This document shows, one piece after another, positions 1 through 64,000 of a stretch of 64,000 nucleotides of DNA (its first letter is position 1; each line of letters starts with the position of its first letter). Source of the DNA: Actinomycetota bacterium (GTDB lineage Bacteria > Actinomycetota > Thermoleophilia > Solirubrobacterales > Solirubrobacteraceae). The translations under genes were made by a program, and so were the position numbers. The notes beneath the pieces were generated by a model. That model was not told the origin of the DNA, did no database searches, and worked only from the letters and a program-made list of their open reading frames with translations. The stretch lies in assembly GCA_005888335.1 (NCBI GenBank), contig VAWY01000025.1, forward strand, positions 1 to 64,000, written 5' to 3'.

Positions 1-2
1 TC

Positions 3-662
3 GAGCGGCTCTGCCTGCAGGCCGACCTGCCGAAGCCGCGCGTCGCGATCGCCCAGACGCCGATGCCCAACGCGTTCGCGATGGGGCGCTCGCAGAAGCA
101 CGCGACGGTGTGCGCGACCACCGGGATCATGGAGCTGCTGTCGCCGTCCGAGCTCGAGGGGGTCATGGCCCACGAGCTCAGCCACGTCATCAACCGCGAC
201 GTGATGATCATGACGATCGCGAGCTTCTTCGCCTCGGTCGCGTCGATGATCCTGAACTTCGGCTTCCTCTTCGGCGGCGGCGGCTGGGGCGACGACGACG
301 AGGAGGGCGGCGGCTTCCTGCCGGTCATCCTCGTGTCGCTGATGGTCTACGTGATCTCGTTCTTCCTGATGCAGGCGCTGTCGCGCTACCGCGAGTTCGC
401 CGCCGACCGCGGCGCCGCGATCCTCACCAGCCGCCCGAGCGCGCTGGCCTCGGCCCTGCTGAAGATCTCGGGCACGATGGAGCGCATCCCGTCGCAGGAC
501 CTGCGCACGGCGGAGGGCCTGAACGCCTTCTTCATCATCCCGGCCAAGACCAAGCAGTCGATCGCCGGCTTCTTCTCGACGCACCCGCCGGTCGAGCAGC
601 GGATCGCCCGGCTGCAGCGCCTCGAGCAGCAACTGCAGGGCACCATCGGGGCCGCCGCCTAA
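3..662 (+). CDS. htpX: M48 zinc metalloprotease HtpX (5' end outside window)
   Basis: Membrane-bound zinc endopeptidase that degrades damaged membrane proteins. The reading frame is open from base 3, so the N-terminus, with the usual first two membrane segments, lies upstream of the window; 219 residues are visible. The catalytic HELSH motif sits near residue 57 of the visible part, and a later EFAAD motif supplies the third zinc ligand. Two hydrophobic segments lie between them, as in HtpX. A methionine at base 63 is internal, because the conserved sequence continues upstream of it. The gene is followed 13 bp later by pspAB and lies close to pspAA-pspA, a known actinobacterial grouping around phage-shock-type membrane stress. 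Family assignment is secure. Confidence 0.95.
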   Translation, partial: ERLCLQADLPKPRVAIAQTPMPNAFAMGRSQKHATVCATTGIMELLSPSELEGVMAHELSHVINRDVMIMTIASFFASVASMILNFGFLFGGGGWGDDDEEGGGFLPVILVSLMVYVISFFLMQALSRYREFAADRGAAILTSRPSALASALLKISGTMERIPSQDLRTAEGLNAFFIIPAKTKQSIAGFFSTHPPVEQRIARLQRLEQQLQGTIGAAA

Positions 663-675
663 GCTGCGGCCCCGC

Positions 676-1251
676 ATGGGGTTCCTCGACGCCCTCCTGG
701 GCCGCCGCAAGGTGGCCGGTCCCGCCAAGAGCGACCGCCTGTTCGCGATCTCGACCGCCTACGTGACCCTCCAGACGAGCTTCGACATCCGCTCCCGCGG
801 CGTGGCGGGCCTGGTCTTCCAGCCGCTCTCCACCGGCGACTTCGCGCAGATCGTGCGCGACATGGAGGAGATCGTCCGCTCGACCGGTGAGGAGACCGGG
901 ACCGACCTCGAGACCCGCGACGACGAGTTCGGCTACCGCTGGATGGTGCTGCGCGACCCCGACGTCGAGGACCTCGTCGTCGGCGTCAACGCCGTCTCCG
1001 AGGCGCTGCAGTCGGGCGGCTACGGCGACCGCCTGCTCGCCGCCGTGTTCGCGTTCGAGGATGCCAACGGCAAGCCGCTCTACTTCATCTACAACTACAA
1101 GCGCGGGTGGTGGTACCCGTTCGTGCCGGCCCCCGGCGCCCAGCAGCGCTCCGTCGAGCGCGAGCTGCAGCTCAAGGCGCAGATCGGGGGCGAGCTGCCG
1201 ATCGAGCCCGAGCTCGAGCGCTGGTTCCCGCTGTGGGGCGTGCCGATCTAG
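676..1251 (+). CDS. pspAB: PspA-associated protein PspAB
   Basis: Soluble protein of 191 residues starting MGFLDALLGR and ending in an aromatic tail (WFPLWGVPI). It matches the family called PspA-associated protein PspAB, which in actinobacteria lies next to htpX and pspA genes. No catalytic motif is visible and its biochemical role is not established; the context suggests a part in membrane-stress response or control of PspA. The ATG lies 13 bp after the htpX stop, so the two are probably co-transcribed. The call rests on my recognition of the family plus the neighbourhood. Confidence 0.8.
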   Translation: MGFLDALLGRRKVAGPAKSDRLFAISTAYVTLQTSFDIRSRGVAGLVFQPLSTGDFAQIVRDMEEIVRSTGEETGTDLETRDDEFGYRWMVLRDPDVEDLVVGVNAVSEALQSGGYGDRLLAAVFAFEDANGKPLYFIYNYKRGWWYPFVPAPGAQQRSVERELQLKAQIGGELPIEPELERWFPLWGVPI

Positions 1252-1272
1252 GCGCGAAGGGGTACCGCTCCT

Positions 1273-2250
1273 GTGAACGTGACCGCCACTCGACGCACCG
1301 TCCTCCTGCAGATCGGGGTCTCGCTGGCCGCGCTGGCCGCCGTGGTCTGGTGGGCCTCGCGCCAGCGCCTCCCGGCGCTGCCCGACCCCGGCCACGCGGC
1401 GCGGACGCTCGTCGTGGCGATCGGCCTCTACGCGCTGGCCACGCTGGCCCGCGGCGAGCGCTGGCACCGCGTGCTCGGGCTGGTGGGCGCGCGCAGCCGC
1501 CGCGCCGACGCCTACTCGCTGACCGCGGTCGGCTACATGGGCAACAACACGCTGCCCGCCCGCGCCGGCGACCTGCTCAAGTCGGTGCTCACCGCGCGGC
1601 GCACCGGCCTGTCGACGCCCGAGGTCCTGGGCGCCGCGGTCGCCGAGCGCGTGCTCGACGCCGCCACGCTGGGCGGCATCTTCCTCGTCCTGGGCGGGCT
1701 CGTCCTGACCGACGCCGGGCTGCCCGCCGTGCACGCCGTGCTCGCGGTGCTGGCCGGCCTCGCCGCCCTCGCCCTGGCCGCGGTCGCGCTTCCGCGCGTC
1801 CGCCGCGGCCACCCGCGGCTGCAGCGCGCAGTCGAGCTGGCCATCGCGCTGCTGCGTCCGAGCCGCGCGCTGCTCAGCCCCACCGGCGCCTGGCTGCTGC
1901 TCGGCACGGTGCTGATCTGGGTGCTGGAGGCCACGGTGTACGCGACGGTCGCCGAGGCGGTCGAGCTGCCGCTGCGCGGCCTCGACGCCCTCTATCTGGT
2001 CGCGCTGACGAACCTCGTCGCGCTGGTCCCGGCGGCGCCGGGCTACGTCGGCACGTTCGACGCCGCCGTGCTCTTCGGGGTCAGGGCGCTGACCGGCGGC
2101 GTCGGCGGCGCGACGTACGTGCTGGCGCTGCGCCTCGTGCTCTTCCTTCCGGTCACGCTTGTCGGGCTCGCGCTCCTCTTCGTGCGCCATGGCGGGCTGG
2201 CAACGCTGCGCGCGGTGCGCTCACGGCAATTTCGCGCTGAGACCGCTTAA
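1273..2250 (+). CDS. Lysylphosphatidylglycerol synthase transmembrane family protein (UPF0104/YbhN-like)
   Basis: Polytopic inner-membrane protein of 325 residues with about seven to eight hydrophobic segments. The segment around residues 85-105 (GYMGNNTLPARAGDLLKS) and the one near residue 250 (LVPAAPGYVGTFDAA) are hallmarks of the LPG-synthase/AglD-type integral membrane domain. The soluble lysyl-transferase domain of MprF is absent, so this is the membrane domain alone; such proteins are suspected lipid flippases or lipid-linked transferases, but the substrate cannot be read here. The GTG start follows a GAAGGGG ribosome site. It lies between the two Psp gene pairs. Confidence 0.85.
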   Translation: MNVTATRRTVLLQIGVSLAALAAVVWWASRQRLPALPDPGHAARTLVVAIGLYALATLARGERWHRVLGLVGARSRRADAYSLTAVGYMGNNTLPARAGDLLKSVLTARRTGLSTPEVLGAAVAERVLDAATLGGIFLVLGGLVLTDAGLPAVHAVLAVLAGLAALALAAVALPRVRRGHPRLQRAVELAIALLRPSRALLSPTGAWLLLGTVLIWVLEATVYATVAEAVELPLRGLDALYLVALTNLVALVPAAPGYVGTFDAAVLFGVRALTGGVGGATYVLALRLVLFLPVTLVGLALLFVRHGGLATLRAVRSRQFRAETA

Positions 2251-2292
2251 GTTCTGGCGCGCGCCTCCGCCGGGCGCGGTAGGGTCGCAGCC

Positions 2293-2667
2293 GTGGTGGA
2301 GGACGTCTTCGCGGTCACGCGGGAGTCACTGCATGACGGCGGGTGGCTGATGGTCTTGCGCGGCGTGGTCGACCTGTTCACGGCGCCGGAGCTCAAGAAC
2401 GCGCTTGCCGAGGCGCTCGCCTCCGCGCCGAACCGGATCGTGGTCGATCTGCGCGGGGTCACCGTCCTGGACTCGTCCGGGCTGGCCGCGATCGTCGGCG
2501 CGCACCGTCGGCTGGTCCACACCGGCGGAACGCTGGACATCGTGGTCGGCGACCACGGGACCGCCCTCAAGTTCAAGGTGACGGGGCTCGACCAGCTGAT
2601 GCGCATCTGGACGGCCCCGCCGCCCGTGCCCGTGCCCGCTAGTCGGGTAGCAGTCCCTCGCCGCTGA
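2293..2667 (+). CDS. STAS-domain anti-sigma factor antagonist
   Basis: Single STAS domain of 124 residues. The segment VVDLRGVTVLDSSGLAAIV carries the conserved DSSGL motif whose serine is normally phosphorylated by an anti-sigma kinase (SpoIIAA/RsbV type). It probably binds an RsbW-like kinase in a partner-switching stress pathway; no kinase gene is in the window. The start is GTG. The last 29 bp overlap the convergent pspAA gene, so the proline-rich C-terminal tail is read antisense to pspAA. Confidence 0.85.
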   Translation: MVEDVFAVTRESLHDGGWLMVLRGVVDLFTAPELKNALAEALASAPNRIVVDLRGVTVLDSSGLAAIVGAHRRLVHTGGTLDIVVGDHGTALKFKVTGLDQLMRIWTAPPPVPVPASRVAVPRR

Positions 2668-2917
2668 ACTGCTCCCCGGCCTCGGCCAGGGTCAGGTCGG
2701 GGGGCGGGAGGATCAGCTCGGACTCGTGCAGGTCGTCGTCGGACAGCCGCGTCCCGCGTGTGCGCACGAGCTCGAGCAGCTCGCCGTACGTCTGTGCGAA
2801 GCGCGACTCGTCCTCGGCCTCCACCGCGGTGACGGTCTCGTTGTCGAGCCGGTTGAGCTCGTCGGCGAGGTCGTCGGGCAGCTCGTACTGGCCCTCGGTG
2901 GAGATCCGGACGATCAC
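2639..2917 (-). CDS. pspAA: PspA-associated protein PspAA
   Basis: Small acidic protein of 92 residues beginning MIVRISTEGQYELPDDLADEL, matching the PspAA family that accompanies actinobacterial PspA. The N-terminal half forms a short conserved domain; the C-terminal half is acidic and leucine-rich. Its GTG start overlaps the TGA of pspA by 4 bp (GTGA), which indicates translational coupling, so it should be made in proportion to PspA. Its likely role is as a partner or modulator of PspA at the membrane; the mechanism is not visible in the sequence. Confidence 0.85.
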   Translation of the reverse strand: MIVRISTEGQYELPDDLADELNRLDNETVTAVEAEDESRFAQTYGELLELVRTRGTRLSDDDLHESELILPPPDLTLAEAGEQFSGEGLLPD

Positions 2918-3666
2918 GACTTGCCGCCCTCGAGCTCGCCGGCCGACCCGCCCGAGCCCGGCCCGAGCTCGGCCTTCATCTGGGCCAGCTCGGAGTCGAC
3001 CTCCGTGTCGCTGGTCAGCTCCTTGAGCTGGCGGTCGATGTCGTCCTGGCCCGGCCCGAGGGCGGTGAGGTCCTCGAATGTCCCCGCGGCCTCGAGCTCC
3101 TCCACCGCCGACGCCCGCGCGCGCATCTGCTCGGTCTTGTCCAGCGCGCGCTGCATCGCCAGGCCGACATCGGCCATCTCCTCCCCAACGCCGGTCGCGG
3201 CCTCGGAGATCTGGACCTGCGCCTCGGCCGCCGAGTACTGCGCCTTGACGACCTCCTTCTTGGTCCGGAAGGCCTCGATCTTCGTGCGCAGCTTCTGCTC
3301 GGAGGCGGTCAGGCGCTCCTGCTGGTCCTGGAGCTCGGCGACCTGCTGGTCGAGCCCCTGCAGCTCGGATTGGGCGAGCTGCTTGCGCTCGAGCGCCACG
3401 CGGGCGAGGTCCTCCTTGCCGGCGGCGAGCGCCTGGCGGGCCTGCGTGTCGAGCTTGACCACGTTCTGCTGGAGACGGTCCATCTGCATCTGCAGGCGCT
3501 TCTTGGAGGTGACGACCTCGGCGATGCCCTTCTTGACGTTCTGGAGCAACTCCAGCTGCTTGTTGTAGCTGTAGTCCAGCGTCTCGCCGGGGTCTTCCGC
3601 GCGGTCGAGCAGCTTGGAGATCTTCGCCTTGATGACGGTGGAGAACCGTCCACCGATGCCGGGCAT
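2914..3666 (-). CDS. pspA: PspA/IM30 (Vipp1) family membrane-stress protein
   Basis: Peripheral membrane protein that oligomerises into ESCRT-III-like rods and rings to protect damaged membranes. The 250 residues form almost continuous coiled coil, with the typical start (IKAKISKLLDRAEDPGETLDY) and central region (KKRLQMQMDRLQQNV). The frame allows GTG at 3669 or ATG at 3666. An AGGAGG site at 3671-3676 is only one base from the GTG but four bases from the ATG, so I chose the ATG. The C-terminus is acidic and ends in GGKS. First gene of the pspA-pspAA operon. Confidence 0.95.
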   Translation of the reverse strand: MPGIGGRFSTVIKAKISKLLDRAEDPGETLDYSYNKQLELLQNVKKGIAEVVTSKKRLQMQMDRLQQNVVKLDTQARQALAAGKEDLARVALERKQLAQSELQGLDQQVAELQDQQERLTASEQKLRTKIEAFRTKKEVVKAQYSAAEAQVQISEAATGVGEEMADVGLAMQRALDKTEQMRARASAVEELEAAGTFEDLTALGPGQDDIDRQLKELTSDTEVDSELAQMKAELGPGSGGSAGELEGGKS

Positions 3667-3670
3667 CACG

Positions 3671-3676
3671 CCTCCT
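3671..3676 (-). promoter_or_regulatory. Ribosome binding site of pspA
   Basis: AGGAGG on the minus strand, four bases before the ATG at 3666. It is a perfect Shine-Dalgarno core and favours that ATG over the GTG one codon upstream. Confidence 0.7.
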
Positions 3677-3750
3677 GGTCGGGTGAGGGTCGGAACCGAA
3701 CGCTATCCGGTCCGACTCCTCAACCCCTCAGGACCGGTGGACTCGCATGC

Positions 3751-4677
3751 CTAAGCGGCGCTGACCGCCGTCTTGCGCGCCTTCCGAAGCCCGCGCTTGG
3801 CCATGAAGCCGTTGGCGAGCAGCAGCAGCGTCTTGTTGGAGGGCGCGCGGAAGCCCTGCTCGGTGTGCGGCGCGTAGACGCCGCCCTCGAGCCAGCCGGT
3901 GAACTGGCGCACCCGCAGGCCGACGAGGTGGGGGCCGTAGTCGTGCGCGAGCAGCCCGGCACGCCGGCCGCCCGGGGGCAGCGGGCGCGCCGAGGTGAGC
4001 GGGATGCCGCGCGAACCGGGATCACCAAGCTCGACGGGCACGACGCTCGGGTAGCCGTCGGCCCCGCACCAGCCGAGCAGCGCGTGGCGCAGCGGCCGGG
4101 CGCGGCGCGCGGCGCGCTCGACGTCCACGCGCGGCGCGGCGCCGTTGCGCGGCGGGGCCTGCGGCGGCGGCCAGGCCGCCGGCCACGCCGCGCCGTCGAC
4201 CTCGGGCTCGCCGGCGCCGTCGAGGCCGGACCAGATCGCGACGCGCTCGACGTCGACGTGCACCGGCACGCGGTCGGAGTAGTACTCGCGCAGCCAGCGG
4301 TCCCAGAACACGCCGCGCCGCGGCGGGCCCATGTACGACTCGGCGGCCGGCCCCACGACCTCGTCGAGGTAGGTCCGGTCGGGCCGCTCGGAGATCCGCG
4401 CCGTGCCGTGGACGAGCACGAGCTCGCTGCCCTCGTGAAAGCCGTGCTCGCGGGCGTGGTAGAGCAGCGCGACCTGCGGCCGGCTCCGGATGCGCTCGAG
4501 CTTGCGGCCGAAGCCCAGCGACGTCGTGAACGTCACCTCGCCGCGCTCGCGGTCGCGCAGCCCGATCGGCGCCACCGCGGTGATCACGACGCCGCCGGCG
4601 GGCGTCAGGTAGGCCAGTGCGGCGGTCAGATCACCGGCGAGAACCCGGTCGGCGCGCTCGGACCAGCGGACGGTCAC
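3751..4677 (-). CDS. FMN-binding split-barrel (pyridoxamine 5'-phosphate oxidase-like) protein
   Basis: 308-residue protein of the PNPOx-like split-barrel superfamily, whose members bind FMN or F420 or degrade haem. The first ~110 residues show the barrel pattern (strand GGVVITAVAPIGLRD, then PQVALLYHAREHGF, then ELVLVHGTARI). The second half has a similar but more degenerate layout with an alanine/proline linker near 180-195, so it may hold two barrel repeats. True PdxH phosphate-binding residues are not evident, so I do not call it vitamin B6 synthesis. It is followed after 12 bp (on its own strand) by the NlpC/P60 gene region; no functional link is visible. Confidence 0.75.
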   Translation of the reverse strand: MTVRWSERADRVLAGDLTAALAYLTPAGGVVITAVAPIGLRDRERGEVTFTTSLGFGRKLERIRSRPQVALLYHAREHGFHEGSELVLVHGTARISERPDRTYLDEVVGPAAESYMGPPRRGVFWDRWLREYYSDRVPVHVDVERVAIWSGLDGAGEPEVDGAAWPAAWPPPQAPPRNGAAPRVDVERAARRARPLRHALLGWCGADGYPSVVPVELGDPGSRGIPLTSARPLPPGGRRAGLLAHDYGPHLVGLRVRQFTGWLEGGVYAPHTEQGFRAPSNKTLLLLANGFMAKRGLRKARKTAVSAA

Positions 4678-4689
4678 GAGCTACGTGTA

Positions 4690-5268
4690 CTACAAACCGA
4701 TCGGGTGGCGCGCGTGGAAGCCCGCGTGCGACCGGCGCGCCGGGCGCCACTGCGGGCCCGAGCGCCCGCTCGGGTCCTCGGCCGCGCTGGTGTCCAGGCG
4801 CAGGCCGGCGACCTCGACGAACGCGTGCGACGGGTTGGTGTAGACGGTGATCCAGCGGCCGGGACCGGGCGCGCCCCAGCGCATGAGGCTGCTCGAGTCC
4901 AGCGGGCCGGCCAGCAGTCCGCCGCCGTGCAGCAGGTAGGACACCGCGCCCGAGCAGTCGTAGCCGCGCGCGGTGAACGAGCGGTGCCCGCCGCCCCAGA
5001 CGTAGGGCCGCCCGACGATCGCGTTGGCCGTCGCGATCGCCTCGCGGACGGGGTCGGGCACGCCGGCCGGCGCCACGGCCGTCCGGCCGGTCCGCTGCGC
5101 GGACACGTCGGTCGCCGGCGCGGCGGCGCTCGGGACGACCGCGGCTCCGCCCGACACCCCCGCGCTCATATCCGGTTGTGGTTGCGCACCCCCGGTCGCC
5201 GCTTCCGCCGGCGCCGCGAGCGCGAGCAGCAGCGCGCTGCCGCACGCCGCCAGGGCTCCGCCCCGCAC
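4690..5268 (-). CDS. Secreted NlpC/P60 family cell-wall hydrolase
   Basis: 192-residue exported cysteine peptidase that probably cleaves peptidoglycan stem peptides. Residues 1-23 form a signal peptide. A low-complexity Ala/Pro/Gly linker runs to about 70. The catalytic domain follows: GRPYVWGGGHRSF, then YDCSGAVSYLLH with the nucleophilic Cys near 104, and the His in SHAFVEV. The domain is short but has Cys and His in the usual order. The GTG start has an AGAGGTGG site upstream. The leader carries a cyclic-di-AMP riboswitch, a known arrangement in actinobacteria linking this second messenger to wall turnover. Confidence 0.88.
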   Translation of the reverse strand: MRGGALAACGSALLLALAAPAEAATGGAQPQPDMSAGVSGGAAVVPSAAAPATDVSAQRTGRTAVAPAGVPDPVREAIATANAIVGRPYVWGGGHRSFTARGYDCSGAVSYLLHGGGLLAGPLDSSSLMRWGAPGPGRWITVYTNPSHAFVEVAGLRLDTSAAEDPSGRSGPQWRPARRSHAGFHARHPIGL

Positions 5269-5285
5269 GTCGATCCACCTCTTTC

Positions 5286-5412
5286 GTCGGCCTGCGGGGT
5301 TAGCTGACGGGCTGGCGCGAAAAGAGCCTGCGCCTCCCGCGGTTTCACCGCGGAATTAGCCCCAACTACTCGGTTCCCCCGCTCCTCGGCGCGTGCGTCG
5401 AGGATTCGGCGT
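5286..5412 (-). promoter_or_regulatory. ydaO-yuaA type cyclic di-AMP riboswitch
   Basis: Read on the minus strand, the leader of the NlpC/P60 gene contains the hallmark blocks of the ydaO/yuaA riboswitch in order: GGGGGAACCG (5371-5380), TTGGGGCTAATTCCG (5351-5365) with a CCGCGGTGAAACCGCGG hairpin, and GTCAGCTAACCCCG (5295-5308). The element ends about 20 bases before the GTG start. This class binds c-di-AMP and normally turns expression off. Boundaries are approximate because P1 was placed by eye. Confidence 0.9.
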
Positions 5413-5465
5413 CTACAACGTCTCCCCCTGTTGTCGGCAGGGAGCCGTGCAATCTTGAGTGCAAT

Positions 5466-5708
5466 TCACGGGTAGAGCTGCTCGCCGTGCTCGTCGGTGA
5501 CGACGATGGCGTCGACAGGGCAGTTCTGCGCCGCCTCGGCGATGTCGTCGACGCTCGCGGCGTCGGGATCGATCACGTAGGCCTTCTGCTCGTCGTCGAG
5601 CGCGACGACGTCGGGGAGCGTGTCGACGCAGTCGCCGAAGCCGAAGCACAAGGCGCGATCGACCTCGACGACGATGCGGTTCTTGGGTGAGACCTGCGGG
5701 GCGGCCAT
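5466..5708 (-). CDS. 3Fe-4S ferredoxin
   Basis: 80-residue single-cluster ferredoxin. Cysteine pattern C-x5-C (LCFGFGDC, residues 21-27) followed by the C-terminal NCPVDAI; the position of a fourth ligand is not cysteine, so a [3Fe-4S] cluster is expected, as in the ferredoxins that feed cytochromes P450. It is acidic, as usual for these carriers. It stands alone; the only P450 in the window is 58 kb away and incomplete, so the partner is unknown. Confidence 0.88.
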   Translation of the reverse strand: MAAPQVSPKNRIVVEVDRALCFGFGDCVDTLPDVVALDDEQKAYVIDPDAASVDDIAEAAQNCPVDAIVVTDEHGEQLYP

Positions 5709-5832
5709 CGGCGGCCGCGCAGGTTAGCCGGGGCGGCGCTCCAGCCGGGCGCTGAGGACCCCCGGGCGCGGGCGGGTGTCGGCGCGGTCGAACGGCAGCC
5801 CGGCGCGCAGGTTGTCGTACTGTCCCTCCGCG

Positions 5833-7008
5833 ATGCGCGCCCGCACGCTGCTCGCCGCCGCGCTCGCCTGCCTCCCGCTGGCGCTCGCCGCCGGCTGCGG
5901 CAAGGGGACGGCGCCGCGCAACCAGCCCGTCATCGGCGTGCGCGGCACCGAGAAGCAGGCCGCCGAGGGCCTCGGCTTCCCGTCGTTCGCCACGAAGAAC
6001 ACGACCCGCATCGGCGGGGCTGACGCGGTCGCCGACGCCGCCGCCGTCGCCCGCGCGGTCTTCCCCGCCGCGACCGCGGACAGCCGGCCGGGCGCGGTGA
6101 CGCTCGTCGACCAGCGCGACTGGCGCATCGCGCTGGCCGCCTCTGTGCTCATGGCGCCGCCGATCCGCGCCCCGCTGCTCTTCGCCGAGGGCGCCGACCT
6201 GCCGCCGGCCAGCGAGGCCGCCCTGCAGGGCCTCGGCCCGCGCGGAACGAGCGCGCTGGACGGCACGCAGCTCATCCGCGTCGGCGCGGTCGCCCGCCCG
6301 GCGGGCTTCAAGACGACCGACCTCAAGAGCGGCGACCCGTTCACGGTGGCCGACGAGATCGACCGCCTCGTGGCGTCCGCTCGCGGCGGCCCCAGCGACA
6401 GCGTCGTGATCGCGAGCGCAGACGCCGCGGCCTACGCGATGCCCGCCGCCGCCTGGGCAGCCAAGTCGGGCGATCCGGTGCTGTTCGTCAAGCGCGACGT
6501 CGTCCCGCCCGTGACCCGGACCGCGCTGCGCCGCCACCAGCAGCCGAAGATCTACGTCCTCGGCCCAGGCAAGGCCGTGGGCGCGCGCGTGCTCAGGTCG
6601 CTGCGCAAGCTGGGCACGGTCAAGCGCATCGAGGGCAAGGACCCGGTCCGCAACGCGATCGCCTTCGCGCGCTACGTCGACGGCGGGTTCGGCTGGGGCG
6701 TCGTCGACCCCGGCCACGGCCTGGTCTTCGCCGCCGCCGCGGACCCGCTCGTCGCCGCCGCCGCCGCGCCGCTCTCGGCGGCGGGCACGTACGGGCCGCT
6801 GCTGCTCCTCGACAGGCCGCGCTCGCTGCCCCGGCCGCTGTCGGGCTACCTGCTCGACATCCAGCCGGGGTACCGCAAGGATCCGGTGCGTGGGGTCTAC
6901 AATCACGGCTGGGTCATCGGGGACGACCAGGCCGTCTCGATCGCCGTGCAGGCCCGCCTCGACGCCCTCCTCGAGATCGCCCCCGTCGACCGAACCAACG
7001 CGCAATGA
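5833..7008 (+). CDS. Lipoprotein with cell-wall-binding-repeat-2-like domain
   Basis: 391-residue predicted lipoprotein. I start at the ATG at 5833 because it gives a clean lipoprotein signal (MRARTLLAAALA, lipobox LAAGC); an earlier in-frame ATG at 5776 would bury the signal. The mature part has repeated ~90-residue units with alternating hydrophobic strands and motifs such as TRIGGADAVADAA and PVLFVKRDVVPP, which resemble the cell wall binding repeat 2 (CWB2) fold of clostridial and actinobacterial surface proteins. It ends in a conserved HGWVIGDD-type segment. Its last 4 bp overlap the next gene. Confidence 0.7.
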   Translation: MRARTLLAAALACLPLALAAGCGKGTAPRNQPVIGVRGTEKQAAEGLGFPSFATKNTTRIGGADAVADAAAVARAVFPAATADSRPGAVTLVDQRDWRIALAASVLMAPPIRAPLLFAEGADLPPASEAALQGLGPRGTSALDGTQLIRVGAVARPAGFKTTDLKSGDPFTVADEIDRLVASARGGPSDSVVIASADAAAYAMPAAAWAAKSGDPVLFVKRDVVPPVTRTALRRHQQPKIYVLGPGKAVGARVLRSLRKLGTVKRIEGKDPVRNAIAFARYVDGGFGWGVVDPGHGLVFAAAADPLVAAAAAPLSAAGTYGPLLLLDRPRSLPRPLSGYLLDIQPGYRKDPVRGVYNHGWVIGDDQAVSIAVQARLDALLEIAPVDRTNAQ

Positions 7009-7280
7009 GCGAGGCCGAGAACCCCGAGCGCGCCGCGCCCGACCACGAGGTCACGGTCGAGGACGTCCGCCAGCTCATGGGCGCCTCCACCCCCCACTTC
7101 GCGCTCCAGCTGCGCAACCGGATCGCCCGGCTGATCGCTCCCCTCCCGGCCGACCATCCGGCGCGCGTCGAGGGCGAGCGCGAGATCGAGCGCCTGACCC
7201 GGCTGGGCTACACCGGGGAGCGCCGCGGGACGCCGCCGCAGGACGGCGAGCGCCCGCTCCCGTCGCTCGCCGACCGGTGA
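7005..7280 (+). CDS. Small hypothetical protein
   Basis: 91 residues, highly charged. I do not recognise a family. It has an acidic start, then a helix-rich middle (VEDVRQLMGASTPHFALQL) and an Arg/Glu-rich tail. It is locked into an operon: ATGA overlap with the lipoprotein gene upstream and GTGA overlap with the methyltransferase downstream, which argues that it is really translated. Confidence 0.65.
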   Translation: MSEAENPERAAPDHEVTVEDVRQLMGASTPHFALQLRNRIARLIAPLPADHPARVEGEREIERLTRLGYTGERRGTPPQDGERPLPSLADR

Positions 7281-8044
7281 CGCTGCCCGACGCCCTCGAC
7301 CGGGCGATCGCGCTGCTGAAGCCCGACCAGCGCCCGGCCGAGCCGAGCGCGCCGGACGGCTACCTCGACCTGCTCGGGACCGCCGGCACGCCGCGCTCGA
7401 CGGGCCTGACCCAGGACCTCATGCTCACGGGCGTCGTCCCGGAGATCTACGAGCGCTGGTGGCGCCCGGCGCTCGGGCGCATCGCCAAGGGCGCGCTCGG
7501 CCCGGGGATGCGCGACGAGCACCGCATCGCCCGGCTGCTGCTGGGCCTCGGGACCGGCGACGGCGTGCTCGACGTCGCGTGCGGCCCGGGCAACTTCACG
7601 CGCGAGTTCGCGACGCTCGTCGGCGACGAGGGGCTGGCGGTCGGGATCGACGCGAGCGCCACGATGCTCGCCCGCGGCGTGCGCGACACACCCGGCGGGC
7701 AGGTGGCCTTCATCCGCGGCGACGCGGTGGAGCTGCCGTTCCGCGACGGGTCGTTCGACGCCGTGTGCTGCTTCGCCGCCCTGCACCTCTTCGCCGACCC
7801 GTGGCTGGCGCTCGACCACATGACGCGCGTGCTGACCCCGGGCGGGCGCATCGCGCTGTTCACCAGCTGCCGGGTGCGCTCGGCCCCGCTGCGCGTGATG
7901 AACGCGCTCGCCGGGGCGCAGACCGGCATGCGGGTCTTCGCCCGCGACGAGGTCACCGCCGCGCTGCGCGAGCGCGACTTCGTCGACGTGCACCAGCGCG
8001 TGGCCGGGCTCACGCAGTTCGTGGGCGGCCGGCTCGGTCGCTGA
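7277..8044 (+). CDS. Class I SAM-dependent methyltransferase
   Basis: 255 residues. Rossmann methyltransferase with motif I VLDVACGPGNF near residue 99, the acidic post-I VGIDAS, and the motif DAVELPFRDGSFDAVCC typical of UbiE/Methyltransf_11 enzymes acting on small molecules or lipids. The substrate cannot be told. The start is GTG overlapping the stop of the preceding gene (GTGA); the frame stays open far upstream but that region is coding in another frame. Last gene of a three-gene string. Confidence 0.82.
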   Translation: MTLPDALDRAIALLKPDQRPAEPSAPDGYLDLLGTAGTPRSTGLTQDLMLTGVVPEIYERWWRPALGRIAKGALGPGMRDEHRIARLLLGLGTGDGVLDVACGPGNFTREFATLVGDEGLAVGIDASATMLARGVRDTPGGQVAFIRGDAVELPFRDGSFDAVCCFAALHLFADPWLALDHMTRVLTPGGRIALFTSCRVRSAPLRVMNALAGAQTGMRVFARDEVTAALRERDFVDVHQRVAGLTQFVGGRLGR

Positions 8045-8098
8045 CGGCCCCTCGCGGGGCGAGTCCGTCCGACGCCGCGCCTAGCGTTTCGCAGTCCG

Positions 8099-9469
8099 AT
8101 GCAGTCGGCTCAGTCCACGCCTGCCGGGATCCCCGGCGTCGAGCTGACCGGTCCGTGGCCGGTGGGGCGGTACGCGGTCAGGCTGCGCGCATGGCTGCGC
8201 GAGCGAGCCCGCGTCCAGCTGTTCGGCGAGGTCTGGGGGTGGCGCGTGCACCGCACCCGCGTGTACTTCGAGCTGCGCGACGCCGACGGCGCGGTCCCCT
8301 GCGCGATGTGGCTCAACGACCTCGAGCGGCTCGGCCTGGCGGAGGGCGCGCTCGCCGACGGGGTGCGCGTCGTCGTCGCGGGCGGCCCGGACTACTACCC
8401 CGGCTCGCGGACGTCGTCGCCTGGGTTCTCGTTCGCGGTGAGCGCCCTGCGCGTCGCCGGCGAGGGCGACCTTCTCGCCCAGCTCGACCTGCTGCGCAAG
8501 CGCCTCGACGGCGAGGGCCTGTTCGCGCCGCAGAAGGCCCTGCCCCGCCCCGCCCTGCCGCGCTCGATCGGCGTGGTGACCGGCGAAGGCGGCAAGGCGC
8601 GCGACGACGTGCTCGCCGGGCTGGCCCGTCGCGGCTGGGCCGGGCGGCTGGTCTGGGCGTTCGCGCCCGTGCAGGACCGCCACGCGGCGCCGGCGATCAC
8701 GCGCGCGCTGCAGGACCTGGCGGCCTGCGCCGGCGTCGAGGTCATCGTGGTCGCGCGCGGCGGCGGGTCGCTCGCCGACCTGTTCTGCTTCTGCGACGAG
8801 ACGCTGTGCCGGACGGTCGCGATGCTCCCCGTGCCGGTCATCGCCTCGGTCGGCCATCACACCGATCGCACGCTGCTCGACGACGTCGCGGCGGCGAGTT
8901 GCTCGACGCCCACGCACGCCGCGGAGACCGCCGTGCCCTGCCACTGCGGCGACGCCCGGGCGCGGCTGGCGCGCGACGCGCACCGGGTGGCGGCGCACGG
9001 GCGCCGCGCGGCGGCCGAGCGCGCCCGGACGCTGGCGCGCCTGGCGCGCGCGCCCGCCCACCACGTCGCGCGCCAGCGCGCGCGGCTGCACCAGCTGCTG
9101 CGCGAGGCGCGCGCCAGCGGCGCCCGGCGCGTGCGCGACGACCGCGCGCTGGCCGCACGGCAGCGCCTTGTGCTGGCCCGCAAGGCGGCGGCCGCGGGGG
9201 GCGACGCGGCGCGGGCGCGCGCGGCGCTGGCCCGGACGGCCGAGCGCGTCGAGCGCGCCGCCGGCGACGCGATCGGCGTGCGCGCCGAGCGGCTGGCCGC
9301 GGTGTCGATCGCGCTGGCCGCCCACGACCCCGAGCAGGCGCTCGCCCGCGGCTACGCGCTCGTCGAGGACGCGCGCGGCGAGCTGGTCACGACGGCGAAG
9401 GCGGCGCGCGCGGCGGGCGCCGTCCGCATCCGCTTCACCGACGACGCCGTGGAAGCGAGGATCACATGA
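8099..9469 (+). CDS. xseA: Exodeoxyribonuclease VII large subunit
   Basis: 456-residue catalytic subunit of exonuclease VII, which degrades single-stranded DNA in both directions during repair. It has an N-terminal OB fold (residues ~25-115, VQLFGEVWGWRVHRTRVYFELRD) and the catalytic region with IGVVTGEGGKARDDV and the conserved EVIVVARGGGSLADL, followed by ASVGHHTDRTLLDDVA. Residues ~285-390 form a very Ala/Arg-rich coiled coil, and a short C-terminal cap ends in RIRFTDD. ATGA overlap with xseB. Confidence 0.95.
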   Translation: MQSAQSTPAGIPGVELTGPWPVGRYAVRLRAWLRERARVQLFGEVWGWRVHRTRVYFELRDADGAVPCAMWLNDLERLGLAEGALADGVRVVVAGGPDYYPGSRTSSPGFSFAVSALRVAGEGDLLAQLDLLRKRLDGEGLFAPQKALPRPALPRSIGVVTGEGGKARDDVLAGLARRGWAGRLVWAFAPVQDRHAAPAITRALQDLAACAGVEVIVVARGGGSLADLFCFCDETLCRTVAMLPVPVIASVGHHTDRTLLDDVAAASCSTPTHAAETAVPCHCGDARARLARDAHRVAAHGRRAAAERARTLARLARAPAHHVARQRARLHQLLREARASGARRVRDDRALAARQRLVLARKAAAAGGDAARARAALARTAERVERAAGDAIGVRAERLAAVSIALAAHDPEQALARGYALVEDARGELVTTAKAARAAGAVRIRFTDDAVEARIT

Positions 9470-9702
9470 GCGAGACGATCACCCAGACCTACGAGAGCGC
9501 CCAGGCGCGCGTGGAGCAGATCATCGTCCGGCTGGACTCCGGCGAGGCCGGGCTGCGCGAGACCCACGACCTCGTCGCCGAGGCGAAGACGCTGATCGAG
9601 TTCTGCGCGGGCGAGCTCGACGCGGTCGGCCGCGGGCTCGAGGAGCTGCGGCTCGACGCGCTCGTAGAGCGCCTCGAGACCGACCCCGGCAGACGCGCCT
9701 AG
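9466..9702 (+). CDS. xseB: Exodeoxyribonuclease VII small subunit
   Basis: 78-residue helical protein that binds the coiled coil of XseA. It has the family pattern ARVEQIIVRLDSGEAGLRET, then the charged helix with the LIEFCAGELDAV segment. Its ATG overlaps the xseA TGA by 4 bp, so the subunits are translationally coupled. Confidence 0.93.
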   Translation: MSETITQTYESAQARVEQIIVRLDSGEAGLRETHDLVAEAKTLIEFCAGELDAVGRGLEELRLDALVERLETDPGRRA

Positions 9703-9748
9703 GTTGTTGCCCGCACCGCGCGCTGCCGGGGACCCCCGCCCCCGCGAG

Positions 9749-12202
9749 TCAGACCTGGCGCCGCTTCCGCCCGCAGGTGCGGTAGGTCCGCGTCGTCGTC
9801 ACCCGCCGGCCGTTGCTCAGGCGCGAGACGATGCGGACGCGCACGCGGCCGGCCTCCAGGCCCCGCAGCGAGATGCGCAGGGCCAGCCGCTTGCCGCGGA
9901 CGGTCCGCGCCCGGCCGCCGCCGACGGACACGCGCGCGCTGACGACGCGCCGGCCGTGGATCCGCCTGGCGAGGTGGATGACGAAGCTGCGCCGGCTGAC
10001 GCAGCCGATCGTCGTCTTCCCCGAGGCGACCCTCGCGACGATGTCGCAGCCGCCGAGCGTGACCTTCAGCGGCCCGTCGCTGGTGACGTCGACCTGCGCG
10101 TCGCAGCCCACCCCGGCGCGCGGGGCGTCGATCCTGACCGCGCCGATGTTGGTCGCCTTGAGGTCGAGCCGGTTGCCCTTGGGCTCGGCCGGCGTGGCGC
10201 CCCACTCGATCGTCCGGCGCGTGTACGGGATCGGGCCGTGCGAGCCGCCGTTGAGCGTCCCGGCGCCGGGCTTGACCGGCTCGACCGGGGCGTCGCCACG
10301 GGCGGCGGCGAGCGAGCGCACGTCGATCGTCCCCGTCGAGCCGGCCGCGCGGACCTTCAACCCCGACAGCCAGTAGGCGTGGTCGGTCGGCGACAGCGCC
10401 TTGGGATCCTGGCTGGGGTCGACGAGGTAGGTCACGTGGGCGGGGTTGCGGTCGACGGTGTGGTCGGCGAAGAACGCCGCGGCCGGGGCGTACTCGTCGT
10501 TGTTGCCCTCGGTGATGTGGCCGGCCGGCGTGAACACCCAGTGGTCGTAGCGGATGCCGGCCTGCTGGGCGTTGGAGAAGGCCTCCTCGCTCAGTTCGGG
10601 CCCGACGAGCTCGTCGGTCTGGCCGTACCAGGCCATGACCGGGATGTTGCGCAGCGCCTTGAACGACGCGGCCGAGGTCGGCGGGCCGACGATCGGGAAC
10701 GCGCGCGCCCACAGGTCCGGCCACCGCGTCGCCAGCCGGTACGTGCCGGCGCCGCCCATCGAGTAGCCGGTGATGTCGGTCTCGTCCGGGTTGAGCCGGT
10801 AGTGGCGCGCGATGTCCGCCCACATCTCGAAGACGTCGGCCTCGGCGTAGCTCTTGTAGCTGCCGTCCGGCCCCCGGCCCTCGGGCGAGGCGAAGATCGA
10901 GCCCGCGCCCCGCTCGCCCATCTGCTCGGCCTCGTGGCTGCCGAGGAACTCGTTGTAGTTGGCCGAGAGGCCGTGCATGCTGACCACGAGCCCGAAGCCC
11001 TTGGCGGGCACCGGCTTCTTGGGCACGTAGAGCGCGTAGGGCTGCAGCTGGCCGCCGTAGCGGCCGCTGCACTCGGGCTGGGTGCTCGTCAGGCACTTCT
11101 GGTTGAAGTCCGCGCCCTGGCCGAAGACGAAGCGGCTGGGGAAGATGCGGTCGAGGTGACCGGTCTGCGGGACGCCCGACTCGTCGTCGAGGCCGTCGGC
11201 GAGCTTGGCGAAGTCGACCTGGGCGTTGAACTCGCTGACGTCGCCCGCGGCGAGCACGTCGCCCTGGCGGCGCTCGCGCCACCACGTGCCGTCGGCGACG
11301 ACGCCCGCGTGTCCCTCGACGATCGTGTTGGCGAAGGGCGGGTCGTAGATGCGCGGGACCGGCTCGTTGACGCGGAAGGCCATGTTGAACAGCGCCTCGC
11401 CCGACGGGCTGACGCCGCCGGGGTTGGTGGCGGTGGCGGTCGGCCCCGGCTTGAGGTACGTCCCGGCCTCGGGGTCCCAGAGCCCGACGCCCGCGGCCAT
11501 GCGGACCGTCGAGCGGCCCGGGTCCCACGCCGCGTGCGGCACGCGCACGTCGATCTGGCGGCGCGCCAGGTCGACGGTGGCGGTCGGCGCCGGCGTCACC
11601 GGTTGGCCGGTCGCGGCGTCGATCAGCTCGGCGCCGGCGCCGTGAACGGTCAGGAACAGCTGCGCGGGCGAGACGACGCCCGCCCCGTGCGGCCAGGGCA
11701 CCAGCCCGGCCGAGTCGCCGAACGCGATGGTGAAGGCGGTGCGGTCGGGGGCCTTGAGCGTGTTGAGCGTGACGCGGAAGGCTGTCGAGTCGGCCAGCGG
11801 CCTGACGCGCAGCTCGACGAGGTCGGCGGCGTTGTTGGCGAACGTCGCCGTGTCGGTCGGGTAGCTCAGCGTCCCGTGCTTGGGCGAGAACATGTTCTCG
11901 AGCTGGTTGAACGGGTCGTTGGGGTCGTCGCCCGGGCCCGTGCCGCCGTGGTCGTCGAAGAGGAAGTCCTGGTAGAGGAACTCGCCGTCGCGGTAGGCCT
12001 CGGCGCCGGAGACGAGGATCGGCGGGGCCTTCCACGGGCCGGTGTTCTGCAGCTGCGGAGCGTCGGGCGCCGGCGCGTAGAGCACGTCCGGCCCGGGCCG
12101 GGCCCCGGAGTCGACGCTCGGCAGCGAGGCGCCCTCGGCGCTCCCCGCGATGGCGCCCATGGCAAGCGCGACGAGCGGGACCGCCAGACCCTTCACCCTC
12201 AT
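9749..12202 (-). CDS. Large secreted alpha/beta hydrolase with N-terminal beta-sandwich domain
   Basis: 817 residues with a signal peptide (MRVKGLAVPLVALAMGAIAGS). Residues ~40-290 look like a glucodextranase-C/DOMON-type beta sandwich. An alpha/beta hydrolase or prolyl-oligopeptidase/esterase-like domain follows at ~380-620, with VVSMHGLSANYNEF, the nucleophile elbow GYSMGG, and HITEGNNDEY as a candidate His. The last ~180 residues are beta-rich and basic, with paired cysteines. It probably acts on extracellular substrates as an esterase or peptidase; which one cannot be told. I use the ATG at 12202, since the TTG four codons upstream has no better ribosome site. Confidence 0.75.
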   Translation of the reverse strand: MRVKGLAVPLVALAMGAIAGSAEGASLPSVDSGARPGPDVLYAPAPDAPQLQNTGPWKAPPILVSGAEAYRDGEFLYQDFLFDDHGGTGPGDDPNDPFNQLENMFSPKHGTLSYPTDTATFANNAADLVELRVRPLADSTAFRVTLNTLKAPDRTAFTIAFGDSAGLVPWPHGAGVVSPAQLFLTVHGAGAELIDAATGQPVTPAPTATVDLARRQIDVRVPHAAWDPGRSTVRMAAGVGLWDPEAGTYLKPGPTATATNPGGVSPSGEALFNMAFRVNEPVPRIYDPPFANTIVEGHAGVVADGTWWRERRQGDVLAAGDVSEFNAQVDFAKLADGLDDESGVPQTGHLDRIFPSRFVFGQGADFNQKCLTSTQPECSGRYGGQLQPYALYVPKKPVPAKGFGLVVSMHGLSANYNEFLGSHEAEQMGERGAGSIFASPEGRGPDGSYKSYAEADVFEMWADIARHYRLNPDETDITGYSMGGAGTYRLATRWPDLWARAFPIVGPPTSAASFKALRNIPVMAWYGQTDELVGPELSEEAFSNAQQAGIRYDHWVFTPAGHITEGNNDEYAPAAAFFADHTVDRNPAHVTYLVDPSQDPKALSPTDHAYWLSGLKVRAAGSTGTIDVRSLAAARGDAPVEPVKPGAGTLNGGSHGPIPYTRRTIEWGATPAEPKGNRLDLKATNIGAVRIDAPRAGVGCDAQVDVTSDGPLKVTLGGCDIVARVASGKTTIGCVSRRSFVIHLARRIHGRRVVSARVSVGGGRARTVRGKRLALRISLRGLEAGRVRVRIVSRLSNGRRVTTTRTYRTCGRKRRQV

Positions 12203-12255
12203 CAGGAGCGTCAACGCACCGCAGACCGAAACCTTGCGCCTGACACCATGTCTCG

Positions 12256-13311
12256 ATGCCCACGTTCGACCGCCTCGCTGGTCTCCCGCTTCGCGTCGAC
12301 GGCTACGCGCTCGAGGACCGGCGCCAGGACTGGCAGCACTTCACGCGCGCCACCACGACGATCCACCTGCATGGGGCCGGCGAGCAGGGGCTCGGCGAGG
12401 ACGTCACCTACCAGGTCGAGGAGCACGACGCCCTGCAGGCCGCGGGCGCCGTGCTCGACCTGGCCGGCGAGTGGACGCTCGAGGCGTTCTGCGAGCACGT
12501 CGGCGCGCTCGACCTCTTCCCCGCCACGCCGCAGACCGAGGTCTCGCGGCTGTACCGCCGCTGGGCGTTCGAGTCGGCCGCGCTCGACCTCGCCCTGCGC
12601 CAGGCCGGCGCGCCGCTGCACGAGGTCGTCGGCCGCGACCCCGTCCCGCTGACGTTCGTCAACTCGCTGCGCCTCGGCGAGCCGCCGACGCTCGAGCCCG
12701 TCCGCGTCCGGCTCGAGCGCTACCCGACGCTGCGGCTCAAGCTCGACGCGGTCAGCGAGTGGACCGAGGACATGTTCGCCTGGCTCGCGCAGACCGGCGC
12801 CGTGGACAGCGTGGACCTCAAGGGCATGTACCGCGGTACCACGGTCGACCAACCGCCCGATCCCGTTCTCTACCGCCGCGTGGTCGAGTGGTTCCCGGAG
12901 GCGTGGATCGAGGATCCGTGGCTGAACGCCAAGACGCGTCCGATCCTCGAGCCGCATCGCGACCGCGTCACGTGGGACGCGCCGATCCACGCGCTCGCCG
13001 ACCTCGACGGCCTCCCGTGGCCGCCGCGGATGGTCAACGTCAAACCCTCGCGCGTCGGCTCGCTGCGCGAGCTGTGCGCGATGTACGACGCATGCGCGCG
13101 GCGCGGCATCGGCATGTACGGCGGGGGCCAGGGCGAGCTGGGCGTCGGCCGGGGCCAGATCCAGCTCCTCGCGGCGCTCTTCCACCCCGACGCGCCCAAC
13201 GACGTCGCGCCGCGCCCGTACAACGACGCGGTCCCGCCGCCCGGGCTGCCGTCCAGCCCGCTGGACCCCGATCCGGCTCCGATCGGGTTCCGCCGCGCCG
13301 ACGACGCTTGA
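12256..13311 (+). CDS. Enolase-superfamily protein (mandelate racemase/muconate-lactonizing-like)
   Basis: 351 residues. It has an N-terminal capping domain and a C-terminal barrel with superfamily markers: LRLKLDA (KxD, candidate general base), SVDLKG and WIEDPW (metal ligands), and MVNVKPSRVGSL (the second lysine region). The order matches the MLE/o-succinylbenzoate-synthase type of acid-sugar or lactone-forming enzymes. The active-site HxD pair of mandelate racemases is not evident. The substrate is unknown; no menaquinone genes are adjacent. It ends at the base where the PadR operator begins. Confidence 0.7.
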   Translation: MPTFDRLAGLPLRVDGYALEDRRQDWQHFTRATTTIHLHGAGEQGLGEDVTYQVEEHDALQAAGAVLDLAGEWTLEAFCEHVGALDLFPATPQTEVSRLYRRWAFESAALDLALRQAGAPLHEVVGRDPVPLTFVNSLRLGEPPTLEPVRVRLERYPTLRLKLDAVSEWTEDMFAWLAQTGAVDSVDLKGMYRGTTVDQPPDPVLYRRVVEWFPEAWIEDPWLNAKTRPILEPHRDRVTWDAPIHALADLDGLPWPPRMVNVKPSRVGSLRELCAMYDACARRGIGMYGGGQGELGVGRGQIQLLAALFHPDAPNDVAPRPYNDAVPPPGLPSSPLDPDPAPIGFRRADDA

Positions 13312-13331
13312 TACCTAGGTTCTCTAGGTAT
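13311..13331. promoter_or_regulatory. Palindromic operator, probably for the PadR regulator
   Basis: ATACCTAG-GTTCT-CTAGGTAT is a perfect 8-bp inverted repeat with a 5-bp spacer, ending 14 bp before the padR-like start. It is unusually AT-rich for this genome and also contains a TATA-like -10 candidate (TAGGTATAG). PadR proteins bind palindromes of this type in their own promoters, so it is likely the autoregulatory site. Confidence 0.7.
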
Positions 13332-13345
13332 AGCCTCGCCCGTCG

Positions 13346-13660
13346 ATGGCCGGCGACGCGCTCAAGGGACACCTCGACTCGCTGATCCTCGCGGTCCTCG
13401 CCGCGGGCCCGCTGCACGGCTACGCGGCGATCGAGGAGCTCAAGCGCCGCAGCGCCGGGACCTTCGACCTGCCGGAGGGCACCGTGTATCCGGCGCTGCA
13501 CCGGCTCGAGCGCGCCGGGCTGCTCGACAGCGCGTGGACGCAGGCCGAGGGGCGGCGCCGGCGCGTCTACCGGCTCACCCGCGCCGGCCGGCGCGAGCTC
13601 GCCGCCCGGCGGCGCGAGTGGCGCGGCTTCGCGCGGGCGGTCGAGGCGGTGCTGGCGTGA
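13346..13660 (+). CDS. PadR family transcriptional regulator
   Basis: 104-residue winged-helix regulator. The domain shows the family signature LILAVLAAGPLHGYAAIEEL, then TVYPALHRLERAGLL and a basic wing. It is a short, subfamily-2-like PadR lacking a long C-terminal coiled coil. It overlaps the next membrane-protein gene by 4 bp, the common arrangement in which PadR controls itself and a membrane or transport gene. The palindrome immediately upstream is its probable operator. Confidence 0.92.
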   Translation: MAGDALKGHLDSLILAVLAAGPLHGYAAIEELKRRSAGTFDLPEGTVYPALHRLERAGLLDSAWTQAEGRRRRVYRLTRAGRRELAARRREWRGFARAVEAVLA

Positions 13661-14544
13661 TCGACGAGCTGGGCCGCGAGCTGACCGCGCGCGGCGTGGA
13701 CCGGCGGCGGCGAGAGCGCATCCTCGACGAGATCGCCGATCACCTCGCGTGCGACCCGGACGCCGATCTCGGCGAGCCGCGCGCGCTGGCCGCCCAGTTC
13801 GCCGACGAGCTGGCGGCGAGCGCCGCCCGCCGCGCCGCGTGGACCGCGTTCGCCGCGCTGACGCTCGTCGCGGCGGCGCTGCTCGCCACCCAGGCCGCCC
13901 TCCCCGCCGTCCCCGACATCGCCGGCGGCCGCTCGGTCGTGCTGGCCGCCGTCGCGGGGCTCTGCGTGTTCGCCGGCGCCCAGGTCGCGTTCGTCGCCGG
14001 CTCGCTCGCCGCGCTGCGGGCGCTGCGCCTGCGCCGCGAGCCGGCGCTGGCGGCCGCCGAGGTGGCGCTGCTGCGCCGCCGGACCGCGGTCGCGCTCGGG
14101 GCGGGCGCGGCGACGGCAGCCGGGATAGCGCTCTACGCGCTGAACTTCTGGGACCAGGTGCCGCGCTGGTGGTCGCTGCTCAGCGTCGTCCTCGCCGCCG
14201 CCGCCGTCGCGCCGCTCGCCGCGGCGGCGCTCGCCCACGCGCGCGCGGGAGCGCTCGCGGTCTCCGTCGAGGGCCAGGCGGGCGGCTTCGCCGCCGACCT
14301 CGGCCCGCTCGCGCGGCCGCGGGCGATCGGCGTCGCCGCGGTGGCGGCGATGCTCGTGGGCGCTTCGCTCGCCGAGCGCTCGCTCGTCGAGGGCGTTGAG
14401 CGCGCCGCCGTGGAGGCGATCGCCTTCACGGCGGGCTACCTGGCGCTCGGCCGCCCCCTCGGGCTCAGTAGCGACCCGACAGGTAGTCCCAGGCCCGGCG
14501 CAGCTTCGCCGTCAGCTCGCTCTCCTCGGCGTCGGCCGGGTTGA
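13657..14544 (+). CDS. Integral membrane protein co-transcribed with PadR
   Basis: 295 residues. The first ~60 are soluble and helical (a DUF1700/HAAS-like start, ELGRELTARGVDRRRRERIL), followed by about six membrane helices rich in Ala/Leu. Proteins of this layout commonly follow PadR genes; function unknown. The start is GTG overlapping the padR stop (GTGA). The last 80 bp overlap the convergent PRC-barrel gene, so the C-terminal Ser/Arg/Pro tail after about residue 270 is read antisense to it and may not be conserved. Confidence 0.7.
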   Translation: MIDELGRELTARGVDRRRRERILDEIADHLACDPDADLGEPRALAAQFADELAASAARRAAWTAFAALTLVAAALLATQAALPAVPDIAGGRSVVLAAVAGLCVFAGAQVAFVAGSLAALRALRLRREPALAAAEVALLRRRTAVALGAGAATAAGIALYALNFWDQVPRWWSLLSVVLAAAAVAPLAAAALAHARAGALAVSVEGQAGGFAADLGPLARPRAIGVAAVAAMLVGASLAERSLVEGVERAAVEAIAFTAGYLALGRPLGLSSDPTGSPRPGAASPSARSPRRRPG

Positions 14545-14830
14545 CCTCCACCGCGGCCGGGTTGGCGCTGGGCTCGGGAAGCTCCCGCACCGCCGCCGCA
14601 TCGAGCGCGAGCACCACGCCGTGTTCGTGCAGCTCGGCGACGTCTGGGGCGTCGACGAAGCGATGGCCCCCGGGGCCGGGTCGCGTGTCGATGATCAGCC
14701 CGTCGAAGACGTCGGCGTCCTCGTCGGCGAGGACGTGGACGACGCGGCCGATCTCGGCGCCGTCGGCGGAATAGACGGGCGTGCCCTCCTTCAGCGCCAG
14801 GTACGCGATCGGGGCGCCGAGCTCCTCCAT
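14465..14830 (-). CDS. PRC-barrel domain protein
   Basis: 121 residues. The N-terminal 80 residues form a PRC barrel (EGTPVYSADGAEIGRVVHVLADEDADVFDGLIIDT), a small beta-barrel found in RimM and photosynthetic reaction centre H subunits and in many stress-related bacterial proteins. The C-terminal ~40 residues form an acidic helix. Function unknown. Its 3' end overlaps the convergent membrane-protein gene. Confidence 0.82.
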   Translation of the reverse strand: MEELGAPIAYLALKEGTPVYSADGAEIGRVVHVLADEDADVFDGLIIDTRPGPGGHRFVDAPDVAELHEHGVVLALDAAAVRELPEPSANPAAVEVNPADAEESELTAKLRRAWDYLSGRY

Positions 14831-14901
14831 GGCGCGATTCTCCCCCGCGCGGCGCGCCGCGAACCGCTCAACTTCGCCCGCCGCAAGCCGACCACCCTCC
14901 C

Positions 14902-17142
14902 GTGGACCTCCTGGCCACTGCCCGGCATCTGGCCTCGCGCCTCCCGCGCGGACACACGCTGCCCTGCGCCGTCTGGGAGCGCCGCCACCGGTGGATGGTC
15001 CGCGTCCTCTGGGCCCACGTCCCCGCGCTGGTCCTCTTCGCCGTCGCCCGCGGCTACACCGTCCAGCACGGCCTGCTCGACGTCAGCGCTCCCGCCCTCG
15101 CGGCGGCCGCCGCGACCTCCACGCGCTTCCCGCGCCGCCCCCGCGCCGCGCTCGTCGTCATGGGCCTGCTCACGTGCTCGGCCGTGCTCGTCCACCTGTG
15201 GGGCGGGCGCACCGAGGGCCACTTCCACTTCTTCGTGATGGTGGCGCTCCTGTCGCTGTACGAGGAGTGGTTCACCTACCTGCTCTCCTTCGCCTACGTG
15301 CTGTTCCACCACACGATCGGCGGCGTGTTCGAGCCGCATTCGGTCTACGACCACGCCGGCGGCTGGCACGCCCCGCTCAAGTGGGCCGGCATCCACGCGC
15401 TGTTCATCGCCGGGCTCGGCGTCGTCAACATCATCTGCTGGCGCCTCAACGAGGACGCGCGGCTCGAGACCGTCGCCAGCGAGGGCCGCTTCCGCTCGGC
15501 CTTCGACGACGCCCCGACCGGCATGGCCATGGTGGGGCTCGACGGCATCATCACCCGCGTCAACGAGGCGTTCTGCGCCCGGACCGGCTTCGCGGCCGAG
15601 GAGCTCATCGGCCGGCCGCTCGACGACCTGACGCCGGTCGACGACCGCGACGGGCGTCCCTGGCCGCGCGTCGAGGAGGGCGTGCGCGAGATCGAGCGGC
15701 GCTTCATGCGCCGCGACGGCTCGGTCGGCTGGGCGCTGTGGCAGCACTCGATGACCCGCGACCTCGACGGCCGGCCCGCCGCCTACGTCTCGCACTGCCT
15801 GGACATCTCGCTGCGCAAGCGCGCCGAGGACCAGCTCTCCTGGCAGGCGCACCACGACCCGCTCACCGGCCTGCCCAACCGCAAGCTCTTCGTCGAGCGC
15901 CTCGAGGGCGCGCTGGAGCGCCGCGCCGCCCCGGGCGGCGGGCGCGTCGCCGTCCTCTTCGTCGACCTCGACAACTTCAAGGTCGTCAACGACTCGCTCG
16001 GCCACGGCGCCGGCGACCGGCTGCTCGAGGCGGTCGCCGAGCGCCTGCGCCGGGTGCTGCGCCCCGACGACGTCATCGCGCGCTTCGGCGGCGACGAGTT
16101 CACCGTCCTGCTCGCCAACGTCCACGACGAGCGCCACGCGCTGCGCGTCGCCGACCGCCTGGCCGGCGCGCTGCGCGCGCCGCTCGTCCTCGACGGCGAG
16201 CAGCGCTTCATCACGGCCAGCGTCGGCCTGTCGCTGGCCGGGCCGGGCGACGACCGCGCCGAGCCGCAGGCGCTGCTGCGCGACGCCGACGCCGCCATGT
16301 ACCGCGCCAAGGAGCTCGGCAAGGCGCGCTGCGAGGTCTTCGACGACTCGATGCGCCAGCGCGCGGTCGAGCGCCTCGAGCTCGAGAGCGCCCTGCGCGG
16401 CGCCGAGGCGCGCGGCGAGCTGCGCCTGCACTACCAACCGCAGGTCACGCTGCCCGAGGGCCGCATCACGGGGGTCGAGGCGCTGCTGCGCTGGGAGCAT
16501 CCCGAGCACGGCCTCATCCCCCCGCTGCGCTTCATCCCGATCGCCGAGCAGACCGGAGTGATCCTGCCGATCGGCGCCTGGGTCATCCGCGAGGCCTGCC
16601 GCCAGGCCGCGGCGTGGGGCGATCCGAGCCTCCTCATGTCGGTCAACGTCTCGCCGCGCCAGCTCGGCGCGCCCGAGTTCGTCGCCGTCGTCGCCGAGGC
16701 CCTCGAGGAGACCGGCCTCGCGCCCGAGAGCCTGTGCCTGGAGATCACCGAGAGCGCGGTGCTCGCCGACGCCGACGCGGCGCTGGTGATGCTGCGCGAG
16801 CTCAAGACGCTCGGCGTCAAGCTGGCCATCGACGACTTCGGCGTCGGCCACGCGTCGCTGCGCCACCTGCGCCAGCTGCTGCCGGTCGACACGCTGAAGA
16901 TCGACAAGTCCTTCGTCGACGGCATCCTCTCCGACGACGACGACTCGGCGATCGTCGAGGCCGTCGTGCGCCTCGCGCACTCGCTCGGACTCGAGGCGGT
17001 CGCCGAGGGCGTCGAGCACGCCGAGCAGGCCGAGCGCCTGAGCGGGATGCTCTGCCAGGCGGCGCAGGGCTACCACTTCGCCCGCCCGTTGCCCGCCGGC
17101 GAGGTCGCCCGGCTGCTGCGCGCGCGCTCCGGCGCGCGCTAG
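14902..17142 (+). CDS. Membrane-anchored PAS-GGDEF-EAL cyclic di-GMP turnover protein
   Basis: 746 residues. About five membrane helices (30-190) are followed by a PAS domain (~195-310), a GGDEF domain (~325-480) and an EAL domain (~490-740). The GGDEF part keeps RFGGDEF, the metal Asp in FVDLDNF and an inhibitory I-site (RPDD, five residues before GGDEF). The EAL part keeps EALLRW, VNVSPRQL, EITES, AIDDFG and LKIDKSFV, so both cyclase and phosphodiesterase activities look possible. The usual DDFGTGYSS loop reads DDFGVGHAS. The start is GTG with no clear ribosome site. Confidence 0.93.
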   Translation: MDLLATARHLASRLPRGHTLPCAVWERRHRWMVRVLWAHVPALVLFAVARGYTVQHGLLDVSAPALAAAAATSTRFPRRPRAALVVMGLLTCSAVLVHLWGGRTEGHFHFFVMVALLSLYEEWFTYLLSFAYVLFHHTIGGVFEPHSVYDHAGGWHAPLKWAGIHALFIAGLGVVNIICWRLNEDARLETVASEGRFRSAFDDAPTGMAMVGLDGIITRVNEAFCARTGFAAEELIGRPLDDLTPVDDRDGRPWPRVEEGVREIERRFMRRDGSVGWALWQHSMTRDLDGRPAAYVSHCLDISLRKRAEDQLSWQAHHDPLTGLPNRKLFVERLEGALERRAAPGGGRVAVLFVDLDNFKVVNDSLGHGAGDRLLEAVAERLRRVLRPDDVIARFGGDEFTVLLANVHDERHALRVADRLAGALRAPLVLDGEQRFITASVGLSLAGPGDDRAEPQALLRDADAAMYRAKELGKARCEVFDDSMRQRAVERLELESALRGAEARGELRLHYQPQVTLPEGRITGVEALLRWEHPEHGLIPPLRFIPIAEQTGVILPIGAWVIREACRQAAAWGDPSLLMSVNVSPRQLGAPEFVAVVAEALEETGLAPESLCLEITESAVLADADAALVMLRELKTLGVKLAIDDFGVGHASLRHLRQLLPVDTLKIDKSFVDGILSDDDDSAIVEAVVRLAHSLGLEAVAEGVEHAEQAERLSGMLCQAAQGYHFARPLPAGEVARLLRARSGAR

Positions 17143-17215
17143 TGCTGGTCGACCTCGCGGGTTCGGGGGTCCCCGGCAACGACCGGTGCGGGCCCCGCGA
17201 ACGCGTCTGCCGGGG

Positions 17216-18808
17216 TCAGTCCCCCACGACCGCCGGCTCGGGCGGGCGCCGGCGCGGCGGCACGTCCTCGGCGAGCTCGTCGAAGTCCGACGGGCGCGTA
17301 TCGTCGCGGTCGTCGCGGCTGCCGACCGCACGCAGGATCGCCGTCAGCCCGAAGGAGACCACGAGGTTGGCCACGAGCGCGAAGAGGGCCGTGTAGCCGT
17401 TGATGTGGACGCCGAGGAGGTCGAGCGGGTAGACCGGCTTGAAGCCCTGCGAGATGGCCATCGCGGTCCCGGTCGCCATGCCCGCGACCCAGCCGGCCAC
17501 CAGCGCCCAGCCGTGCAGCCAGCGGGTATACAGGCCGATGACGATCGACGGGATCGTCTGGCTGATCCACACGCCGCCGAGCAGCTGGAAGTCGATCGCG
17601 TACTTGACCGGCGCGAGGATGATGAACAGCAGCGCGCCGACCTTGACGACCAGCGAGGTCAGGCGGGCGACCTGCGCCTCCTGGGCGTGGCTGATGCCCG
17701 GCCGCACGTGCTCGCGCCACACGTTGCGCGTGAACAGGTTGGCCGCCGCGATCGACATCACCGCCGCCGGCACCAGCGCCCCGATCGCGATCGCTGCGAA
17801 GGCGACGCCGACGAACCACGACGGGAAGACGTTGAGGAACAGGTCGGGGACGGCGAAGTTCGGGTTGGTGACCGAGATCCCGCGCGCGATCGCCATGTAG
17901 CCCAGCAGGGCGATCAGGCCGAGCATGAACGAGTAGGCCGGCAGCAGCGCGGCGTTGCGGCGCACGGTCTGCGCGCTCTTGGCGCTCAGCACGCCGGTGA
18001 GCGCGTGCGGGTACAGGAACAGCGCCAGCGCCGAGCCGAGCGCCAGCGTCGCGTAGGCGACCTGGGCGTCGGTCTTGCCGGGGATCAGCGCGCCGGGGGT
18101 GTCGCGCGTCGGCAGCGCCTTGCCCGCCGCCGAGAAGATGTTGTCGAAGCCCCCGACCTTGCTCGGGATGTAGATGACCGCCACCAGGACGGTGATCCAG
18201 ATCAGCGTGTCCTTGACCAGCGCGATGAGCGCCGGCGCGCGCAGGCCGCTCGAGTAGGTGTAGGCGGCGAGGATCGCGAAGGCGATCACCAGCGGCCAGT
18301 CGCCGCTGACGCCCATCGCCCCGAGCACGACCTGGATGCCCACGAGCTGCAGGGCGATGTACGGCATCGTGGCGAGGATCCCGGTCAGCGCGATGAGCAG
18401 GGCGAGCGGCTGCGAGCCGTAGCGCCCGCGCACGAAGTCGGCCGGCGTGACGTAGCCGTTGGCCCGGCACACCGTCCAGAAGCGCGGCATGACCATGAAG
18501 ACCAGCGGATAGACGATGATCGTGTAGGGCAGCGCGAAGAAGCCGAGCGCGCCCGCGCCGAAGATCAGCGCCGGCACGGCGACGAACGTGTAGGCGGTGT
18601 AGAGGTCGCCGCCGAGCAGGAACCACGTGACGACCGTCCCGAACCGCCGGCCGGCCAGCCCCCACTCGTCGAGGTGGTCCAGCGAGGCGGCGCGCCGCCA
18701 GCGCGCCGCCACGAAGCCGAGGACGGTGACGAAGGCGAACAGGAGGACGAAGACGACGAGCGCGGTGGCGTGGGTCTCGTGCGCCTCCTTGATCGTGGCG
18801 GCGAGCAC
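17216..18808 (-). CDS. Sodium:solute symporter, monocarboxylate permease-like
   Basis: 530 residues with about 13 membrane helices, SSS family. Features include the early GLAGRRFGTVVTWFLLGGDLYTAYTF segment and the sodium-site region around YPHALTGVLSAKSAQTVRRN. The overall layout and DUF3311 partner match MctP-like transporters for short monocarboxylates (acetate, pyruvate, lactate); the actual substrate is inferred. The charged C-terminal tail is cytoplasmic. The GTG start directly follows the DUF3311 stop with no gap. Confidence 0.9.
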   Translation of the reverse strand: MLAATIKEAHETHATALVVFVLLFAFVTVLGFVAARWRRAASLDHLDEWGLAGRRFGTVVTWFLLGGDLYTAYTFVAVPALIFGAGALGFFALPYTIIVYPLVFMVMPRFWTVCRANGYVTPADFVRGRYGSQPLALLIALTGILATMPYIALQLVGIQVVLGAMGVSGDWPLVIAFAILAAYTYSSGLRAPALIALVKDTLIWITVLVAVIYIPSKVGGFDNIFSAAGKALPTRDTPGALIPGKTDAQVAYATLALGSALALFLYPHALTGVLSAKSAQTVRRNAALLPAYSFMLGLIALLGYMAIARGISVTNPNFAVPDLFLNVFPSWFVGVAFAAIAIGALVPAAVMSIAAANLFTRNVWREHVRPGISHAQEAQVARLTSLVVKVGALLFIILAPVKYAIDFQLLGGVWISQTIPSIVIGLYTRWLHGWALVAGWVAGMATGTAMAISQGFKPVYPLDLLGVHINGYTALFALVANLVVSFGLTAILRAVGSRDDRDDTRPSDFDELAEDVPPRRRPPEPAVVGD

Positions 18809-18997
18809 CTACTCGCGCCTCCTCGTCGCGCGGTAGACGAACCCGGTCAGCAGCGCCGCCACGAAGACCCAGGCGAACTGGTACCAGTAGAAGAACGGGA
18901 AGCCGAAGAGCTCCGGGTGCTCGCGCGCGTAGAGCGGCGGGTACAGGAGCCCGGCGAACGGCAGAACCAGCAGGAAGTACCACAAGCGACTTCCCAC
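18809..18997 (-). CDS. DUF3311 small membrane protein (symporter partner)
   Basis: 62 residues, two membrane helices, with the family pattern [11 protein letters not shown] in the second. DUF3311 proteins are encoded immediately before SSS-family symporters and are presumed small subunits. Stop and downstream start touch exactly (TAG then GTG), consistent with coupled synthesis. Confidence 0.9.
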
Positions 18998-19057
18998 GGT
19001 CCAACGGTTTCCCGCAGACGGGCGCGCGGAAACGCGCCCGCCTGCAGGGGAAAAGCG

Positions 19058-20230
19058 TCAGACGCGCTGGATGAGCGTGCCCGTGCCCAGGCCGCCGCCG
19101 CAGCACATGGTCACGAGGCCGATCTCCCTGTCGTCGTCCTCGAGCTCGTGCAGCAGCGTGGTGATCAGGCGCGCGCCGGTCGAGCCGAGCGGATGGCCCA
19201 GGGCCATCGCGCCGCCGCGCGGGTTCACGCGGTCCATGTCCGGGTTGTGCTCGCGCTGCCAGGCCGCCACGACGGGCGCGAAGGCCTCGTTGATCTCGAC
19301 GTAGTCGATGTCGTTGATCGTGATCCCGTTGCGCTTGAGCAGCTTGGCGGTCGCCGGGATCGGGCCCTCGAGCATCTTGACCGGGTCGCAGCCGACCGTG
19401 GTCTGGTCGACGATCCGCGCGCGCGGCGTGAGCCCGAGCTGCTTGGCCTTGTCGGCGCTCATGAGCAGCACGGCGGCGGCGCCGTCGGAGATCTGCGACG
19501 AGTTGGCCGCGGTGATCTTGCCGTCCGGCTTGAAGACCGGCTTGAGCTGGGAGATCGTCTCCAGGCTCGTGTCGGGCCGGATGCCCTGGTCGGTGGCGAA
19601 CGTGTCGCCGTTGACCTTGAACTCGACGATCTCGCGGGCGAACTTGCCCTCCTCGGTCGCCTTGGCGGCGAGCCGGTGCGAGCGCACGGCGAGCTCGTCG
19701 AGCTCGGAGCGCGGGATCTCCCACTGGTCGGCGATCATCTCGGCGCCGAGCCCCTGGCCGACGATGTTGTGCTTGTCGAGCAGCTGCTTCGTGAAGGCGT
19801 TGCCGAACTGCTGCTGGGTGGCCGCGCCGTCGGCGAAGGTGATGTGGCCCATGTGCTCGACGCCCGAGCCGATGACCACATCGTGGACGCCGGCGGCGAT
19901 GAGCGCGGCGCCGAAGTTGACGGCCTGCTGGGCCGAGCCGCACTGGCGGTCGACGGTCGTGGCCGCCGCCTCGATGGGCAGGCCCTCCTGCAGCCAGGCG
20001 TTGCGGGCGATGTTGAAGGCCTGCTCGCCGAACTGCTGCACGCACCCGGCGATCACGTCCTCGACCTCGGCCGGATCGACGCCCGCGCGGGTGAGGACCT
20101 CGGTGTACGTCTTGCCGAGCAGGTCGGCGGGATGGGTGTCCTTGTAGTAGCCCTTCTCCTTGTGACCGCGGCCGATCGGCGTGCGAACCGCCTCGACGAT
20201 CACGACCTCGCGGCCCTCCTGCTGTCGCAT
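19058..20230 (-). CDS. Acetyl-CoA acyltransferase (thiolase)
   Basis: 390-residue thiolase of beta-oxidation or acetoacetyl-CoA metabolism. Acyl-accepting Cys lies in DRQCGSAQQ (~residue 90); catalytic His in [10 protein letters not shown] and second Cys in TMCCGGGLG are near the C-terminus, so the active site is complete. Length and motifs fit FadA/AtoB-type biosynthetic or degradative thiolases; the chain-length preference is not readable. It is transcribed divergently from the 3-hydroxyacyl-CoA dehydrogenase gene 38 bp away, which supports a shared fatty-acid pathway and a shared regulatory region. Confidence 0.95.
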
Positions 20231-20268
20231 CCCGGGATGACCCCCTCGTAGTGGCCGAAAGTTGACGC

Positions 20269-21072
20269 GTGAGTCATGTACCTTACGGCACCTTGCAGGA
20301 GCGACTGGGCATCGCGGGCTCGGGGGCGATCGCCTGCGGCCTGGCCACCGTGGCCGCCGGACAGGGCGAGGTCCTGCTGTGGGCGCGCTCGGAGGACTCC
20401 CAGAACCGCGCGCGCAGCGCGGTGGACGAGCGCTGCGACGCCCCGGAGCGCGTGCGCGTGGTCGGCGACCTCGACGCGCTCGCCGAGGCGACCTTCATCG
20501 TCGAGGCGATCGTCGAGGACCCGGCCGCCAAGTTCGACCTGCTGCGCCGCCTCGGGCCCCTGGCCGCCGACGACGCGGTCCTCGGCAGCACGACCTCGTC
20601 GCTGTCGGTCGCCGAGCTCGCCGCCGCCTCGGGCCGGCCCGAGCGGTTCGTGGGGCTGCATGTCTTCAACCCGGTGCCGAAGATGAAGCTGGTCGAGCTG
20701 GCCTTCCCGCCACAGGTCAACGGCGCGACGCGCGAGCGGGCGTTCGCGCTGTGCGAGGCGCTCGACAAGACGGCGGTCGAGGTGCCCGACCTTCCGGGCT
20801 TCGTCGTCAACCGCCTGCTGTTCCCGTACCTCTTCAGCGCGGTGCGGCTGCAGGAGGAGACCGGCCTGGCGGCCGAGGCGATCGACCAGTGCATGACGCT
20901 GGGCGCCGGGCACCCGATGGGGCCGCTCGCGCTGCTGGACTTCGTCGGGCTCGACGTGGCGCAGGCGATCGGCGAGGCGATCGGCGCCGAGGTGCCCGCG
21001 CGCGTGCGAGCGCTCGTGGCCGAGGACGCGCGCGGCAAGAAGGACGGGCGCGGCTTCTACGACTACGGGTAG
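20269..21072 (+). CDS. 3-hydroxyacyl-CoA (3-hydroxybutyryl-CoA) dehydrogenase
   Basis: 267 residues, two-domain NAD-dependent dehydrogenase. Rossmann motif GIAGSGAIACG is near the N-terminus, VEAIVEDPAAK follows, the catalytic His lies in GLHVFNPVPKMKLVEL, and the C-terminal dimerisation domain ends in DGRGFYDYG. The GTG start at 20269 is provisional: TTG at 20293 would start three residues before RLGIAGSG, closer to the usual family start. The final 32 bp are duplicated 54 bp downstream, outside the gene. Confidence 0.92.
   Translation: MSHVPYGTLQERLGIAGSGAIACGLATVAAGQGEVLLWARSEDSQNRARSAVDERCDAPERVRVVGDLDALAEATFIVEAIVEDPAAKFDLLRRLGPLAADDAVLGSTTSSLSVAELAAASGRPERFVGLHVFNPVPKMKLVELAFPPQVNGATRERAFALCEALDKTAVEVPDLPGFVVNRLLFPYLFSAVRLQEETGLAAEAIDQCMTLGAGHPMGPLALLDFVGLDVAQAIGEAIGAEVPARVRALVAEDARGKKDGRGFYDYG
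21035..21066 (+). repeat. 32-bp direct repeat, copy 1 (inside 3-hydroxyacyl-CoA dehydrogenase 3' end)
   Basis: Encodes KKDGRGFYDY of the dehydrogenase C-terminus. Identical to 21089-21120 except for one base (T/G at the tyrosine codon). The coding context shows this is the parent copy. Confidence 0.85.
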
Positions 21073-21075
21073 CGG

Positions 21076-21097
21076 CCTTCTTGCCGTCGCAAGAAGG
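21076..21097. terminator. Hairpin between convergent genes
   Basis: CCTTCTTGC-CGTC-GCAAGAAGG: a perfect 9-bp stem with a 4-base loop, between the dehydrogenase stop and the convergent redoxin stop. No T-run follows, so it may act as a bidirectional terminator without a classical U-tract. Its right arm is made from the duplicated 32-bp segment. Confidence 0.55.
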
Positions 21098-21120
21098 ACG
21101 GGCGCGGCTTCGACGACTAC
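21089..21120 (+). repeat. 32-bp direct repeat, copy 2
   Basis: Second copy of 21035-21066, now non-coding on the + strand. Its last bases provide the stop codon (complement of CTA at 21117-21119) of the convergent redoxin gene. Confidence 0.85.
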
Positions 21121-22148
21121 AAGTCGGGCAACGGGTAGTAGGTCTCGGCGCCCGCCGCGCGCACGTCGCTGAGCCAGTCGGAGTCGTAGTGCTCGGTGGG
21201 CCCCTGCAGCGGGTCCTCCATCGACCACGCCTGGCGCCGGTAGGTCCAGTTGTCGGGGTCGAGGCGGTGCGCGGCGCGGAAGTGCTCGCGCGCGCCGTCG
21301 ACGTCGCCGGTCCCGTACAGGTGCGTCCCGAGCTCGAAGTGCGCGGCCGCCTCCGAGAGCTCCGGCGCCCGCGGGCGCGAGCGCGCGACGACCTCGTCGG
21401 GCGGCAGCGCGTGCGCGTCCCAGTTGCGCAGCGCATCGGCGTACACCTCGGGCTTGACGCGGATCTTCGACGCCTCGGCGAGCGTCTCGAGCATGATCGG
21501 CGGCGCGTCCTTGGGGATGCCGTGCTCGCGCAGCATGTCGCGCAGCACGCTGCGGCCGGGGTGGGCGACCTCCGGCGGGCGCACGAGCACGCCGTCCTCG
21601 TCGATCCAGACGCCCGTCGGGACGTTCGTGATGCCCAGCAGCTCGTCGAGGCGATGCGCCTGGTCGATGAGCGACGGGTGCTGGGCCTTCGCAGCGTCGA
21701 TCCAGGGCCCGGCCGCCTCGGCGCCGCCCGTGTCCAGCGCCACCGTGACGACCTCGATGCCCTGCGGTCGCAGCTCCTCGCGCAGCTCCTGCCACACGGG
21801 CAGGTCGAAGCGGCACCCTCACCACGACGCCCAGGCCACCATGACGATCCGCGTCCCGCGCAGCGATCGCAGGGAGAACGGGCGGCCGTGGCGGTCGGGC
21901 AGCTCGAGGTCGGGCATCTGCGCCGACGCCAGCGCCCGCCCGCCGGACTCCGGGCCGAGCGCCCACAGGCCGCGGCGCTCGTCGGCGACCAGCGGCATGC
22001 CGATCCGGCGCGCGAGCTCGCGGGCGTCGAGCGGGCCGTCCGGGAGCGGCACGCAGAGGTCGCCCTTGCACGCGCCCTCGGGCTTGACCTCCCAGCCGGT
22101 CCGCGCCGCGAGCTCGGCGGGGTCGACCTCGAGCGTCTCGAGGATCAT
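21117..22148 (-). CDS. Redoxin-TPR protein with in-frame UGA: candidate selenoprotein
   Basis: 343 codons with one in-frame TGA at codon 110 (bases 21821-21819). Upstream: an N-terminal domain with ACKGDLCVPLP, then a redoxin start (DLELPDRHGRPFSLRSLRG) leading to IVMVAWASW. After the TGA the same frame continues GCRFDLPVWQELREE, GIEVVTVALDTGG and the cis-Pro segment NVPTGVWIDEDG, completing a TlpA/thioredoxin-like fold, then a TPR-like C-terminus (HFELGTHLYGTGDVDGAREHF). The TGA falls where such proteins have the redox Cys, and a SECIS-like hairpin follows. I therefore read it as selenocysteine (WASW-U-GCR); a nonsense mutation is the alternative. The ATG at 22148 starts the conserved part. 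Confidence 0.75.
21788..21804 (-). promoter_or_regulatory. Candidate bacterial SECIS hairpin
   Basis: Fourteen bases after the in-frame TGA, the minus-strand RNA can fold as CCUGCC-CGUGU-GGCAGG: 6-bp stem, 5-base loop. The loop starts 21 bases after the UGA and has G as its second base. Known bacterial SECIS elements sit just downstream of UGA with a G in the first two loop positions, so position and loop both fit. Confidence 0.55.
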
Positions 22149-22171
22149 GCGCGCAACCGTAGAGGACCGAC

Positions 22172-22200
22172 GGCCGGCCCGCTCCCCGTGCGGGCCGGCC
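22172..22200 (-). terminator. Strong GC hairpin downstream of the CNNM/CorC-like gene
   Basis: GGCCGGCCCGC-TCCCCGT-GCGGGCCGGCC, a perfect 11-bp stem with a 7-base loop, lying between the end of the CorC-like gene (22326) and the start of the redoxin gene (22148) on the minus strand. Probably a terminator for the former or a leader structure for the latter; no U-tract is present. Confidence 0.5.
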
Positions 22201-22325
22201 GCCTGCGCGAGCGGCGGGTCCACCCCCATGTCCCCGCCGCCTCTCCTCCCTGTGATCGGAGACCTTCCGCCGTCCCACGGGCGCAAGGCGTTTCCTGGAA
22301 CGTGCCCGAGGACGAAAACTTGCGT

Positions 22326-23648
22326 CTAACCGTCGCGCGCGCCGGCCGCTGGAGCGGTGCGGCGCTCGCGGATGCGCACCGCCTCGATGCGGTTCTCGCG
22401 CACGGACTCGACGCGGATCGAGTAGCCGTCGGCGGTGATCGTGTCGCCGCGGCGCGGCAGGCGGCCGAGCTCGTTGAAGACGAAGCCGCCGACCGAGTTG
22501 TACGCGTCGGTGTCGACCGGCAGATGCAGCCCGTAGTCGTCGAGGTCGCTCACCGCGACGTGGCCCCGGACGAACCAGTCGCCGTTGGCCAGCCGCCGCA
22601 CCTCGCCGCCGGCCGGGTCGGTCTCGTCGGAGATCTCGCCGACGACCTCCTCGACGATGTCCTCGACGGTGACGATCCCGGCCACGCGCCCGTACTCGTC
22701 GACGACGACCGCCATCGACGAGCGCTCGCGCTGCAGGTCGGCCAGCAGGTCGTCGAGCGGCTTGGTCTCGGGGACGATCACGGCGTCGTGCACGACGCTC
22801 TCGATCGAGGACTTCGGGCCCTCGGTCAGCAGCAGCCGGGCCAGCTCGTTGGCGTGGACGATGCCCCGCACGCGGTCGCGGTTGTCGTCCACGGTGACGA
22901 CCAGGCGCGTGTGTCCCGAGGAGACCGCGCGGCGCAGCGCGGTCTCGACGTCCTCGCTGAGGTCGACGGTGACGACCGCGGGGATGGGCGTCATCACCTG
23001 GCGCGCCTCCTGCTCGTGCAGGTGGAAGACGCCGGTGAGCATCCCGGCCTCGCCCGGGTCGAGCACGCCGCCCGCGCGGGCCTGGGAGATCAGCAGCTTG
23101 AGCTCCTCGGGCGTCGTGTCCTCCGCGCCGATCGTCTCGGGGTCGACGCCGAGCAGCCGCAGGATCCGGTTGGCGATCGCCGTCAGCACCACCGAGAACG
23201 GGTTGAAGAGGACGCGGCAGAGCTCGAGCGGGCGGGCGACGCGCCGGGCCACACCCTCGGCGTGGCCGATCGCGTAGTACTTCGGCACCAGCTCGCCGGC
23301 GATGATGTGCGACGACGTGATGATCAGGTAGGCGAGCGTCGCCGCCAGCGCCACGGCGGCGCCGTGACCGAGCGGGCCGCCGAGCGGGTCCTCGAGCAGG
23401 TGGGCGAACGCCGGCTCGCCGATGGCGCCGATGCCGATCGACGCCATCGTGATGCCGACCTGGATCGTCGAGACGTACTCGTTGATCTCGTCGATCTGGT
23501 GCAGGGCGAGCCTGGCGCCGCGCGCGCCCTCCTCGATGTCCTGCTCGAGCCGCGCGCGCCGGCTGCGCACGAGCGCGTACTCGGCGATGACGAAGAAGCC
23601 GTTCAGCCCGACGAGCAGCGCCGTCAGGAAGATCAGGAGCGCGGTCAT
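22326..23648 (-). CDS. CNNM/HlyC-CorC family membrane protein
   Basis: 440 residues. An N-terminal DUF21/CNNM transmembrane domain (four hydrophobic segments, ~1-200, with STIQVGITMASIGIGAIGE and ITSSHIIAGELVPK) precedes a pair of CBS domains (~215-340, RQVMTPIPAVVTVDLSED, VVVDEYGRVAGIVTVEDIVEE) and a C-terminal CorC/HlyC domain (~350-430, TDAYNSVGGFVFNELGRLP). Such proteins act in magnesium/cobalt efflux or related ion homeostasis; older 'hemolysin' names are not meaningful here. All domains are intact. Confidence 0.93.
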   Translation of the reverse strand: MTALLIFLTALLVGLNGFFVIAEYALVRSRRARLEQDIEEGARGARLALHQIDEINEYVSTIQVGITMASIGIGAIGEPAFAHLLEDPLGGPLGHGAAVALAATLAYLIITSSHIIAGELVPKYYAIGHAEGVARRVARPLELCRVLFNPFSVVLTAIANRILRLLGVDPETIGAEDTTPEELKLLISQARAGGVLDPGEAGMLTGVFHLHEQEARQVMTPIPAVVTVDLSEDVETALRRAVSSGHTRLVVTVDDNRDRVRGIVHANELARLLLTEGPKSSIESVVHDAVIVPETKPLDDLLADLQRERSSMAVVVDEYGRVAGIVTVEDIVEEVVGEISDETDPAGGEVRRLANGDWFVRGHVAVSDLDDYGLHLPVDTDAYNSVGGFVFNELGRLPRRGDTITADGYSIRVESVRENRIEAVRIRERRTAPAAGARDG

Positions 23649-23735
23649 CGGCGCGCGCTCGTCGCGCGGCTGCTACTTCGGTAGGGGTCGTCGTTCATCG
23701 GCGACGAGGTCACTGTACCCCGCGTCGGCGGAGCG

Positions 23736-23981
23736 TCACAGGGCGTCGATCTGCTCGGCGAGCGCGCGATCGGCGTCGGTCACCCCGCCCTTGCTGTGCG
23801 TCGACAGGGTGAGCCGGACGTTGTTCCAGCCGTGGACGAGGATGTCGGGATGGTGGTTGCGCTGCTCGGCGATCTCGGCGACGCGGTTGACGAAGGCCAT
23901 CGCCTCGGCGAAGTCCTTGAACTTGAAGTCGCGCACGAGGGCGTCGCCCTCCGGCCGCCAGTCCTTACCCTGTTCGTTCAT
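23736..23981 (-). CDS. Pterin-4a-carbinolamine dehydratase
   Basis: 81 residues, slightly shorter than the usual ~95-105. It has the family core DFAEAMAFVNRVAEIAEQRNHHPDILVHGWNNV with the catalytic HHPD motif and the terminal STHSKGGVTDAD. It recycles 4a-hydroxy-tetrahydropterin after aromatic amino acid hydroxylation, although many bacterial members have unknown partners and no hydroxylase gene is seen here. Its ATG overlaps, head to head, the ATG of the next gene on the other strand (the four bases CATG at 23979-23982). Confidence 0.9.
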   Translation of the reverse strand: MNEQGKDWRPEGDALVRDFKFKDFAEAMAFVNRVAEIAEQRNHHPDILVHGWNNVRLTLSTHSKGGVTDADRALAEQIDAL

Positions 23982-24885
23982 GCGGATCGTCTCCCTCGTG
24001 CCGCACGCGACCGAGCTGCTCTTCGCGCTCGGCCTCGGCGACGTCATCGTCGGCGTGACCCACGAGTGCGACCATCCTAGGGAGGCGCTCGCGCTTCCGC
24101 ATGTCACGCGCGACATGCTCCCGCCCGGCCTCTCCCCCGCCGAGATCGACGCCGCGGTGCGTGAGCGAACCGAGCGCGGCGAGGCGATCTATGCGCTGGA
24201 CACCGAGCGCCTGCGCGACCTGAACCCCGACCTCATCGTCACGCAGGCGCTGTGCCCGGTGTGCGCGGTCTCCTACGAGGAGGTCGTCGCCGAGGCCGAG
24301 CGGATCGAGAGCTGCCCGAAGGTCATCGCGCTCGACCCCAAGACGTTCGGCGAGACCATGGGCGACGTGCGCACGGTCGCGCAGGCGACCGGCGCGCGCG
24401 AGGCGGCCCTGACGCTGGTCGCGAGCACCTCGCGGCGGATCGACCGGGTCAGGGTCGCGGTCAACGGGGCCGAGCGCCCGCGCGTGGCCTGCCTGGAGTG
24501 GCTGGACCCCGTCTTCGTCGCAGGCCACTGGGTGCCGCAGCTCGTCGAGATGGCCGGCGGCGAGGAGGTCATGGGCTTCGCCGGCGAGCGCTCGGAGGAG
24601 TCGACCTGGGAGGCGGTGGCCGCCGCGCGGCCCGAGGTCGTCGTCGTCATGCCCTGCGGCTACGACGCCGCCCAGTCGCTCGAGCAGGCCCGGGCGTACG
24701 CGGGCGACCTGGCGCGCCTCGGCGCGCGGCGCGTCGTCGCGGTCGACGCGGCGGCGTACTTCTCGCGGCCCGGCCCGCGGCTGGTCGACGGCGTCGAGCT
24801 GCTCGCCCACGTGCTGCACCCCGATCGCGTGCCCGAGCCGCCGCCGGGCGCCGAGGCGCTCGACGTCGAGCTCGCGCCGGTCTGA
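23980..24885 (+). CDS. BtuF-like periplasmic-binding-fold protein (cobalamin/metal-chelate binding)
   Basis: 301 residues. Two lobes of the class III (TroA/BtuF) binding fold: MRIVSLVPHATELLFALGLGDVIVGVTHECDHP at the start and RPRVACLEWLDPVFVAGHWVPQLVEMAGG in the middle. No signal peptide is visible and the first residues already belong to the fold, so it may be cytoplasmic, as in many proteins annotated cobalamin-binding. Cysteines in QALCPVCAVSYEE suggest metal or cofactor contacts. No ABC permease is adjacent. The start is well fixed by the conserved MRIVSL. Confidence 0.82.
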   Translation: MRIVSLVPHATELLFALGLGDVIVGVTHECDHPREALALPHVTRDMLPPGLSPAEIDAAVRERTERGEAIYALDTERLRDLNPDLIVTQALCPVCAVSYEEVVAEAERIESCPKVIALDPKTFGETMGDVRTVAQATGAREAALTLVASTSRRIDRVRVAVNGAERPRVACLEWLDPVFVAGHWVPQLVEMAGGEEVMGFAGERSEESTWEAVAAARPEVVVVMPCGYDAAQSLEQARAYAGDLARLGARRVVAVDAAAYFSRPGPRLVDGVELLAHVLHPDRVPEPPPGAEALDVELAPV

Positions 24886-24887
24886 GC

Positions 24888-26009
24888 CTGAGCCCGCTCG
24901 TCCTCTTCCTGCACTCGTCCGCGGGGCGCTACGGCGCCGACCGCCAGCTCGAGCTGCTCGCCACCGGGCTCGATCCGGCGCGCTACCGGGCGCTCGTCGT
25001 GCTGCCCGAGCGCGGGCCGCTCGGCGAGACGCTGCGCGCGGCCGGCGTCGAGGTCCTCCTGCGCCCGCTCGCGGTGGTCCGGCGCGAGCTGGTCTCCCCC
25101 GCGGGGCTCGGGCGCCTGGCCGCCGCCTGGGCGGCCGACGCGGGCGGCCTGGGCCGGCTGGCGCGCGCGCGGCACGTCGCGCTCGTGCACACCAACACGT
25201 CGGTGACGCTCGGCGGGGCTGCCGCGGCACGTGTCGCCGGCGTGCCGCACGTCTGGCATGTGCGCGAGATCTACGCGCAGTTCGAGCGGTGGTGGCCGGC
25301 CTACCGGCGTCTGCTGATGACGGCCGACGCGCTGCCGTGCGTGTCGGCGGCCGCCGCGGCGCAGTTCCCGCTCGCCGCGGCGCCGGTGGAGGTGGTCCAC
25401 GACGGCCTCGGCCACGTTCCCGAGCGCGCGCCGCGGGCCGCGGCGCGCGCGGCGCTCGGCGTTCCCGAGGACGCGTTCGCGGTGGCCGTCCTCGGGCGCC
25501 TGTCGAGCTGGAAGGGCCAGGAGGTGCTGCTCGACGCCGTGGCCCGCCTGCCCGGCGCGGTCGCGCTCGTGGCGGGCGAGGCGTGGCGCGGCGACGAGCG
25601 CCGCGCGCGCGAGCTGGCCGCCCGCGGCCCGGCCGGCCGCGTGCGGATGCTCGGCTTTCGCGACGACGTCGGCACCGTGCTCGGCGCGGCCGACGTCGTC
25701 GCCGTCCCCTCGACCGCGCCCGATCCGCTGCCCAACAGCGCGCTGGAGGCTGCCGGCGCCGGCTGCTGCGTCGTGGCCAGCGCCCACGGCGGGCTGCCCG
25801 AGATCCTGCGCGACGGCGAGACCGGCGTGCTGGTGCGCCCGGGCGATCCCGATGCGCTGGCGGACGCCCTGGGCGCGCTGCGCGACGATCCCGCCCGGCG
25901 CGAGCGGCTGGGCGCCGCCGCGGCGGCCGACGTCCGCAAGCGCTTCGCCCCCGGCCGCCTGCTCGAGCGCGTGCAGGCGCTCTACGACCGGGTCAGTCAG
26001 CCCTCATAG
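24888..26009 (+). CDS. Glycosyltransferase, GT4 family
   Basis: About 373 residues in a GT-B fold. The N-terminal domain starts LVLFLHSSAGRYGADRQLELL; the C-terminal nucleotide-sugar domain has VAVLGRLSSWKGQEVLL, VRMLGFRDDVG and the E-x7-E region DPLPNSALEAAGAGCCVVAS, typical of retaining GT4 enzymes for surface polysaccharides or glycolipids. No ATG, GTG or TTG in this frame lies near the conserved start; a CTG at 24888, two bases after the previous stop, is the best candidate, so the start is uncertain. The 3' end overlaps the convergent lipoprotein gene by 13 bp. Confidence 0.85.
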   Translation: MSPLVLFLHSSAGRYGADRQLELLATGLDPARYRALVVLPERGPLGETLRAAGVEVLLRPLAVVRRELVSPAGLGRLAAAWAADAGGLGRLARARHVALVHTNTSVTLGGAAAARVAGVPHVWHVREIYAQFERWWPAYRRLLMTADALPCVSAAAAAQFPLAAAPVEVVHDGLGHVPERAPRAAARAALGVPEDAFAVAVLGRLSSWKGQEVLLDAVARLPGAVALVAGEAWRGDERRARELAARGPAGRVRMLGFRDDVGTVLGAADVVAVPSTAPDPLPNSALEAAGAGCCVVASAHGGLPEILRDGETGVLVRPGDPDALADALGALRDDPARRERLGAAAAADVRKRFAPGRLLERVQALYDRVSQPS

Positions 26010-26713
26010 ACGTGCTCGAGCTCGTCGACGAGGTCGAGGCCGTGCTGGGCCTCCTTCTGCGCGGCGGGCAGCGGGCCGCTCGCGGCCAGGCGCTGCATCG
26101 CGGCGACGTGGGCGTCGAAGCGCGGCGCCACGCGCTGCCCGCCGGCCCGCACAAAGCCGGGCCGCAGTTCCTTCCACGTGCCGTCGAGGCGCTCGACGGC
26201 GGCGCGCACGGCCGCGCGGTCGCGCGCCCGGGACTGGAGCTTGGCCTCGTAGTCGAGGTAGTCGAGCGAGGTGACGGTCGCCGGGACCCTGCTGCGGTAC
26301 AGCGCGAAGAAGCCCGGCACCATCCCGAAGGCGCGGTTGGAGGCGAGCGCCACGCGGAGCAGGTCCGCCTTGGGCGCCAGCCGGACCACCTCGGCGGCAC
26401 GCGCCTGGAAGGCGGCGATCGTCGCGGCGCTCACGCCGGCTGCCCGCAGCTCGGCGGCCGCCGGGCCGTCGGCGGCGTTCTTGAGCACGCGCGCGGTCTT
26501 GACGGCCTTGCCGCGCCGACCCGCGAACGCGTGGTCGGTGGTGTCCTCGGAGGCCGACTCCACCGCGCGCAGCGCCGGCGGGATCGGCCCGCGCGCGCGG
26601 GCCGGCTGGCGCGTGGCGGTGGTGGTCGGGGTGCTGCTCGACGTGCTGTCGCCGCCCCCGCATCCCGCGGCGGCGAGCGCGGCGACCACGAGGACGCCCG
26701 CGAGCCTCGTCAC
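25997..26713 (-). CDS. Helical lipoprotein of the SBP56 operon, unknown function
   Basis: 238 residues. Lipoprotein signal with lipobox AAAGC right after VTRLAGVLVVAAL, then a Ser/Thr/Arg linker and an all-alpha domain (~50-235). I do not recognise the family. The GTG start overlaps the stop of the upstream membrane-protein gene (GTGA), so it is the third gene of a unit with the SBP56 gene. Acidic and histidine residues near the C-terminus (QHGLDLVDELEHVYEG) could bind metal, but this is speculation. Confidence 0.7.
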   Translation of the reverse strand: MTRLAGVLVVAALAAAGCGGGDSTSSSTPTTTATRQPARARGPIPPALRAVESASEDTTDHAFAGRRGKAVKTARVLKNAADGPAAAELRAAGVSAATIAAFQARAAEVVRLAPKADLLRVALASNRAFGMVPGFFALYRSRVPATVTSLDYLDYEAKLQSRARDRAAVRAAVERLDGTWKELRPGFVRAGGQRVAPRFDAHVAAMQRLAASGPLPAAQKEAQHGLDLVDELEHVYEG

Positions 26714-27348
26714 GTCAGCAGCGTGATGACGCCGGCGAGGACGAACGCGCCGGCCCACAGCGCGTCGGTGTTGATCCACGCCCGGCGCAGGACCTCCACG
26801 CCCAACTTCGCGTAGACGAGCAGCGCCACCGTCGCCATCACGGTGACCATGGCCACGAGGTGCAGGCCGACGCCGACCGCGGCGATCCCTGCCGGCGCCG
26901 AGGCCGCCATGGCGAGGTCGTGGCCCTCGGAGGCCGACGCGGTCGCCCCACCGAGCAGCACGGGCGCGACCATCAGCCCCGCGCCGTGCGCGCTCGACAT
27001 CAGGAACGACCACAGCGTCAGCTCGCCGCGCGTCACGCGCATCGTCGTCCAGCGCGGATGCGCGCGGGGCCGCGCGAAGCGGAAGATCCCGAAGGCGATC
27101 AGCACGGCGGCGGCGCCGACGTGGAGGACCGCCGGGTCGGTCACGGCGCCGAGCACGAGAACGAGCACGGCGATGACGACGACGGCCGCCTCGTGGCCGG
27201 CGGCGATCGGCAGGAACGACCGCACCACCGCTCGCCGCTCGCCCGTCTGCAAGCCCTGCGAGACCGCGAACAGCCACCCCATCGCCGGGTTGAGGCCGTG
27301 GTAGGCGCCCAGCCCGGCGAGGGTCAGCCATGCGGCGCCGCTGCTCAT
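26710..27348 (-). CDS. Histidine-containing integral membrane protein of the SBP56 operon
   Basis: 212 residues, about six membrane helices. Histidines recur inside or beside helices: GAYHGLNPAMGWLFAV, AAGHEAAVVV, SSAHGAGLM, SEGHDLAMA, GVGLHLVAM. The layout resembles nickel/cobalt (NicO/HupE-like) or related metal-transport proteins, but I cannot assign a family with certainty. It lies between the SBP56 gene and a lipoprotein gene on the same strand, so a role in metal supply or maturation of the copper-dependent methanethiol oxidase is a reasonable guess. Confidence 0.65.
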   Translation of the reverse strand: MSSGAAWLTLAGLGAYHGLNPAMGWLFAVSQGLQTGERRAVVRSFLPIAAGHEAAVVVIAVLVLVLGAVTDPAVLHVGAAAVLIAFGIFRFARPRAHPRWTTMRVTRGELTLWSFLMSSAHGAGLMVAPVLLGGATASASEGHDLAMAASAPAGIAAVGVGLHLVAMVTVMATVALLVYAKLGVEVLRRAWINTDALWAGAFVLAGVITLLT

Positions 27349-27372
27349 GAGGAACTTCGGCCTCGCGAGCGC

Positions 27373-27412
27373 GAAGCGGTCGCGTTAAAGCAACTGCGAA
27401 GCGGTTGCTCGC
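27373..27412. repeat. Paired-hairpin REP-like element (GAA loops)
   Basis: Two adjacent hairpins, CTCGCGAGCGC-GAA-GCGGTCGCG (one mismatch) and AGCAACTGC-GAA-GCGGTTGCT (one G-U), joined by TTAA. The design matches the 50-bp tandem repeat at 36007-36106: two stems, each closed by a GAA loop. It lies between the SBP56 gene and its downstream partner gene. Confidence 0.55.
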
Positions 27413-28828
27413 TCACGGGAAGCAGTACGAGTCCGAGCTCGCGTCGCCGCCCTGCAGGCGCACCTGGTGCGGGCGCTCGCCTGAGTACTCGACGAAGAAG
27501 TCGGGGTCGACCTGCAGCCCGTCCCCCTCCGCCGCGTCGAGCTTGACCATCCAGCCGGCGATCCCCTCGGGGTAGAACTGGCGGTCCCACGACGCGTAGA
27601 GCGAGTTGGTCAGGTACACGCGCCGGCCGTCGCGGCTGACCTCGACCATCTGCGGCCCGCCCTGCAGCGCTCCGGCGGACGGGTGCGGCGACTGGCCGAC
27701 GATCCCGCCGAGGCGCACGCTGCCGGTCTCGCGCGCGTTGTGGGGGTCGCTGACGTCGTAGCGCTTGAGCTCGCCGGTGCCCCAGCACGAGACGTACAGG
27801 TCGCGGTCGTCGACGCTCAGCGCGATGTCGGTGACCAGCGGCGGCACGGCGCCGAACGGCTGGATCACCGGCGGCAGCTGCTCGGCCTCGGCGGGCTCGG
27901 GCGGGATCTCGATGACCTTGGTCGCCTCGACCTTGCCGTTCTTGCGCTCCCACAGCCAGACGCTCGCGCTCAGGTCGGCGGTCGAGACGACGACGCCGAC
28001 GAAGCCGTAGGGCTTGCGCGGGTCGTGCGCCGGGCGCAGCTCGAGCACCATCTGCTGCTCGCCGCCGAGGTCGATCGCCTGCTGGTGGCGGCGGCGCCTG
28101 AGGTCCCAGACGTGCAGCCGGTGGCCGTACTGGCCGGCGAGCAGCAGCTCGGCCTGCACGCCGTCCTCGACCATCGAGGGCGTCCCCCACTCGCTGGTCA
28201 GCAGGGTGTCGTAGCCGATGTTCCACCACACGTCGTAGGCGAGCTCCTGCGGCCCACGGTCGATCTCCCACTGCCCCTTGGGCTCGAACGTCTCGTGGTC
28301 GAGGAGGAACACGCCGCCCGGGCCGCCTCCGTCGGGGGCGCCGAGCGCGCTGAAGTACAGCCCGTCGGGCCCGCAGTGGACGGTGTGCGGACGCGAGTAG
28401 CCGGTCCTGTGGTGCAGCTCGTCGGGCTCGATGACCTTGACGAGCTTGGGGTTGTGCGGGTCCTCCTTGACGTCGACGACGTGGATGCGCGACGACTTCA
28501 GGCCGGGGATGAGGAAGTAGCGGCGCTCGACGTGCGGGTGCGGCGCCCAGGGGCACAGCGCGCTCGAGCACGCGTTCCAGCCGAAGTGGTGCAGCTCGTC
28601 GCCCACGTTGGGCATGTCGAGCCGCCCGACGACCTGCCCGTAGGTCGGCGACCCCTCCTTGAGGTCGACGACCGTGAGCGCATCGGGCCGGGCGTCACCG
28701 GTCGCCCCGGGCGCGGCGGCGCCGGTGCCCGCCTCGTTGAGGGTGACGACGTAGGCGACCTCCTCGCGGGGCGCCTCGGCGGCGCTGCGGGGCGAGGGGT
28801 AGAACGTGGGATCGGGCTTCCAGGGCAT
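27413..28828 (-). CDS. Selenium-binding protein SBP56 / methanethiol oxidase
   Basis: 471 residues, full length for the SBP56/SELENBP1 family. Hallmarks: DELHHFGWNACSSALC near residue 78, SRIHVVDVKEDPHNP, TGYSRPHTVHCGPDGLYFSALG, ELAYDVWWNIGYDTLLTSEWGTPSMVE and YGHRLHVWDL. Bacterial members (MtoX) oxidise methanethiol to formaldehyde, H2S and H2O2 and need copper; conserved His and Cys are present. The protein is cytoplasmic or periplasmic without a clear signal peptide here. The name refers to selenium binding and does not imply selenocysteine. First gene of a three-gene unit. Confidence 0.93.
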   Translation of the reverse strand: MPWKPDPTFYPSPRSAAEAPREEVAYVVTLNEAGTGAAAPGATGDARPDALTVVDLKEGSPTYGQVVGRLDMPNVGDELHHFGWNACSSALCPWAPHPHVERRYFLIPGLKSSRIHVVDVKEDPHNPKLVKVIEPDELHHRTGYSRPHTVHCGPDGLYFSALGAPDGGGPGGVFLLDHETFEPKGQWEIDRGPQELAYDVWWNIGYDTLLTSEWGTPSMVEDGVQAELLLAGQYGHRLHVWDLRRRRHQQAIDLGGEQQMVLELRPAHDPRKPYGFVGVVVSTADLSASVWLWERKNGKVEATKVIEIPPEPAEAEQLPPVIQPFGAVPPLVTDIALSVDDRDLYVSCWGTGELKRYDVSDPHNARETGSVRLGGIVGQSPHPSAGALQGGPQMVEVSRDGRRVYLTNSLYASWDRQFYPEGIAGWMVKLDAAEGDGLQVDPDFFVEYSGERPHQVRLQGGDASSDSYCFP

Positions 28829-28849
28829 GCCCGACTTCTACCGGAAGGG

Positions 28850-29650
28850 TCAGGCCGTGGCTACGCCCGCGATCGCCGCCGCCGCGGCCAGCAGCGCGCA
28901 CGCGGCGAGGCCGAGCACGCGCGAGCGCATCCGGTCGCCCGCCTGCAGGGCGAGCGCGGCCAGCGCGCCGCCGACGAGGCCGCCGACGTGCCCGCCGACC
29001 GAGATGTTCGACAGGGTGAACGAGAAGATCAGGTTGATCACGATCAGCCCGCCGATCCCGGCCTGGAACGGGTCTATCCCGCGCGCCCGCAGCTCCACGA
29101 ACGCGGCGCCCATGAGCCCGAAGACCGCGCCGGACGCGCCGACCGTGTGCGCCTCGGGCGTCACGAGCAGCGCCCCGAACGATCCGGCCAGCAGCGACGT
29201 GAAGTACAGCGCGGCGAAGCGCACCGACCCGAGCGCCGGCTCGAGCATCTGGCCGAGCACCCAGAGCAGGTACATGTTGAAGCCGATGTGCAGCAGGCCG
29301 AACGGCAGCAGCGGGTAGTGCAAAAAGCCGCCCGTGATCAGCCGCCAGTAGTCGCCGTCGGCGACCGCGGGACCGAAGAGCGACCCGTCGAGGTACACGC
29401 GCCCGGTGCCCCCGCCGCTGCTCAGCTCGGCCACGAAGGCCAGCACGTTGGCGAAGATCAGCGCGCGGGTGACCTCGACGCCGCCCGCGCGCACGTCGCG
29501 GATCGTGCGCACCTTGGTCCGCTGGCGCGAGCACTCGGGGCAGCGCATGCCGACGGGCGTGGGCGTCATGCAATCCGGGCAGATCGGCCGGCCGCAGGAC
29601 GAGCACGAGACGCCCGTCTCGCGGGTGGGATGGCGGTAGCAGGTGGCCAT
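28850..29650 (-). CDS. Rhomboid family intramembrane serine protease with N-terminal zinc-ribbon
   Basis: 266 residues. The N-terminal ~45 residues hold a B-box-like zinc-binding motif (CYRHPTRETGVSCSSCGRPICPDC... MRCPEC). The rhomboid domain has six membrane helices, with the catalytic Ser in GASGAVFGLMG and the His in GGHVGGLVGG; the oxyanion region HIGFNMYLLW is also intact. It is expected to cleave membrane proteins within the bilayer; substrate unknown. The zinc-ribbon plus rhomboid arrangement is common in actinobacteria. Confidence 0.93.
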   Translation of the reverse strand: MATCYRHPTRETGVSCSSCGRPICPDCMTPTPVGMRCPECSRQRTKVRTIRDVRAGGVEVTRALIFANVLAFVAELSSGGGTGRVYLDGSLFGPAVADGDYWRLITGGFLHYPLLPFGLLHIGFNMYLLWVLGQMLEPALGSVRFAALYFTSLLAGSFGALLVTPEAHTVGASGAVFGLMGAAFVELRARGIDPFQAGIGGLIVINLIFSFTLSNISVGGHVGGLVGGALAALALQAGDRMRSRVLGLAACALLAAAAAIAGVATA

Positions 29651-29691
29651 GTCGGCGCAGGGACGCTACCAATGGCGGGCTTTCGGCCCGA

Positions 29692-30396
29692 TCAGCTGAG
29701 CCGGCCGCGCAGCACCGGCTGGCGCGTTGGCACCGTCGAGCCGCCGGCGGGCTCGTCGGTGACGAGCACCGCGTCGGCGCCCTTGACGTCGCCGCGCACG
29801 CCGACCGACCCGCGGCCTTCGCGGTCGACCGTGAAGACCGCGTCGGGCTCGGGCGCGTGCCCGTCGCGCTGCAGCCACACCTGGTAGACCCGACCGCGCG
29901 GCGGGGCGGGCATGTGCGAGACGCGCACCTCGGTCTCGTCGCCCGTGCGCACGAGCTGCGCCGACGCGCCGCGGAGCTTGGCGGTGTCGACGGCCAGCGC
30001 GACGACCTCGGTCCGGCTGCCTCCGCGCACGCCCAGGCCGACGCCGACGCCGACGAGCAGCAGCAGCGTGGCGGCCGCCGCGGCGAGCGCCGGGCGGACC
30101 CTCAGACCGCCGAGGCGGGCGCGCAGGCGGTCGGCGAGCGCAGGCGCCTCGCCGCGCCGGCGCTGCCGCGCCTCGGTCTCCACGATCGTCATCAGCCGGC
30201 GCTTGAGCTCGGGTCCCGGCTCGGCGGGCGGCACCGAAAGCGGCAGGACGTCGGCGGCGACGCGCAGGCGCTCGACCTCGTCGCGGCAGGCCGCGCAGAC
30301 GTCGAGGTGGGCGGCGAAGCGCCACGCCTCGTCCTCGTCGAGCGCGCCGAGCACCCACGCGCCGGCGGCGTCGCGCAGGGCGTCGTGGTCACTCAT
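29692..30396 (-). CDS. Anti-sigma factor, RskA-like
   Basis: 234 residues. N-terminal zinc-type anti-sigma domain (HLDVCAACRDEVERL, with upstream His) for holding the ECF sigma factor, one membrane helix at ~110-135 (PALAAAAATLLLLVGVGVGLG), and an extracytoplasmic RskA-like beta domain (RVYQVWLQRDGHAPEPDAVFTVD). The ATG overlaps the sigma-factor stop by 4 bp (ATGA). This is the SigK-RskA arrangement, in which regulated proteolysis of RskA frees the sigma factor. Confidence 0.92.
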   Translation of the reverse strand: MSDHDALRDAAGAWVLGALDEDEAWRFAAHLDVCAACRDEVERLRVAADVLPLSVPPAEPGPELKRRLMTIVETEARQRRRGEAPALADRLRARLGGLRVRPALAAAAATLLLLVGVGVGLGVRGGSRTEVVALAVDTAKLRGASAQLVRTGDETEVRVSHMPAPPRGRVYQVWLQRDGHAPEPDAVFTVDREGRGSVGVRGDVKGADAVLVTDEPAGGSTVPTRQPVLRGRLS

Positions 30397-30986
30397 GGCG
30401 CCGCCTCCGCCGGCCCGAGCTGCGAGCGCATCTTCGCCAGCCCCAGGCGCATGCGGCCCTTGACGGTACCGACGGGCGTGTCGAGCATCGAGGCGATCTC
30501 CGACTGGCTGAAGCCGCCGAAGTAGGCCAGCTCGATGACCCGGAGCTGATCGGACGGCAGCGTCTCGAGCGCCGAGCGCACCTCGCGCGCCTCGTCGCGG
30601 CGCGCCACCTCGACGTCGGTCTGCTCGGCCGCCGCGAAGCGCTCCTCGAGCCCCTCGTCGCCGGCGCGCCGGCGGTCGTGGACGGCGCCGCGGCGCAGCG
30701 CGTCGATCGCGCGGTTGTGGACGATGCCGAGGATCCACGTGCGCACCGATCCCCGCGCGCGGTCGTAGCGCGCGTTGACCCGCCAGAACGCGAGGAACGC
30801 CTCCTGGACGACCTCCTCGGCCGTCGAGCGCGTGCCGACCATCCGGTAGGCGAGCGAGAACGCCGCGCCGGAATGCCGGTCGTAGAGGACCTCGAAGGCC
30901 CGGGCCTCGCCGCGGCGGACGAGCTGCATGAGCTCCTCGTCGGCGAGGGCGCGCACGGCGGAGGTGGACGATCGGCGCAACGGCAT
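30393..30986 (-). CDS. ECF RNA polymerase sigma factor, SigK-like
   Basis: 197 residues. Region 2 (FEVLYDRHSGAAFSLAYRMVGTRSTAEEVVQEAFLAFWR) and region 4 (LETLPSDQLRVIELAYFGGFSQSEIASML, then VGTVKGRMRLGLAKM) are complete. The membrane anti-sigma factor RskA is encoded immediately downstream with an ATGA overlap, so the pair is co-expressed, and autoregulation is likely. Confidence 0.95.
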   Translation of the reverse strand: MPLRRSSTSAVRALADEELMQLVRRGEARAFEVLYDRHSGAAFSLAYRMVGTRSTAEEVVQEAFLAFWRVNARYDRARGSVRTWILGIVHNRAIDALRRGAVHDRRRAGDEGLEERFAAAEQTDVEVARRDEAREVRSALETLPSDQLRVIELAYFGGFSQSEIASMLDTPVGTVKGRMRLGLAKMRSQLGPAEAAP

Positions 30987-31025
30987 CCCTTCGAGGATCC
31001 CTAACGCGCCGGACGCGCGGGTGGA

Positions 31026-31382
31026 TCAGCGAGCGAGCCGGCGAGCTTCGCTGAAGACCTCGCGCAGCGCGCGCTCGGCGGCGTCGACGACGCCGCTCGG
31101 CCGCCGTCGCCGCGCGGCGGCGCGATGGCGCGCGCGCAGCACGACGAGCGCGGCTCCGGCCGCCCCGCCGACGACAACGGCCGCCGCCGGGCGCGCCCAG
31201 TTGCGCGGGTCGCGCATCGCCGACAGCTCCCACGCCTCGAGCTCGTCGGCGGCGAGCTCGGTGATCGTCTGCAGCCTGGCCTCGAGGCGGTCGGTCAGGT
31301 CGGCGGGCGGCTCGATCGGCGCCAGCGCGCGGCGCAGGAGCGTCTCGAGGTCGGGGTGGTGCGAGGCGCCGGCGTCGCTCAC
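31026..31382 (-). CDS. Small single-pass membrane protein, probable anti-sigma partner
   Basis: 118 residues: a charged helical N-terminal region, one membrane helix near 70-88 (RPAAAVVVGGAAGAALVVL) and a basic C-terminal tail. No zinc-finger anti-sigma motif is visible. Its GTG overlaps the stop of the sigma factor gene (GTGA), so by position it is the likely regulator of that sigma factor; family not recognised. Confidence 0.65.
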   Translation of the reverse strand: MSDAGASHHPDLETLLRRALAPIEPPADLTDRLEARLQTITELAADELEAWELSAMRDPRNWARPAAAVVVGGAAGAALVVLRARHRAAARRRRPSGVVDAAERALREVFSEARRLAR

Positions 31383-31909
31383 GTACCCACGATCTCCTGC
31401 AGCTGGCGGATCGCGCGGTGGATGAGGACCTTCGTCGCGCCGTCGGTGCGCCCGAGGGCGCGGGCGATCTCGCGGTTGTCCATGCCGAGCGCGAAGCGCA
31501 TGATCAGCGCCTCGCGGCGGTCGTCGGGCAGCTGCTGGACGCCGTCGAGGATGCGGGCCAGCTCGTCGCGGCCCTCGACGAGGTCCTCGGTGGTGTGGAT
31601 GGCGGGCAGCGGCATGGAGTCGTCGATCGCGGACTGCGGCTTGCGCGAGCGGTCGCGGTACAGGTTGGCCGCCAGGTTGTGCGCGATGCGGATCAGCCAC
31701 GGCCGCAGCGGCCGGCCGTGCGACTCGCGCTGAGCGCGCTCGAAGTGGCGGTAGGCCTGCAGGAAGGTCTGCGTCGTCAGGTCCTCCGCGTCGTGGTGGT
31801 TGCCCACCCGGTAGTACGAGTAGGAATAGACGTCGCGAAGGTGCGCCCGGTACAGCTCGGTGAACTCCCGATCGAGACGGGCCTTGTCGGCGGTCGGCGC
31901 GTCGGGCAC
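31379..31909 (-). CDS. ECF RNA polymerase sigma factor
   Basis: 176 residues. Region 2: LYRAHLRDVYSYSYYRVGNHHDAEDLTTQTFLQAYRHF; region 4: QQLPDDRREALIMRFALGMDNREIARALGRTDGATKVLIHRAIRQL. No extra domain. The tyrosine-rich YSYSYYRVG in region 2.1 is distinctive. Coupled to the small membrane protein downstream. Confidence 0.93.
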   Translation of the reverse strand: MPDAPTADKARLDREFTELYRAHLRDVYSYSYYRVGNHHDAEDLTTQTFLQAYRHFERAQRESHGRPLRPWLIRIAHNLAANLYRDRSRKPQSAIDDSMPLPAIHTTEDLVEGRDELARILDGVQQLPDDRREALIMRFALGMDNREIARALGRTDGATKVLIHRAIRQLQEIVGT

Positions 31910-31918
31910 CCCACGAGA

Positions 31919-33562
31919 TTACGCGGCGTGGCGACGGGCCGAGAGCTGCTCGATCCAGCGCTCGGGCGGGATGCGCCCCTCGACGACCGCCGCCAGCGTC
32001 GTCGTCGCCGGCGCCTCGACGTGGGCGTCGCGCAACAGGCCCGCGAGCTCCGGCAGCGCGTCGAGCGCCTCGGCGGTCTGGCCGAGCCGCGGGGGGATCT
32101 CGCCCGGCGAGAGCCCGCTGCCGAGCAGCTCGCCGGCGCGGCGGTTGCGCGAGCCGTCGGCCAGGACGGTGGCGACCAGGTCGCCCGCGCCGGCCAGGCC
32201 GGTGAACGTCTGCTCGGAGGCGCCGCGCGCGCGGGCCAGCGCGGCGATCTCGGCGAAGACCTTGCCCGCGGCGGCACCGGCGGCGTTGGGGCCGTGGTGC
32301 GAAGCGGCGGCCGCGGCCAGCGCGGCGGCGTTCTTGGCGCACGCCGCCAGCTCGACGCCGACGACGTCGCGCGAGGCCGTGGCCTCGAGACCGGCGCGGC
32401 GCAGGAGCTCGGCGAGCTGGCGCGTGAAGGCGGGATCGACCGAGGCGACGACCAGCGAGGCGCCGTGGTCGATCGCGTCGCGCGCGTGACCGGGCCCGCC
32501 CAGGACGGCGACGGCGCGCGCGTGGGTGCGCTCGGCGACGTAGGCGCTCGGCAGCGCGCCCCCGGGCACCAGGCCCTTGGCGAGGACGAGCACGCCGGCG
32601 CGGCGCGGGATCCCGGCGGCGTGGGCGGCGACGGCCTGCGGCAGCGCGCGGGCGGGCACGGCGAAGACCACGAGGTCGTGGTGGTCGAGCTCGACGTCCG
32701 CGGCGGCGCGCACGGTCACCGCCGCGGGCAGCTCGACGTCGCCGAGGTAGCGCTCGTTGCGGCGCGTGATGGCGAGCTCGGCGGCCTGCTCGGCCGTGCG
32801 GCAGGCGAGGTCGACCTCGACGCCGGCCCGGGCGAGCGCGACGGCCACGCTCGTGCCCCACGACCCGGCGCCCAGGACTGCGGCGCGACGGACAGGCGCC
32901 AGCCCGCCCAGCCACTCCCACTGCAGCGCGATGCACGGCCAGATGCGCTCGGTGACCGCGGCGGCGAGGTGCCGGCTGGGCTGCTCGACGCGCGGGAAGG
33001 TCAGCGGGCGGCCGACGCGGATGCGCACCTTGTGCGGGCGGATGCGCCAGCCGCGGCGGATGGACTCGGTGCCGATGACGGCGACGGGCACGACCGGCAC
33101 GCCGGTCTCGAGCGCGAGGCGCCCGACGCCGCGCTTGGGCTTGCCGAGCGCGCCCGGGCGGATCCGGGTGCCCTCGGGGAAGATGACGACGACGTCGCCG
33201 CGCTCCAGGATCTCGCGGGCCGTGGACATCGCGTCCTCGTCGGCGTTGCCGCGGTCGATCGGGAAGGCGCCGAGCGAGTTGAGGATCCACGCCTGCCAGC
33301 GCTTGCGGAACAGCTCCTTCTTGGCGACGAAGTAGACCGGCCGCCGCACGAGCGTGCCGATCACGAAGGGATCCAGGAACGACCGGTGGTTGGCGGCGAT
33401 GATGAAGGCGCCCTCGGCCGGGACGTGCTCGCGCCCGAGGCGGGTCATCCGGAAGTAGAGGTGGAAGAACGGCTGCAGCACGCCGCGGACGATCCAGTAG
33501 ACGATCGGGTTGGCCCCACGCGTGCGCGCGCGCTCCAGATATGACCCGCGTTGCATCTTCAT
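31919..33562 (-). CDS. Bifunctional 1-acylglycerol-3-phosphate acyltransferase (PlsC) - glycerol-3-phosphate dehydrogenase (GpsA) fusion
   Basis: 547 residues in one frame with no stop. Residues ~1-225 are a PlsC acyltransferase: NHRSFLDPF (HX4D), AFPIDRG, and [10 protein letters not shown]. Residues ~230-547 are NAD(P)-dependent glycerol-3-phosphate dehydrogenase: [31 protein letters not shown], catalytic [12 protein letters not shown] and [13 protein letters not shown] with the C-terminal RNRRAGELL segment. GpsA makes glycerol-3-phosphate and PlsC adds the second acyl chain, so the fusion joins two non-adjacent steps of phospholipid synthesis. A PlsB/PlsY step would have to act between them. 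The start is ATG at 33562 (a second ATG is at 33556). Confidence 0.92.
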
Positions 33563-33607
33563 GGCGTACCCGCCGTCGCGCCCGGCGTTACAGTTCGCCG
33601 GGAGCCC

Positions 33608-34138
33608 ATGGCCCTCGACCGCGCACAGACGCTCCGCGGCGCCCTCGCCGGCGCGGTCGCCGCTGGGGTCTGGGCCGCCCAGCAGCCGCTCGACAAGCGG
33701 GTGTTCGGCGTCGAGTACGACGACGTCGAGCTGCTCGGCAAGCTCGTCACCCGCGGCCCGGCCTGGGTCCCCGTGGGCACCGCCTTGCACGTCGCCAACG
33801 GCGCGCTGTTCGGCGCCGCCTACGCGAATCTGGCGCCGCGGCTGCCGCTGCCCTCGTGGGCGCGCGGGCCCGCCGCCGCGCTGGCCGAGCACGCGTCGAC
33901 CTGGCCGCTGACCGGACTCGCCGACTCGCTGCACCCCGCGCGCGACGACCTCCCGCGCGTGATGACGTCGCCGCGCGCCTTCGTGCAGGCGACGTGGCGC
34001 CACCTCCTCTTCGGCGTCGTCCTCGGCGAGCTCGAGCGGCGCCTCAACACGTCGGCCGCCGGCGAGCTGCCCAGCTACGAGCACGTCGTCAGCTCCAACG
34101 GCCACGGGCGCTTCGAGGAAGCCGTCAGCACGCGTTGA
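33608..34138 (+). CDS. Hypothetical membrane-associated protein
   Basis: 176 residues. I start at ATG 33608, which has a GGGAG site and gives the conserved-looking [24 protein letters not shown]. One or two hydrophobic segments (9-25 and ~55-72, [24 protein letters not shown]) and a terminal helix. Family not recognised; a glycine-rich zipper-like pattern suggests membrane insertion. It is divergent from the PlsC-GpsA gene by 45 bp and upstream of typA by 10 bp. Confidence 0.65.
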
Positions 34139-34148
34139 AGGCTGAGGC

Positions 34149-35996
<1,848 letters not shown>

Positions 35997-36006
35997 CCCC
36001 CAAAGG

Positions 36007-36106
36007 CCCTCGCGAACGAAGTTCGCGCAAGCAATCGACGAAGTCGATCGCCAAGCCCCTCGCGAACGAAGTTCGCGCAAGCGATCGACGAAGTCGATCG
36101 CCAAGC
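36007..36106. repeat. Tandem 50-bp repeat with paired GAA-loop hairpins
   Basis: Two adjacent 50-bp copies (36007-36056 and 36057-36106) that differ by one base. Each holds CGCGAAC-GAA-GTTCGCG (7-bp stem) and GCGATCGAC-GAA-GTCGATCGC (9-bp stem, perfect in copy 2, one mismatch in copy 1). Copy 2 runs into the 3' end of tRNA-Thr. It lies between the typA stop and the convergent tRNA, so it may terminate both transcripts; a REP-type dispersed repeat is the alternative. Confidence 0.75.
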
Positions 36107-36176
36107 CCGCCCCCGGATTCGAACCGAGATCGTCCTCATTACAAGTGAGGTGCTCTGCCAGTTGAGCTAGGCGGGC
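36104..36176 (-). tRNA. tRNA-Thr (anticodon TGT)
   Basis: The 73-base minus-strand sequence folds as a complete cloverleaf: acceptor GCCCGCC/GGCGGGC, D arm GCTC/GAGC, anticodon stem CCTCA/TGAGG with loop CTTGTAA (anticodon TGT), T arm CTCGG-TTCGAAT-CCGGG and discriminator T. No CCA is encoded. Confidence 0.95.
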
Positions 36177-36267
36177 GACGCGCCGGAAACGCTAGTGGGC
36201 GCGTTCGTGGGTCCGGCGCGTCCGAAGCGCGTCGGACTCACGGACGCGTCCACTACCCTGCCGCCGC

Positions 36268-36852
36268 ATGTCCCGGAGGCTCTCAGTCGCGGCGCTCGCC
36301 GCCGCCCTCGCGCTCGCCGGCTGCGGCGGAGGCAACAACAAGAAAGCGGCGAACACCGGCACGGAGACCGCCGGGACCAAGCCCGCCGCCGCCGCCCCGC
36401 CTGCGCAGAAGGCGAGCTGCAAGGCGCCGTCGACGGAGGGCTCCTCCGACATCAAGCTCTCGCCGACCAAGAACCTCAGGCGCAAGCCGCGCATCCCACA
36501 CCAGAGCGGCAACGCGCCGGGATCGCTGAAGGCCCAGGACGTCGTGGTCGGCCACGGCGTGGCAGCCAACCCGGGTGACACGGTCACCGTCCAGTACGTC
36601 GGCGTGCGCTTCCGCGACGGCCAGCAGTTCGACGCCTCGTGGAACCGCCACCAGCCGTTCACCTTCCCGCTCGGCGCCGGGCAGGTCATCCAGGGCTGGG
36701 ACAAGGGGGTCGCGGGGATGTGCGTCGGTGGGCGCCGGCAGCTGACCATCCCGCCCGACCTGGCCTACGGCGCGCAGGGCGCTCCGCCCGACATCGCCCC
36801 GAACGAGACGCTGATCTTCGTCGTCGACCTCGTGAAGGTGCAGAAGGGCTAG
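36268..36852 (+). CDS. FKBP-type peptidyl-prolyl cis-trans isomerase, lipoprotein
   Basis: 194 residues. Lipoprotein signal MSRRLSVAALAAALALAGC, an Ala/Thr/Lys linker, and an FKBP domain (~100-194): GDTVTVQYVGVRFRDGQQFDASW, FPLGAGQVIQGWDKGVAGM and RQLTIPPDLAYGAQG. The active-site aromatic residues are kept. It folds secreted proteins at the outer face of the membrane. Confidence 0.93.
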   Translation: MSRRLSVAALAAALALAGCGGGNNKKAANTGTETAGTKPAAAAPPAQKASCKAPSTEGSSDIKLSPTKNLRRKPRIPHQSGNAPGSLKAQDVVVGHGVAANPGDTVTVQYVGVRFRDGQQFDASWNRHQPFTFPLGAGQVIQGWDKGVAGMCVGGRRQLTIPPDLAYGAQGAPPDIAPNETLIFVVDLVKVQKG

Positions 36853-36857
36853 ATGAC

Positions 36858-37943
36858 CTGAGCGCCGTCGACCGCGTCGCAGCGGACGCCCTCGCGCTGT
36901 GCGCGATCGCCGCCCCGACGGGCGCCGAGGAGGAGCGCGCGCGGGCCGTCGCCGAGCGGCTCGCCGAGGCCGGCGCGGCGCCCGCGCGCGACGCCGCGGG
37001 CAACGTCGTGGCGCGCTTCGGCCCGGACGACGGGCCGGCCGCGATCGTCGCCGCCCACCTCGACACGGTCTTCCCGGCGGACACGCCGCTCGAGCCGCGC
37101 CGCTCGCCCGGCGCGCTGCACGGGCCCGGGATCGGCGACGACTGCCTCGGCCTCGCGGCGCTCGCGCACGTCGCGCGGCGGCTCGCCGCGGGCCCGGCCC
37201 CCGCGCACCCGGTCGTCCTCGCGGCGACCGTCGGCGAGGAGGGCCTCGGCGACCTGCGCGGCGCCCGCGCGCTGCTCGACGCCTGCGCGTGCGACGCCTT
37301 CGTCGCGCTCGAGGGCCACGGGCGCGACACCCTGCAGACCGCGGGGATCGGCTCGGCGCGCCTGCGCGCCCGCTTCACCGGCCCCGGCGGGCACTCGTGG
37401 GGCGACCGCGGCGCGCCGTCAGCCGTGCACGCGCTGCTCGCCGCCGGCGCCCGGGCCATCGCCGCCGCCGGGGGCGCGCACGTCAACGTCGGCGTCGTCG
37501 GCGGCGGGACCTCGGTGAATACGATCGCCGCGGAGGCGGCGGCGGAGATCGACCTGCGCGACGCGGACGACGCCGCGCTGGAGGCCACCCGCGACCGCGT
37601 GGTGGCGGCCCTGCGCGCGGCGACCCCCACCGGGATCGAGCTCGTCATCGAGCCGCTCGGCCGCCGTCCCGCGGGGAGCACGCCGCCCGCCCATCCGCTC
37701 GTGCAGGCGGCGCGCGCCGCCCGCCGCGCAGCGGGGCTGCCCCCCGCCGAGGAGAACGCCTCGTCCACCGACGCCAACGCCGCGCTCGGCCGGGGGCTGC
37801 CGGCGATCTGCCTGGGCCTGACCCACGGCGCCGACGCGCACCGTCCCGACGAGTACGTCGAGCTCGAACCACTGGGGCCGGGCCTGGCCGCGCTCGAGGC
37901 CCTGATCGACGCTCTGGGCCGCGGGCTCCCGCAAGAGCGCTGA
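36858..37943 (+). CDS. M20 family metallopeptidase
   Basis: About 361 residues. Zinc ligand motifs of the M20 family: VAAHLDTVFP (H-x-D), GPGIGDDCLG, and the EE pair in ATVGEEGLGDL, then the dimerisation domain with FTGPGGHSWGDRGAPSAVHALL and the last His in GLTHGADAHRPDEYV. It resembles tripeptidase T-like/CPG2-type enzymes. No ATG, GTG or TTG in frame fits; CTG at 36858, five bases after the FKBP stop, begins the conserved part, so the start is uncertain. Confidence 0.85.
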   Translation: MSAVDRVAADALALCAIAAPTGAEEERARAVAERLAEAGAAPARDAAGNVVARFGPDDGPAAIVAAHLDTVFPADTPLEPRRSPGALHGPGIGDDCLGLAALAHVARRLAAGPAPAHPVVLAATVGEEGLGDLRGARALLDACACDAFVALEGHGRDTLQTAGIGSARLRARFTGPGGHSWGDRGAPSAVHALLAAGARAIAAAGGAHVNVGVVGGGTSVNTIAAEAAAEIDLRDADDAALEATRDRVVAALRAATPTGIELVIEPLGRRPAGSTPPAHPLVQAARAARRAAGLPPAEENASSTDANAALGRGLPAICLGLTHGADAHRPDEYVELEPLGPGLAALEALIDALGRGLPQER

Positions 37944-38006
37944 CGTGTGTCACCCTCTGCGGCGGGTAGGTCGCCAGGAAAGAGCGAGAAACCAGGAGCC
38001 TGCGAC

Positions 38007-38390
38007 ATGACCGACAAGTACGACCCTCTCGCCGAGGAGGAGGCCCAGGCGGCCGCCGCCGAGGCGCGCCGGATCGGCGGCAAGCCGACCCGAGACCTCG
38101 AGGAGGACCTCCCCCACGACCCGGCCTTCGACCCCGTCTACGAGGCGGGCGGCGGCGACGCCGAGGGCTGGGAGATGGCCGAGGAGGAGCTCATCGAGCA
38201 CGCCGAGCACGGCCCGGCCAAGCCCGAGGTCCAGATCCACGTGCGCGAGGAGTACGACCGCTTCACCGAGGAGCCCGACCAGGCCGTCTACGGCGAGCCC
38301 GACGAGCTCGACGTGACCGAGGTCACGCGTGACCCGCGCGAGCGCGGGGATGACCCGGGCGAGGGCCCGAGGATCGCGGCCGACCGTTGA
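38007..38390 (+). CDS. Acidic hypothetical protein
   Basis: 127 residues, very acidic (many Glu/Asp), no membrane segment, no family recognised. ATG at 38007 has AGGAG nine bases upstream. Such low-complexity acidic proteins with the MTDKYDPLAEEEAQ-type start are common in actinobacteria and are often stress-related, but no function can be read. Its TGA is the first triplet of a long hairpin element. Confidence 0.7.
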   Translation: MTDKYDPLAEEEAQAAAAEARRIGGKPTRDLEEDLPHDPAFDPVYEAGGGDAEGWEMAEEELIEHAEHGPAKPEVQIHVREEYDRFTEEPDQAVYGEPDELDVTEVTRDPRERGDDPGEGPRIAADR

Positions 38391-38553
38391 TGGCCCCGGC
38401 CGCGAGTCCGACGGGTTCCGTACGCCGCAGGGCGGCGCCTGGACCCACGTCCCGATCCTCGACGTGCCTGGGGCACGCCTTCGGATGGGCCGCGGCCCCA
38501 GGCTTGGCCTGCGGCGCCCGGGCGACCCCCCGGACCCACGACCGGGGCCATTA
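38388..38553. repeat. 166-bp long-hairpin element C
   Basis: Inverted repeat whose outer arms are TGATGGCCCCGG and TAATGGCCCCGG (reading each strand 5' to 3'), with an inner CGCCGCAGG/CCTGCGGCG pair and a centre CGTGCC-TGG-GGCACG at 38463-38477, exactly the midpoint. Roughly three quarters of positions can pair. It fills the gap between the acidic protein gene and ligD, beginning at the upstream stop codon and ending 6 bp before the ligD start. Same length and architecture as 41800-41965 and 46529-46695. Confidence 0.6.
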
Positions 38554-38559
38554 GCCGGC

Positions 38560-39312
38560 ATGGCGCGGGACCGGCTCGCCGAGTACCGCGCCAAGCGGGA
38601 CTTCGCCACGACCGCCGAGCCGGCGGGCGAGGCCGGCCGGGAGGGCGAGACGGCCCCCGCGCCGGTGGCGTCCGGCCAGTTCGTCGTCCAGGAGCACCAC
38701 GCCACCCGCCTGCACTGGGACCTGCGGCTCGAGCACGACGGCGTGCTCGCCTCGTGGGCGGTCCCCAACGGCATTCCGGACGACCCCAAGCGCAACCACC
38801 TGGCGGTGCGCACCGAGGACCACCCGCTGGAGTACCTCGAGTTCCACGGCGAGATCCCCAAGGGCCAGTACGGCGCGGGGACGATGACGATCTGGGACCG
38901 CGGGACGTACGAGGCCGAGAAGTGGCGCGGCGACGAGATCATCCTGACGTTCCACGGCGAGCGCCTGCAGGGCCGCTACGCCCTCATCCGGACCGGCAAG
39001 GGCGAGAACGCCAAGGACTGGCTCATCCACCGCATGGACCCGCCCGCCGATCCCGGCGCCGAGTGCCGCGCACGAGCGAGGGCTGGGCCTTCGAGGTCAA
39101 GTGGGACGGGATCCGCGCGATCGCCTACTCCCGGCCGGGGACCCTGCGCCTGGAGACGCGCAACCTGCGCGAGGTCACCGCGGGCTATCCGGAGCTGCGC
39201 AAGCTCAACCGCGCGCTCAGCTCGCACCGGGCGATCCTCGACGGCGAGATCGTGGCCTTCGACGAGCAGGGGCACCCGAGCTTCGCGCGCATGCAGCAGC
39301 GCATGCACCTGA
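38560..39312 (+). CDS. ligD: LigD 3'-phosphoesterase domain, separated from ligase by a frameshift
   Basis: Open frame of 250 residues; only the first ~165 are LigD-like. They form the 3'-phosphoesterase domain of non-homologous end-joining ligases: FVVQEHHATRLHWDLRLEHDGVLASWAVPNG, then EYLEFHGEIPKGQYGAGTM and a terminal DWLIHRMDPPADP. After about base 39063 the similarity jumps to another frame, and the rest of this open frame is an Arg/Ser-rich shadow of the ligase domain. Either a real frameshift or a sequencing error splits one gene, or the domain is made separately. Confidence 0.8.
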   Translation: MARDRLAEYRAKRDFATTAEPAGEAGREGETAPAPVASGQFVVQEHHATRLHWDLRLEHDGVLASWAVPNGIPDDPKRNHLAVRTEDHPLEYLEFHGEIPKGQYGAGTMTIWDRGTYEAEKWRGDEIILTFHGERLQGRYALIRTGKGENAKDWLIHRMDPPADPGAECRARARAGPSRSSGTGSARSPTPGRGPCAWRRATCARSPRAIRSCASSTARSARTGRSSTARSWPSTSRGTRASRACSSACT

Positions 39313-40886
39313 CGTCCGAGTCGCTCATCCGCCGGCGGGCGCGGGAGGTGCCGGTGGTGTACGTGATCTTCGACGTCCTGTGGCTCGACGGCCACTCGCT
39401 CATGGACCGCCCGCTGCGCGAGCGCCGCGAGCTTCTCGAGTCGCTCGGCCTCAACGGGCCCAACTGGCAGACGCCCGCCCAGCTGCACGGCGACGGCAAG
39501 GAGCTGCTCGCCGCCACCGCGGCCGCCGGGCTCGAGGGGCTGATCGTCAAGCGCCTGGACTCCGGTTACGAGCCCGGGCGGCGGACCGGCGCCTGGGTCA
39601 AGGTCAAGAACGTCAAGCGCGACGAGTTCGTCATCGTCGGCTGGGAGCCGGGCGAGGGGCGGCGCGAGCACCGCATCGGCTCGCTGCTCATCGCCCGGCA
39701 CGACCCCGAGACCGGCGAGCTCGTCTACGCCGGCGAGGTCGGCACGGGCTTCACCGACCAGACGCTCGACGACCTCGCGCGCCGCCTGGCGCCGCTGCGC
39801 ATCGACCACAGCCCGCTCTCCGACGAGACGCGCCGGCCGCCGCGCACGGCCTGCTGGGTCGAGCCGCTGCTGCTGGCTGAGATCGAGTTCACCGACATGA
39901 CCAAGGACGGCATGTTGCGCCACCCGTCGTTCAAGGGGCTGCGCGCCGACAAGCAGCCGCCGATCGAGGTCGTCGCCGAGCTGCCGAAGGACGGCCGCGA
40001 GATCGTCGTGGAAGGCCGGGAGATCAAGGTCTCCAACTGGTCGAAGGTCCTGTGGCCGAAGACCGGCTTCACCAAGGGCGACCTCGTCAGCTACTACGCG
40101 CGGATCGCGCCGGTCCTCCTCCCCCACCTCGAGGATCGCCCGCTGACGCTCAAGCGCTATCCCAACGGCGTCGAGGGGCAGCACTTCTACGAGAAGAACT
40201 GCCCGCGCCACCGGCCCGACTGGGTGCAGACGGCGACGGTCACGATGTCGAGGAAGAAGATCGACTTCTGCCTCGCGCGGGACACCGCGACGCTCGTGTG
40301 GCTGGCCAACCTCGCCGACATCGAGCTGCACACCTCGCTCTCACGGGTGCCGGAGATCGGCCGGCCGACGATGATGGTCTTCGACCTCGACCCGGGGCCG
40401 CCCGCCGACCTCGTGCAGTGCTGCGAGGTGGCGCTCGTGCTGCGCGGGCTCTTCGAGGGCGTCGGGCTGCAGTCGCTGGCCAAGACCTCGGGATCCAAGG
40501 GCCTGCAGGTCTACGTGCCGCTCAACGTGCCCGACGCGACCTACGCCCAGACGAAGGGCTTCTCGCGCCAGGTCGCCGAGCTGCTCGAGACGCAGCTGCC
40601 CGATCTCGTGGTGTCGCGGATGACCAAGTCGCTGCGCGGCGGCAAGGTGCTCGTCGACTGGTCGCAGAACGACGAGAAGAAGACGACGGTCAACGTCTAC
40701 TCGGTGCGCGCGCGCGAGCGCCCGACGGTCTCGACGCCGGTGAGCTGGGACGAGGTGCGCGCCTGCCTGGACGCCGGCGACGCGAGCCTGCTGTCGTTCG
40801 ACACCGAGCAGGTCCTCGGCCGCGCCGACGAGCTCGGCGACCTCTTCGCGCCGGCGCTCCGCGTCCAGCAGCGCCTGCCGGTGTAG
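39063..40886 (+). CDS. ligD: LigD ATP-dependent ligase and polymerase domains
   Basis: 607 residues from a GTG at 39063. The ligase domain (1-310) has the nucleotidyl-transfer lysine in FEVKWDGIRAIAY, LDGEIVAFDEQG, EGLIVKRLDSGYEPGRR and WVKVKN. The polymerase/primase domain (~330-607) has KVLWPKTGFTKGDLVSYYARIAP, FDLDPGPP (metal Asp pair) and TSGSKGLQVYVPL. With the preceding phosphoesterase domain the order PE-LIG-POL matches Pseudomonas-type LigD. The short peptide that usually links PE and ligase (with MLA-type residues) is missing at the junction, so a small deletion probably caused the frameshift. No ku gene is in the window. Confidence 0.88.
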   Translation: MPRTSEGWAFEVKWDGIRAIAYSRPGTLRLETRNLREVTAGYPELRKLNRALSSHRAILDGEIVAFDEQGHPSFARMQQRMHLTSESLIRRRAREVPVVYVIFDVLWLDGHSLMDRPLRERRELLESLGLNGPNWQTPAQLHGDGKELLAATAAAGLEGLIVKRLDSGYEPGRRTGAWVKVKNVKRDEFVIVGWEPGEGRREHRIGSLLIARHDPETGELVYAGEVGTGFTDQTLDDLARRLAPLRIDHSPLSDETRRPPRTACWVEPLLLAEIEFTDMTKDGMLRHPSFKGLRADKQPPIEVVAELPKDGREIVVEGREIKVSNWSKVLWPKTGFTKGDLVSYYARIAPVLLPHLEDRPLTLKRYPNGVEGQHFYEKNCPRHRPDWVQTATVTMSRKKIDFCLARDTATLVWLANLADIELHTSLSRVPEIGRPTMMVFDLDPGPPADLVQCCEVALVLRGLFEGVGLQSLAKTSGSKGLQVYVPLNVPDATYAQTKGFSRQVAELLETQLPDLVVSRMTKSLRGGKVLVDWSQNDEKKTTVNVYSVRARERPTVSTPVSWDEVRACLDAGDASLLSFDTEQVLGRADELGDLFAPALRVQQRLPV

Positions 40887-40896
40887 CGTCCGCGGC

Positions 40897-41802
40897 ATGC
40901 GGCGTCGCGCGCTCGTCCTTCTCGCCTGGGCCGCAGGCCTGCTGGGCGCGGCGGCCCCGGCGGCGGCCGCCGGCCCGACCGCGGCGACCGCCCCGACGCG
41001 CACGGTTCACGTGGGCAAGCTCACGCTCGGCTACCGGTCGATCGGGACGGGCCGCCCCATCGTCTTCATCATGGGCCTGGGCGGCACGATGGACGGCTGG
41101 GACCCGACGTTCCTCGACGCGGTCGCGGCGGCGGGGCGCCGGGTCGTCGTCTTCGACAACGAGGGCATCGGGCGCTCGACGACGCGGCGCGGCGTCCTGA
41201 CCATCCGGCGGATGGGCGACGACGCGGCCGGGCTGATCGGCGCCCTGCACCTGCGCGGCGCCGACGTCGTCGGCTGGTCGATGGGCGGGATGATCGCCCA
41301 GAGCCTGGCGGTGCGCCATCCGCGCTCGCTGCGGCGGCTCGTCCTGCTCGCCACCGCGCCGGGCGACGGGAAGTTCGTCGCGCCGCTGCCCGACGCCCTC
41401 TCGGTGCTCGCCGGCGGGTCGAGCGCCAACCCGGCGGCGCTGCTCGGGCTGCTCTTCCCGCCCGACCAGACCGAGGCGATGAACCACTTCGTCGCCGACC
41501 TGGCCATGCGCAAGGGCTTCTCGGCGATCGCGCCGGCGAAGGTCACCGCGCGGCAACTGGGCGCCGCGACGGTCTGGTCGCAGGGAGGCGACCGCGACGG
41601 CAGGCGCGTCGCGCGCCTGCGGCTGCCGGTCCTCGTGGGCGGCGGCGCCGAGGACCACCTCCTGCCGGTCGGCAACCAGCGCCACCTCGCCGGGCTCATC
41701 CCCGGGGCCCACCTGGTCGTGTACCCCGACGCCGCCCACGCGTTCTTCTTCCAGGACGCGGCCGACTTCCTGCCCCGCCTCGCCGAGTTCCTCAGCGGCT
41801 AG
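40897..41802 (+). CDS. Secreted alpha/beta hydrolase
   Basis: 301 residues with a signal peptide (ALVLLAWAAGLLGAAAPAAAA). Alpha/beta hydrolase core: VFIMGLGGTMDGWDP (oxyanion), nucleophile elbow VGWSMGGMIAQ, acid near LVGGGAEDHLLP and catalytic His in DAAHAFFFQ. Substrate unknown. Starts 10 bp after ligD. Its stop codon TAG is also the first triplet of the 166-bp hairpin element. Confidence 0.88.
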   Translation: MRRRALVLLAWAAGLLGAAAPAAAAGPTAATAPTRTVHVGKLTLGYRSIGTGRPIVFIMGLGGTMDGWDPTFLDAVAAAGRRVVVFDNEGIGRSTTRRGVLTIRRMGDDAAGLIGALHLRGADVVGWSMGGMIAQSLAVRHPRSLRRLVLLATAPGDGKFVAPLPDALSVLAGGSSANPAALLGLLFPPDQTEAMNHFVADLAMRKGFSAIAPAKVTARQLGAATVWSQGGDRDGRRVARLRLPVLVGGGAEDHLLPVGNQRHLAGLIPGAHLVVYPDAAHAFFFQDAADFLPRLAEFLSG

Positions 41803-41967
41803 TACCGGTGTTCGTAAGTACGTGCGGTCGCCCGGGTGTCGCCGGCGCCGGCTGACGCCGCACGGCGACCGGAAGTGTGCCGAGGCACATGATCCGGTCG
41901 TCGGGTGGCGTCAGGCGGTGATCGGCGCCGCCCGGAACCGTGCGTACTTGCGAATGCCGGTACTAGC
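41798..41967 (+). repeat. 166-bp long-hairpin element A
   Basis: A near-perfect giant inverted repeat between convergent genes. The outer 29 bases (41800-41828) pair with 41937-41965 with five differences, all transitions; inner arms 41852-41873 pair again with three differences; the midpoint is TGTGCC-GA-GGCACA (41876-41889). In + strand RNA all seven transitions become G-U pairs, in minus-strand RNA they would be A-C mismatches, so I assign it to the + strand. Two flanking bases extend the stem on each side. Confidence 0.8.
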
Positions 41968-41968
41968 G

Positions 41969-42352
41969 CTAGCCGGCCAGCTCGATCCACTCGTCGTCGC
42001 GGCGGCCGAGCACGACGTCGTGCACGCCGTGGTCATCGACGACGCGGAAGCGCGCCTCGTCCTCGGTCGTGCCCGGCCGGTCGACGACCTGGACGAGGTG
42101 CAGCTCGCGGATCTGGGTGCCCGGGTGCGCGCGCTCGTGGACAGCGCGCGCCGCCGCCTCGATGGTGGCCCGCTCCCAGCCGCGGTCGGCGGCGCGAGCG
42201 GCGGCCAGCGCCCGGTTGGCCTCCTCGAGCTGCGCGCCGAAGCGGTTCTCGAGCTCGCGCCGCCGCCGCGCCGCGCCCGCCGCTCCGAGCGCGAAGAGCA
42301 CGACGACGAGCGCGACGATGACGATGAGGAGGACTTCGAGCCAGGCCGGCAC
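41969..42352 (-). CDS. Hypothetical single-pass membrane protein
   Basis: 127 residues. N-terminal membrane helix (WLEVLLIVIVALVVVLFALGAAG), a charged helical stretch (RRRRELENRFGAQLEEANRALAAA) and a C-terminal soluble part (VHDVVLGRRDDEWIELAG). Family not recognised. It lies 3 bp after the SigH-like gene, as the last member of the cysS-rlmB-sigH strand. Confidence 0.7.
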   Translation of the reverse strand: MPAWLEVLLIVIVALVVVLFALGAAGAARRRRELENRFGAQLEEANRALAAARAADRGWERATIEAAARAVHERAHPGTQIRELHLVQVVDRPGTTEDEARFRVVDDHGVHDVVLGRRDDEWIELAG

Positions 42353-42355
42353 GCC

Positions 42356-43003
42356 CTACAGCGTGACGTTCCGCGCCCGCAAATGCGCGCCGACCTTGCG
42401 CTTGACGCGCTGCAGGGCGTTGTCGACGGTCTTGGTATCGCAGCCCAGGCGTCCGCCGATCGCCTCGTAGGAGTAGCCGTCCAAATAGAGCGACAGGACC
42501 CGCGACTCGAGCTCCGACAGCGCCGTCGACAGGCAGTCGACCAGCGAGCGCAGCTCCTCGGACGAGATCGCCTGCAGGACGGGGTCGCGCGCCTCGGGCC
42601 CGGGGATGACCTCGTCGAGCGTCGGCTCGCCGTCGCTCGCCCCCGCGGGCGAGGACGCGAACGAGACGTAGCCGTTGAGCGGCGTGTGCTTGTTGCGCGT
42701 GGCGGTCTTGACCGCCGTGATGATCTGGCGCGTGATGCAGAGCTCCGCGAAGTTGCGGAAGCTCGACTCGCGGTCCGAGCGGTAGTCGCGCACCGCCTTG
42801 TAGAGGCCGACCAGGCCCTCCTGGATGAGGTCGTCGCTGTCGCCGCCGGCCAGGAAGTACGACGAGGCCTTCAGCCGGACGAAGCCGTAGTACCGGCGCA
42901 CGAGGCGGTCGTACGCGTCGGGGTTGCCCTGCTTGGCCAAGGCGATGAGGAAGCCATCATCAACCTGGAGCTGACCTTGAGGGTTGCTGGACAGTCGCGC
43001 CAA
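42356..43003 (-). CDS. sigH: RNA polymerase sigma factor, SigH (sigma-30) type
   Basis: 215 residues. It closely follows the Firmicutes sporulation sigma-H pattern: KASSYFLAGGDSDDLIQEG in region 2, FAELCITRQIITAVKTATRNKHTPLN, and SRVLSLYLDGYSYEAIGGRL with VDNALQRVKRKVGAHL in region 4. The start is TTG, supported by GGAGG seven bases upstream. Position after cysS-rlmB mirrors the Bacillus cysS-rlmB-sigH region. In this lineage its regulon is unknown; sporulation should not be assumed. Confidence 0.92.
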   Translation of the reverse strand: MARLSSNPQGQLQVDDGFLIALAKQGNPDAYDRLVRRYYGFVRLKASSYFLAGGDSDDLIQEGLVGLYKAVRDYRSDRESSFRNFAELCITRQIITAVKTATRNKHTPLNGYVSFASSPAGASDGEPTLDEVIPGPEARDPVLQAISSEELRSLVDCLSTALSELESRVLSLYLDGYSYEAIGGRLGCDTKTVDNALQRVKRKVGAHLRARNVTL

Positions 43004-43010
43004 AACGGGT

Positions 43011-43015
43011 CCTCC
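43011..43015 (-). promoter_or_regulatory. Ribosome binding site of the sigH-like gene
   Basis: GGAGG on the minus strand, seven bases before the TTG at 43003; it is what supports the non-standard TTG start. Confidence 0.65.
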
Positions 43016-43143
43016 AAACGGCCGCCCTCATGGCGGCCGGTCGTCGATTCCCGCTGACGCGCCCTCCCAGGGCGCCAGCTCCTCCACCGACCCGAGGCTT
43101 GACCTCAGGTTGAGCGTAACTTTTGCGGAGTTATGGACAGATG

Positions 43144-43833
43144 TCAAGTGCGACGCTGCAAGATCTCGTACAGCAGCGCCGCCGCAGCCGCCGAGACGTT
43201 GAGTGAGCTGATCCGTCCGCGCAGCGGCAGCGCCACCAGAGCGTCACAGGTTGCCGCCACCCTCGGACGGAGCCCGCGCCCCTCGGCGCCGAGCACGAGC
43301 ACGACCCCGCCGCGGTAGTCGGGCTGGTCGTAGGGCACCGCTCCCTCGGCCGCGGCGCCGTAGGACCAGCAGCCGGCGTCGCGAGCGGCGCGCAGGAAGT
43401 CGGCGAGGTTGCGGACCCGCGCGACGGGCAGCCACTCGACCGCGCCCGCCGACGCCTTGCACACCGCCGGCGTGACCTCGGCCGAGCGCCGCTCGGGCAG
43501 CACCAGGCCGTTCGCCCCCACGCACTCGGCCGTCCGGCACACCGCCCCGACGTTCTGCGGGTCCTGGACCTCGTCGAGCGCGACGATGAGCGGGTCGGGC
43601 GCTGCGAGCAGCTCGTCGCCGTCCGCGTAGGGGTAGGCGGTCGTCTCGGCGCACACGCCCTGGTGCGCGCTCGAGCCGCACAGGCGCTCGAGCTCGGCGG
43701 GCGACGCCGCCTGCACCGTGAGCCCGCGCAGCCACGGCTCCCGAGCGGCCCCGATCGTCGCCCAGACCCGGCGCACGGGCCGCCGGCGCGCGCGCAGCAG
43801 CTCGCGCACCGCGTTGCGGCCATAGACGATCAC
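43144..43833 (-). CDS. rlmB: 23S rRNA 2'-O-methyltransferase, RlmB/TrmH family (SpoU)
   Basis: 229 residues. N-terminal substrate-binding domain (VYGRNAVRELLRARRRPVRRV), then the SPOUT knot: ALDEVQDPQNVGAVCRTAECVGANGLVLP (motif 1), VVLVLGAEGRGLRP (motif 2) and LPLRGRISSLNVSAAAAALLYE (motif 3). All three motifs are intact. The GTG overlaps the cysS stop (GTGA), the usual cysS-rlmB coupling. Confidence 0.93.
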   Translation of the reverse strand: MIVYGRNAVRELLRARRRPVRRVWATIGAAREPWLRGLTVQAASPAELERLCGSSAHQGVCAETTAYPYADGDELLAAPDPLIVALDEVQDPQNVGAVCRTAECVGANGLVLPERRSAEVTPAVCKASAGAVEWLPVARVRNLADFLRAARDAGCWSYGAAAEGAVPYDQPDYRGGVVLVLGAEGRGLRPRVAATCDALVALPLRGRISSLNVSAAAAALLYEILQRRT

Positions 43834-45182
43834 CGCGGCGAGGTGCGCGCGAGCTCGAAGCCGCCGGGCGTGTCGCGCACCTCCCAGCCGTGCGCGCGGA
43901 TCTCCTCGCGCAGGCGGTCCGACGCGGCGAAGTCGCGCTCCTCCCGGGCGCGCCGGCGGCGCTCGGCGAGCTCGACGACCTCCGGGGGCGCCGGCGCCTC
44001 GCGCTCGAGGAGGTTCTCCAGCCCCAGGACCCCGAGCATCTCCGCCAGGTGCTCGCGGCCGGCCGGCTCGCCGCGGCGGTTGACCTCGCGCACCCACTCC
44101 CACATCGCGGCCAGCGCCGCCGGCGTGCCGAAGTCGTCGGCGAGGGCCTCGAAGAACCGGTCGCGCAGCGGCTTCAGGTCCGCAGGCGACGGGCCGTCGG
44201 TGAGCTTGCGGCCGATCTCGCGCAGGGCGGCGGCGTTGGCCTGCGCCTGGCGCAGGGCGTCCTCGCTCCACGTGAGCGGCCCGCGGTAGTGCCCGGCGAC
44301 GAAGAAGAGGATCAGCGCGTCGCGGCCCCACTCGGCGATCGCCGCGTGCAGCGGCGTGATGTTGCCGACCGACTTGGCCATCTTCTCGCCGGCGAGGACG
44401 AGCATCCCGTTGTGCATCCAGATCCGGGCGAGCTCGCGCCCGTGGGCCATCCGGGTCTGGGCCGCCTCGTTCTCGTGGTGGGGGAAGACGAGGTCCGAGC
44501 CGCCGCCGTGGATCTCGAACTCGAGGCCGAGCAGCTCCTCGGCCATCGCCGAGCACTCGATGTGCCAGCCCGGCCGCCCGCGGCCCCACGGCGAGTCCCA
44601 CGCCGTGTCCTCACCGGGCTTGTGGGCCTTCCAGAGCGCGAAGTCGAGCGGGTCGCGCTTGCGATCGGCGCCCTCGACGCCCTCGCCCTGGTCCATGTCG
44701 TCGATCGACCGGTGCGACAGCGAGCCGTACTCGCGGTCGGCGCGGACCGCGAAGTAGACGTCGCCGCCCGCCTCGTAGGCGGCGCCCTCGTCGACCAGGC
44801 GGGCGATCAGGTCGATGATCGGCCCGATGGTCTCCGAGGCCTTCGGCTCGTGGTCGGGGCGCCCGAGCCCCAGCGCGTCGGTGTCGGCGACGTAGTGGGC
44901 GGTCATCTCCTCGGCCAGGCGGGCACTGGGCACCCCGGCGGGGCGGGCGGCGTCGTAGATCTTGTCGTTGACGTCGGTGATGTTCACGACCAGCCGCGTC
45001 GGCAGGCCCTCGTGCTCGAGGAAGCGCTTGTAGAGGCTGAACACCACGTACGGGCGCGCATTCCCGACGTGGATGCGCCCGTAGACGGTCGGACCGCAGG
45101 CGTATACGCCAATTTCGCCGTCGGGCGGCTCCAGCGGACGCAGGCGCCCGGATCGCGTGTCATGGAGCCGAATTTGCGCCAT
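43830..45182 (-). CDS. cysS: Cysteinyl-tRNA synthetase
   Basis: 450 residues, class I synthetase charging tRNA-Cys. Zinc and substrate site VYACGPTVYG; HIGH-equivalent RIHVGNARP; WHIECSAM and GGGSDLVFPHHENE; KMSKS-equivalent KMAKSVGN; C-terminal DALR and CysS tail (RRRRAREERDFAASDRLREEI). The ATG at 45182 begins the conserved part; an upstream start at 45230 would add 16 unlike residues. First gene of cysS-rlmB-sigH. Confidence 0.96.
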   Translation of the reverse strand: MAQIRLHDTRSGRLRPLEPPDGEIGVYACGPTVYGRIHVGNARPYVVFSLYKRFLEHEGLPTRLVVNITDVNDKIYDAARPAGVPSARLAEEMTAHYVADTDALGLGRPDHEPKASETIGPIIDLIARLVDEGAAYEAGGDVYFAVRADREYGSLSHRSIDDMDQGEGVEGADRKRDPLDFALWKAHKPGEDTAWDSPWGRGRPGWHIECSAMAEELLGLEFEIHGGGSDLVFPHHENEAAQTRMAHGRELARIWMHNGMLVLAGEKMAKSVGNITPLHAAIAEWGRDALILFFVAGHYRGPLTWSEDALRQAQANAAALREIGRKLTDGPSPADLKPLRDRFFEALADDFGTPAALAAMWEWVREVNRRGEPAGREHLAEMLGVLGLENLLEREAPAPPEVVELAERRRRAREERDFAASDRLREEIRAHGWEVRDTPGGFELARTSPR

Positions 45183-45268
45183 CGACGCCCGAAGTGAACA
45201 CAACTTCGCGTGCGGAGGATGCGGGAACAAGCGTTCAGCGGTCCGATCGCAGGGGTACTGTGCCGCCC

Positions 45269-46531
45269 GTGTCAGGGTCTGGGTCGCCCCCGCACGCCGG
45301 CCGTCTCCTCGCTGTCCAGAGGGTGGTCAAGAGCCTCCCCGAGCGGTATCTGGGCGCGGAGCCGGGCTTTGACGCGACGTACCACCTGCGCCTCGGCGAC
45401 GTCGGCCACACCTGGGAGATCCGGCTGCGCGAGAAGGTCGCGACCGTCCGCCGGGGCATCACCCGCCGCCGCCCCGACGTCACGATCGGGACCGACTCCG
45501 AGACGTGGCTGCAGCTGCGCGAGGGCGCGCTGTCGGGCGTCGAGGCGTTCTCGCGCCGGCGCCTGTACGCGCGCGGCGACCTCGACCTCGCCGTGGGCTT
45601 CGAGGGCCGCTTCGCCCGCCCCGGCGGCCGGCCGCCGCTGCTGCGCCTGCACGACATCCGTCTGCCGGGCCGGACCGTCAGGACGCTGACCATGGGCGAC
45701 GGCCCCAACGACGTCCTGCTCCTGCACGGGCTCGGCGCGACGAAGTCGTCGTTCTTCGAGACCGCCGCGGCGTTGAGCCCGCACCACCGGGTCCACGCGA
45801 TCGACTTCCCCGGCTTCGGCTGGTCGTCCAAGCCCGCCTGGGCCCCGTACTCGGCCCGCTGGTTCGCCGAGACCGTCGTGCAGGTCATGGACCAGCTGGG
45901 CATCGAGCGCGCCCACCTCGTGGGCAACTCGATGGGCGGACGCGTGGCCGTCGAGGTCGGGCTGCGCCGCCCGGAGCGCGTCCGCGCGCTGGGCCTGCTC
46001 TGTCCGGCCGTGGCCTTCATCAAGCGGGCGTGGCACCCGCTCGTGCGGTTGCTGCGGCCCGAGGTCGGCCTGGTCCCGCACCGCTATCCGCGCCGCGCGG
46101 TGGCGAGCCAGCTGTGGTCGATGTTCTTCGACAGTGACGCGCTCGACCCGGCCGTCGCGGACATCGTCGTCGACGAGTTCCAGCGCATCTATGGCTCCGC
46201 CGGCGCCCGGTTCGCGTTCTTGTGCGCCGCGCGCAACATCTACCTCGACGCTCCGTGGGGCAAGAGCGGGTTCTACGCCCGCCTGGCCGACCTCGAAGCG
46301 CCCGCGTTGTTCGTCTGGGGCTCGCACGACCGCCTGATCCCGGCCGGCTTCAAGCGCCACGTCGCCGAGTGGCTGCCGACCGCCGAGCAGGTCGTCCTCG
46401 ACGGCTGCGGGCACGTCCCCCAGATCGAGCACCCCGAGGAGACCAGCGGGCTGCTGCGCGACTTCTTCGGGCGGATCGACGCTCGCGACGAACGCCGGCC
46501 CGTCCCGCGGCGCGCGCGCCTGGCGGCGTGA
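45269..46531 (+). CDS. SCP2-like lipid-binding domain fused to alpha/beta hydrolase
   Basis: About 420 residues from GTG 45269 (an alternative GTG at 45194 adds 25 residues). Residues ~10-125 resemble a sterol carrier protein 2 domain (YHLRLGDVGHTWEIRLREKVATVRRG, then DVTIGTDSETWLQLREGALSGVEAF). Residues ~140-410 are an alpha/beta hydrolase: LLLHGLGATKSSFFETAAAL, nucleophile VGNSMGGRVAVE, acid in VWGSHDRLIPA and His in GCGHVPQIEHPE. The fusion suggests a hydrolase acting on a lipid held by the SCP2 domain. Its TGA opens hairpin element B. Confidence 0.82.
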   Translation: MSGSGSPPHAGRLLAVQRVVKSLPERYLGAEPGFDATYHLRLGDVGHTWEIRLREKVATVRRGITRRRPDVTIGTDSETWLQLREGALSGVEAFSRRRLYARGDLDLAVGFEGRFARPGGRPPLLRLHDIRLPGRTVRTLTMGDGPNDVLLLHGLGATKSSFFETAAALSPHHRVHAIDFPGFGWSSKPAWAPYSARWFAETVVQVMDQLGIERAHLVGNSMGGRVAVEVGLRRPERVRALGLLCPAVAFIKRAWHPLVRLLRPEVGLVPHRYPRRAVASQLWSMFFDSDALDPAVADIVVDEFQRIYGSAGARFAFLCAARNIYLDAPWGKSGFYARLADLEAPALFVWGSHDRLIPAGFKRHVAEWLPTAEQVVLDGCGHVPQIEHPEETSGLLRDFFGRIDARDERRPVPRRARLAA

Positions 46532-46695
46532 GAGGTCGCCTCAAAATCGGCGGCTCGTCCGGGGTGGTCCAGCCGTGGATGCCGGGCGCCGCACGAATCC
46601 GAAGGGAATACGTCGGTATTTCGGAGGGCTCGGGTGGCGTCCGGCGCCGCGGATGGGCCGCATCCGGGCGGGCCGACGTTTGAGGCGACCTCTAA
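46529..46695 (+). repeat. ~166-bp long-hairpin element B
   Basis: Perfect 15-bp terminal inverted repeat (AGAGGTCGCCTCAAA at 46531 and its complement ending 46693), further pairing through the arms, and a central hairpin AATAC-GTCG-GTATT at 46607-46620. By eye, the inner single-base transitions between arms (five T/C, two G/A) become G-U pairs in + strand RNA. The inner arms share CGCCGCACG and CGGGTGGCGTC with element A at matching positions. Begins at the stop codon of the upstream hydrolase gene. Confidence 0.65.
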
Positions 46696-46706
46696 GCTCT
46701 GGACCG

Positions 46707-47654
46707 ATGACCGACGCGACGACGGCCGCGAAAGCCTCCCGCAACGGCCATGGCGAGCTGCCGCCCGACGCCCGCCCGGAGACCAGCCGCGAGGGCGCGA
46801 CCGGGGGTCCGTTCGGCAGGCTCGCGCGCGCGGTGGCCGGCGCGGTGCAGGCGCGCATCCCGGCCGCCGACCTCGACGAGCGCGACCCCGACTACATCCG
46901 CGAGCGCCTGCCCGGCATCTGGCTGCTCAGCAGCCTGTACTTCCGCGGCGAGGTGCGCGGGCTGGGCAACGTCCCGGAGGAGGGCGCAGTCCTGCTGGTC
47001 GGCAACCACTCGGGCGGGAACCTGACACCCGACACCGGCGTGTTCACGCTCGCCTTCAACGCCTACTTCGGCGTCGAGCGGCCCTTCTACCAGCTGGCGC
47101 ACAACCTCGTGCTGTCGATGCCGGGGCTCTCGTTCCTGCGCAAGTTCGGCACCGTCGCCGCGTCGCCCGAGAACGCCGAGCAGGCGCTGGGCTCGGGTGC
47201 GGCGCTGCTGGTCTATCCCGGGGGCGATTACGAGGTCCACCGGCCGGTCTGGGAGCGCCACCGGGTCGACTTCGGCGGCCGCAAGGGCTTCATCCGCCTC
47301 GCGCTCGAGCACGACGTGCCGATCGTGCCCGTCGTGGCGATCGGCGGGCAGGAGACCTCGTTGTTCTTGTCGCGCGGCGAGACGCTGGCTCGGGCGCTCA
47401 TGCTCGACAAGCTCTTCCGGCTCAAGGTCCTGCCCATCTCGCTCGGGCTGCCCTGGGTCGTGAACGTCGGCGACCTCCTCGGGCACGTGCCGCTGCCGGC
47501 GAAGATCGTCGTCGAGGTGCTCCCGCCGATCGACCTGCGCGAGGAGTTCGGCGCCGAGCCGGACCTCGACGCCGTCTACGAGGAGATCATCGCCCGTATG
47601 CAGACGGCGCTTGACGCGCTCGCCGCCGAGCGCCGGCTGCCGATCATCGGATGA
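46707..47654 (+). CDS. Lysophospholipid/diacylglycerol acyltransferase family protein
   Basis: 315 residues. PlsC/DGAT2-like domain from ~75: EEGAVLLVGNHSGGNLTPDT (His of the HX4D-type site), PGLSFLRKFGTVAAS, GAALLVYPGGDYEVHRP and GRKGFIRLALEHDVPIVPVVAIGG. It should move acyl chains to glycerolipids or alcohols at the membrane; the acceptor is unknown. ATGA overlap with the SRPBCC gene downstream, which may bind the lipid product or precursor. Confidence 0.87.
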   Translation: MTDATTAAKASRNGHGELPPDARPETSREGATGGPFGRLARAVAGAVQARIPAADLDERDPDYIRERLPGIWLLSSLYFRGEVRGLGNVPEEGAVLLVGNHSGGNLTPDTGVFTLAFNAYFGVERPFYQLAHNLVLSMPGLSFLRKFGTVAASPENAEQALGSGAALLVYPGGDYEVHRPVWERHRVDFGGRKGFIRLALEHDVPIVPVVAIGGQETSLFLSRGETLARALMLDKLFRLKVLPISLGLPWVVNVGDLLGHVPLPAKIVVEVLPPIDLREEFGAEPDLDAVYEEIIARMQTALDALAAERRLPIIG

Positions 47655-48136
47655 GGATCGTCGTCTGCATCGAGGTCTCCGCGCCGCCCGAGCTCGTCTG
47701 GGAGTTCGTCGCGGACCCGTCGCGCTACCTGCACTTCATGGCCGGGATGACGCGCTTCGAGGTGGCCGGCAGCCAGGCCGAGGGCGTCGGCGCGCGCTAC
47801 CGCACGCTGATGCGCGTGGGGTCGGCCGAGGTCGGCGGGCTCGTCGAGGTCGTCGAGTGGGACGCGCCGTGGGAGATGGCCTGGAACTCGGTCACCGGCG
47901 TCGACCAGCGCGGGCGCTGGCGCCTGCGCGAGCGGCCGGGCGGCCGCACGCGCGTCGAGTTCCGCTTCATGTACGGCATCGCGGGCGCCGGCCTGCTCGG
48001 CTGGCTGGCCGAGAAGGTCGCCGCGCCGACGGTGCGGGGCCACCTGCGCCGCTCGGTCCAGCAGCTCAAGCGTCAGGTCGAGCACGAGCAGTTGCGCCGC
48101 CTGGCCGCTGAGCGGCGGGCGCGCAGCGCCGCCTGA
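47651..48136 (+). CDS. SRPBCC/START-like lipid-binding protein
   Basis: 161 residues. Typical SRPBCC helix-grip fold: VVCIEVSAPPELVWEFVADPSRYLHFMAGMTRFEV, ARYRTLMRVGSAEVGGLVEVVEWDAPWEMAW, and a C-terminal helix rich in Arg/Glu. Possible roles are lipid binding or polyketide cyclase-like activity. Coupled by ATGA to the acyltransferase gene. Confidence 0.88.
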   Translation: MRIVVCIEVSAPPELVWEFVADPSRYLHFMAGMTRFEVAGSQAEGVGARYRTLMRVGSAEVGGLVEVVEWDAPWEMAWNSVTGVDQRGRWRLRERPGGRTRVEFRFMYGIAGAGLLGWLAEKVAAPTVRGHLRRSVQQLKRQVEHEQLRRLAAERRARSAA

Positions 48137-48196
48137 GTCAGCCGCACCGCCGCGCCGGCGCCGGTTAGCCCCGACGGCGCGGGTATCGATTCGCAC

Positions 48197-48346
48197 ATGG
48201 AGGCCGTGACGAGGATCGACGACGTGCGCACGTTCGAGACTCGGGGAGGCAACGTGCGCTACGTGGTGCGCGACGCCGACGGCAACGAGTTCACGACCTT
48301 CCGCGAAGTCAGGAGGGGCCTGGCTGACGACGGGCCGCCGCTCTGA
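48197..48346 (+). CDS. Small hypothetical protein (49 residues)
   Basis: ATG at 48197 to TGA at 48346. Sequence pattern RTFETRGGNVRYVVRDADGNEFTTF looks like a small beta-sheet domain with alternating polar and hydrophobic residues, unlike random frames here, which are Arg/Pro-rich. The end seems abrupt (RRGLADDGPPL), so it may be the truncated start of a longer family member. No family name can be given. Confidence 0.5.
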   Translation: MEAVTRIDDVRTFETRGGNVRYVVRDADGNEFTTFREVRRGLADDGPPL

Positions 48347-48353
48347 TCCGCCT

Positions 48354-48373
48354 CCGTCTCTGGTCGGAGACGG
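48354..48373. terminator. Hairpin, possible terminator
   Basis: CCGTCTC-TGGTCG-GAGACGG, a perfect 7-bp stem with a 6-base loop, 8 bp after the small gene and before the serine hydrolase gene. No T-run. Confidence 0.4.
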
Positions 48374-48458
48374 GGCCGGGCAAGATCCGACCTCCGGAGG
48401 ACGACGGACGGGACGTGCGGGCGATGACGGGCGCGGGCGCCGCTCGGAGACTGGCCCC

Positions 48459-49673
48459 ATGACTCAGCCCACCATCCACGACTCACGAATGGCACCGGTG
48501 CCCGCGCGACGACGGCGCCTCACCGCCGCCGCGATCATCGCCGCGTCGGCCGGCGCGGCGGTGTTCGCCATGGCGGTCCCCGCCGCCGGCGCAGACGTGC
48601 ACGCGCGGGAGGCGCCGCGTCCCGTCGGCCCCCGGTTGCAAGCGATCCTCGACCGGGCGGTGCGCGCCCCCGAGACCACCTTCCCGGGCGTGGCGCTCTA
48701 CGTCCGCCGGCCGGGGCACATGAGCTGGTCGGGCGCCGCGGGGAAGGCGAGCATCGACCCGGCCAGCCGGATGCGAGCAGGCGATCGCTTCCGTGCCGGG
48801 AGCATCATGAAGCCGTTCGTCGCTGCCGCGACGCTGCAGCTCGTCGAGGAGGGCAAGATCGCCCTCGACGATCCGCTTCCCGCCGTGCTTCCCGCACGCG
48901 TGATCGCGCGGTTCCCGGACGCGGACCGGATCACGGTCCGCATGCTGCTCAACCACACGAGCGGGATCGCGGAGTACACCGACGCGCGCTTCGACCGCGC
49001 GGTCCTCGCCAACCCGCAGCGACGGTGGACGACCGCGGACCTCCTCGACCGCGCGGCGACGCAGCCGCGATCCGGGGCGCCCGGCGAGCGCTTCGCGTAC
49101 TCGAACGCGAACTACAACCTGCTCGGCCTGGTCCTCGAGCAGGCGACCGGGAAGCCATGGCGAGCGGTCGTCCGCGAACGCGTCATCGAGCGGCTCCATC
49201 TGCGGCACACCTCGCTCCCGCAGCCCGGCGACGTACCGACCGGACGTGACATCGCCCACGGCTACCAGCTCGTGAAGGGCCGGCTCCGCGACCTCACCGA
49301 CATCGACTCCTCTATGGCCGGCGCCGCCGGAGGGCACGCCCTGCTCACCACGACCGAGGACCTGTCGCGGTTCCTCCGCGCGCTTCTTGCCGGCCGGCTC
49401 TTCCAGCGACAGGAGACCCTGGAGGCGATGCGCACGTTCGTGCCCGCCGCGAGCTCCCACGGCAGGGTCGGCTACGGGCTCGGCCTGGAGCGCTACGTCC
49501 TCCCCGGCGGCGTCGAGCTCGTGGGCCACATGGGCACGACGGGCGGCTACCGGGCCTTCATGTTCCGCCTGCCGGCGCAGGACATCGACATCGCCATGGT
49601 CATCAACACCCCGGGCGATCCCACGCCGGTGCTCATGCCGGCCCTGAAGCTCCTGGTCGCCGAAGCGTCCTGA
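48459..49673 (+). CDS. Secreted serine hydrolase, class C beta-lactamase/D-Ala-D-Ala carboxypeptidase family
   Basis: 404 residues. Signal/anchor region ~18-45 (RLTAAAIIAASAGAAVFAMAVPAAG). Penicillin-binding fold with SxxK in AGSIMKPFVA, YxN in YSNANYNLLG, and HMGTTGG in place of KTG, as in many DD-peptidase/esterase homologues. It may be a carboxypeptidase or esterase rather than a resistance enzyme; no ampR-like gene is nearby. Confidence 0.9.
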   Translation: MTQPTIHDSRMAPVPARRRRLTAAAIIAASAGAAVFAMAVPAAGADVHAREAPRPVGPRLQAILDRAVRAPETTFPGVALYVRRPGHMSWSGAAGKASIDPASRMRAGDRFRAGSIMKPFVAAATLQLVEEGKIALDDPLPAVLPARVIARFPDADRITVRMLLNHTSGIAEYTDARFDRAVLANPQRRWTTADLLDRAATQPRSGAPGERFAYSNANYNLLGLVLEQATGKPWRAVVRERVIERLHLRHTSLPQPGDVPTGRDIAHGYQLVKGRLRDLTDIDSSMAGAAGGHALLTTTEDLSRFLRALLAGRLFQRQETLEAMRTFVPAASSHGRVGYGLGLERYVLPGGVELVGHMGTTGGYRAFMFRLPAQDIDIAMVINTPGDPTPVLMPALKLLVAEAS

Positions 49674-49716
49674 CGCGAGGGCCGGGCCGCGGCGGCGGGT
49701 GTCACGAGCGGGGGGT

Positions 49717-50601
49717 TCAGCTTCGCAGGTACGCGCGCACCGCGGCCAGCCCCGCCCGCGGCGCGCCGTCGGCGCCGACCAGCCCGGAGTCCCACATCCC
49801 CGGCCGGGTGATCCCGTACCAGTTGTAGAGGTAGACCCGGGTGATGCGCTCCGACAGCGCGGCGAGCTCGAAGACGTGCGTGATGGCGCGCGCGGCGCGC
49901 TGCTCGTCGTGGCTCATCGTGGACGACTCGACGATGCCGCCGGTCTCGGTCAGCCAGACCTCGCCGGGCAGGTAGCGCAGCAGCTTGGCGGTCGTCGACT
50001 GCGGCGCCGGGACGAAGTGGTTCGCGTCGAGGTAGTTGTGGATGCCCCACAGCTGGGGGTGGCGGTAGGCGTAGGTGCGAAAGACGTGCAGCCAGTCGAG
50101 GACACCGGCCTGGTCGAGCACGTCGGCGGCGACGATCCGCGCCGACGGGAACACGGTGAGCGCCTGGTTGTAGTAGTCGGCGGCCAGGCGGGGGTTGCTC
50201 GAGGTCGGCTGTCCGCGCCAGTTCGCCTCGTTCCACGGGGTGATCAGCTGCACCTCGGGGTGGGCCGCGCGGAAGGCCAGCAGCGCCTGGCGGTACTCAT
50301 TGACGGTCGGCGCGGGGCCCGCGTGGCGCGAGTGGCCGAACGCGACCATCGGCTCGACGCCGTGGGCGCGCGCGGCGGCGAGGAAGTCGTCGAGCTGGGC
50401 GCGCTCCCAGCCGCCGCGGGTCACCGCGTCGTAGGGGACGCAGATGCGGGTGATGCGCAGGTGCAGCGACTGCCAGTTGGCGTCGGCGAACATCGCAGCG
50501 CTGGCGTCGCCGACGCCGACCAGCGGGCGGGCGGAGGCGCAGGCGGCGGGCACGGCGAACGCGAGCGCGGCCACAAGCGCTGTCAGGCAGCGAGCAAGCA
50601 T
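49717..50601 (-). CDS. Secreted glycoside hydrolase-like TIM-barrel protein (clan A)
   Basis: 294 residues with signal peptide (LTALVAALAFAVPAACAS). Barrel pattern with ITRICVPYDAV, VEPMVAFG, acid/base Asn-Glu in LITPWNEANW and candidate nucleophile Glu in VWLTETGG, strands 4 and 7 of clan A glycosidases (GH5/GH39-like). YLYNWYG near the end supports the sugar-binding site. Substrate unknown. Confidence 0.8.
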   Translation of the reverse strand: MLARCLTALVAALAFAVPAACASARPLVGVGDASAAMFADANWQSLHLRITRICVPYDAVTRGGWERAQLDDFLAAARAHGVEPMVAFGHSRHAGPAPTVNEYRQALLAFRAAHPEVQLITPWNEANWRGQPTSSNPRLAADYYNQALTVFPSARIVAADVLDQAGVLDWLHVFRTYAYRHPQLWGIHNYLDANHFVPAPQSTTAKLLRYLPGEVWLTETGGIVESSTMSHDEQRAARAITHVFELAALSERITRVYLYNWYGITRPGMWDSGLVGADGAPRAGLAAVRAYLRS

Positions 50602-50667
50602 GGCGCTTTCGTCGGCGCGCCGGCCCCGCCGGCCCCAGTTCTCGCCCGCGAGCGGACGGATGGAGGG

Positions 50668-51696
50668 TCAAGCGGATTGGGGGGACGGGCCCTTCCTCGC
50701 GCGGCTTGGTGCCACGCGCGGGGGCTCGTCGGGCATCTTGGGGTAGACGGGCGGCCACGGGGCGTCGAGCAGACCGTTCGCGCGGTCGCGCTCGTGCATG
50801 GCCAGCAGCGGTTCGAGCGACTGCGGGGCCTCGTCGATGTCCTTCCACGCGTCGCCGAGCCGGTCGAGGCGATCGGGGACCGTCGCCAGGGTCAGCCCGT
50901 CCGGATGCAGCTCGCCGACGTCCTCCCAGCGGAGCGGTGTGGAGATCTGGCCGGCCGCACGGGCGCGCACGGCCCATGCGCCGAAGACGGTCTTGTGCGG
51001 CGCGTTCTGGTTGTAGTCGACGAAGATCCTGGCGCCGCGCTCCTCCTTCCACCACGCCGCCGTGATCACGTCGGGGCGGCGGCGCTCGAGCTCCCGGGCG
51101 ACCGCCACCGCGGCGGCGCGAACCGCGTAGGAGTCCCAGCGCGGCGCGAGGCGGACGTAGACGTGCAACCCGCGATTGCCGGTGGTCTTCGGGTAGCCGA
51201 CGACTCCGAGCTCGTCGAGCAGGGCCTTGAGCTCTGCGGCCGCGCGGCGGACGTCCGTGAAGTCCGTGCCCGGCTGCGGGTCGAGATCCAACCGCAGCTC
51301 GTCGCAGTGCTCGGGGGCCGCGGCGCGGTAGGGCCAGACGTGGAAGCCGAGGCATCCGAGGTTGACCGCCCAGACCACGTGCGCGAGGTCGGCGATCACG
51401 AGCGCGCGCGACGGCGTGCCGTTGACCGTGGTCACCGTCGTCGTCTGCAGCCACTCGGGCGCGTTCTCCGGGACGCGTTTCTGAAAGAACGACGGTCCTC
51501 CCGCGCCCTTGGGGAACCGCTGCATGAGCACCGGGCGGCCGCCCATCGTCCGCAGCAGCGGCTCGCCGACGCGCAGGTAGTAGTCGACGAGGTCGCGCTT
51601 GGTCTCGCCGCGCTCGGCGAACAGCACCTTGCCGGGACTGGAGAGCCGGACCTCGCGCCCGTCGACCTCAAGCACCTCCGCGTCGTCGCCCGGCAT
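50668..51696 (-). CDS. Stand-alone LigD-type DNA polymerase/primase domain
   Basis: 342 residues. NHEJ polymerase domain (AEP superfamily): VRLSSPGKVLFAERGETKRDLVDYY, LRLDLDPQPG (metal-binding DxD), KTTGNRGLHVYVRL and FVDYNQNAPHKTVFGAWAVRAR. ATG at 51696 chosen by domain start. It is a second polymerase domain besides the one in LigD at 39063, without its own ligase, as in mycobacterial PolD1/PrimC-type proteins. It may act in repair or fill-in synthesis. Confidence 0.9.
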   Translation of the reverse strand: MPGDDAEVLEVDGREVRLSSPGKVLFAERGETKRDLVDYYLRVGEPLLRTMGGRPVLMQRFPKGAGGPSFFQKRVPENAPEWLQTTTVTTVNGTPSRALVIADLAHVVWAVNLGCLGFHVWPYRAAAPEHCDELRLDLDPQPGTDFTDVRRAAAELKALLDELGVVGYPKTTGNRGLHVYVRLAPRWDSYAVRAAAVAVARELERRRPDVITAAWWKEERGARIFVDYNQNAPHKTVFGAWAVRARAAGQISTPLRWEDVGELHPDGLTLATVPDRLDRLGDAWKDIDEAPQSLEPLLAMHERDRANGLLDAPWPPVYPKMPDEPPRVAPSRARKGPSPQSA

Positions 51697-51728
51697 GAGT
51701 GCACCGTACCGCTGGTCAGCAGATGCGC

Positions 51729-51929
51729 TCAGGGCCGAGCACGCGCCGCCCAGGCGCGCCCGGTGACGGTGAAGGGCCCGTCGCCGAGCTGTTGCCGGCA
51801 ACCCTCCCGTAGGTCGGCACGTCCACGGTCCCGGCGCACCGCTGCGAAGTCGGTGAACTGCGGCGCGATGAGCGCCGAGTAGCGCCCCTTGAAGCGGTCA
51901 TACGCCTCGGCGGCGACGTCGAACCGCAT
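51729..51929 (-). pseudogene. Internally deleted SAM methyltransferase remnant
   Basis: 66 residues that join the N-terminus of a class I methyltransferase (FDVAAEAYDRFKGRYSALIAP, the usual opening of that family) to what looks like its C-terminal end (LGDGPFTVTGRAWAARARP). The SAM-binding motifs and about 200 residues between are missing. The joined frame is open, so a short product could still be made, but it cannot be an enzyme. Confidence 0.65.
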
Positions 51930-51940
51930 GCTCAGCTCGG

Positions 51941-52633
51941 CTACGCCCGGCCGGTCAGAAGCTGGCCGCCTCCGTCGTTGCGCACGCCGACATCGCGCAA
52001 CCCGGCGCGTTCAGCGAGCCTGGCGAGCTCGTCGTCGGAATAGAAGTGGCCCTGGCTGGCAATCGGCTCCGGCGCAGCGGGCGTTCCGCGCAGCTCGGGG
52101 GCCGTCGTGTAGAGCGCCAGGCGGCCGTCAGCGCGTAGGACGCGCCGACACTCGCGGAGCACGCCCACCGGGTCATCGAGAAAGAAGAAGACGATGGACA
52201 TCGCCACCGCGCTGAACACGTGGTCGGCGAACGGCAGGCGCTCGGCCTCTGCCAGCACAACCTCCGCGCCAGGAGCGCGCTCGCGCGCGAGTGCGACCAT
52301 CTCGTCGCTGTGGTCCAGCCCGGTCACCCGGGCGCCGGTGGCCAGCGCATCGCGCAACAGGAGACCGCCGCCGCAGCCCACGTCGAGCAGGTGATCGCCC
52401 GGCGCAAGCGCAAGCGCGTCGAGGATCGCGCGCCGCGCGAAGTCATGCACGTCGTCGGCCCCGTAGACCTCCCGTGCGCGCGATCCGGTCGGGCGGCGCG
52501 CGACGCGGTCGGTCAGCCAGCCCTCGAACTCCTCGTCGGAGAGCCCGGCTTCACGCCAGGCGGCGAGGTCTTCGTCACCGAGTCCAAACGCGCGCAGCAC
52601 CTCGGCGTGCGGGCCTGCCTTCGCACCGCCCAT
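51941..52633 (-). CDS. Class I SAM-dependent methyltransferase
   Basis: 230 residues. An N-terminal helical region (VLRAFGLGDEDLAAWREAGLSDEEFEGWL), then HLLDVGCGGGLLLRDAL (motif I), VTGLDHSDEMV, EAERLPFADHVFSAVAMS and LRADGRLALYT, of the Methyltransf_11 type. Start ATG at 52633 chosen because the region before it is read from the opposite flank. Substrate unknown. It lies 11 bp downstream (lower coordinate side is the deleted relative). Confidence 0.82.
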   Translation of the reverse strand: MGGAKAGPHAEVLRAFGLGDEDLAAWREAGLSDEEFEGWLTDRVARRPTGSRAREVYGADDVHDFARRAILDALALAPGDHLLDVGCGGGLLLRDALATGARVTGLDHSDEMVALARERAPGAEVVLAEAERLPFADHVFSAVAMSIVFFFLDDPVGVLRECRRVLRADGRLALYTTAPELRGTPAAPEPIASQGHFYSDDELARLAERAGLRDVGVRNDGGGQLLTGRA

Positions 52634-52712
52634 ACCCGGCAATCCTAGGTGCGCGTCATCCTCGAACGACACGGTCGCGTGATCGAATCGGTGAAGCTGG
52701 CACGCTCTCGCC

Positions 52713-53219
52713 ATGAGCCACATCCGGCCCTGTCGGAATGACGAGCTCACCGCGATCCTCGCGATCGTCAACGCCGCCGCGCAGGCGTATCGCGGGGTCA
52801 TACCAGCCGACCGCTGGCACGAGCCCTACATGTCGCTGGGGGAACTGGAGCGGGAGATCGCCGCCGGTGTCGTGTTCTGGGGCTACGAGGCCGGTGGCGC
52901 GGTGCTTGGTGTCATGGGCGTTCAGCGAGTCCGCGACGTCGACCTGATCCGCCACGCCTATGTCTCGCCCGGCAGCCAGCGACGCGGCGTCGGCAGCGCG
53001 CTGCTGGAGCACCTTGCGCGCGCGAGCACCGATCGCCTGCTCGTCGGCACGTGGGCCGCCGCCGATTGGGCGGTGAGCTTCTACCGCCGACACGGCTTCG
53101 AGCTGGTCTCGCCCGAGCGCACGGTCGCACTGCTGAAGACCCATTGGACGATCCCCGAACGCCAGATCGAGAGCTCGGTCGTGCTTGCCAAACCGCCGCT
53201 TGACGGCGGAGACCGATGA
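52713..53219 (+). CDS. GNAT family N-acetyltransferase
   Basis: 168 residues. The acetyl-CoA loop SPGSQRRGVGSALLEHL and the C-terminal AVSFYRRHGFELVS are typical of GNAT domains. The N-terminal VNAAAQAYRGVIPADRWHEPYMS fits small-molecule acetyltransferases. Target unknown. Codon use here is a little less GC-biased than in the core genes. Confidence 0.9.
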   Translation: MSHIRPCRNDELTAILAIVNAAAQAYRGVIPADRWHEPYMSLGELEREIAAGVVFWGYEAGGAVLGVMGVQRVRDVDLIRHAYVSPGSQRRGVGSALLEHLARASTDRLLVGTWAAADWAVSFYRRHGFELVSPERTVALLKTHWTIPERQIESSVVLAKPPLDGGDR

Positions 53220-53279
53220 GTGCTCACCAGTTCGGCGGTCCCTACAAGCACCGAGTCGAACCGAGGAGGTCCGTCGCCG

Positions 53280-53837
53280 ATGAAGCCCGATCCGACCCCT
53301 GAGATCGACAGCCGGTTCAGCGATCCGGATGCCGGCCCGACTCCGTGGTCTGCGGCCGCGCAGGCGCTCGAGCGCGCCGAGCTGTACTGGCTGACCACGG
53401 TGCGAGCCGACGGCCGGCCGCACGTGACACCGCTGATCGGCGTGGCGCAAGACGGCGCGGTGCACTTCTGCACCGGGCTGCGCGAGCAGAAAGCCCGCAA
53501 TCTCGAAGCCCGCCGAGAGGTCGCGCTGACCACCGGGAACAACACCTGGGCTCGGGGTCTTGACATCGTCGTCGAGGGCACCGCAGTCCGGGTGACCGAC
53601 CGTGACGCCCTGCAGTCACTGGCTGACGCGTACGAGGCGAAGTACGGCAGCGTGTGGCACTTCGACGTCGGTGATGGAGTCTTCGTCGGCGCGGGCGAGG
53701 ATGCCGCCGCCGTGTTCCGGATCGAACCGTCCAAGGTCTTGGCCTTCGCCAAGGAACCGCACGCCCAGACCACGTACCGGTTCACCGATCGCAGCCGGCG
53801 CTCCGCTGACGGGTCCCAGGCGCCCGGCGCCCGATAG
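53280..53837 (+). CDS. Pyridoxamine 5'-phosphate oxidase-like flavin/F420 split-barrel protein
   Basis: 185 residues. Split barrel with ELYWLTTVRADGRPHVTPLIGVAQDGAVHFCTG, then REVALTTGNNTWARGLDIVVEGTAVRVTD. ATG at 53280 has GAGGAGGT nine bases upstream. Such actinobacterial proteins often use F420H2 or bind FMN; the cofactor cannot be read. Stop and next start overlap by one base. Confidence 0.85.
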   Translation: MKPDPTPEIDSRFSDPDAGPTPWSAAAQALERAELYWLTTVRADGRPHVTPLIGVAQDGAVHFCTGLREQKARNLEARREVALTTGNNTWARGLDIVVEGTAVRVTDRDALQSLADAYEAKYGSVWHFDVGDGVFVGAGEDAAAVFRIEPSKVLAFAKEPHAQTTYRFTDRSRRSADGSQAPGAR

Positions 53838-54958
53838 TGGGCTCGATCGACACCGACCGGCTGACGCGGCTGGGTCTGTATGACCCGGCCGCGCCGGATG
53901 CCCGGGAACGCCTGAGACTCCTGGAGCTTGTCCTCGCGCTGGGCGCGACCGAGGACGAGCTGGTGGAGCGGGCTGCGAACGAGCGGCTTGGGCCGCTCGC
54001 CCTCGAGCTTGCGATGCGAACGTCGAGCGAGCGAGTGGAGTTCGGGGACGCGGCCTCGCAGGCGGGCCTGTCGATCGACGAGGCGGCCGCGTTGTGGCGG
54101 GCGTTGGGCTTTCCCGACCCGCGACAGACCAAGCCGCGTCTGCCAGCCGACTCGGTCGAGGTTCTGCGGCTGATCGCCGGCCTGGGGCGCGAGCTCTTCG
54201 GGCCCGAGGCGACGCTTGCCCTCGCGCGGGTCGTGGGCGGAACTTCGGCGCGTCTGGCCCAGGCGCTCGTCGACGCGTTCCGGGCCGAGGTCGAGATGCC
54301 GCTCCTCTCCGAAGGCGTCCCCTACGTCGAGATCGTCGAGCGGTTCACCCGGCTCGCCCGTGAGGACCTTCCGGCGGCCTTTGCCGCGCTCGCGGTGATC
54401 ACGCGCCAGCATCTCGTCGCGCAGGCGTCGGGGACGTGGTCGGCGGTCGGCGGGGAGTCCGTGGCGCACCGCGACCTGGTCATCGGCTTCTCAGACCTCG
54501 TGGGCTACACGACGCTGTCGCGGACGCTGTCGGGAACCGCGCTGGCGTCGCTGATCCGCCGCTTCGAAGGGCTCCTCGGAGAAACGGTCCTCGCCGAACG
54601 AGGACGCATCGTCAAGCTCATCGGCGACGGCGCGATGTTCGCCTGCGACGACGCCGAAGCAGCCTGCGACATCGGGCTCGAGCTCTGCGACGTCTTCGAC
54701 GCCGCCCGAGGCACCCCGCCGGTTCGCGTCGGCCTCGCCGCAGGCTCGGTCGTCGCGCTGCAGGGCGACTACTACGGCGAGACGGTCAACGTCGCGGCCC
54801 GTCTGGTCGCGGTGGCCCGGCCGTCGACGGTCGCCGTCGACGAGGAGGTCCGCCGCCGCGCAGGCCGCCGCTTCGATTTTCAGCGCCTGCCGGCCCAACC
54901 GCTCAAGGGTCTGCCCGAAGCGCCCGCGTATCGCGCCAAGCGGCGCGAAGCGAGCTAG
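53837..54958 (+). CDS. Class III adenylate/guanylate cyclase
   Basis: 373 residues. N-terminal ~190 residues are helical regulatory sequence with a MerR/DNA-binding-like start (LTRLGLYDP...) of a type common in actinobacterial cyclases. The catalytic domain (~215-370) has VIGFSDLVGYTTLSRTL (metal Asp), IVKLIGDGAMFAC (second metal Asp) and DYYGETVNVAARLVAVARPSTVAVDEEV (transition-state region). Active-site Asp residues are present. GTG start overlapping the previous stop (TAGTG). Confidence 0.9.
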   Translation: MGSIDTDRLTRLGLYDPAAPDARERLRLLELVLALGATEDELVERAANERLGPLALELAMRTSSERVEFGDAASQAGLSIDEAAALWRALGFPDPRQTKPRLPADSVEVLRLIAGLGRELFGPEATLALARVVGGTSARLAQALVDAFRAEVEMPLLSEGVPYVEIVERFTRLAREDLPAAFAALAVITRQHLVAQASGTWSAVGGESVAHRDLVIGFSDLVGYTTLSRTLSGTALASLIRRFEGLLGETVLAERGRIVKLIGDGAMFACDDAEAACDIGLELCDVFDAARGTPPVRVGLAAGSVVALQGDYYGETVNVAARLVAVARPSTVAVDEEVRRRAGRRFDFQRLPAQPLKGLPEAPAYRAKRREAS

Positions 54959-55209
54959 ACGGCCCCCCAGCGCCTCGAAGAGATCAGCGCGTCGCCCGCC
55001 GCTCGCCGCACGGCGCGCGCCTGATCGGCGTCCATCCACATCTCCCAGCGGCGCGATGCCGACGCTCGCGGGTCGCGGAAGCGGTAGGGGCGCCGTCCGC
55101 CGAATTCGACGGTGCGCCGATGAAAGACGCCCCCGAGCACGGACGCTATCCGACGGCGTGGCCAACCCATCGCGTTCTGTGGCGCATGCTCGGCCGGACG
55201 CGCGCGCAT
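54955..55209 (-). CDS. Small hypothetical protein, possibly a remnant
   Basis: 84 residues; ATG overlaps the stop of the VOC gene (TGATG), which suggests coupling. The C-terminal half (RRPYRFRDPRASASRRWEMWMDADQARAVRRAAGDALI) has a natural amino-acid mix and could be the C-terminal tail of a larger enzyme, possibly a sulfotransferase-like one; the N-terminal half is Arg-rich. Real expression is uncertain. It overlaps the cyclase 3' end by 4 bp. Confidence 0.35.
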   Translation of the reverse strand: MRARPAEHAPQNAMGWPRRRIASVLGGVFHRRTVEFGGRRPYRFRDPRASASRRWEMWMDADQARAVRRAAGDALISSRRWGAV

Positions 55210-55607
55210 CAGAAGTCGCGCCGGCCGGCGAGGCGCGTCGCAACCTCCGGCCGGGTGAGCTGGTAGAGCGCCAGCCGCTGGGGTCCCGGACAGGCGAGCT
55301 CGACGACCGGCCCGTGCGGGATCTCGAGGCGCGCGGCGACCTTCGCGCCGCGCGCCCCCAGGTCGGCGACCACCGAGTCGAGGTCGGTGACGCGGTACAC
55401 GAGGACGGGCTGGTCGCCCTCGAGATGCCCGGCCAGCAGAAGCGCCGGAGGCCCATCACTCAGGCGGATCATCGCAACGCGGGTCTCGAACGCCTCGATC
55501 GCGAACACGAGCTCTCCGCCCAGCGCCTCGGTGAAATGAGCGATGTCGGTCTTGACGTCGCGGCTCGGCAGGTAGACGAAGTCGAGCCTCTCGAACAGGG
55601 TCTGCAG
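55209..55607 (-). CDS. VOC (glyoxalase/bleomycin-resistance) superfamily protein
   Basis: 132 residues from a CTG at 55607 (L-Q-T-L-F-E-R-L-D-F). A VOC module: FVYLPSRDVKTDIAHFTEALGGELVFAIEAFETRVAMIRL and PVLVYRVTDLDSVVADLGARGAKVAARLEIPHGP. The frame stays open to an ATG at 55778, but the extra 57 residues are Ala/Gly/Arg-rich and unlike the family. No ATG/GTG/TTG lies near the conserved start, hence CTG. Ligand unknown. Confidence 0.78.
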   Translation of the reverse strand: MQTLFERLDFVYLPSRDVKTDIAHFTEALGGELVFAIEAFETRVAMIRLSDGPPALLLAGHLEGDQPVLVYRVTDLDSVVADLGARGAKVAARLEIPHGPVVELACPGPQRLALYQLTRPEVATRLAGRRDF

Positions 55608-55729
55608 GCTAGTCGCCGCGCCCCGGGATGGCGTGGTTGGCGCGGCCGCGACGCCGGGCTGATCACCGGGCGCCGCGCCGGCCGCGCGGCCGTGTACGTC
55701 CGCACCCCGACCGGTGACGCGCTGGCCAG

Positions 55730-56431
55730 TCAGCCCGCCGCCGGCGGCCACGGAACGAGCGGATGACCGATCTCCCACTGGTGACCGAACGGATCGTCAA
55801 AGCGCCCCAGCAGCCATCCGTGCTCCTCGCCGACGGGGCTCGTCGGCGTCGCGCCCGCTGCGACCGCCGCGGCGAGCAGCGACTCGGGGTCGTCGACGAT
55901 CAGCAGCGTGCGCCCGGTCGCGCCGGCGATCGCCTCGGGGCTGAGCCGCCGCAGGCTCGCCGACGCGGTCGAGACCCAGAACCGCGCCCCGGCGACCGAC
56001 AGTTGCGCCACGACGTCCTTGGGGTCCATCCCGACGACCCGATGTTCGACGACCGCGCCGAGCGCCTGCTCGTAGAACGCGATCGCCGCCGGCGCATCGG
56101 CCACCCAGAGCTCTGGCTGCACCTCAGATGCCGGCGCGGCGCGACGCCCGTCGAGCCGGAGCGTCCACGGCTCGATCGCATCGATCCTGAGGTGCGTCTC
56201 GCTCCAGGGATCGCGCGCCAGCGTCGCGCGGACGGCGTCCTCGGACTCGGCCTCGACGACGTGGACCACGCGGTAACCGTCGGCGAGCGGGCCTCCGAGC
56301 ACGATGAAGCCCGTCTCGACGAGCCCGTCCATGAACGACGCGTGCGCGGTCCAGCCGGACTGCTCCTCCATGGGCCGCGAGGAGTCCCATTCAGGGCCCG
56401 ACCGAAGCACGACGACCAGGAACGTGGCCAC
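55730..56431 (-). CDS. YCII-domain plus VOC-domain protein
   Basis: 233 residues. Residues 1-90 are YCII-like (ATFLVVVLRSGPEWDSSRPMEEQSGWTAHASFMDGLVE, then GPLADGYRVVHVVEAESEDAVRATLARDP), a ferredoxin-like fold with conserved His and Asp. Residues ~105-230 are a VOC domain (LWVADAPAAIAFYEQALGAVVEHRVVG ... GRFDDPFGHQWEIGH). The metal ligands of the VOC part look complete. Function unknown. GTG start. Confidence 0.82.
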   Translation of the reverse strand: MATFLVVVLRSGPEWDSSRPMEEQSGWTAHASFMDGLVETGFIVLGGPLADGYRVVHVVEAESEDAVRATLARDPWSETHLRIDAIEPWTLRLDGRRAAPASEVQPELWVADAPAAIAFYEQALGAVVEHRVVGMDPKDVVAQLSVAGARFWVSTASASLRRLSPEAIAGATGRTLLIVDDPESLLAAAVAAGATPTSPVGEEHGWLLGRFDDPFGHQWEIGHPLVPWPPAAG

Positions 56432-56453
56432 ACGGGAACCCTAGGCTGCAGCC

Positions 56454-56593
56454 GTGGCCTTTCGCGTCGTCCGCCCCGACGAGCTCGAGTGGACGACGCG
56501 TCCGCACGCGCCCGAGGAGCCGCCGCGCCACGCCGCCGAGCTCAGCGACGCGGCCGGCTTCGCCCGCAGGCAATCCTCGACTCCGCGATCTAA
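56454..56593 (+). pseudogene. Internally deleted cupin-like gene remnant
   Basis: GTG at 56454 opens AFRVVRPDELEWTTRPHAPEEPPRHAAELSDAAG, which looks like the N-terminus of a small cupin (phosphomannose-isomerase-like) protein. After ~38 residues the frame shifts and the last bases read AILDSAI and stop at 56593, like the end of such a protein. The metal-binding cupin core is absent. Probably a gene with an internal deletion. Confidence 0.5.
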
Positions 56594-57360
56594 CGCCTCA
56601 CTTCGATCACGCGATAGGGGCTGGTCACGCGGAACCGCTCGGGATCCTCGTTGCCCTGGCGCAGGACGGCGAGCGCCTCCGACCGCGCCGCGGCGTAGGT
56701 GCCGGCCTGCTCGAGCAGCGGCCTGCCCGCAAGGCTCCTCGGGTGGCGCTCCTCGTTGGCGGCCAGATACTCCTCGGGTGAGGCGGCGACGCTCGCGAGG
56801 CGGCCGTCGTGGAAGCGGACCTCGGCGCCGTGGCGGGCGGCCAGCTCGGCGACCGCCTCGCGGTCATGCCAGGCGAACCGGCGCATGGTCCGTCCGGTCG
56901 CTGCGGCGATCGCGCGAGCGAAGACGCCCAGCATCGCGTCGATCGGGCCGGCCGGCACCCACGCCGAGACGAACGCGCGGCCGCCGGGGCGAACAACGCG
57001 GACGAGCTCGCCGAACGCGCGGTCCGGGTCGTCGGCGAAGATGAGCCCGAAGACCGAGAGCGCGACGTCGAAGTCGTGATCGTCGAACGGCAGCTGCTGC
57101 GCGTCGCCGGTGACGAACGTCGCGGCGAGGCCCGCCTTCGCGGCCCGCTCGCGAGCGACCTGGATCAGGCGCGGCGCGGCGTCGATCCCGGACACGACCG
57201 CGCCCTGGTGCGCGGCGAGGAGCGCGGCGTTCCCGGTGCCGCACGCGATGTCGACCACCCGCTCTCCCCGCTGCAACGCCGCAAGCGACACGACATGCTC
57301 GGCGACGGGCTCGAGCTCCGCCGCGGTGTGCTCGTACTCGCCGGTCCCCCAGTCGATCAC
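56590..57360 (-). CDS. Class I SAM-dependent methyltransferase (UbiE-like)
   Basis: 256 residues. GERVVDIACGTGNAALLAAHQG (motif I), VSGIDAAPRLIQVARE, TGDAQQLPFDDHDFDVALSVFGLIF, and VVRPGGRAFVSAWVP. C-terminal region ends EDPERFRVTSPYRVIEVRR. Substrate unknown. GTG start overlaps the stop of the SnoaL-like gene (GTGA), so the two are a unit. Confidence 0.87.
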   Translation of the reverse strand: MIDWGTGEYEHTAAELEPVAEHVVSLAALQRGERVVDIACGTGNAALLAAHQGAVVSGIDAAPRLIQVARERAAKAGLAATFVTGDAQQLPFDDHDFDVALSVFGLIFADDPDRAFGELVRVVRPGGRAFVSAWVPAGPIDAMLGVFARAIAAATGRTMRRFAWHDREAVAELAARHGAEVRFHDGRLASVAASPEEYLAANEERHPRSLAGRPLLEQAGTYAAARSEALAVLRQGNEDPERFRVTSPYRVIEVRR

Positions 57361-57698
57361 TCGAGGTCCCAGCCGAAGTAGACCTCCGTCCGGGAGACCT
57401 TGTCGCCCTCGAAGGTGAGGATCTCGGTGTTCCGAAACCGGGTGCCGTCGGTCCTCGTGGTCTCGTAGGTCACGAGGACCTCGTCGCCCACCTTGGCGAG
57501 TCGCTTGAACTCGAACGACGCGATCATCTCCGCGTTCGGCCAGCAGCGCTCGAAGTACGTCGCGCGGTCGATGCCGACATCGGCGGGGCTGAAGAACGTG
57601 TAGTCGTCGGCGAGATGCTTCTCGACGAGGCTGCGGTCGCCGGACTCGTAGGCGCGGTAGCACTCGCGCGCGACCTCCAGGCGGTCCATGGGAGTCAT
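57357..57698 (-). CDS. SnoaL-like/NTF2-fold protein
   Basis: 113 residues, ATG at 57698. Pattern VARECYRAYESGDRSLVEKHLADDYTFFSPADVGIDRATYFERCWPN and VLVTYETTRTDGTRFRNTEILTFEGDKVSRTEVYFGWD fits the nuclear-transport-factor-2 fold used for small-molecule binding or isomerisation. Coupled with the methyltransferase gene. Confidence 0.87.
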   Translation of the reverse strand: MTPMDRLEVARECYRAYESGDRSLVEKHLADDYTFFSPADVGIDRATYFERCWPNAEMIASFEFKRLAKVGDEVLVTYETTRTDGTRFRNTEILTFEGDKVSRTEVYFGWDLE

Positions 57699-57787
57699 CG
57701 GGCGGCCTCGATCGTTGCGTGCCTCATCCCACGAACCTTGGCATGGCCGGCACCGCAGGCCGAGCGGCACCCCCTAGGCTTGCGTCG

Positions 57788-58069
57788 ATGACGACCGAGA
57801 CGCCGACGCTGTTCGTGTGCCACGGCGATGACGGCGGCCCGCGGGTGCATCCGTGCCGTCGCGTCCAGGAGGCGCTGCGCGCCGCCGGCATCGAGTACGA
57901 CAAGGTGATCGCCGCGCACGGCAGTCCGATCCCGTTCCTGCGCAAGGGCTCACGCGAGGAGCTCCGCGAGGCGACCGGAGACACCAGGCTGCCGGCGCTC
58001 AAGCTCCCCGACGGAACCGTCATCACGCACTCGCGCGCGATCCTCTCCTGGATCGGCCGGCAGAACTGA
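57788..58069 (+). CDS. Glutaredoxin/GST N-terminal-like thioredoxin-fold protein
   Basis: 93 residues, ATG at 57788. LFVCHGDDGGPRVHPCRRVQEALRAAGIEYDKVIAAHG, then TRLPALKLPDGTVITHSRAILSWI: a thioredoxin fold with the cis-Pro (LPALKL) and the SRAI helix typical of glutathione S-transferase N-terminal domains. No CxxC; the C-terminal GST helical domain is absent. Confidence 0.85.
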   Translation: MTTETPTLFVCHGDDGGPRVHPCRRVQEALRAAGIEYDKVIAAHGSPIPFLRKGSREELREATGDTRLPALKLPDGTVITHSRAILSWIGRQN

Positions 58070-58078
58070 GCTCGAGGG

Positions 58079-58693
58079 TCAGTGGCCCGTCGACGAGAAG
58101 TGCATGTAGTCCTTCGTGTCCCCGGCCCACGCCCCGCCCCAGCCCCAGCCGATCGAGCGGAAGGCCTGGATCACCCGCGCGGTCACCATCCCGCGCCGGT
58201 GACGCGACCGGTCGCGGTATCGGCGGGCCGTCGGGTCGCGGCTCTGACCGCAGCCGACGTATGGGTTCTCACGCGGGTTGACATCAACGGCGAGGCCATA
58301 GGCGTGCATCGACCACGAGCCGGTGCCGCGGCCGCCGGTGCACGGCGACGGCACCGCCTGCCGGCACGAGAACGACGCGGTGACGTCGCCGTCGGTCGCG
58401 AGGACGCTCATGCGGCGGATCGGGAAGTGCAGGTGGTACAGCTGCCGGAACACGCGCGCGAGCGGCTGCGCGGCGCTCGCATTGACGACGATCTGCCCGC
58501 TGTGCGACCGCCCGTCGAAGCCGCGGTAGGAGACCGTGATCACGCGCAGCCCGGACAGCGCGACGGGGCAGCCTCGGTGCCAGAAGCCGCCCTGCTTGAG
58601 CTGCGCCTGCACCGACGGCGGCAGGGGCTTCACCGAGGAGTGAAACGACGCGGGCGCCAGCAGCGCCGTCAGCAGCGCCAGGACGCGGAACAC
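58079..58693 (-). CDS. Secreted M15 family (D-Ala-D-Ala carboxypeptidase-like) peptidase
   Basis: 204 residues with short signal peptide (VLALLTALLAPASF). Zinc-peptidase M15 motifs: GSWSMHAYGLAVDVNP (SxHxxGxAxD) and KDYMHFS (final His). Four or more cysteines near the active site may form disulfides. It probably trims peptidoglycan peptides. GTG start. Confidence 0.87.
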   Translation of the reverse strand: MFRVLALLTALLAPASFHSSVKPLPPSVQAQLKQGGFWHRGCPVALSGLRVITVSYRGFDGRSHSGQIVVNASAAQPLARVFRQLYHLHFPIRRMSVLATDGDVTASFSCRQAVPSPCTGGRGTGSWSMHAYGLAVDVNPRENPYVGCGQSRDPTARRYRDRSRHRRGMVTARVIQAFRSIGWGWGGAWAGDTKDYMHFSSTGH

Positions 58694-58718
58694 AGCGCCC
58701 GGGACTCTACGCCCAGCG

Positions 58719-60053
58719 TCAGGCGACGGCGTGCAGCTGCCACGTGTCGGCCACGCCCTTGAGGGTGTGGGCGCCGCGGTCCGCGAACGCGATGCCCGAG
58801 CCGACGACGAGGTCCTTCACGGTGCGGGAGACGAGCACCTCGCCGCCCTGCGCGAGCGCGCTGACGCGAGCGGCGATGTGGACGGCGATGCCGCCGATGT
58901 CGTCGCCCATCACCTCGCACTCGCCGGTGTGGAGGCCGGCCCGGATGCGGATGCCCAGCGGCTCGGACTCCTCGACGATCGCGCGGGCACACCGGATCGC
59001 GCGCGCGGGGCCGTCGAACGTCGCCAGCACGCCGTCACCGGTCGACTTGACCTCGCGGCCCTGGAAGCGGCCGAGGGTGTCGCGGACCGCCCGCTGGTGG
59101 CGCTCGAGGATCTCCCGCCAGCGATGATCGCCGAGCTCGGCGGCCGTCCGCGTCGAGTCGACGATGTCGGTGAACAGCACCGTGGCGAGGACGCGCTCCG
59201 GCTCGGGCAGCGGGCGGCTGCCGGTGAGGAACTCCTGCACCTCGCCGAGCCACTCGTCGGCGCCCTCGTACCACGGGAAGTGGTCGCCGCCGGGCAGCTC
59301 GACGAGCCGGGCGTTGGGCAGGTGCTCCGCGAGCCAGCGCCCGTGGCGGACGTTGACGAGGCGGTCGTGGACGCGGTGGATGACGAGCGCGGGCGCGTGG
59401 ACGGTCGGCACGACGTCGCGCACGTCGACCTCGAGGAACATCCGCGCAAGCGCGGTCATCATGCCCGGGCTGGCGGTCGCGCGCTGCATGCGGCCGAAGA
59501 ACGCGCGCGACTGCGGGTCGTCCGCCTGGCTGGGCGCCACGACCTCGATCAGCGACCCGTCGCCCCAGTGCGGCAGGATCAGCTCGAGCCCCGCCTCGAC
59601 GAGCGCCTCCGCCGGCACCGCCCAGGGGTAGTCGTCGGCGTAGGTCGACCGAGCCATGCCGCCGCTGCAGACCAGCGCGTGCACGCGCTGCGGGTAGGTC
59701 GCGGCGAACAGGATACTCATCGGGACGCCCTCGGAGATCCCGATCAGGGCGGCCCGTTCAGAGCCCGCGGCGTCCATGACGGCGCGCACGTCGTCCATCC
59801 GCTGCTCGAACGTGGGAGCCTCGGCGACGGGATCCGAAAGCCCCGAGCCGCGACGGTCGAAGGAGATCACGCGGGCGAACGACGCCAGCCGTTCCATGAA
59901 CCGCGCCGACGGCTCGTGCTCCCAGACGAGCTCGACGTGCGTCGTGTAGCCGGGGACGAGCACGACGTCCAGGTCGCCCTCGCCGAACACCTGGTAGGCG
60001 ATGTGGACGTCGCCGCTTCGCGCGTACCTGGTCTCGGGCGCTGCCGTGGACAT
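58719..60053 (-). CDS. Alpha/beta hydrolase fused to class III nucleotide cyclase
   Basis: 444 residues, ATG at 60053 (another ATG five codons upstream). N-terminal hydrolase (~10-265): VVLVPGYTTHVELVWEH, ISFDRRGSGLSD, elbow IGISEGVPMSILF and His in PGGDHFPWYEG. C-terminal cyclase (~275-444): TVLFTDIVDSTRTAAEL with metal Asp, VKSTGDGVLATFDGP, IGGIAVHIAARV. The hydrolase domain may sense a ligand and set cyclase activity. This architecture is frequent in actinobacteria. Confidence 0.9.
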   Translation of the reverse strand: MSTAAPETRYARSGDVHIAYQVFGEGDLDVVLVPGYTTHVELVWEHEPSARFMERLASFARVISFDRRGSGLSDPVAEAPTFEQRMDDVRAVMDAAGSERAALIGISEGVPMSILFAATYPQRVHALVCSGGMARSTYADDYPWAVPAEALVEAGLELILPHWGDGSLIEVVAPSQADDPQSRAFFGRMQRATASPGMMTALARMFLEVDVRDVVPTVHAPALVIHRVHDRLVNVRHGRWLAEHLPNARLVELPGGDHFPWYEGADEWLGEVQEFLTGSRPLPEPERVLATVLFTDIVDSTRTAAELGDHRWREILERHQRAVRDTLGRFQGREVKSTGDGVLATFDGPARAIRCARAIVEESEPLGIRIRAGLHTGECEVMGDDIGGIAVHIAARVSALAQGGEVLVSRTVKDLVVGSGIAFADRGAHTLKGVADTWQLHAVA

Positions 60054-60095
60054 GCCGTGCGCCTGCATGAGTCTAGAGAAGCGGCTGTTGCGCTC

Positions 60096-60827
60096 TCAGC
60101 CGTAGCTCAGCTGCTCGTCCCAGTCGGCCGGGCGCCCCTCGGGAGTGAGGTCGAACAGGTTCCAGACCGGTTCGAGGGTGCCGACGTGGCGGGGATCCTG
60201 GCCGGGCTCGGTCGGTGCGTAGAAGAGCTCGGAGCCCCAGAAGTGGCGGATCCCGTCGGTGGTGCGGTGGAACACGTTGAGCATCGGGAGCTGGTGTCCC
60301 TCGGGCGTCTCGGCGAGGTAGTCGCGGTTGTAGGTGTTGGCGGCCGAGGACAGGAGCCGCAGGCGCCGCCAGCCACGCTCCTGCCCGAAGGCCGCCAGGC
60401 GCGGGAGCGGCGCCCTCGCCACGACGGCGAGGCTGATGTGCTGCTCGGCGTGCTCGGCGGCGCCGTCGAGCTGATCAAGCAGCGCGACGCACGAAGGACA
60501 GGGGCCCTCCGCGAGCGGCAGGGCCGCCGTTCGGCCGCCGGTCGGGCCCGGGCGCTCGTCGCCGGGGTCGCGCGGGAACATGAAGCTGTAGATCGCGAGC
60601 GAGTCCTTGCGAGGGGCGAAGAGCTCCGACAGCCGCACGTCGGCCGGCGCGCCGTCGGCACCCAAGCCCTGGAAGACGTAGTCCTCCGGCACGGCGCCGC
60701 CCGGCGGCAGCGCCCGCCGTGCCGCGGCGACCGCCTCGGTGGCGCGACGCAACTCGATCTCCTGCTCGAGCAGCCGATCGCGCGCCGCCCGGTACTCCGC
60801 GGACTCCCCTGGAAACGCTCGACTCAT
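60096..60827 (-). CDS. DUF899 family thioredoxin-like protein
   Basis: 243 residues. DUF899 core: LAIYSFMFPRD, GPCPSCVALLDQLDGAAEHAEQHISLAVVARAPL, GWRRLRLLSSAANTYNRDY and LNVFHRTTDGIRHFWGSELFY. The CPSC motif sits in the thioredoxin position. Function unknown; often near small accessory enzymes. Confidence 0.88.
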   Translation of the reverse strand: MSRAFPGESAEYRAARDRLLEQEIELRRATEAVAAARRALPPGGAVPEDYVFQGLGADGAPADVRLSELFAPRKDSLAIYSFMFPRDPGDERPGPTGGRTAALPLAEGPCPSCVALLDQLDGAAEHAEQHISLAVVARAPLPRLAAFGQERGWRRLRLLSSAANTYNRDYLAETPEGHQLPMLNVFHRTTDGIRHFWGSELFYAPTEPGQDPRHVGTLEPVWNLFDLTPEGRPADWDEQLSYG

Positions 60828-60837
60828 CGCCCAGGGC

Positions 60838-62463
60838 TCAGTTGATGCGGCGGTCGCGGCCGGCCCACTCGGGCTCGCGCAGCACGAACTTCTGGACCTT
60901 GCCCGTCGAGGTCTTGGGCAGCGGCCCGAACGCGACCGCGTCCGGGCACTTGAAGTGCGCGAGCCGCTCGCGGCAGAACGCGATGAGCTCCGCCTCGCTG
61001 ACCGTGGCGCCCTCCTTGAGGGTGACGAACGCCTTCGGGCGCTCGCCCCAGTGGTCGTGCGGCACCGCGATCACCGCGCACTCGAGGACCGCGGGATGCG
61101 CGCAGATGGCCTGCTCGACCTCGATGGAGGAGATGTTCTCGCCGCCGGAGATGATCACGTCCTTGCCGCGGTCGCGCAGCTCGATCGCCCCGTCCGGGTG
61201 CCACACCGCCAGGTCGCCGGAATGGAACCAGCCGCCGCGGAAGGCCTGCTGCGTGGCCTCCTCGCTGGCGAAGTAGCCCGCCATGACGTTGTTGCCGCGC
61301 ATGACGACCTCGCCCATGGTTGACGCGTCGCGTGGGACGTCGCGCATGTCCTCGTCGACGACGCGCACCAGGTCGGCCGTGGTGTACGCCTGGCCCTGGC
61401 GCGCGAGCAGGCGGGCGCGCTCGTCGGGCGCGAGCTGCGCCCAGCCGTCCTGCGGCGTGCACACCGTATGGGGCCCGTAGGTCTCGGTGAGCCCATAGAC
61501 GTGCACGACTCGGATGTTGAGCTCCTCCATGCGCGCCAGCAGCGTCGGCGACGGCGGCGCAGCCGCGACCAGGGCGGTGACGCGCTGCTCGAGCGGAGCG
61601 GCGTCGGGGTGGTTGACGAGCCCGATCTGCACCGTCGGCGAGCCGTTGTAGTGCGTGACGCCCTCGTCGCGGAACAGGCGCCAGATCACGCCGGGGTCGA
61701 CCTGGCGCAGGCAGACGTGCGTGCCGCCGGCGGCGGTGACGGCCCACGGGAAGCACCAGCCGTTGCAGTGGAACATCGGCAGCGTCCACAGGTAGACCGG
61801 GTGGTGCCCGAGCTCTGCCTCGATGACCTCGCCGAGCGCGTTCAGGTAGGCGCCGCGGTAGGTGTAGACGACGCCCTTCGGCCGGCCCGTCGTCCCCGAC
61901 GTGTAGTCGATCGCGATCGGCTCCTCCTCGTCGAGCAGCGCCGGCGGGACGCCGCGCGCGTCGCCGAGGGCGAGCAGCTGCTCATACGGGGCAGCGGCGC
62001 CGCCGGCGGCTACGACGCGCACGACCTCGAGGCCGGGCGGGCGGTCGGCGACCAGCGGCTCGAGCTCCGCGTCGACGAACAGCACGCGCGAGCCGGAGTG
62101 CTCGAGGATGTAGCGGATCTCGTCGGCGCTCAGGCGGACGTTGATCGCCACGAGGACGCCGCCCGCCGCGGGCACGGCGTGGTGGAGCTCGAGCAGGGCG
62201 GGCACGTTGGGGCACAGCGCAGCGACGCGATCGTGGCGCTCGAGCCCGCCGGCGCGCAACGCGGTGGCCAGGCGGTTGACGCGCTCGCGCAGCTGCGCGT
62301 ACGTGAAGCGGCGCTCACCGTCGACGACCGCGACGCGCTCGGGATTGACCGCGGCGCTGCGCTCGAGGAAGGCGACGGGGTTGAGCTCGGTGCGGCTGAC
62401 GCCGCTGCGTGCCGGCCACGGCGAGGAGACCTGCGGCGCGGAGACGACCGTCTGGCTGTCCAT
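60838..62463 (-). CDS. Acyl-CoA synthetase (ANL superfamily)
   Basis: 541 residues, ATG at 62463. Adenylate-forming motifs: IDYTSGTTGRPKGVVYTYRG (A3), VVHVYGLTETYGPH (A5), FHSGDLAVWHPDGAIELRDRGKDVIISGGENISSIEVEQ (A7-A8) and KTSTGKVQKFVLR (catalytic Lys, A10). Similar to medium-chain fatty-acid and 3-methylmercaptopropionyl-CoA ligases; the substrate is uncertain. It follows DUF899 at 10 bp on the same strand. Confidence 0.93.
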   Translation of the reverse strand: MDSQTVVSAPQVSSPWPARSGVSRTELNPVAFLERSAAVNPERVAVVDGERRFTYAQLRERVNRLATALRAGGLERHDRVAALCPNVPALLELHHAVPAAGGVLVAINVRLSADEIRYILEHSGSRVLFVDAELEPLVADRPPGLEVVRVVAAGGAAAPYEQLLALGDARGVPPALLDEEEPIAIDYTSGTTGRPKGVVYTYRGAYLNALGEVIEAELGHHPVYLWTLPMFHCNGWCFPWAVTAAGGTHVCLRQVDPGVIWRLFRDEGVTHYNGSPTVQIGLVNHPDAAPLEQRVTALVAAAPPSPTLLARMEELNIRVVHVYGLTETYGPHTVCTPQDGWAQLAPDERARLLARQGQAYTTADLVRVVDEDMRDVPRDASTMGEVVMRGNNVMAGYFASEEATQQAFRGGWFHSGDLAVWHPDGAIELRDRGKDVIISGGENISSIEVEQAICAHPAVLECAVIAVPHDHWGERPKAFVTLKEGATVSEAELIAFCRERLAHFKCPDAVAFGPLPKTSTGKVQKFVLREPEWAGRDRRIN

Positions 62464-62921
62464 TGGAGCGACGCTACGCCGCGTGCGGGGGGATGACAAC
62501 GCTTGCTTGGCGCGGGGGCCGGGCGGTTGTGGCGCTCCGCTCGGGCGCTGGTTGCGGGCTGAGGCGTGGTCCGATTGCACTGAGGGAAACGAGCCTGGTC
62601 TGCGCCCCGGCCGAGCGACAACACGCCACGCGCGGTGACCCGGCGCGACGAGAGAGCGATCGACCGCCTATATCGCGGTCGATTCCTCTCTCGACTGCCA
62701 CCGAGCGGGAACACGCCACCCACGGTGACCCGCGCCACGAGTGTCGACACTCGACGAACGCGACCGCTCCCAACGCGCCAGAACCCCCGAAGGGAGGCGC
62801 GCGGAGCGCGCTCGACAGGTGCGGCCACAAGGACAACCCGCTCCTTCCCCTCGGTGCCATCCGACCACGCCCCAGCCCGCCACACACAAGCGAGCGGAGC
62901 GCAAGCGCCTCGAGCGCGACC
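62464..62921. repeat. Gene-free, repeat- and palindrome-rich block
   Basis: No convincing gene in 458 bp. Visible structure: an imperfect inverted pair of about 65 bp (62532-62597 and 62838-62902, sharing GCGCTCCGCTCG and GGCGTGGTC); two direct repeats of ~41 bp (62613-62652 and 62703-62743, core ACACGCCAC..CGGTGACCCG); a 45-bp hairpin at 62649-62693 (stems CGAGAGAG and ATCGACCGC); and a perfect 16-bp palindrome CGAGTGTCGACACTCG at 62738-62753. Each direct repeat is followed by a different palindrome. Confidence 0.65.
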
Positions 62922-63524
62922 TCACGTCGAAGGCAGCCCGTGCCGGTACGGATCCCTCGCCGACCGGTCCTCCGACAGCGACGCTCGTGAGCGCGCCACC
63001 AGCGCCTCGATGGCGTCGGCGAGGTGCACCCGATCGATGTTGTACTCGCCGCGCTCGGTGCGGATCCTGTGCGCCTCCATCAGCACGTCGGCGTGCGTGA
63101 AGCCGGCCGGCGGCTCGAAGCGGTAGGACGCGAGCTCGATCAGCAGGCCGAGCGGGTCCTTGAAGTAGATCGAGTCCATGAACCCGCGGTCCTTGACGCC
63201 GCTGTGGTGGATGTCGCGCTCGCCGAGCCGCTCGACCGCCTGGTGGAACGTCGCCTGCGACAGCGCGAACGCGAGGTGGTGCACGCAGCCGGGATCCGTG
63301 GGCGTGCGGGCCGGGTCGGGCTCGCGGTCCTCGTTGGTGAACACGGTGATGAGCCGCCCGTCACCGGGATCGAAGTAGAGGTGGCTCTCCGACGGGTTGT
63401 CGAGGTTCGGCTGCTCGAAGACGAACGGCATGCCGAGCACGCCCTCCCAGAAGTCGATCGACGTCTGCCGGTCGGCGCCCACGATCGTGATGTGGTGGAC
63501 GCCCTGGCTCTGAAGCTTGCGCAC
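62922..63524 (-). CDS. VOC family dioxygenase/glyoxalase-like protein
   Basis: 200 residues from GTG 63524 (GTG 63539 is the alternative). VOC modules: GVHHITIVGADRQTSIDFWEGVLGMPFVFEQPNLDNPSESHLYFDPGDGRL and GCVHHLAFALSQATFHQAVERLGERDIHHSGVKDRGFMDSIYFKDPLGLLIELAS. Both His-x-x-Glu ligand sets look present, as in ring-cleaving or glyoxalase-like metalloenzymes. The last ~25 residues are an unusual Arg/Ser tail. Confidence 0.85.
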   Translation of the reverse strand: MRKLQSQGVHHITIVGADRQTSIDFWEGVLGMPFVFEQPNLDNPSESHLYFDPGDGRLITVFTNEDREPDPARTPTDPGCVHHLAFALSQATFHQAVERLGERDIHHSGVKDRGFMDSIYFKDPLGLLIELASYRFEPPAGFTHADVLMEAHRIRTERGEYNIDRVHLADAIEALVARSRASLSEDRSARDPYRHGLPST

Positions 63525-63605
63525 GGAACTCGTCCTCACCTCGTGCTCGATGTTCAGTCCACTTCTACCGGGTGAGGCCAGGGCGAGTCGGATTACGCTT
63601 GACCG

Positions 63606-64000
63606 ATGACGACGCTCCCCCCGGGCCCCGCCGAGCCGCCCGTCCTCCAGACGCTGCGCTGGCTGCTGCGCCCGATCTCGTTCCTGGAGTCCTGCCGGCG
63701 CCGCTTCGGCGACGTCTTCAGCGTGCGCTTCCTCGGCTTCCAGACGCCGCTGGTGATGATCTCGGACCCCGAGGCGATCCAGGCGCTCTACACCGCGCGC
63801 GAGCACGGCCTGCCGTCGGGGCGGACGCTCGCGCTGCAGCCGATCCTGGGGTCGCGCTCGGTGCTGCTGCTCGAGGGCAGCGAGCACCTCGCGCGGCGCA
63901 GGCTGATGCTGCCGCCCTTCCACGGCGAGCGCATGCGCGCGTACGAGTCGATCGTCGCGGAGGCCGTGGCGCGCGACGTCGAGAGCTGGCCGACCGGCTC
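63606..64000 (+). CDS. Cytochrome P450 (3' end outside window)
   Basis: First 131 codons from ATG 63606 to the window edge. Proline-rich start LPPGPAEPP, helix region LLRPISFLESCRRRFGDVFSVRFLGFQ, and the helix-C region EGSEHLARRRLMLPPFHGERM with the haem-propionate-binding His/Arg, all typical of P450s. The haem-Cys region is not in the window. Divergent from the VOC gene. Confidence 0.88.
   Translation, partial: MTTLPPGPAEPPVLQTLRWLLRPISFLESCRRRFGDVFSVRFLGFQTPLVMISDPEAIQALYTAREHGLPSGRTLALQPILGSRSVLLLEGSEHLARRRLMLPPFHGERMRAYESIVAEAVARDVESWPTG

Follow-up and report, generated by a model that had tools for sequence, protein, structure and literature searches.

Does a single TGA triplet within what otherwise reads as one redoxin gene end a protein, or does it encode selenocysteine, and is the product then a selenoprotein of a new kind? 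This question was raised by the minus strand of a stretch of 64,000 nucleotides (hereafter called the window), for which the original prediction had proposed one gene split by an in-frame TGA in the place of the catalytic cysteine. Readthrough translation bore out the single gene, giving a frame of 343 codons in which TGA occurs only once, as codon 110 (translated here as a residue); without recoding, the region falls into two separate frames, 21819-22286(-) and 21117-21797(-). The TGA lies between WASW and GCRFDLPVWQEL, and NVPTGVWID and then the C-terminal TPR come further on. Codon usage was also normal on either side, as had been anticipated: G+C at third positions was 0.99 ahead of the TGA and 0.98 after it, composition by codon position was alike in both parts, and a comparison with five TGA-bearing relatives revealed that the third position was the most divergent one both before and after the TGA. 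The ATG start at 22148 agrees with that of the relatives, the majority of which start with MIL. Both Pfam models for this fold, AhpC-TSA (residues 76-188) and Redoxin (residues 75-191), span the TGA, and together with the TPR_2 match they uphold the redoxin fold with a TPR tail that had been read across it (cf. Table 1). In the N-terminal domain, the CX4C pattern was present in 109 of 110 full-length rows, the exception (L029) having a longer spacing.

Table 1. Coordinates of the candidate selenoprotein gene, its parts and its neighbors in the window.
Feature	Position	Strand	Remarks
Selenoprotein gene, NF041054 (WAxxUGC_long)	21117..22148	-	343 codons + stop; readthrough translation, family-model match
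TGA codon 110, almost certainly read as selenocysteine	21819..21821	-	Site at which CxxC redoxins have their first catalytic Cys
Cys112, proposed resolving residue of the U-G-C center	21813..21815	-	Residue from translation; role suggested by alignment
Redoxin / AhpC-TSA domain, residues 75-191	21576..21926	-	Pfam; fold ResA-like
Pro177 (NVPTG)	21618..21620	-	Invariant in 29/29 rows; taken to be the cis-Pro expected in a thioredoxin fold
Cys27 to Cys32, CX4C of N-terminal domain	22053..22070	-	Pattern G.C....C[VI]
TPR, residues 267-300	21249..21350	-	Pfam TPR_2
bSECIS-like hairpin	21788..21804	-	6-bp stem CCUGCC/GGCAGG, loop CGUGU
CNNM-like membrane protein	22326-23648		Upstream of the selenoprotein gene; under family cut-off
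3-Hydroxybutyryl-CoA dehydrogenase-like gene	20269-21072		Convergent; under family cut-off

Judged by its sequence, the window gene is a copy of an already named selenoprotein family, so that its product does not represent a new type. Its product matched NCBIfam NF041054.1 ("ResA-like WAxxUGC motif-containing protein"), a curated equivalog model (WAxxUGC_long) with a cut-off of 300 bits, at 508.9 bits over positions 1-352 of 354, and at the site where this family has UGA or Cys (WAxx-U-GC), the window reads WASW-TGA-GCR. The product stayed under the cut-offs of the ResA and TlpA models (NF002854, NF047696), scoring 46.9 of 170 bits for ResA and 46.3 of 230 bits for TlpA, and where these proteins have a CxxC active site, it has U-G-C, one residue shorter. 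The label of a new selenoprotein had to be dropped, because NF041054.1 already covers the product from end to end; furthermore, Prx-like selenoproteins of the UGC type had been published as a group in 2008 (PMC2398784). The excerpts available from that source, on the Global Ocean Sampling data, count 46 Sec and 855 Cys members in a "Prx-like (UGC-containing)" group, and those from two reviews include, among the known selenoproteins, a Prx-like or TlpA family member that contains UGC (PMC9312934, PMC13188914). In these excerpts, the literature protein has the same pfam00578-type redoxin, the UGC motif and many Cys homologues; a TPR tail is not stated there, the likeness being one of redoxin type and motif only. 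The architecture, which had been called uncommon, turned out to be ordinary for the NF041054 family, since the N-terminal CX4C and the TPR tail are common to the relatives. With that family, the window protein shares the full-length match, the U at the named motif, and the succession of N-terminal domain, redoxin and TPR tail; nothing essential sets it apart, and the window copy comes from a Solirubrobacteraceae-like genome. It has UGA, whereas its better-named neighbors in the tree, e.g. Patulibacter (P0049), have Cys. A literature search found the string "WAxxUGC" in none of the papers it covered and, judged on titles and abstract openings, recognized no paper on the NF041054 family; the accessible part of PMC5029168 holds nothing on it.

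The closest solved relatives of the product, by sequence as well as by fold, are ResA, TlpA and DsbE-like proteins, and its best fold matches in the PDB are ResA chains. In the AlphaFold model (mean pLDDT 91.0, pTM 0.88), a helix begins at residue 111. In the family profile, U falls opposite the first Cys of the 3kcm CPPC center, with one residue missing before the second Cys. The placement of the UGA at the first catalytic cysteine of redoxins, which had been predicted, was thereby supported, and relatives have UGA or Cys there. ResA (Bacillus), TlpA (Bradyrhizobium) and DsbE-type oxidoreductases resemble the window protein in their redoxin fold and in where the first catalytic residue lies, but they have a CxxC center (CPPC in 3kcm) instead of U-G-C, and they are without the N-terminal CX4C domain and the TPR tail, both of which the window protein has. 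From these alignments and the model, the product is most likely a thiol-disulfide oxidoreductase similar to ResA and TlpA, in which a U-G-C center replaces CxxC. That the selenoprotein acts instead as a peroxidase, in the manner of the peroxiredoxins, appears unlikely, though it deserves to be weighed. Peroxiredoxins have the motif TxxC, and the WAxW ahead of U is of the ResA/TlpA type, without the Thr of that motif; the solved relatives named above speak against a peroxidase too. In favor of this activity are AhpC-TSA being the top Pfam domain model (45.3 bits vs. 38.9 bits for Redoxin), the name "peroxiredoxin" that Cys relatives bear in their sources, and the designation of the UGC group as Prx-like in the available portions of reviews.

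For the preferred thiol-disulfide oxidoreductase, the following course can be proposed. SelB with Sec-tRNA would bind the hairpin in the mRNA and selenocysteine would be inserted; Sec110, placed directly before the residue-111 helix, would attack the substrate as in ResA and TlpA, and Cys112 would resolve the intermediate as a U-G-C selenenylsulfide. Cys112 is suggested as the resolving residue because the loop that usually forms CxxC is one residue shorter in this family. Possible roles are electron relay for the N-terminal CX4C domain and the holding of a partner protein for the TPR tail. Inspection by eye revealed no signal peptide, hence the protein probably acts in the cytoplasm.

The identity of codon 110 was then followed among relatives. 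For the motif alignment, 34 sequences (the window and 33 loci) were tried and 32 aligned; the two off-pattern loci, L038 and L049, were left out of the motif, codon-uniformity, tree, loop-residue and hairpin-model counts. The motif site was TGA in 30 of the aligned sequences and TGC in two (L032 and L034). A survey of 247 genomes, all from the same class as G001, revealed 29 genomes over the NF041054 cut-off with 30 places, 28 of them with one TGA and two stop-free; 28 of these places were aligned (26 TGA, two TGC), L038 and the second place in G126 being left out. Across the phylum, 16 of 396 genomes matched at 1e-40. Of their 17 places, 13 carry one TGA, one was listed as having TAG, and three are stop-free, two of the latter comprising only the part after the site. 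The listed TAG (genome G466) would have suggested another recoded stop, but it was rejected, as the codon at the site is TGA; since the flanking parts of this copy (L063) lie in other frames on both sides of the TGA, the copy is broken or badly assembled. SelB and tRNA-Sec matches over cut-off were present in G466. One genome, that of Ilumatobacter nonamiensis (G003), contains two different TGA-bearing copies of the family (L003/L007 and L008). Plasmids were also considered as a source of relatives, but none of 46 records covered 80% of the query and all were below 60% identity.

Database proteins gave a corresponding picture. Among the best 120 of 1563 matches, 78 were full length, and the homologues, for which the residue at position 110 had been named as a check, carried Cys there in 78 of 78 cases; the other 42 matches start a few residues after the site. 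The in-frame UGA therefore aligns with Cys of homologues, which is the test applied to bacterial selenoproteins. In a tree of 152 rows (30 UGA, 80 Cys and 42 fragments), the window and all 42 fragments formed one group of 43 rows with a support of 99, as is to be expected if they share the TGA, their upstream DNA being unseen. At least six Sec/Cys changes were required, whether the fragments were counted as Sec or dropped; this tree came from a short, quick search that left 48 of 149 inner branches open, and the well-supported branches by themselves force three changes of the Cys label. Both TGC loci fell inside a 14-row Cys group, which is united with two UGA rows, L033 and L035, at a support of 99.

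The 247-genome survey also brought to light a sister group under the NF041054 cut-off, comprising 58 places at 115-261 bits, 45 with one TGA and 13 without. In the four members that were fetched (L050-L053), TGA stands at the WASW-U-GCR site in every case, and the stem codons are shared by three, L053 differing. Their best NCBIfam match is NF041054, at 237.8-270.5 bits, that is, below the cut-off; as far as these four members are concerned, no scanned NCBIfam model covers the UGA-site sister group over its cut-off.

Downstream of the UGA, the window encodes a hairpin that starts 14 nt, and whose loop starts 20 nt, after this codon. According to the Fig. 2 legend of PMC13188914, a bSECIS has a loop of 3-9 nt with G among the first two positions, a stem of 4-16 bp, a loop position 16-37 nt past the UGA and an energy of ≤ -7.5 kcal/mol. 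The window hairpin passes this model in our own coding of these constraints, as do 24 of the 30 TGA sites (the failing ones being L025, L040, L041, L042, L044 and L048), whereas of the remaining codons in these genes 337 of 8999 pass, and of the two TGC loci neither. By itself, the window hairpin is not unusually stable (z -0.71; 43 of 200 shuffles fold equally well). Few columns of the gene surpass the stem in uniformity of codon choice. Among 54 conserved columns of four- or six-codon residues, the hairpin Leu codon (CTG in 29 of 30) is the most uniform and the hairpin Pro codon (CCC in 25 of 30) ranks fourth, with two non-hairpin columns between them, while the hairpin Gln codon is CAG in 29 of 29 rows; in two other columns, CAG reaches 21 of 28 each. 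The loop codon starts with G in all 30 TGA rows and specifies Val or Gly in each of them; in Cys rows, the residue is Val or Gly in 60 of 80 and Leu or Met in 20 of 80, and both TGC loci have Leu (CTC). While the window alone would argue only weakly for a functional hairpin, these patterns across the TGA genes argue for it strongly.

The UGA form should also be accompanied by the selenocysteine machinery, and a comparison of relatives indicates that it is accompanied by SelA, SelB and tRNA-Sec. SelA and SelB were searched for in 59 genomes, namely 27 with TGA, two with TGC, and 30 with weak matches alone, the latter being hand-picked in the order of their handles, thus not at random, with G014, G051 and genomes without a match passed over. 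SelA exceeded its cut-off in 27 of 27 TGA genomes, neither TGC genome and 14 of 30 weak-match genomes, and SelB in 26 of 27, neither and 13 of 30, respectively; assembly completeness was not given, so that gaps, those of the TGC genomes included, are inseparable from true absence. The one TGA genome in which SelB was missed (G063) yielded SelA and tRNA-Sec. Twelve genomes were searched for tRNA-Sec, which was over cut-off in eight of ten TGA genomes and neither TGC genome, and ARAGORN assigned the anticodon TCA in all eight positive ones; tRNA-Sec was also found in G001-G003. In nine further TGA genomes, SelB was missed in G571, G309 and G002, of which the first two had no tRNA-Sec over cut-off either, and G002 has one. 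Fisher tests on the motif-alignment rows gave 0.007 and 4e-6, but they ignore relatedness and are not relied on. G001 has two tRNA-Sec genes with anticodon TCA (L014 and L016), reflecting a duplicate or a mixed assembly. The 64-kb window contains no tRNA-Sec, and its sole match to the longest reading frames from the selA-selB regions of two relatives, at 34173-34487, was rejected as SelB, the gene being that of the GTPase TypA (TIGR01394, 918.3 bits).

These data also bear on the idea that the TGA is a sequence error or the mark of a pseudogene, in which the Cys codon of an ordinary redoxin is read as TGA. TGA is indeed one base away from a Cys codon, TGC occupies the site in L032 and L034, and L063 is disrupted by frame changes flanking its TGA. 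However, an identical TGA recurs across separate genomes, in 30 of the 32 sequences aligned, the codon pattern is intact on both sides with synonymous constraint in the hairpin, and the 42 downstream fragments among the best 120 matches group with the window, which makes this explanation extremely improbable. Equally remote is the notion of two genes, in which the TGA would be a genuine stop that ends a short N-terminal protein, the TPR protein being encoded separately. This notion could appeal to database entries of 226 residues that start past the site, some of which bear the name hypothetical or TPR protein. It would, however, divide the redoxin domain right at the active site, and it is opposed by the 78 uninterrupted Cys proteins among the best 120 matches and by the hairpin constraint. 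The comparative evidence thus favors recoding, and UGA at codon 110 almost certainly encodes selenocysteine at the redox active site. We consider it very probable that the explanation holds as a whole, i.e. that the gene encodes an NF041054 selenoprotein with a conserved UGA and hairpin, and that the Sec machinery accompanies the UGA form in relatives, its product most likely being a Sec110/Cys112 oxidoreductase.

In the surroundings of the gene, neither the CNNM-like nor the dehydrogenase-like neighbor has an evident link to it. For the thiolase at 19058-20230, the relatives that bear a name belong to Solirubrobacteraceae, Solirubrobacterales and Baekduia (84-86% identity), so that the window stems from an actinobacterium of this vicinity. 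By eye, some 31 bases that form the 3' end of the selenoprotein gene recur near-exactly about 54 bases on (21036-21120), where the second copy falls within the last part of the convergent dehydrogenase gene, with a short inverted repeat between the two; this region may be a two-way terminator. Elsewhere in the window, 27413-28828(-) encodes a protein with a distant resemblance to the methanethiol oxidase MtoX (115 bits against a cut-off of 650), MtoX-like proteins being also called selenium-binding protein 56, and a c-di-AMP riboswitch (ydaO/yuaA leader) is found at 5274-5421(-), with 74 bits against a gathering score of 38.

The window selenoprotein itself is what a specialist would expect to find. 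What remains of interest is the Sec/Cys switching together with the absence of sel genes in the two TGC genomes, and the uncovered UGA sister group. Both TGC loci with Leu CTC come from genomes without SelA, SelB or tRNA-Sec matches over cut-off. Tentatively, and with slightly more doubt than belief, we suggest that the RNA signal constrains the protein, and that lineages losing the sel genes switch to Cys and then become free at the loop residue. Although modeled at NCBI, the family is still split in metagenome proteins, 42 of the best 120 matches starting past the site, so that the use of Sec in soil actinobacteria may be under-counted. Since at least six Sec/Cys changes are required in the sampled tree, the family may provide a series of naturally occurring Sec/Cys switches for which the sel status is known, and this repeated switching, with sel absence in the two TGC genomes, would make it a workable system for studying what Sec buys a redoxin.
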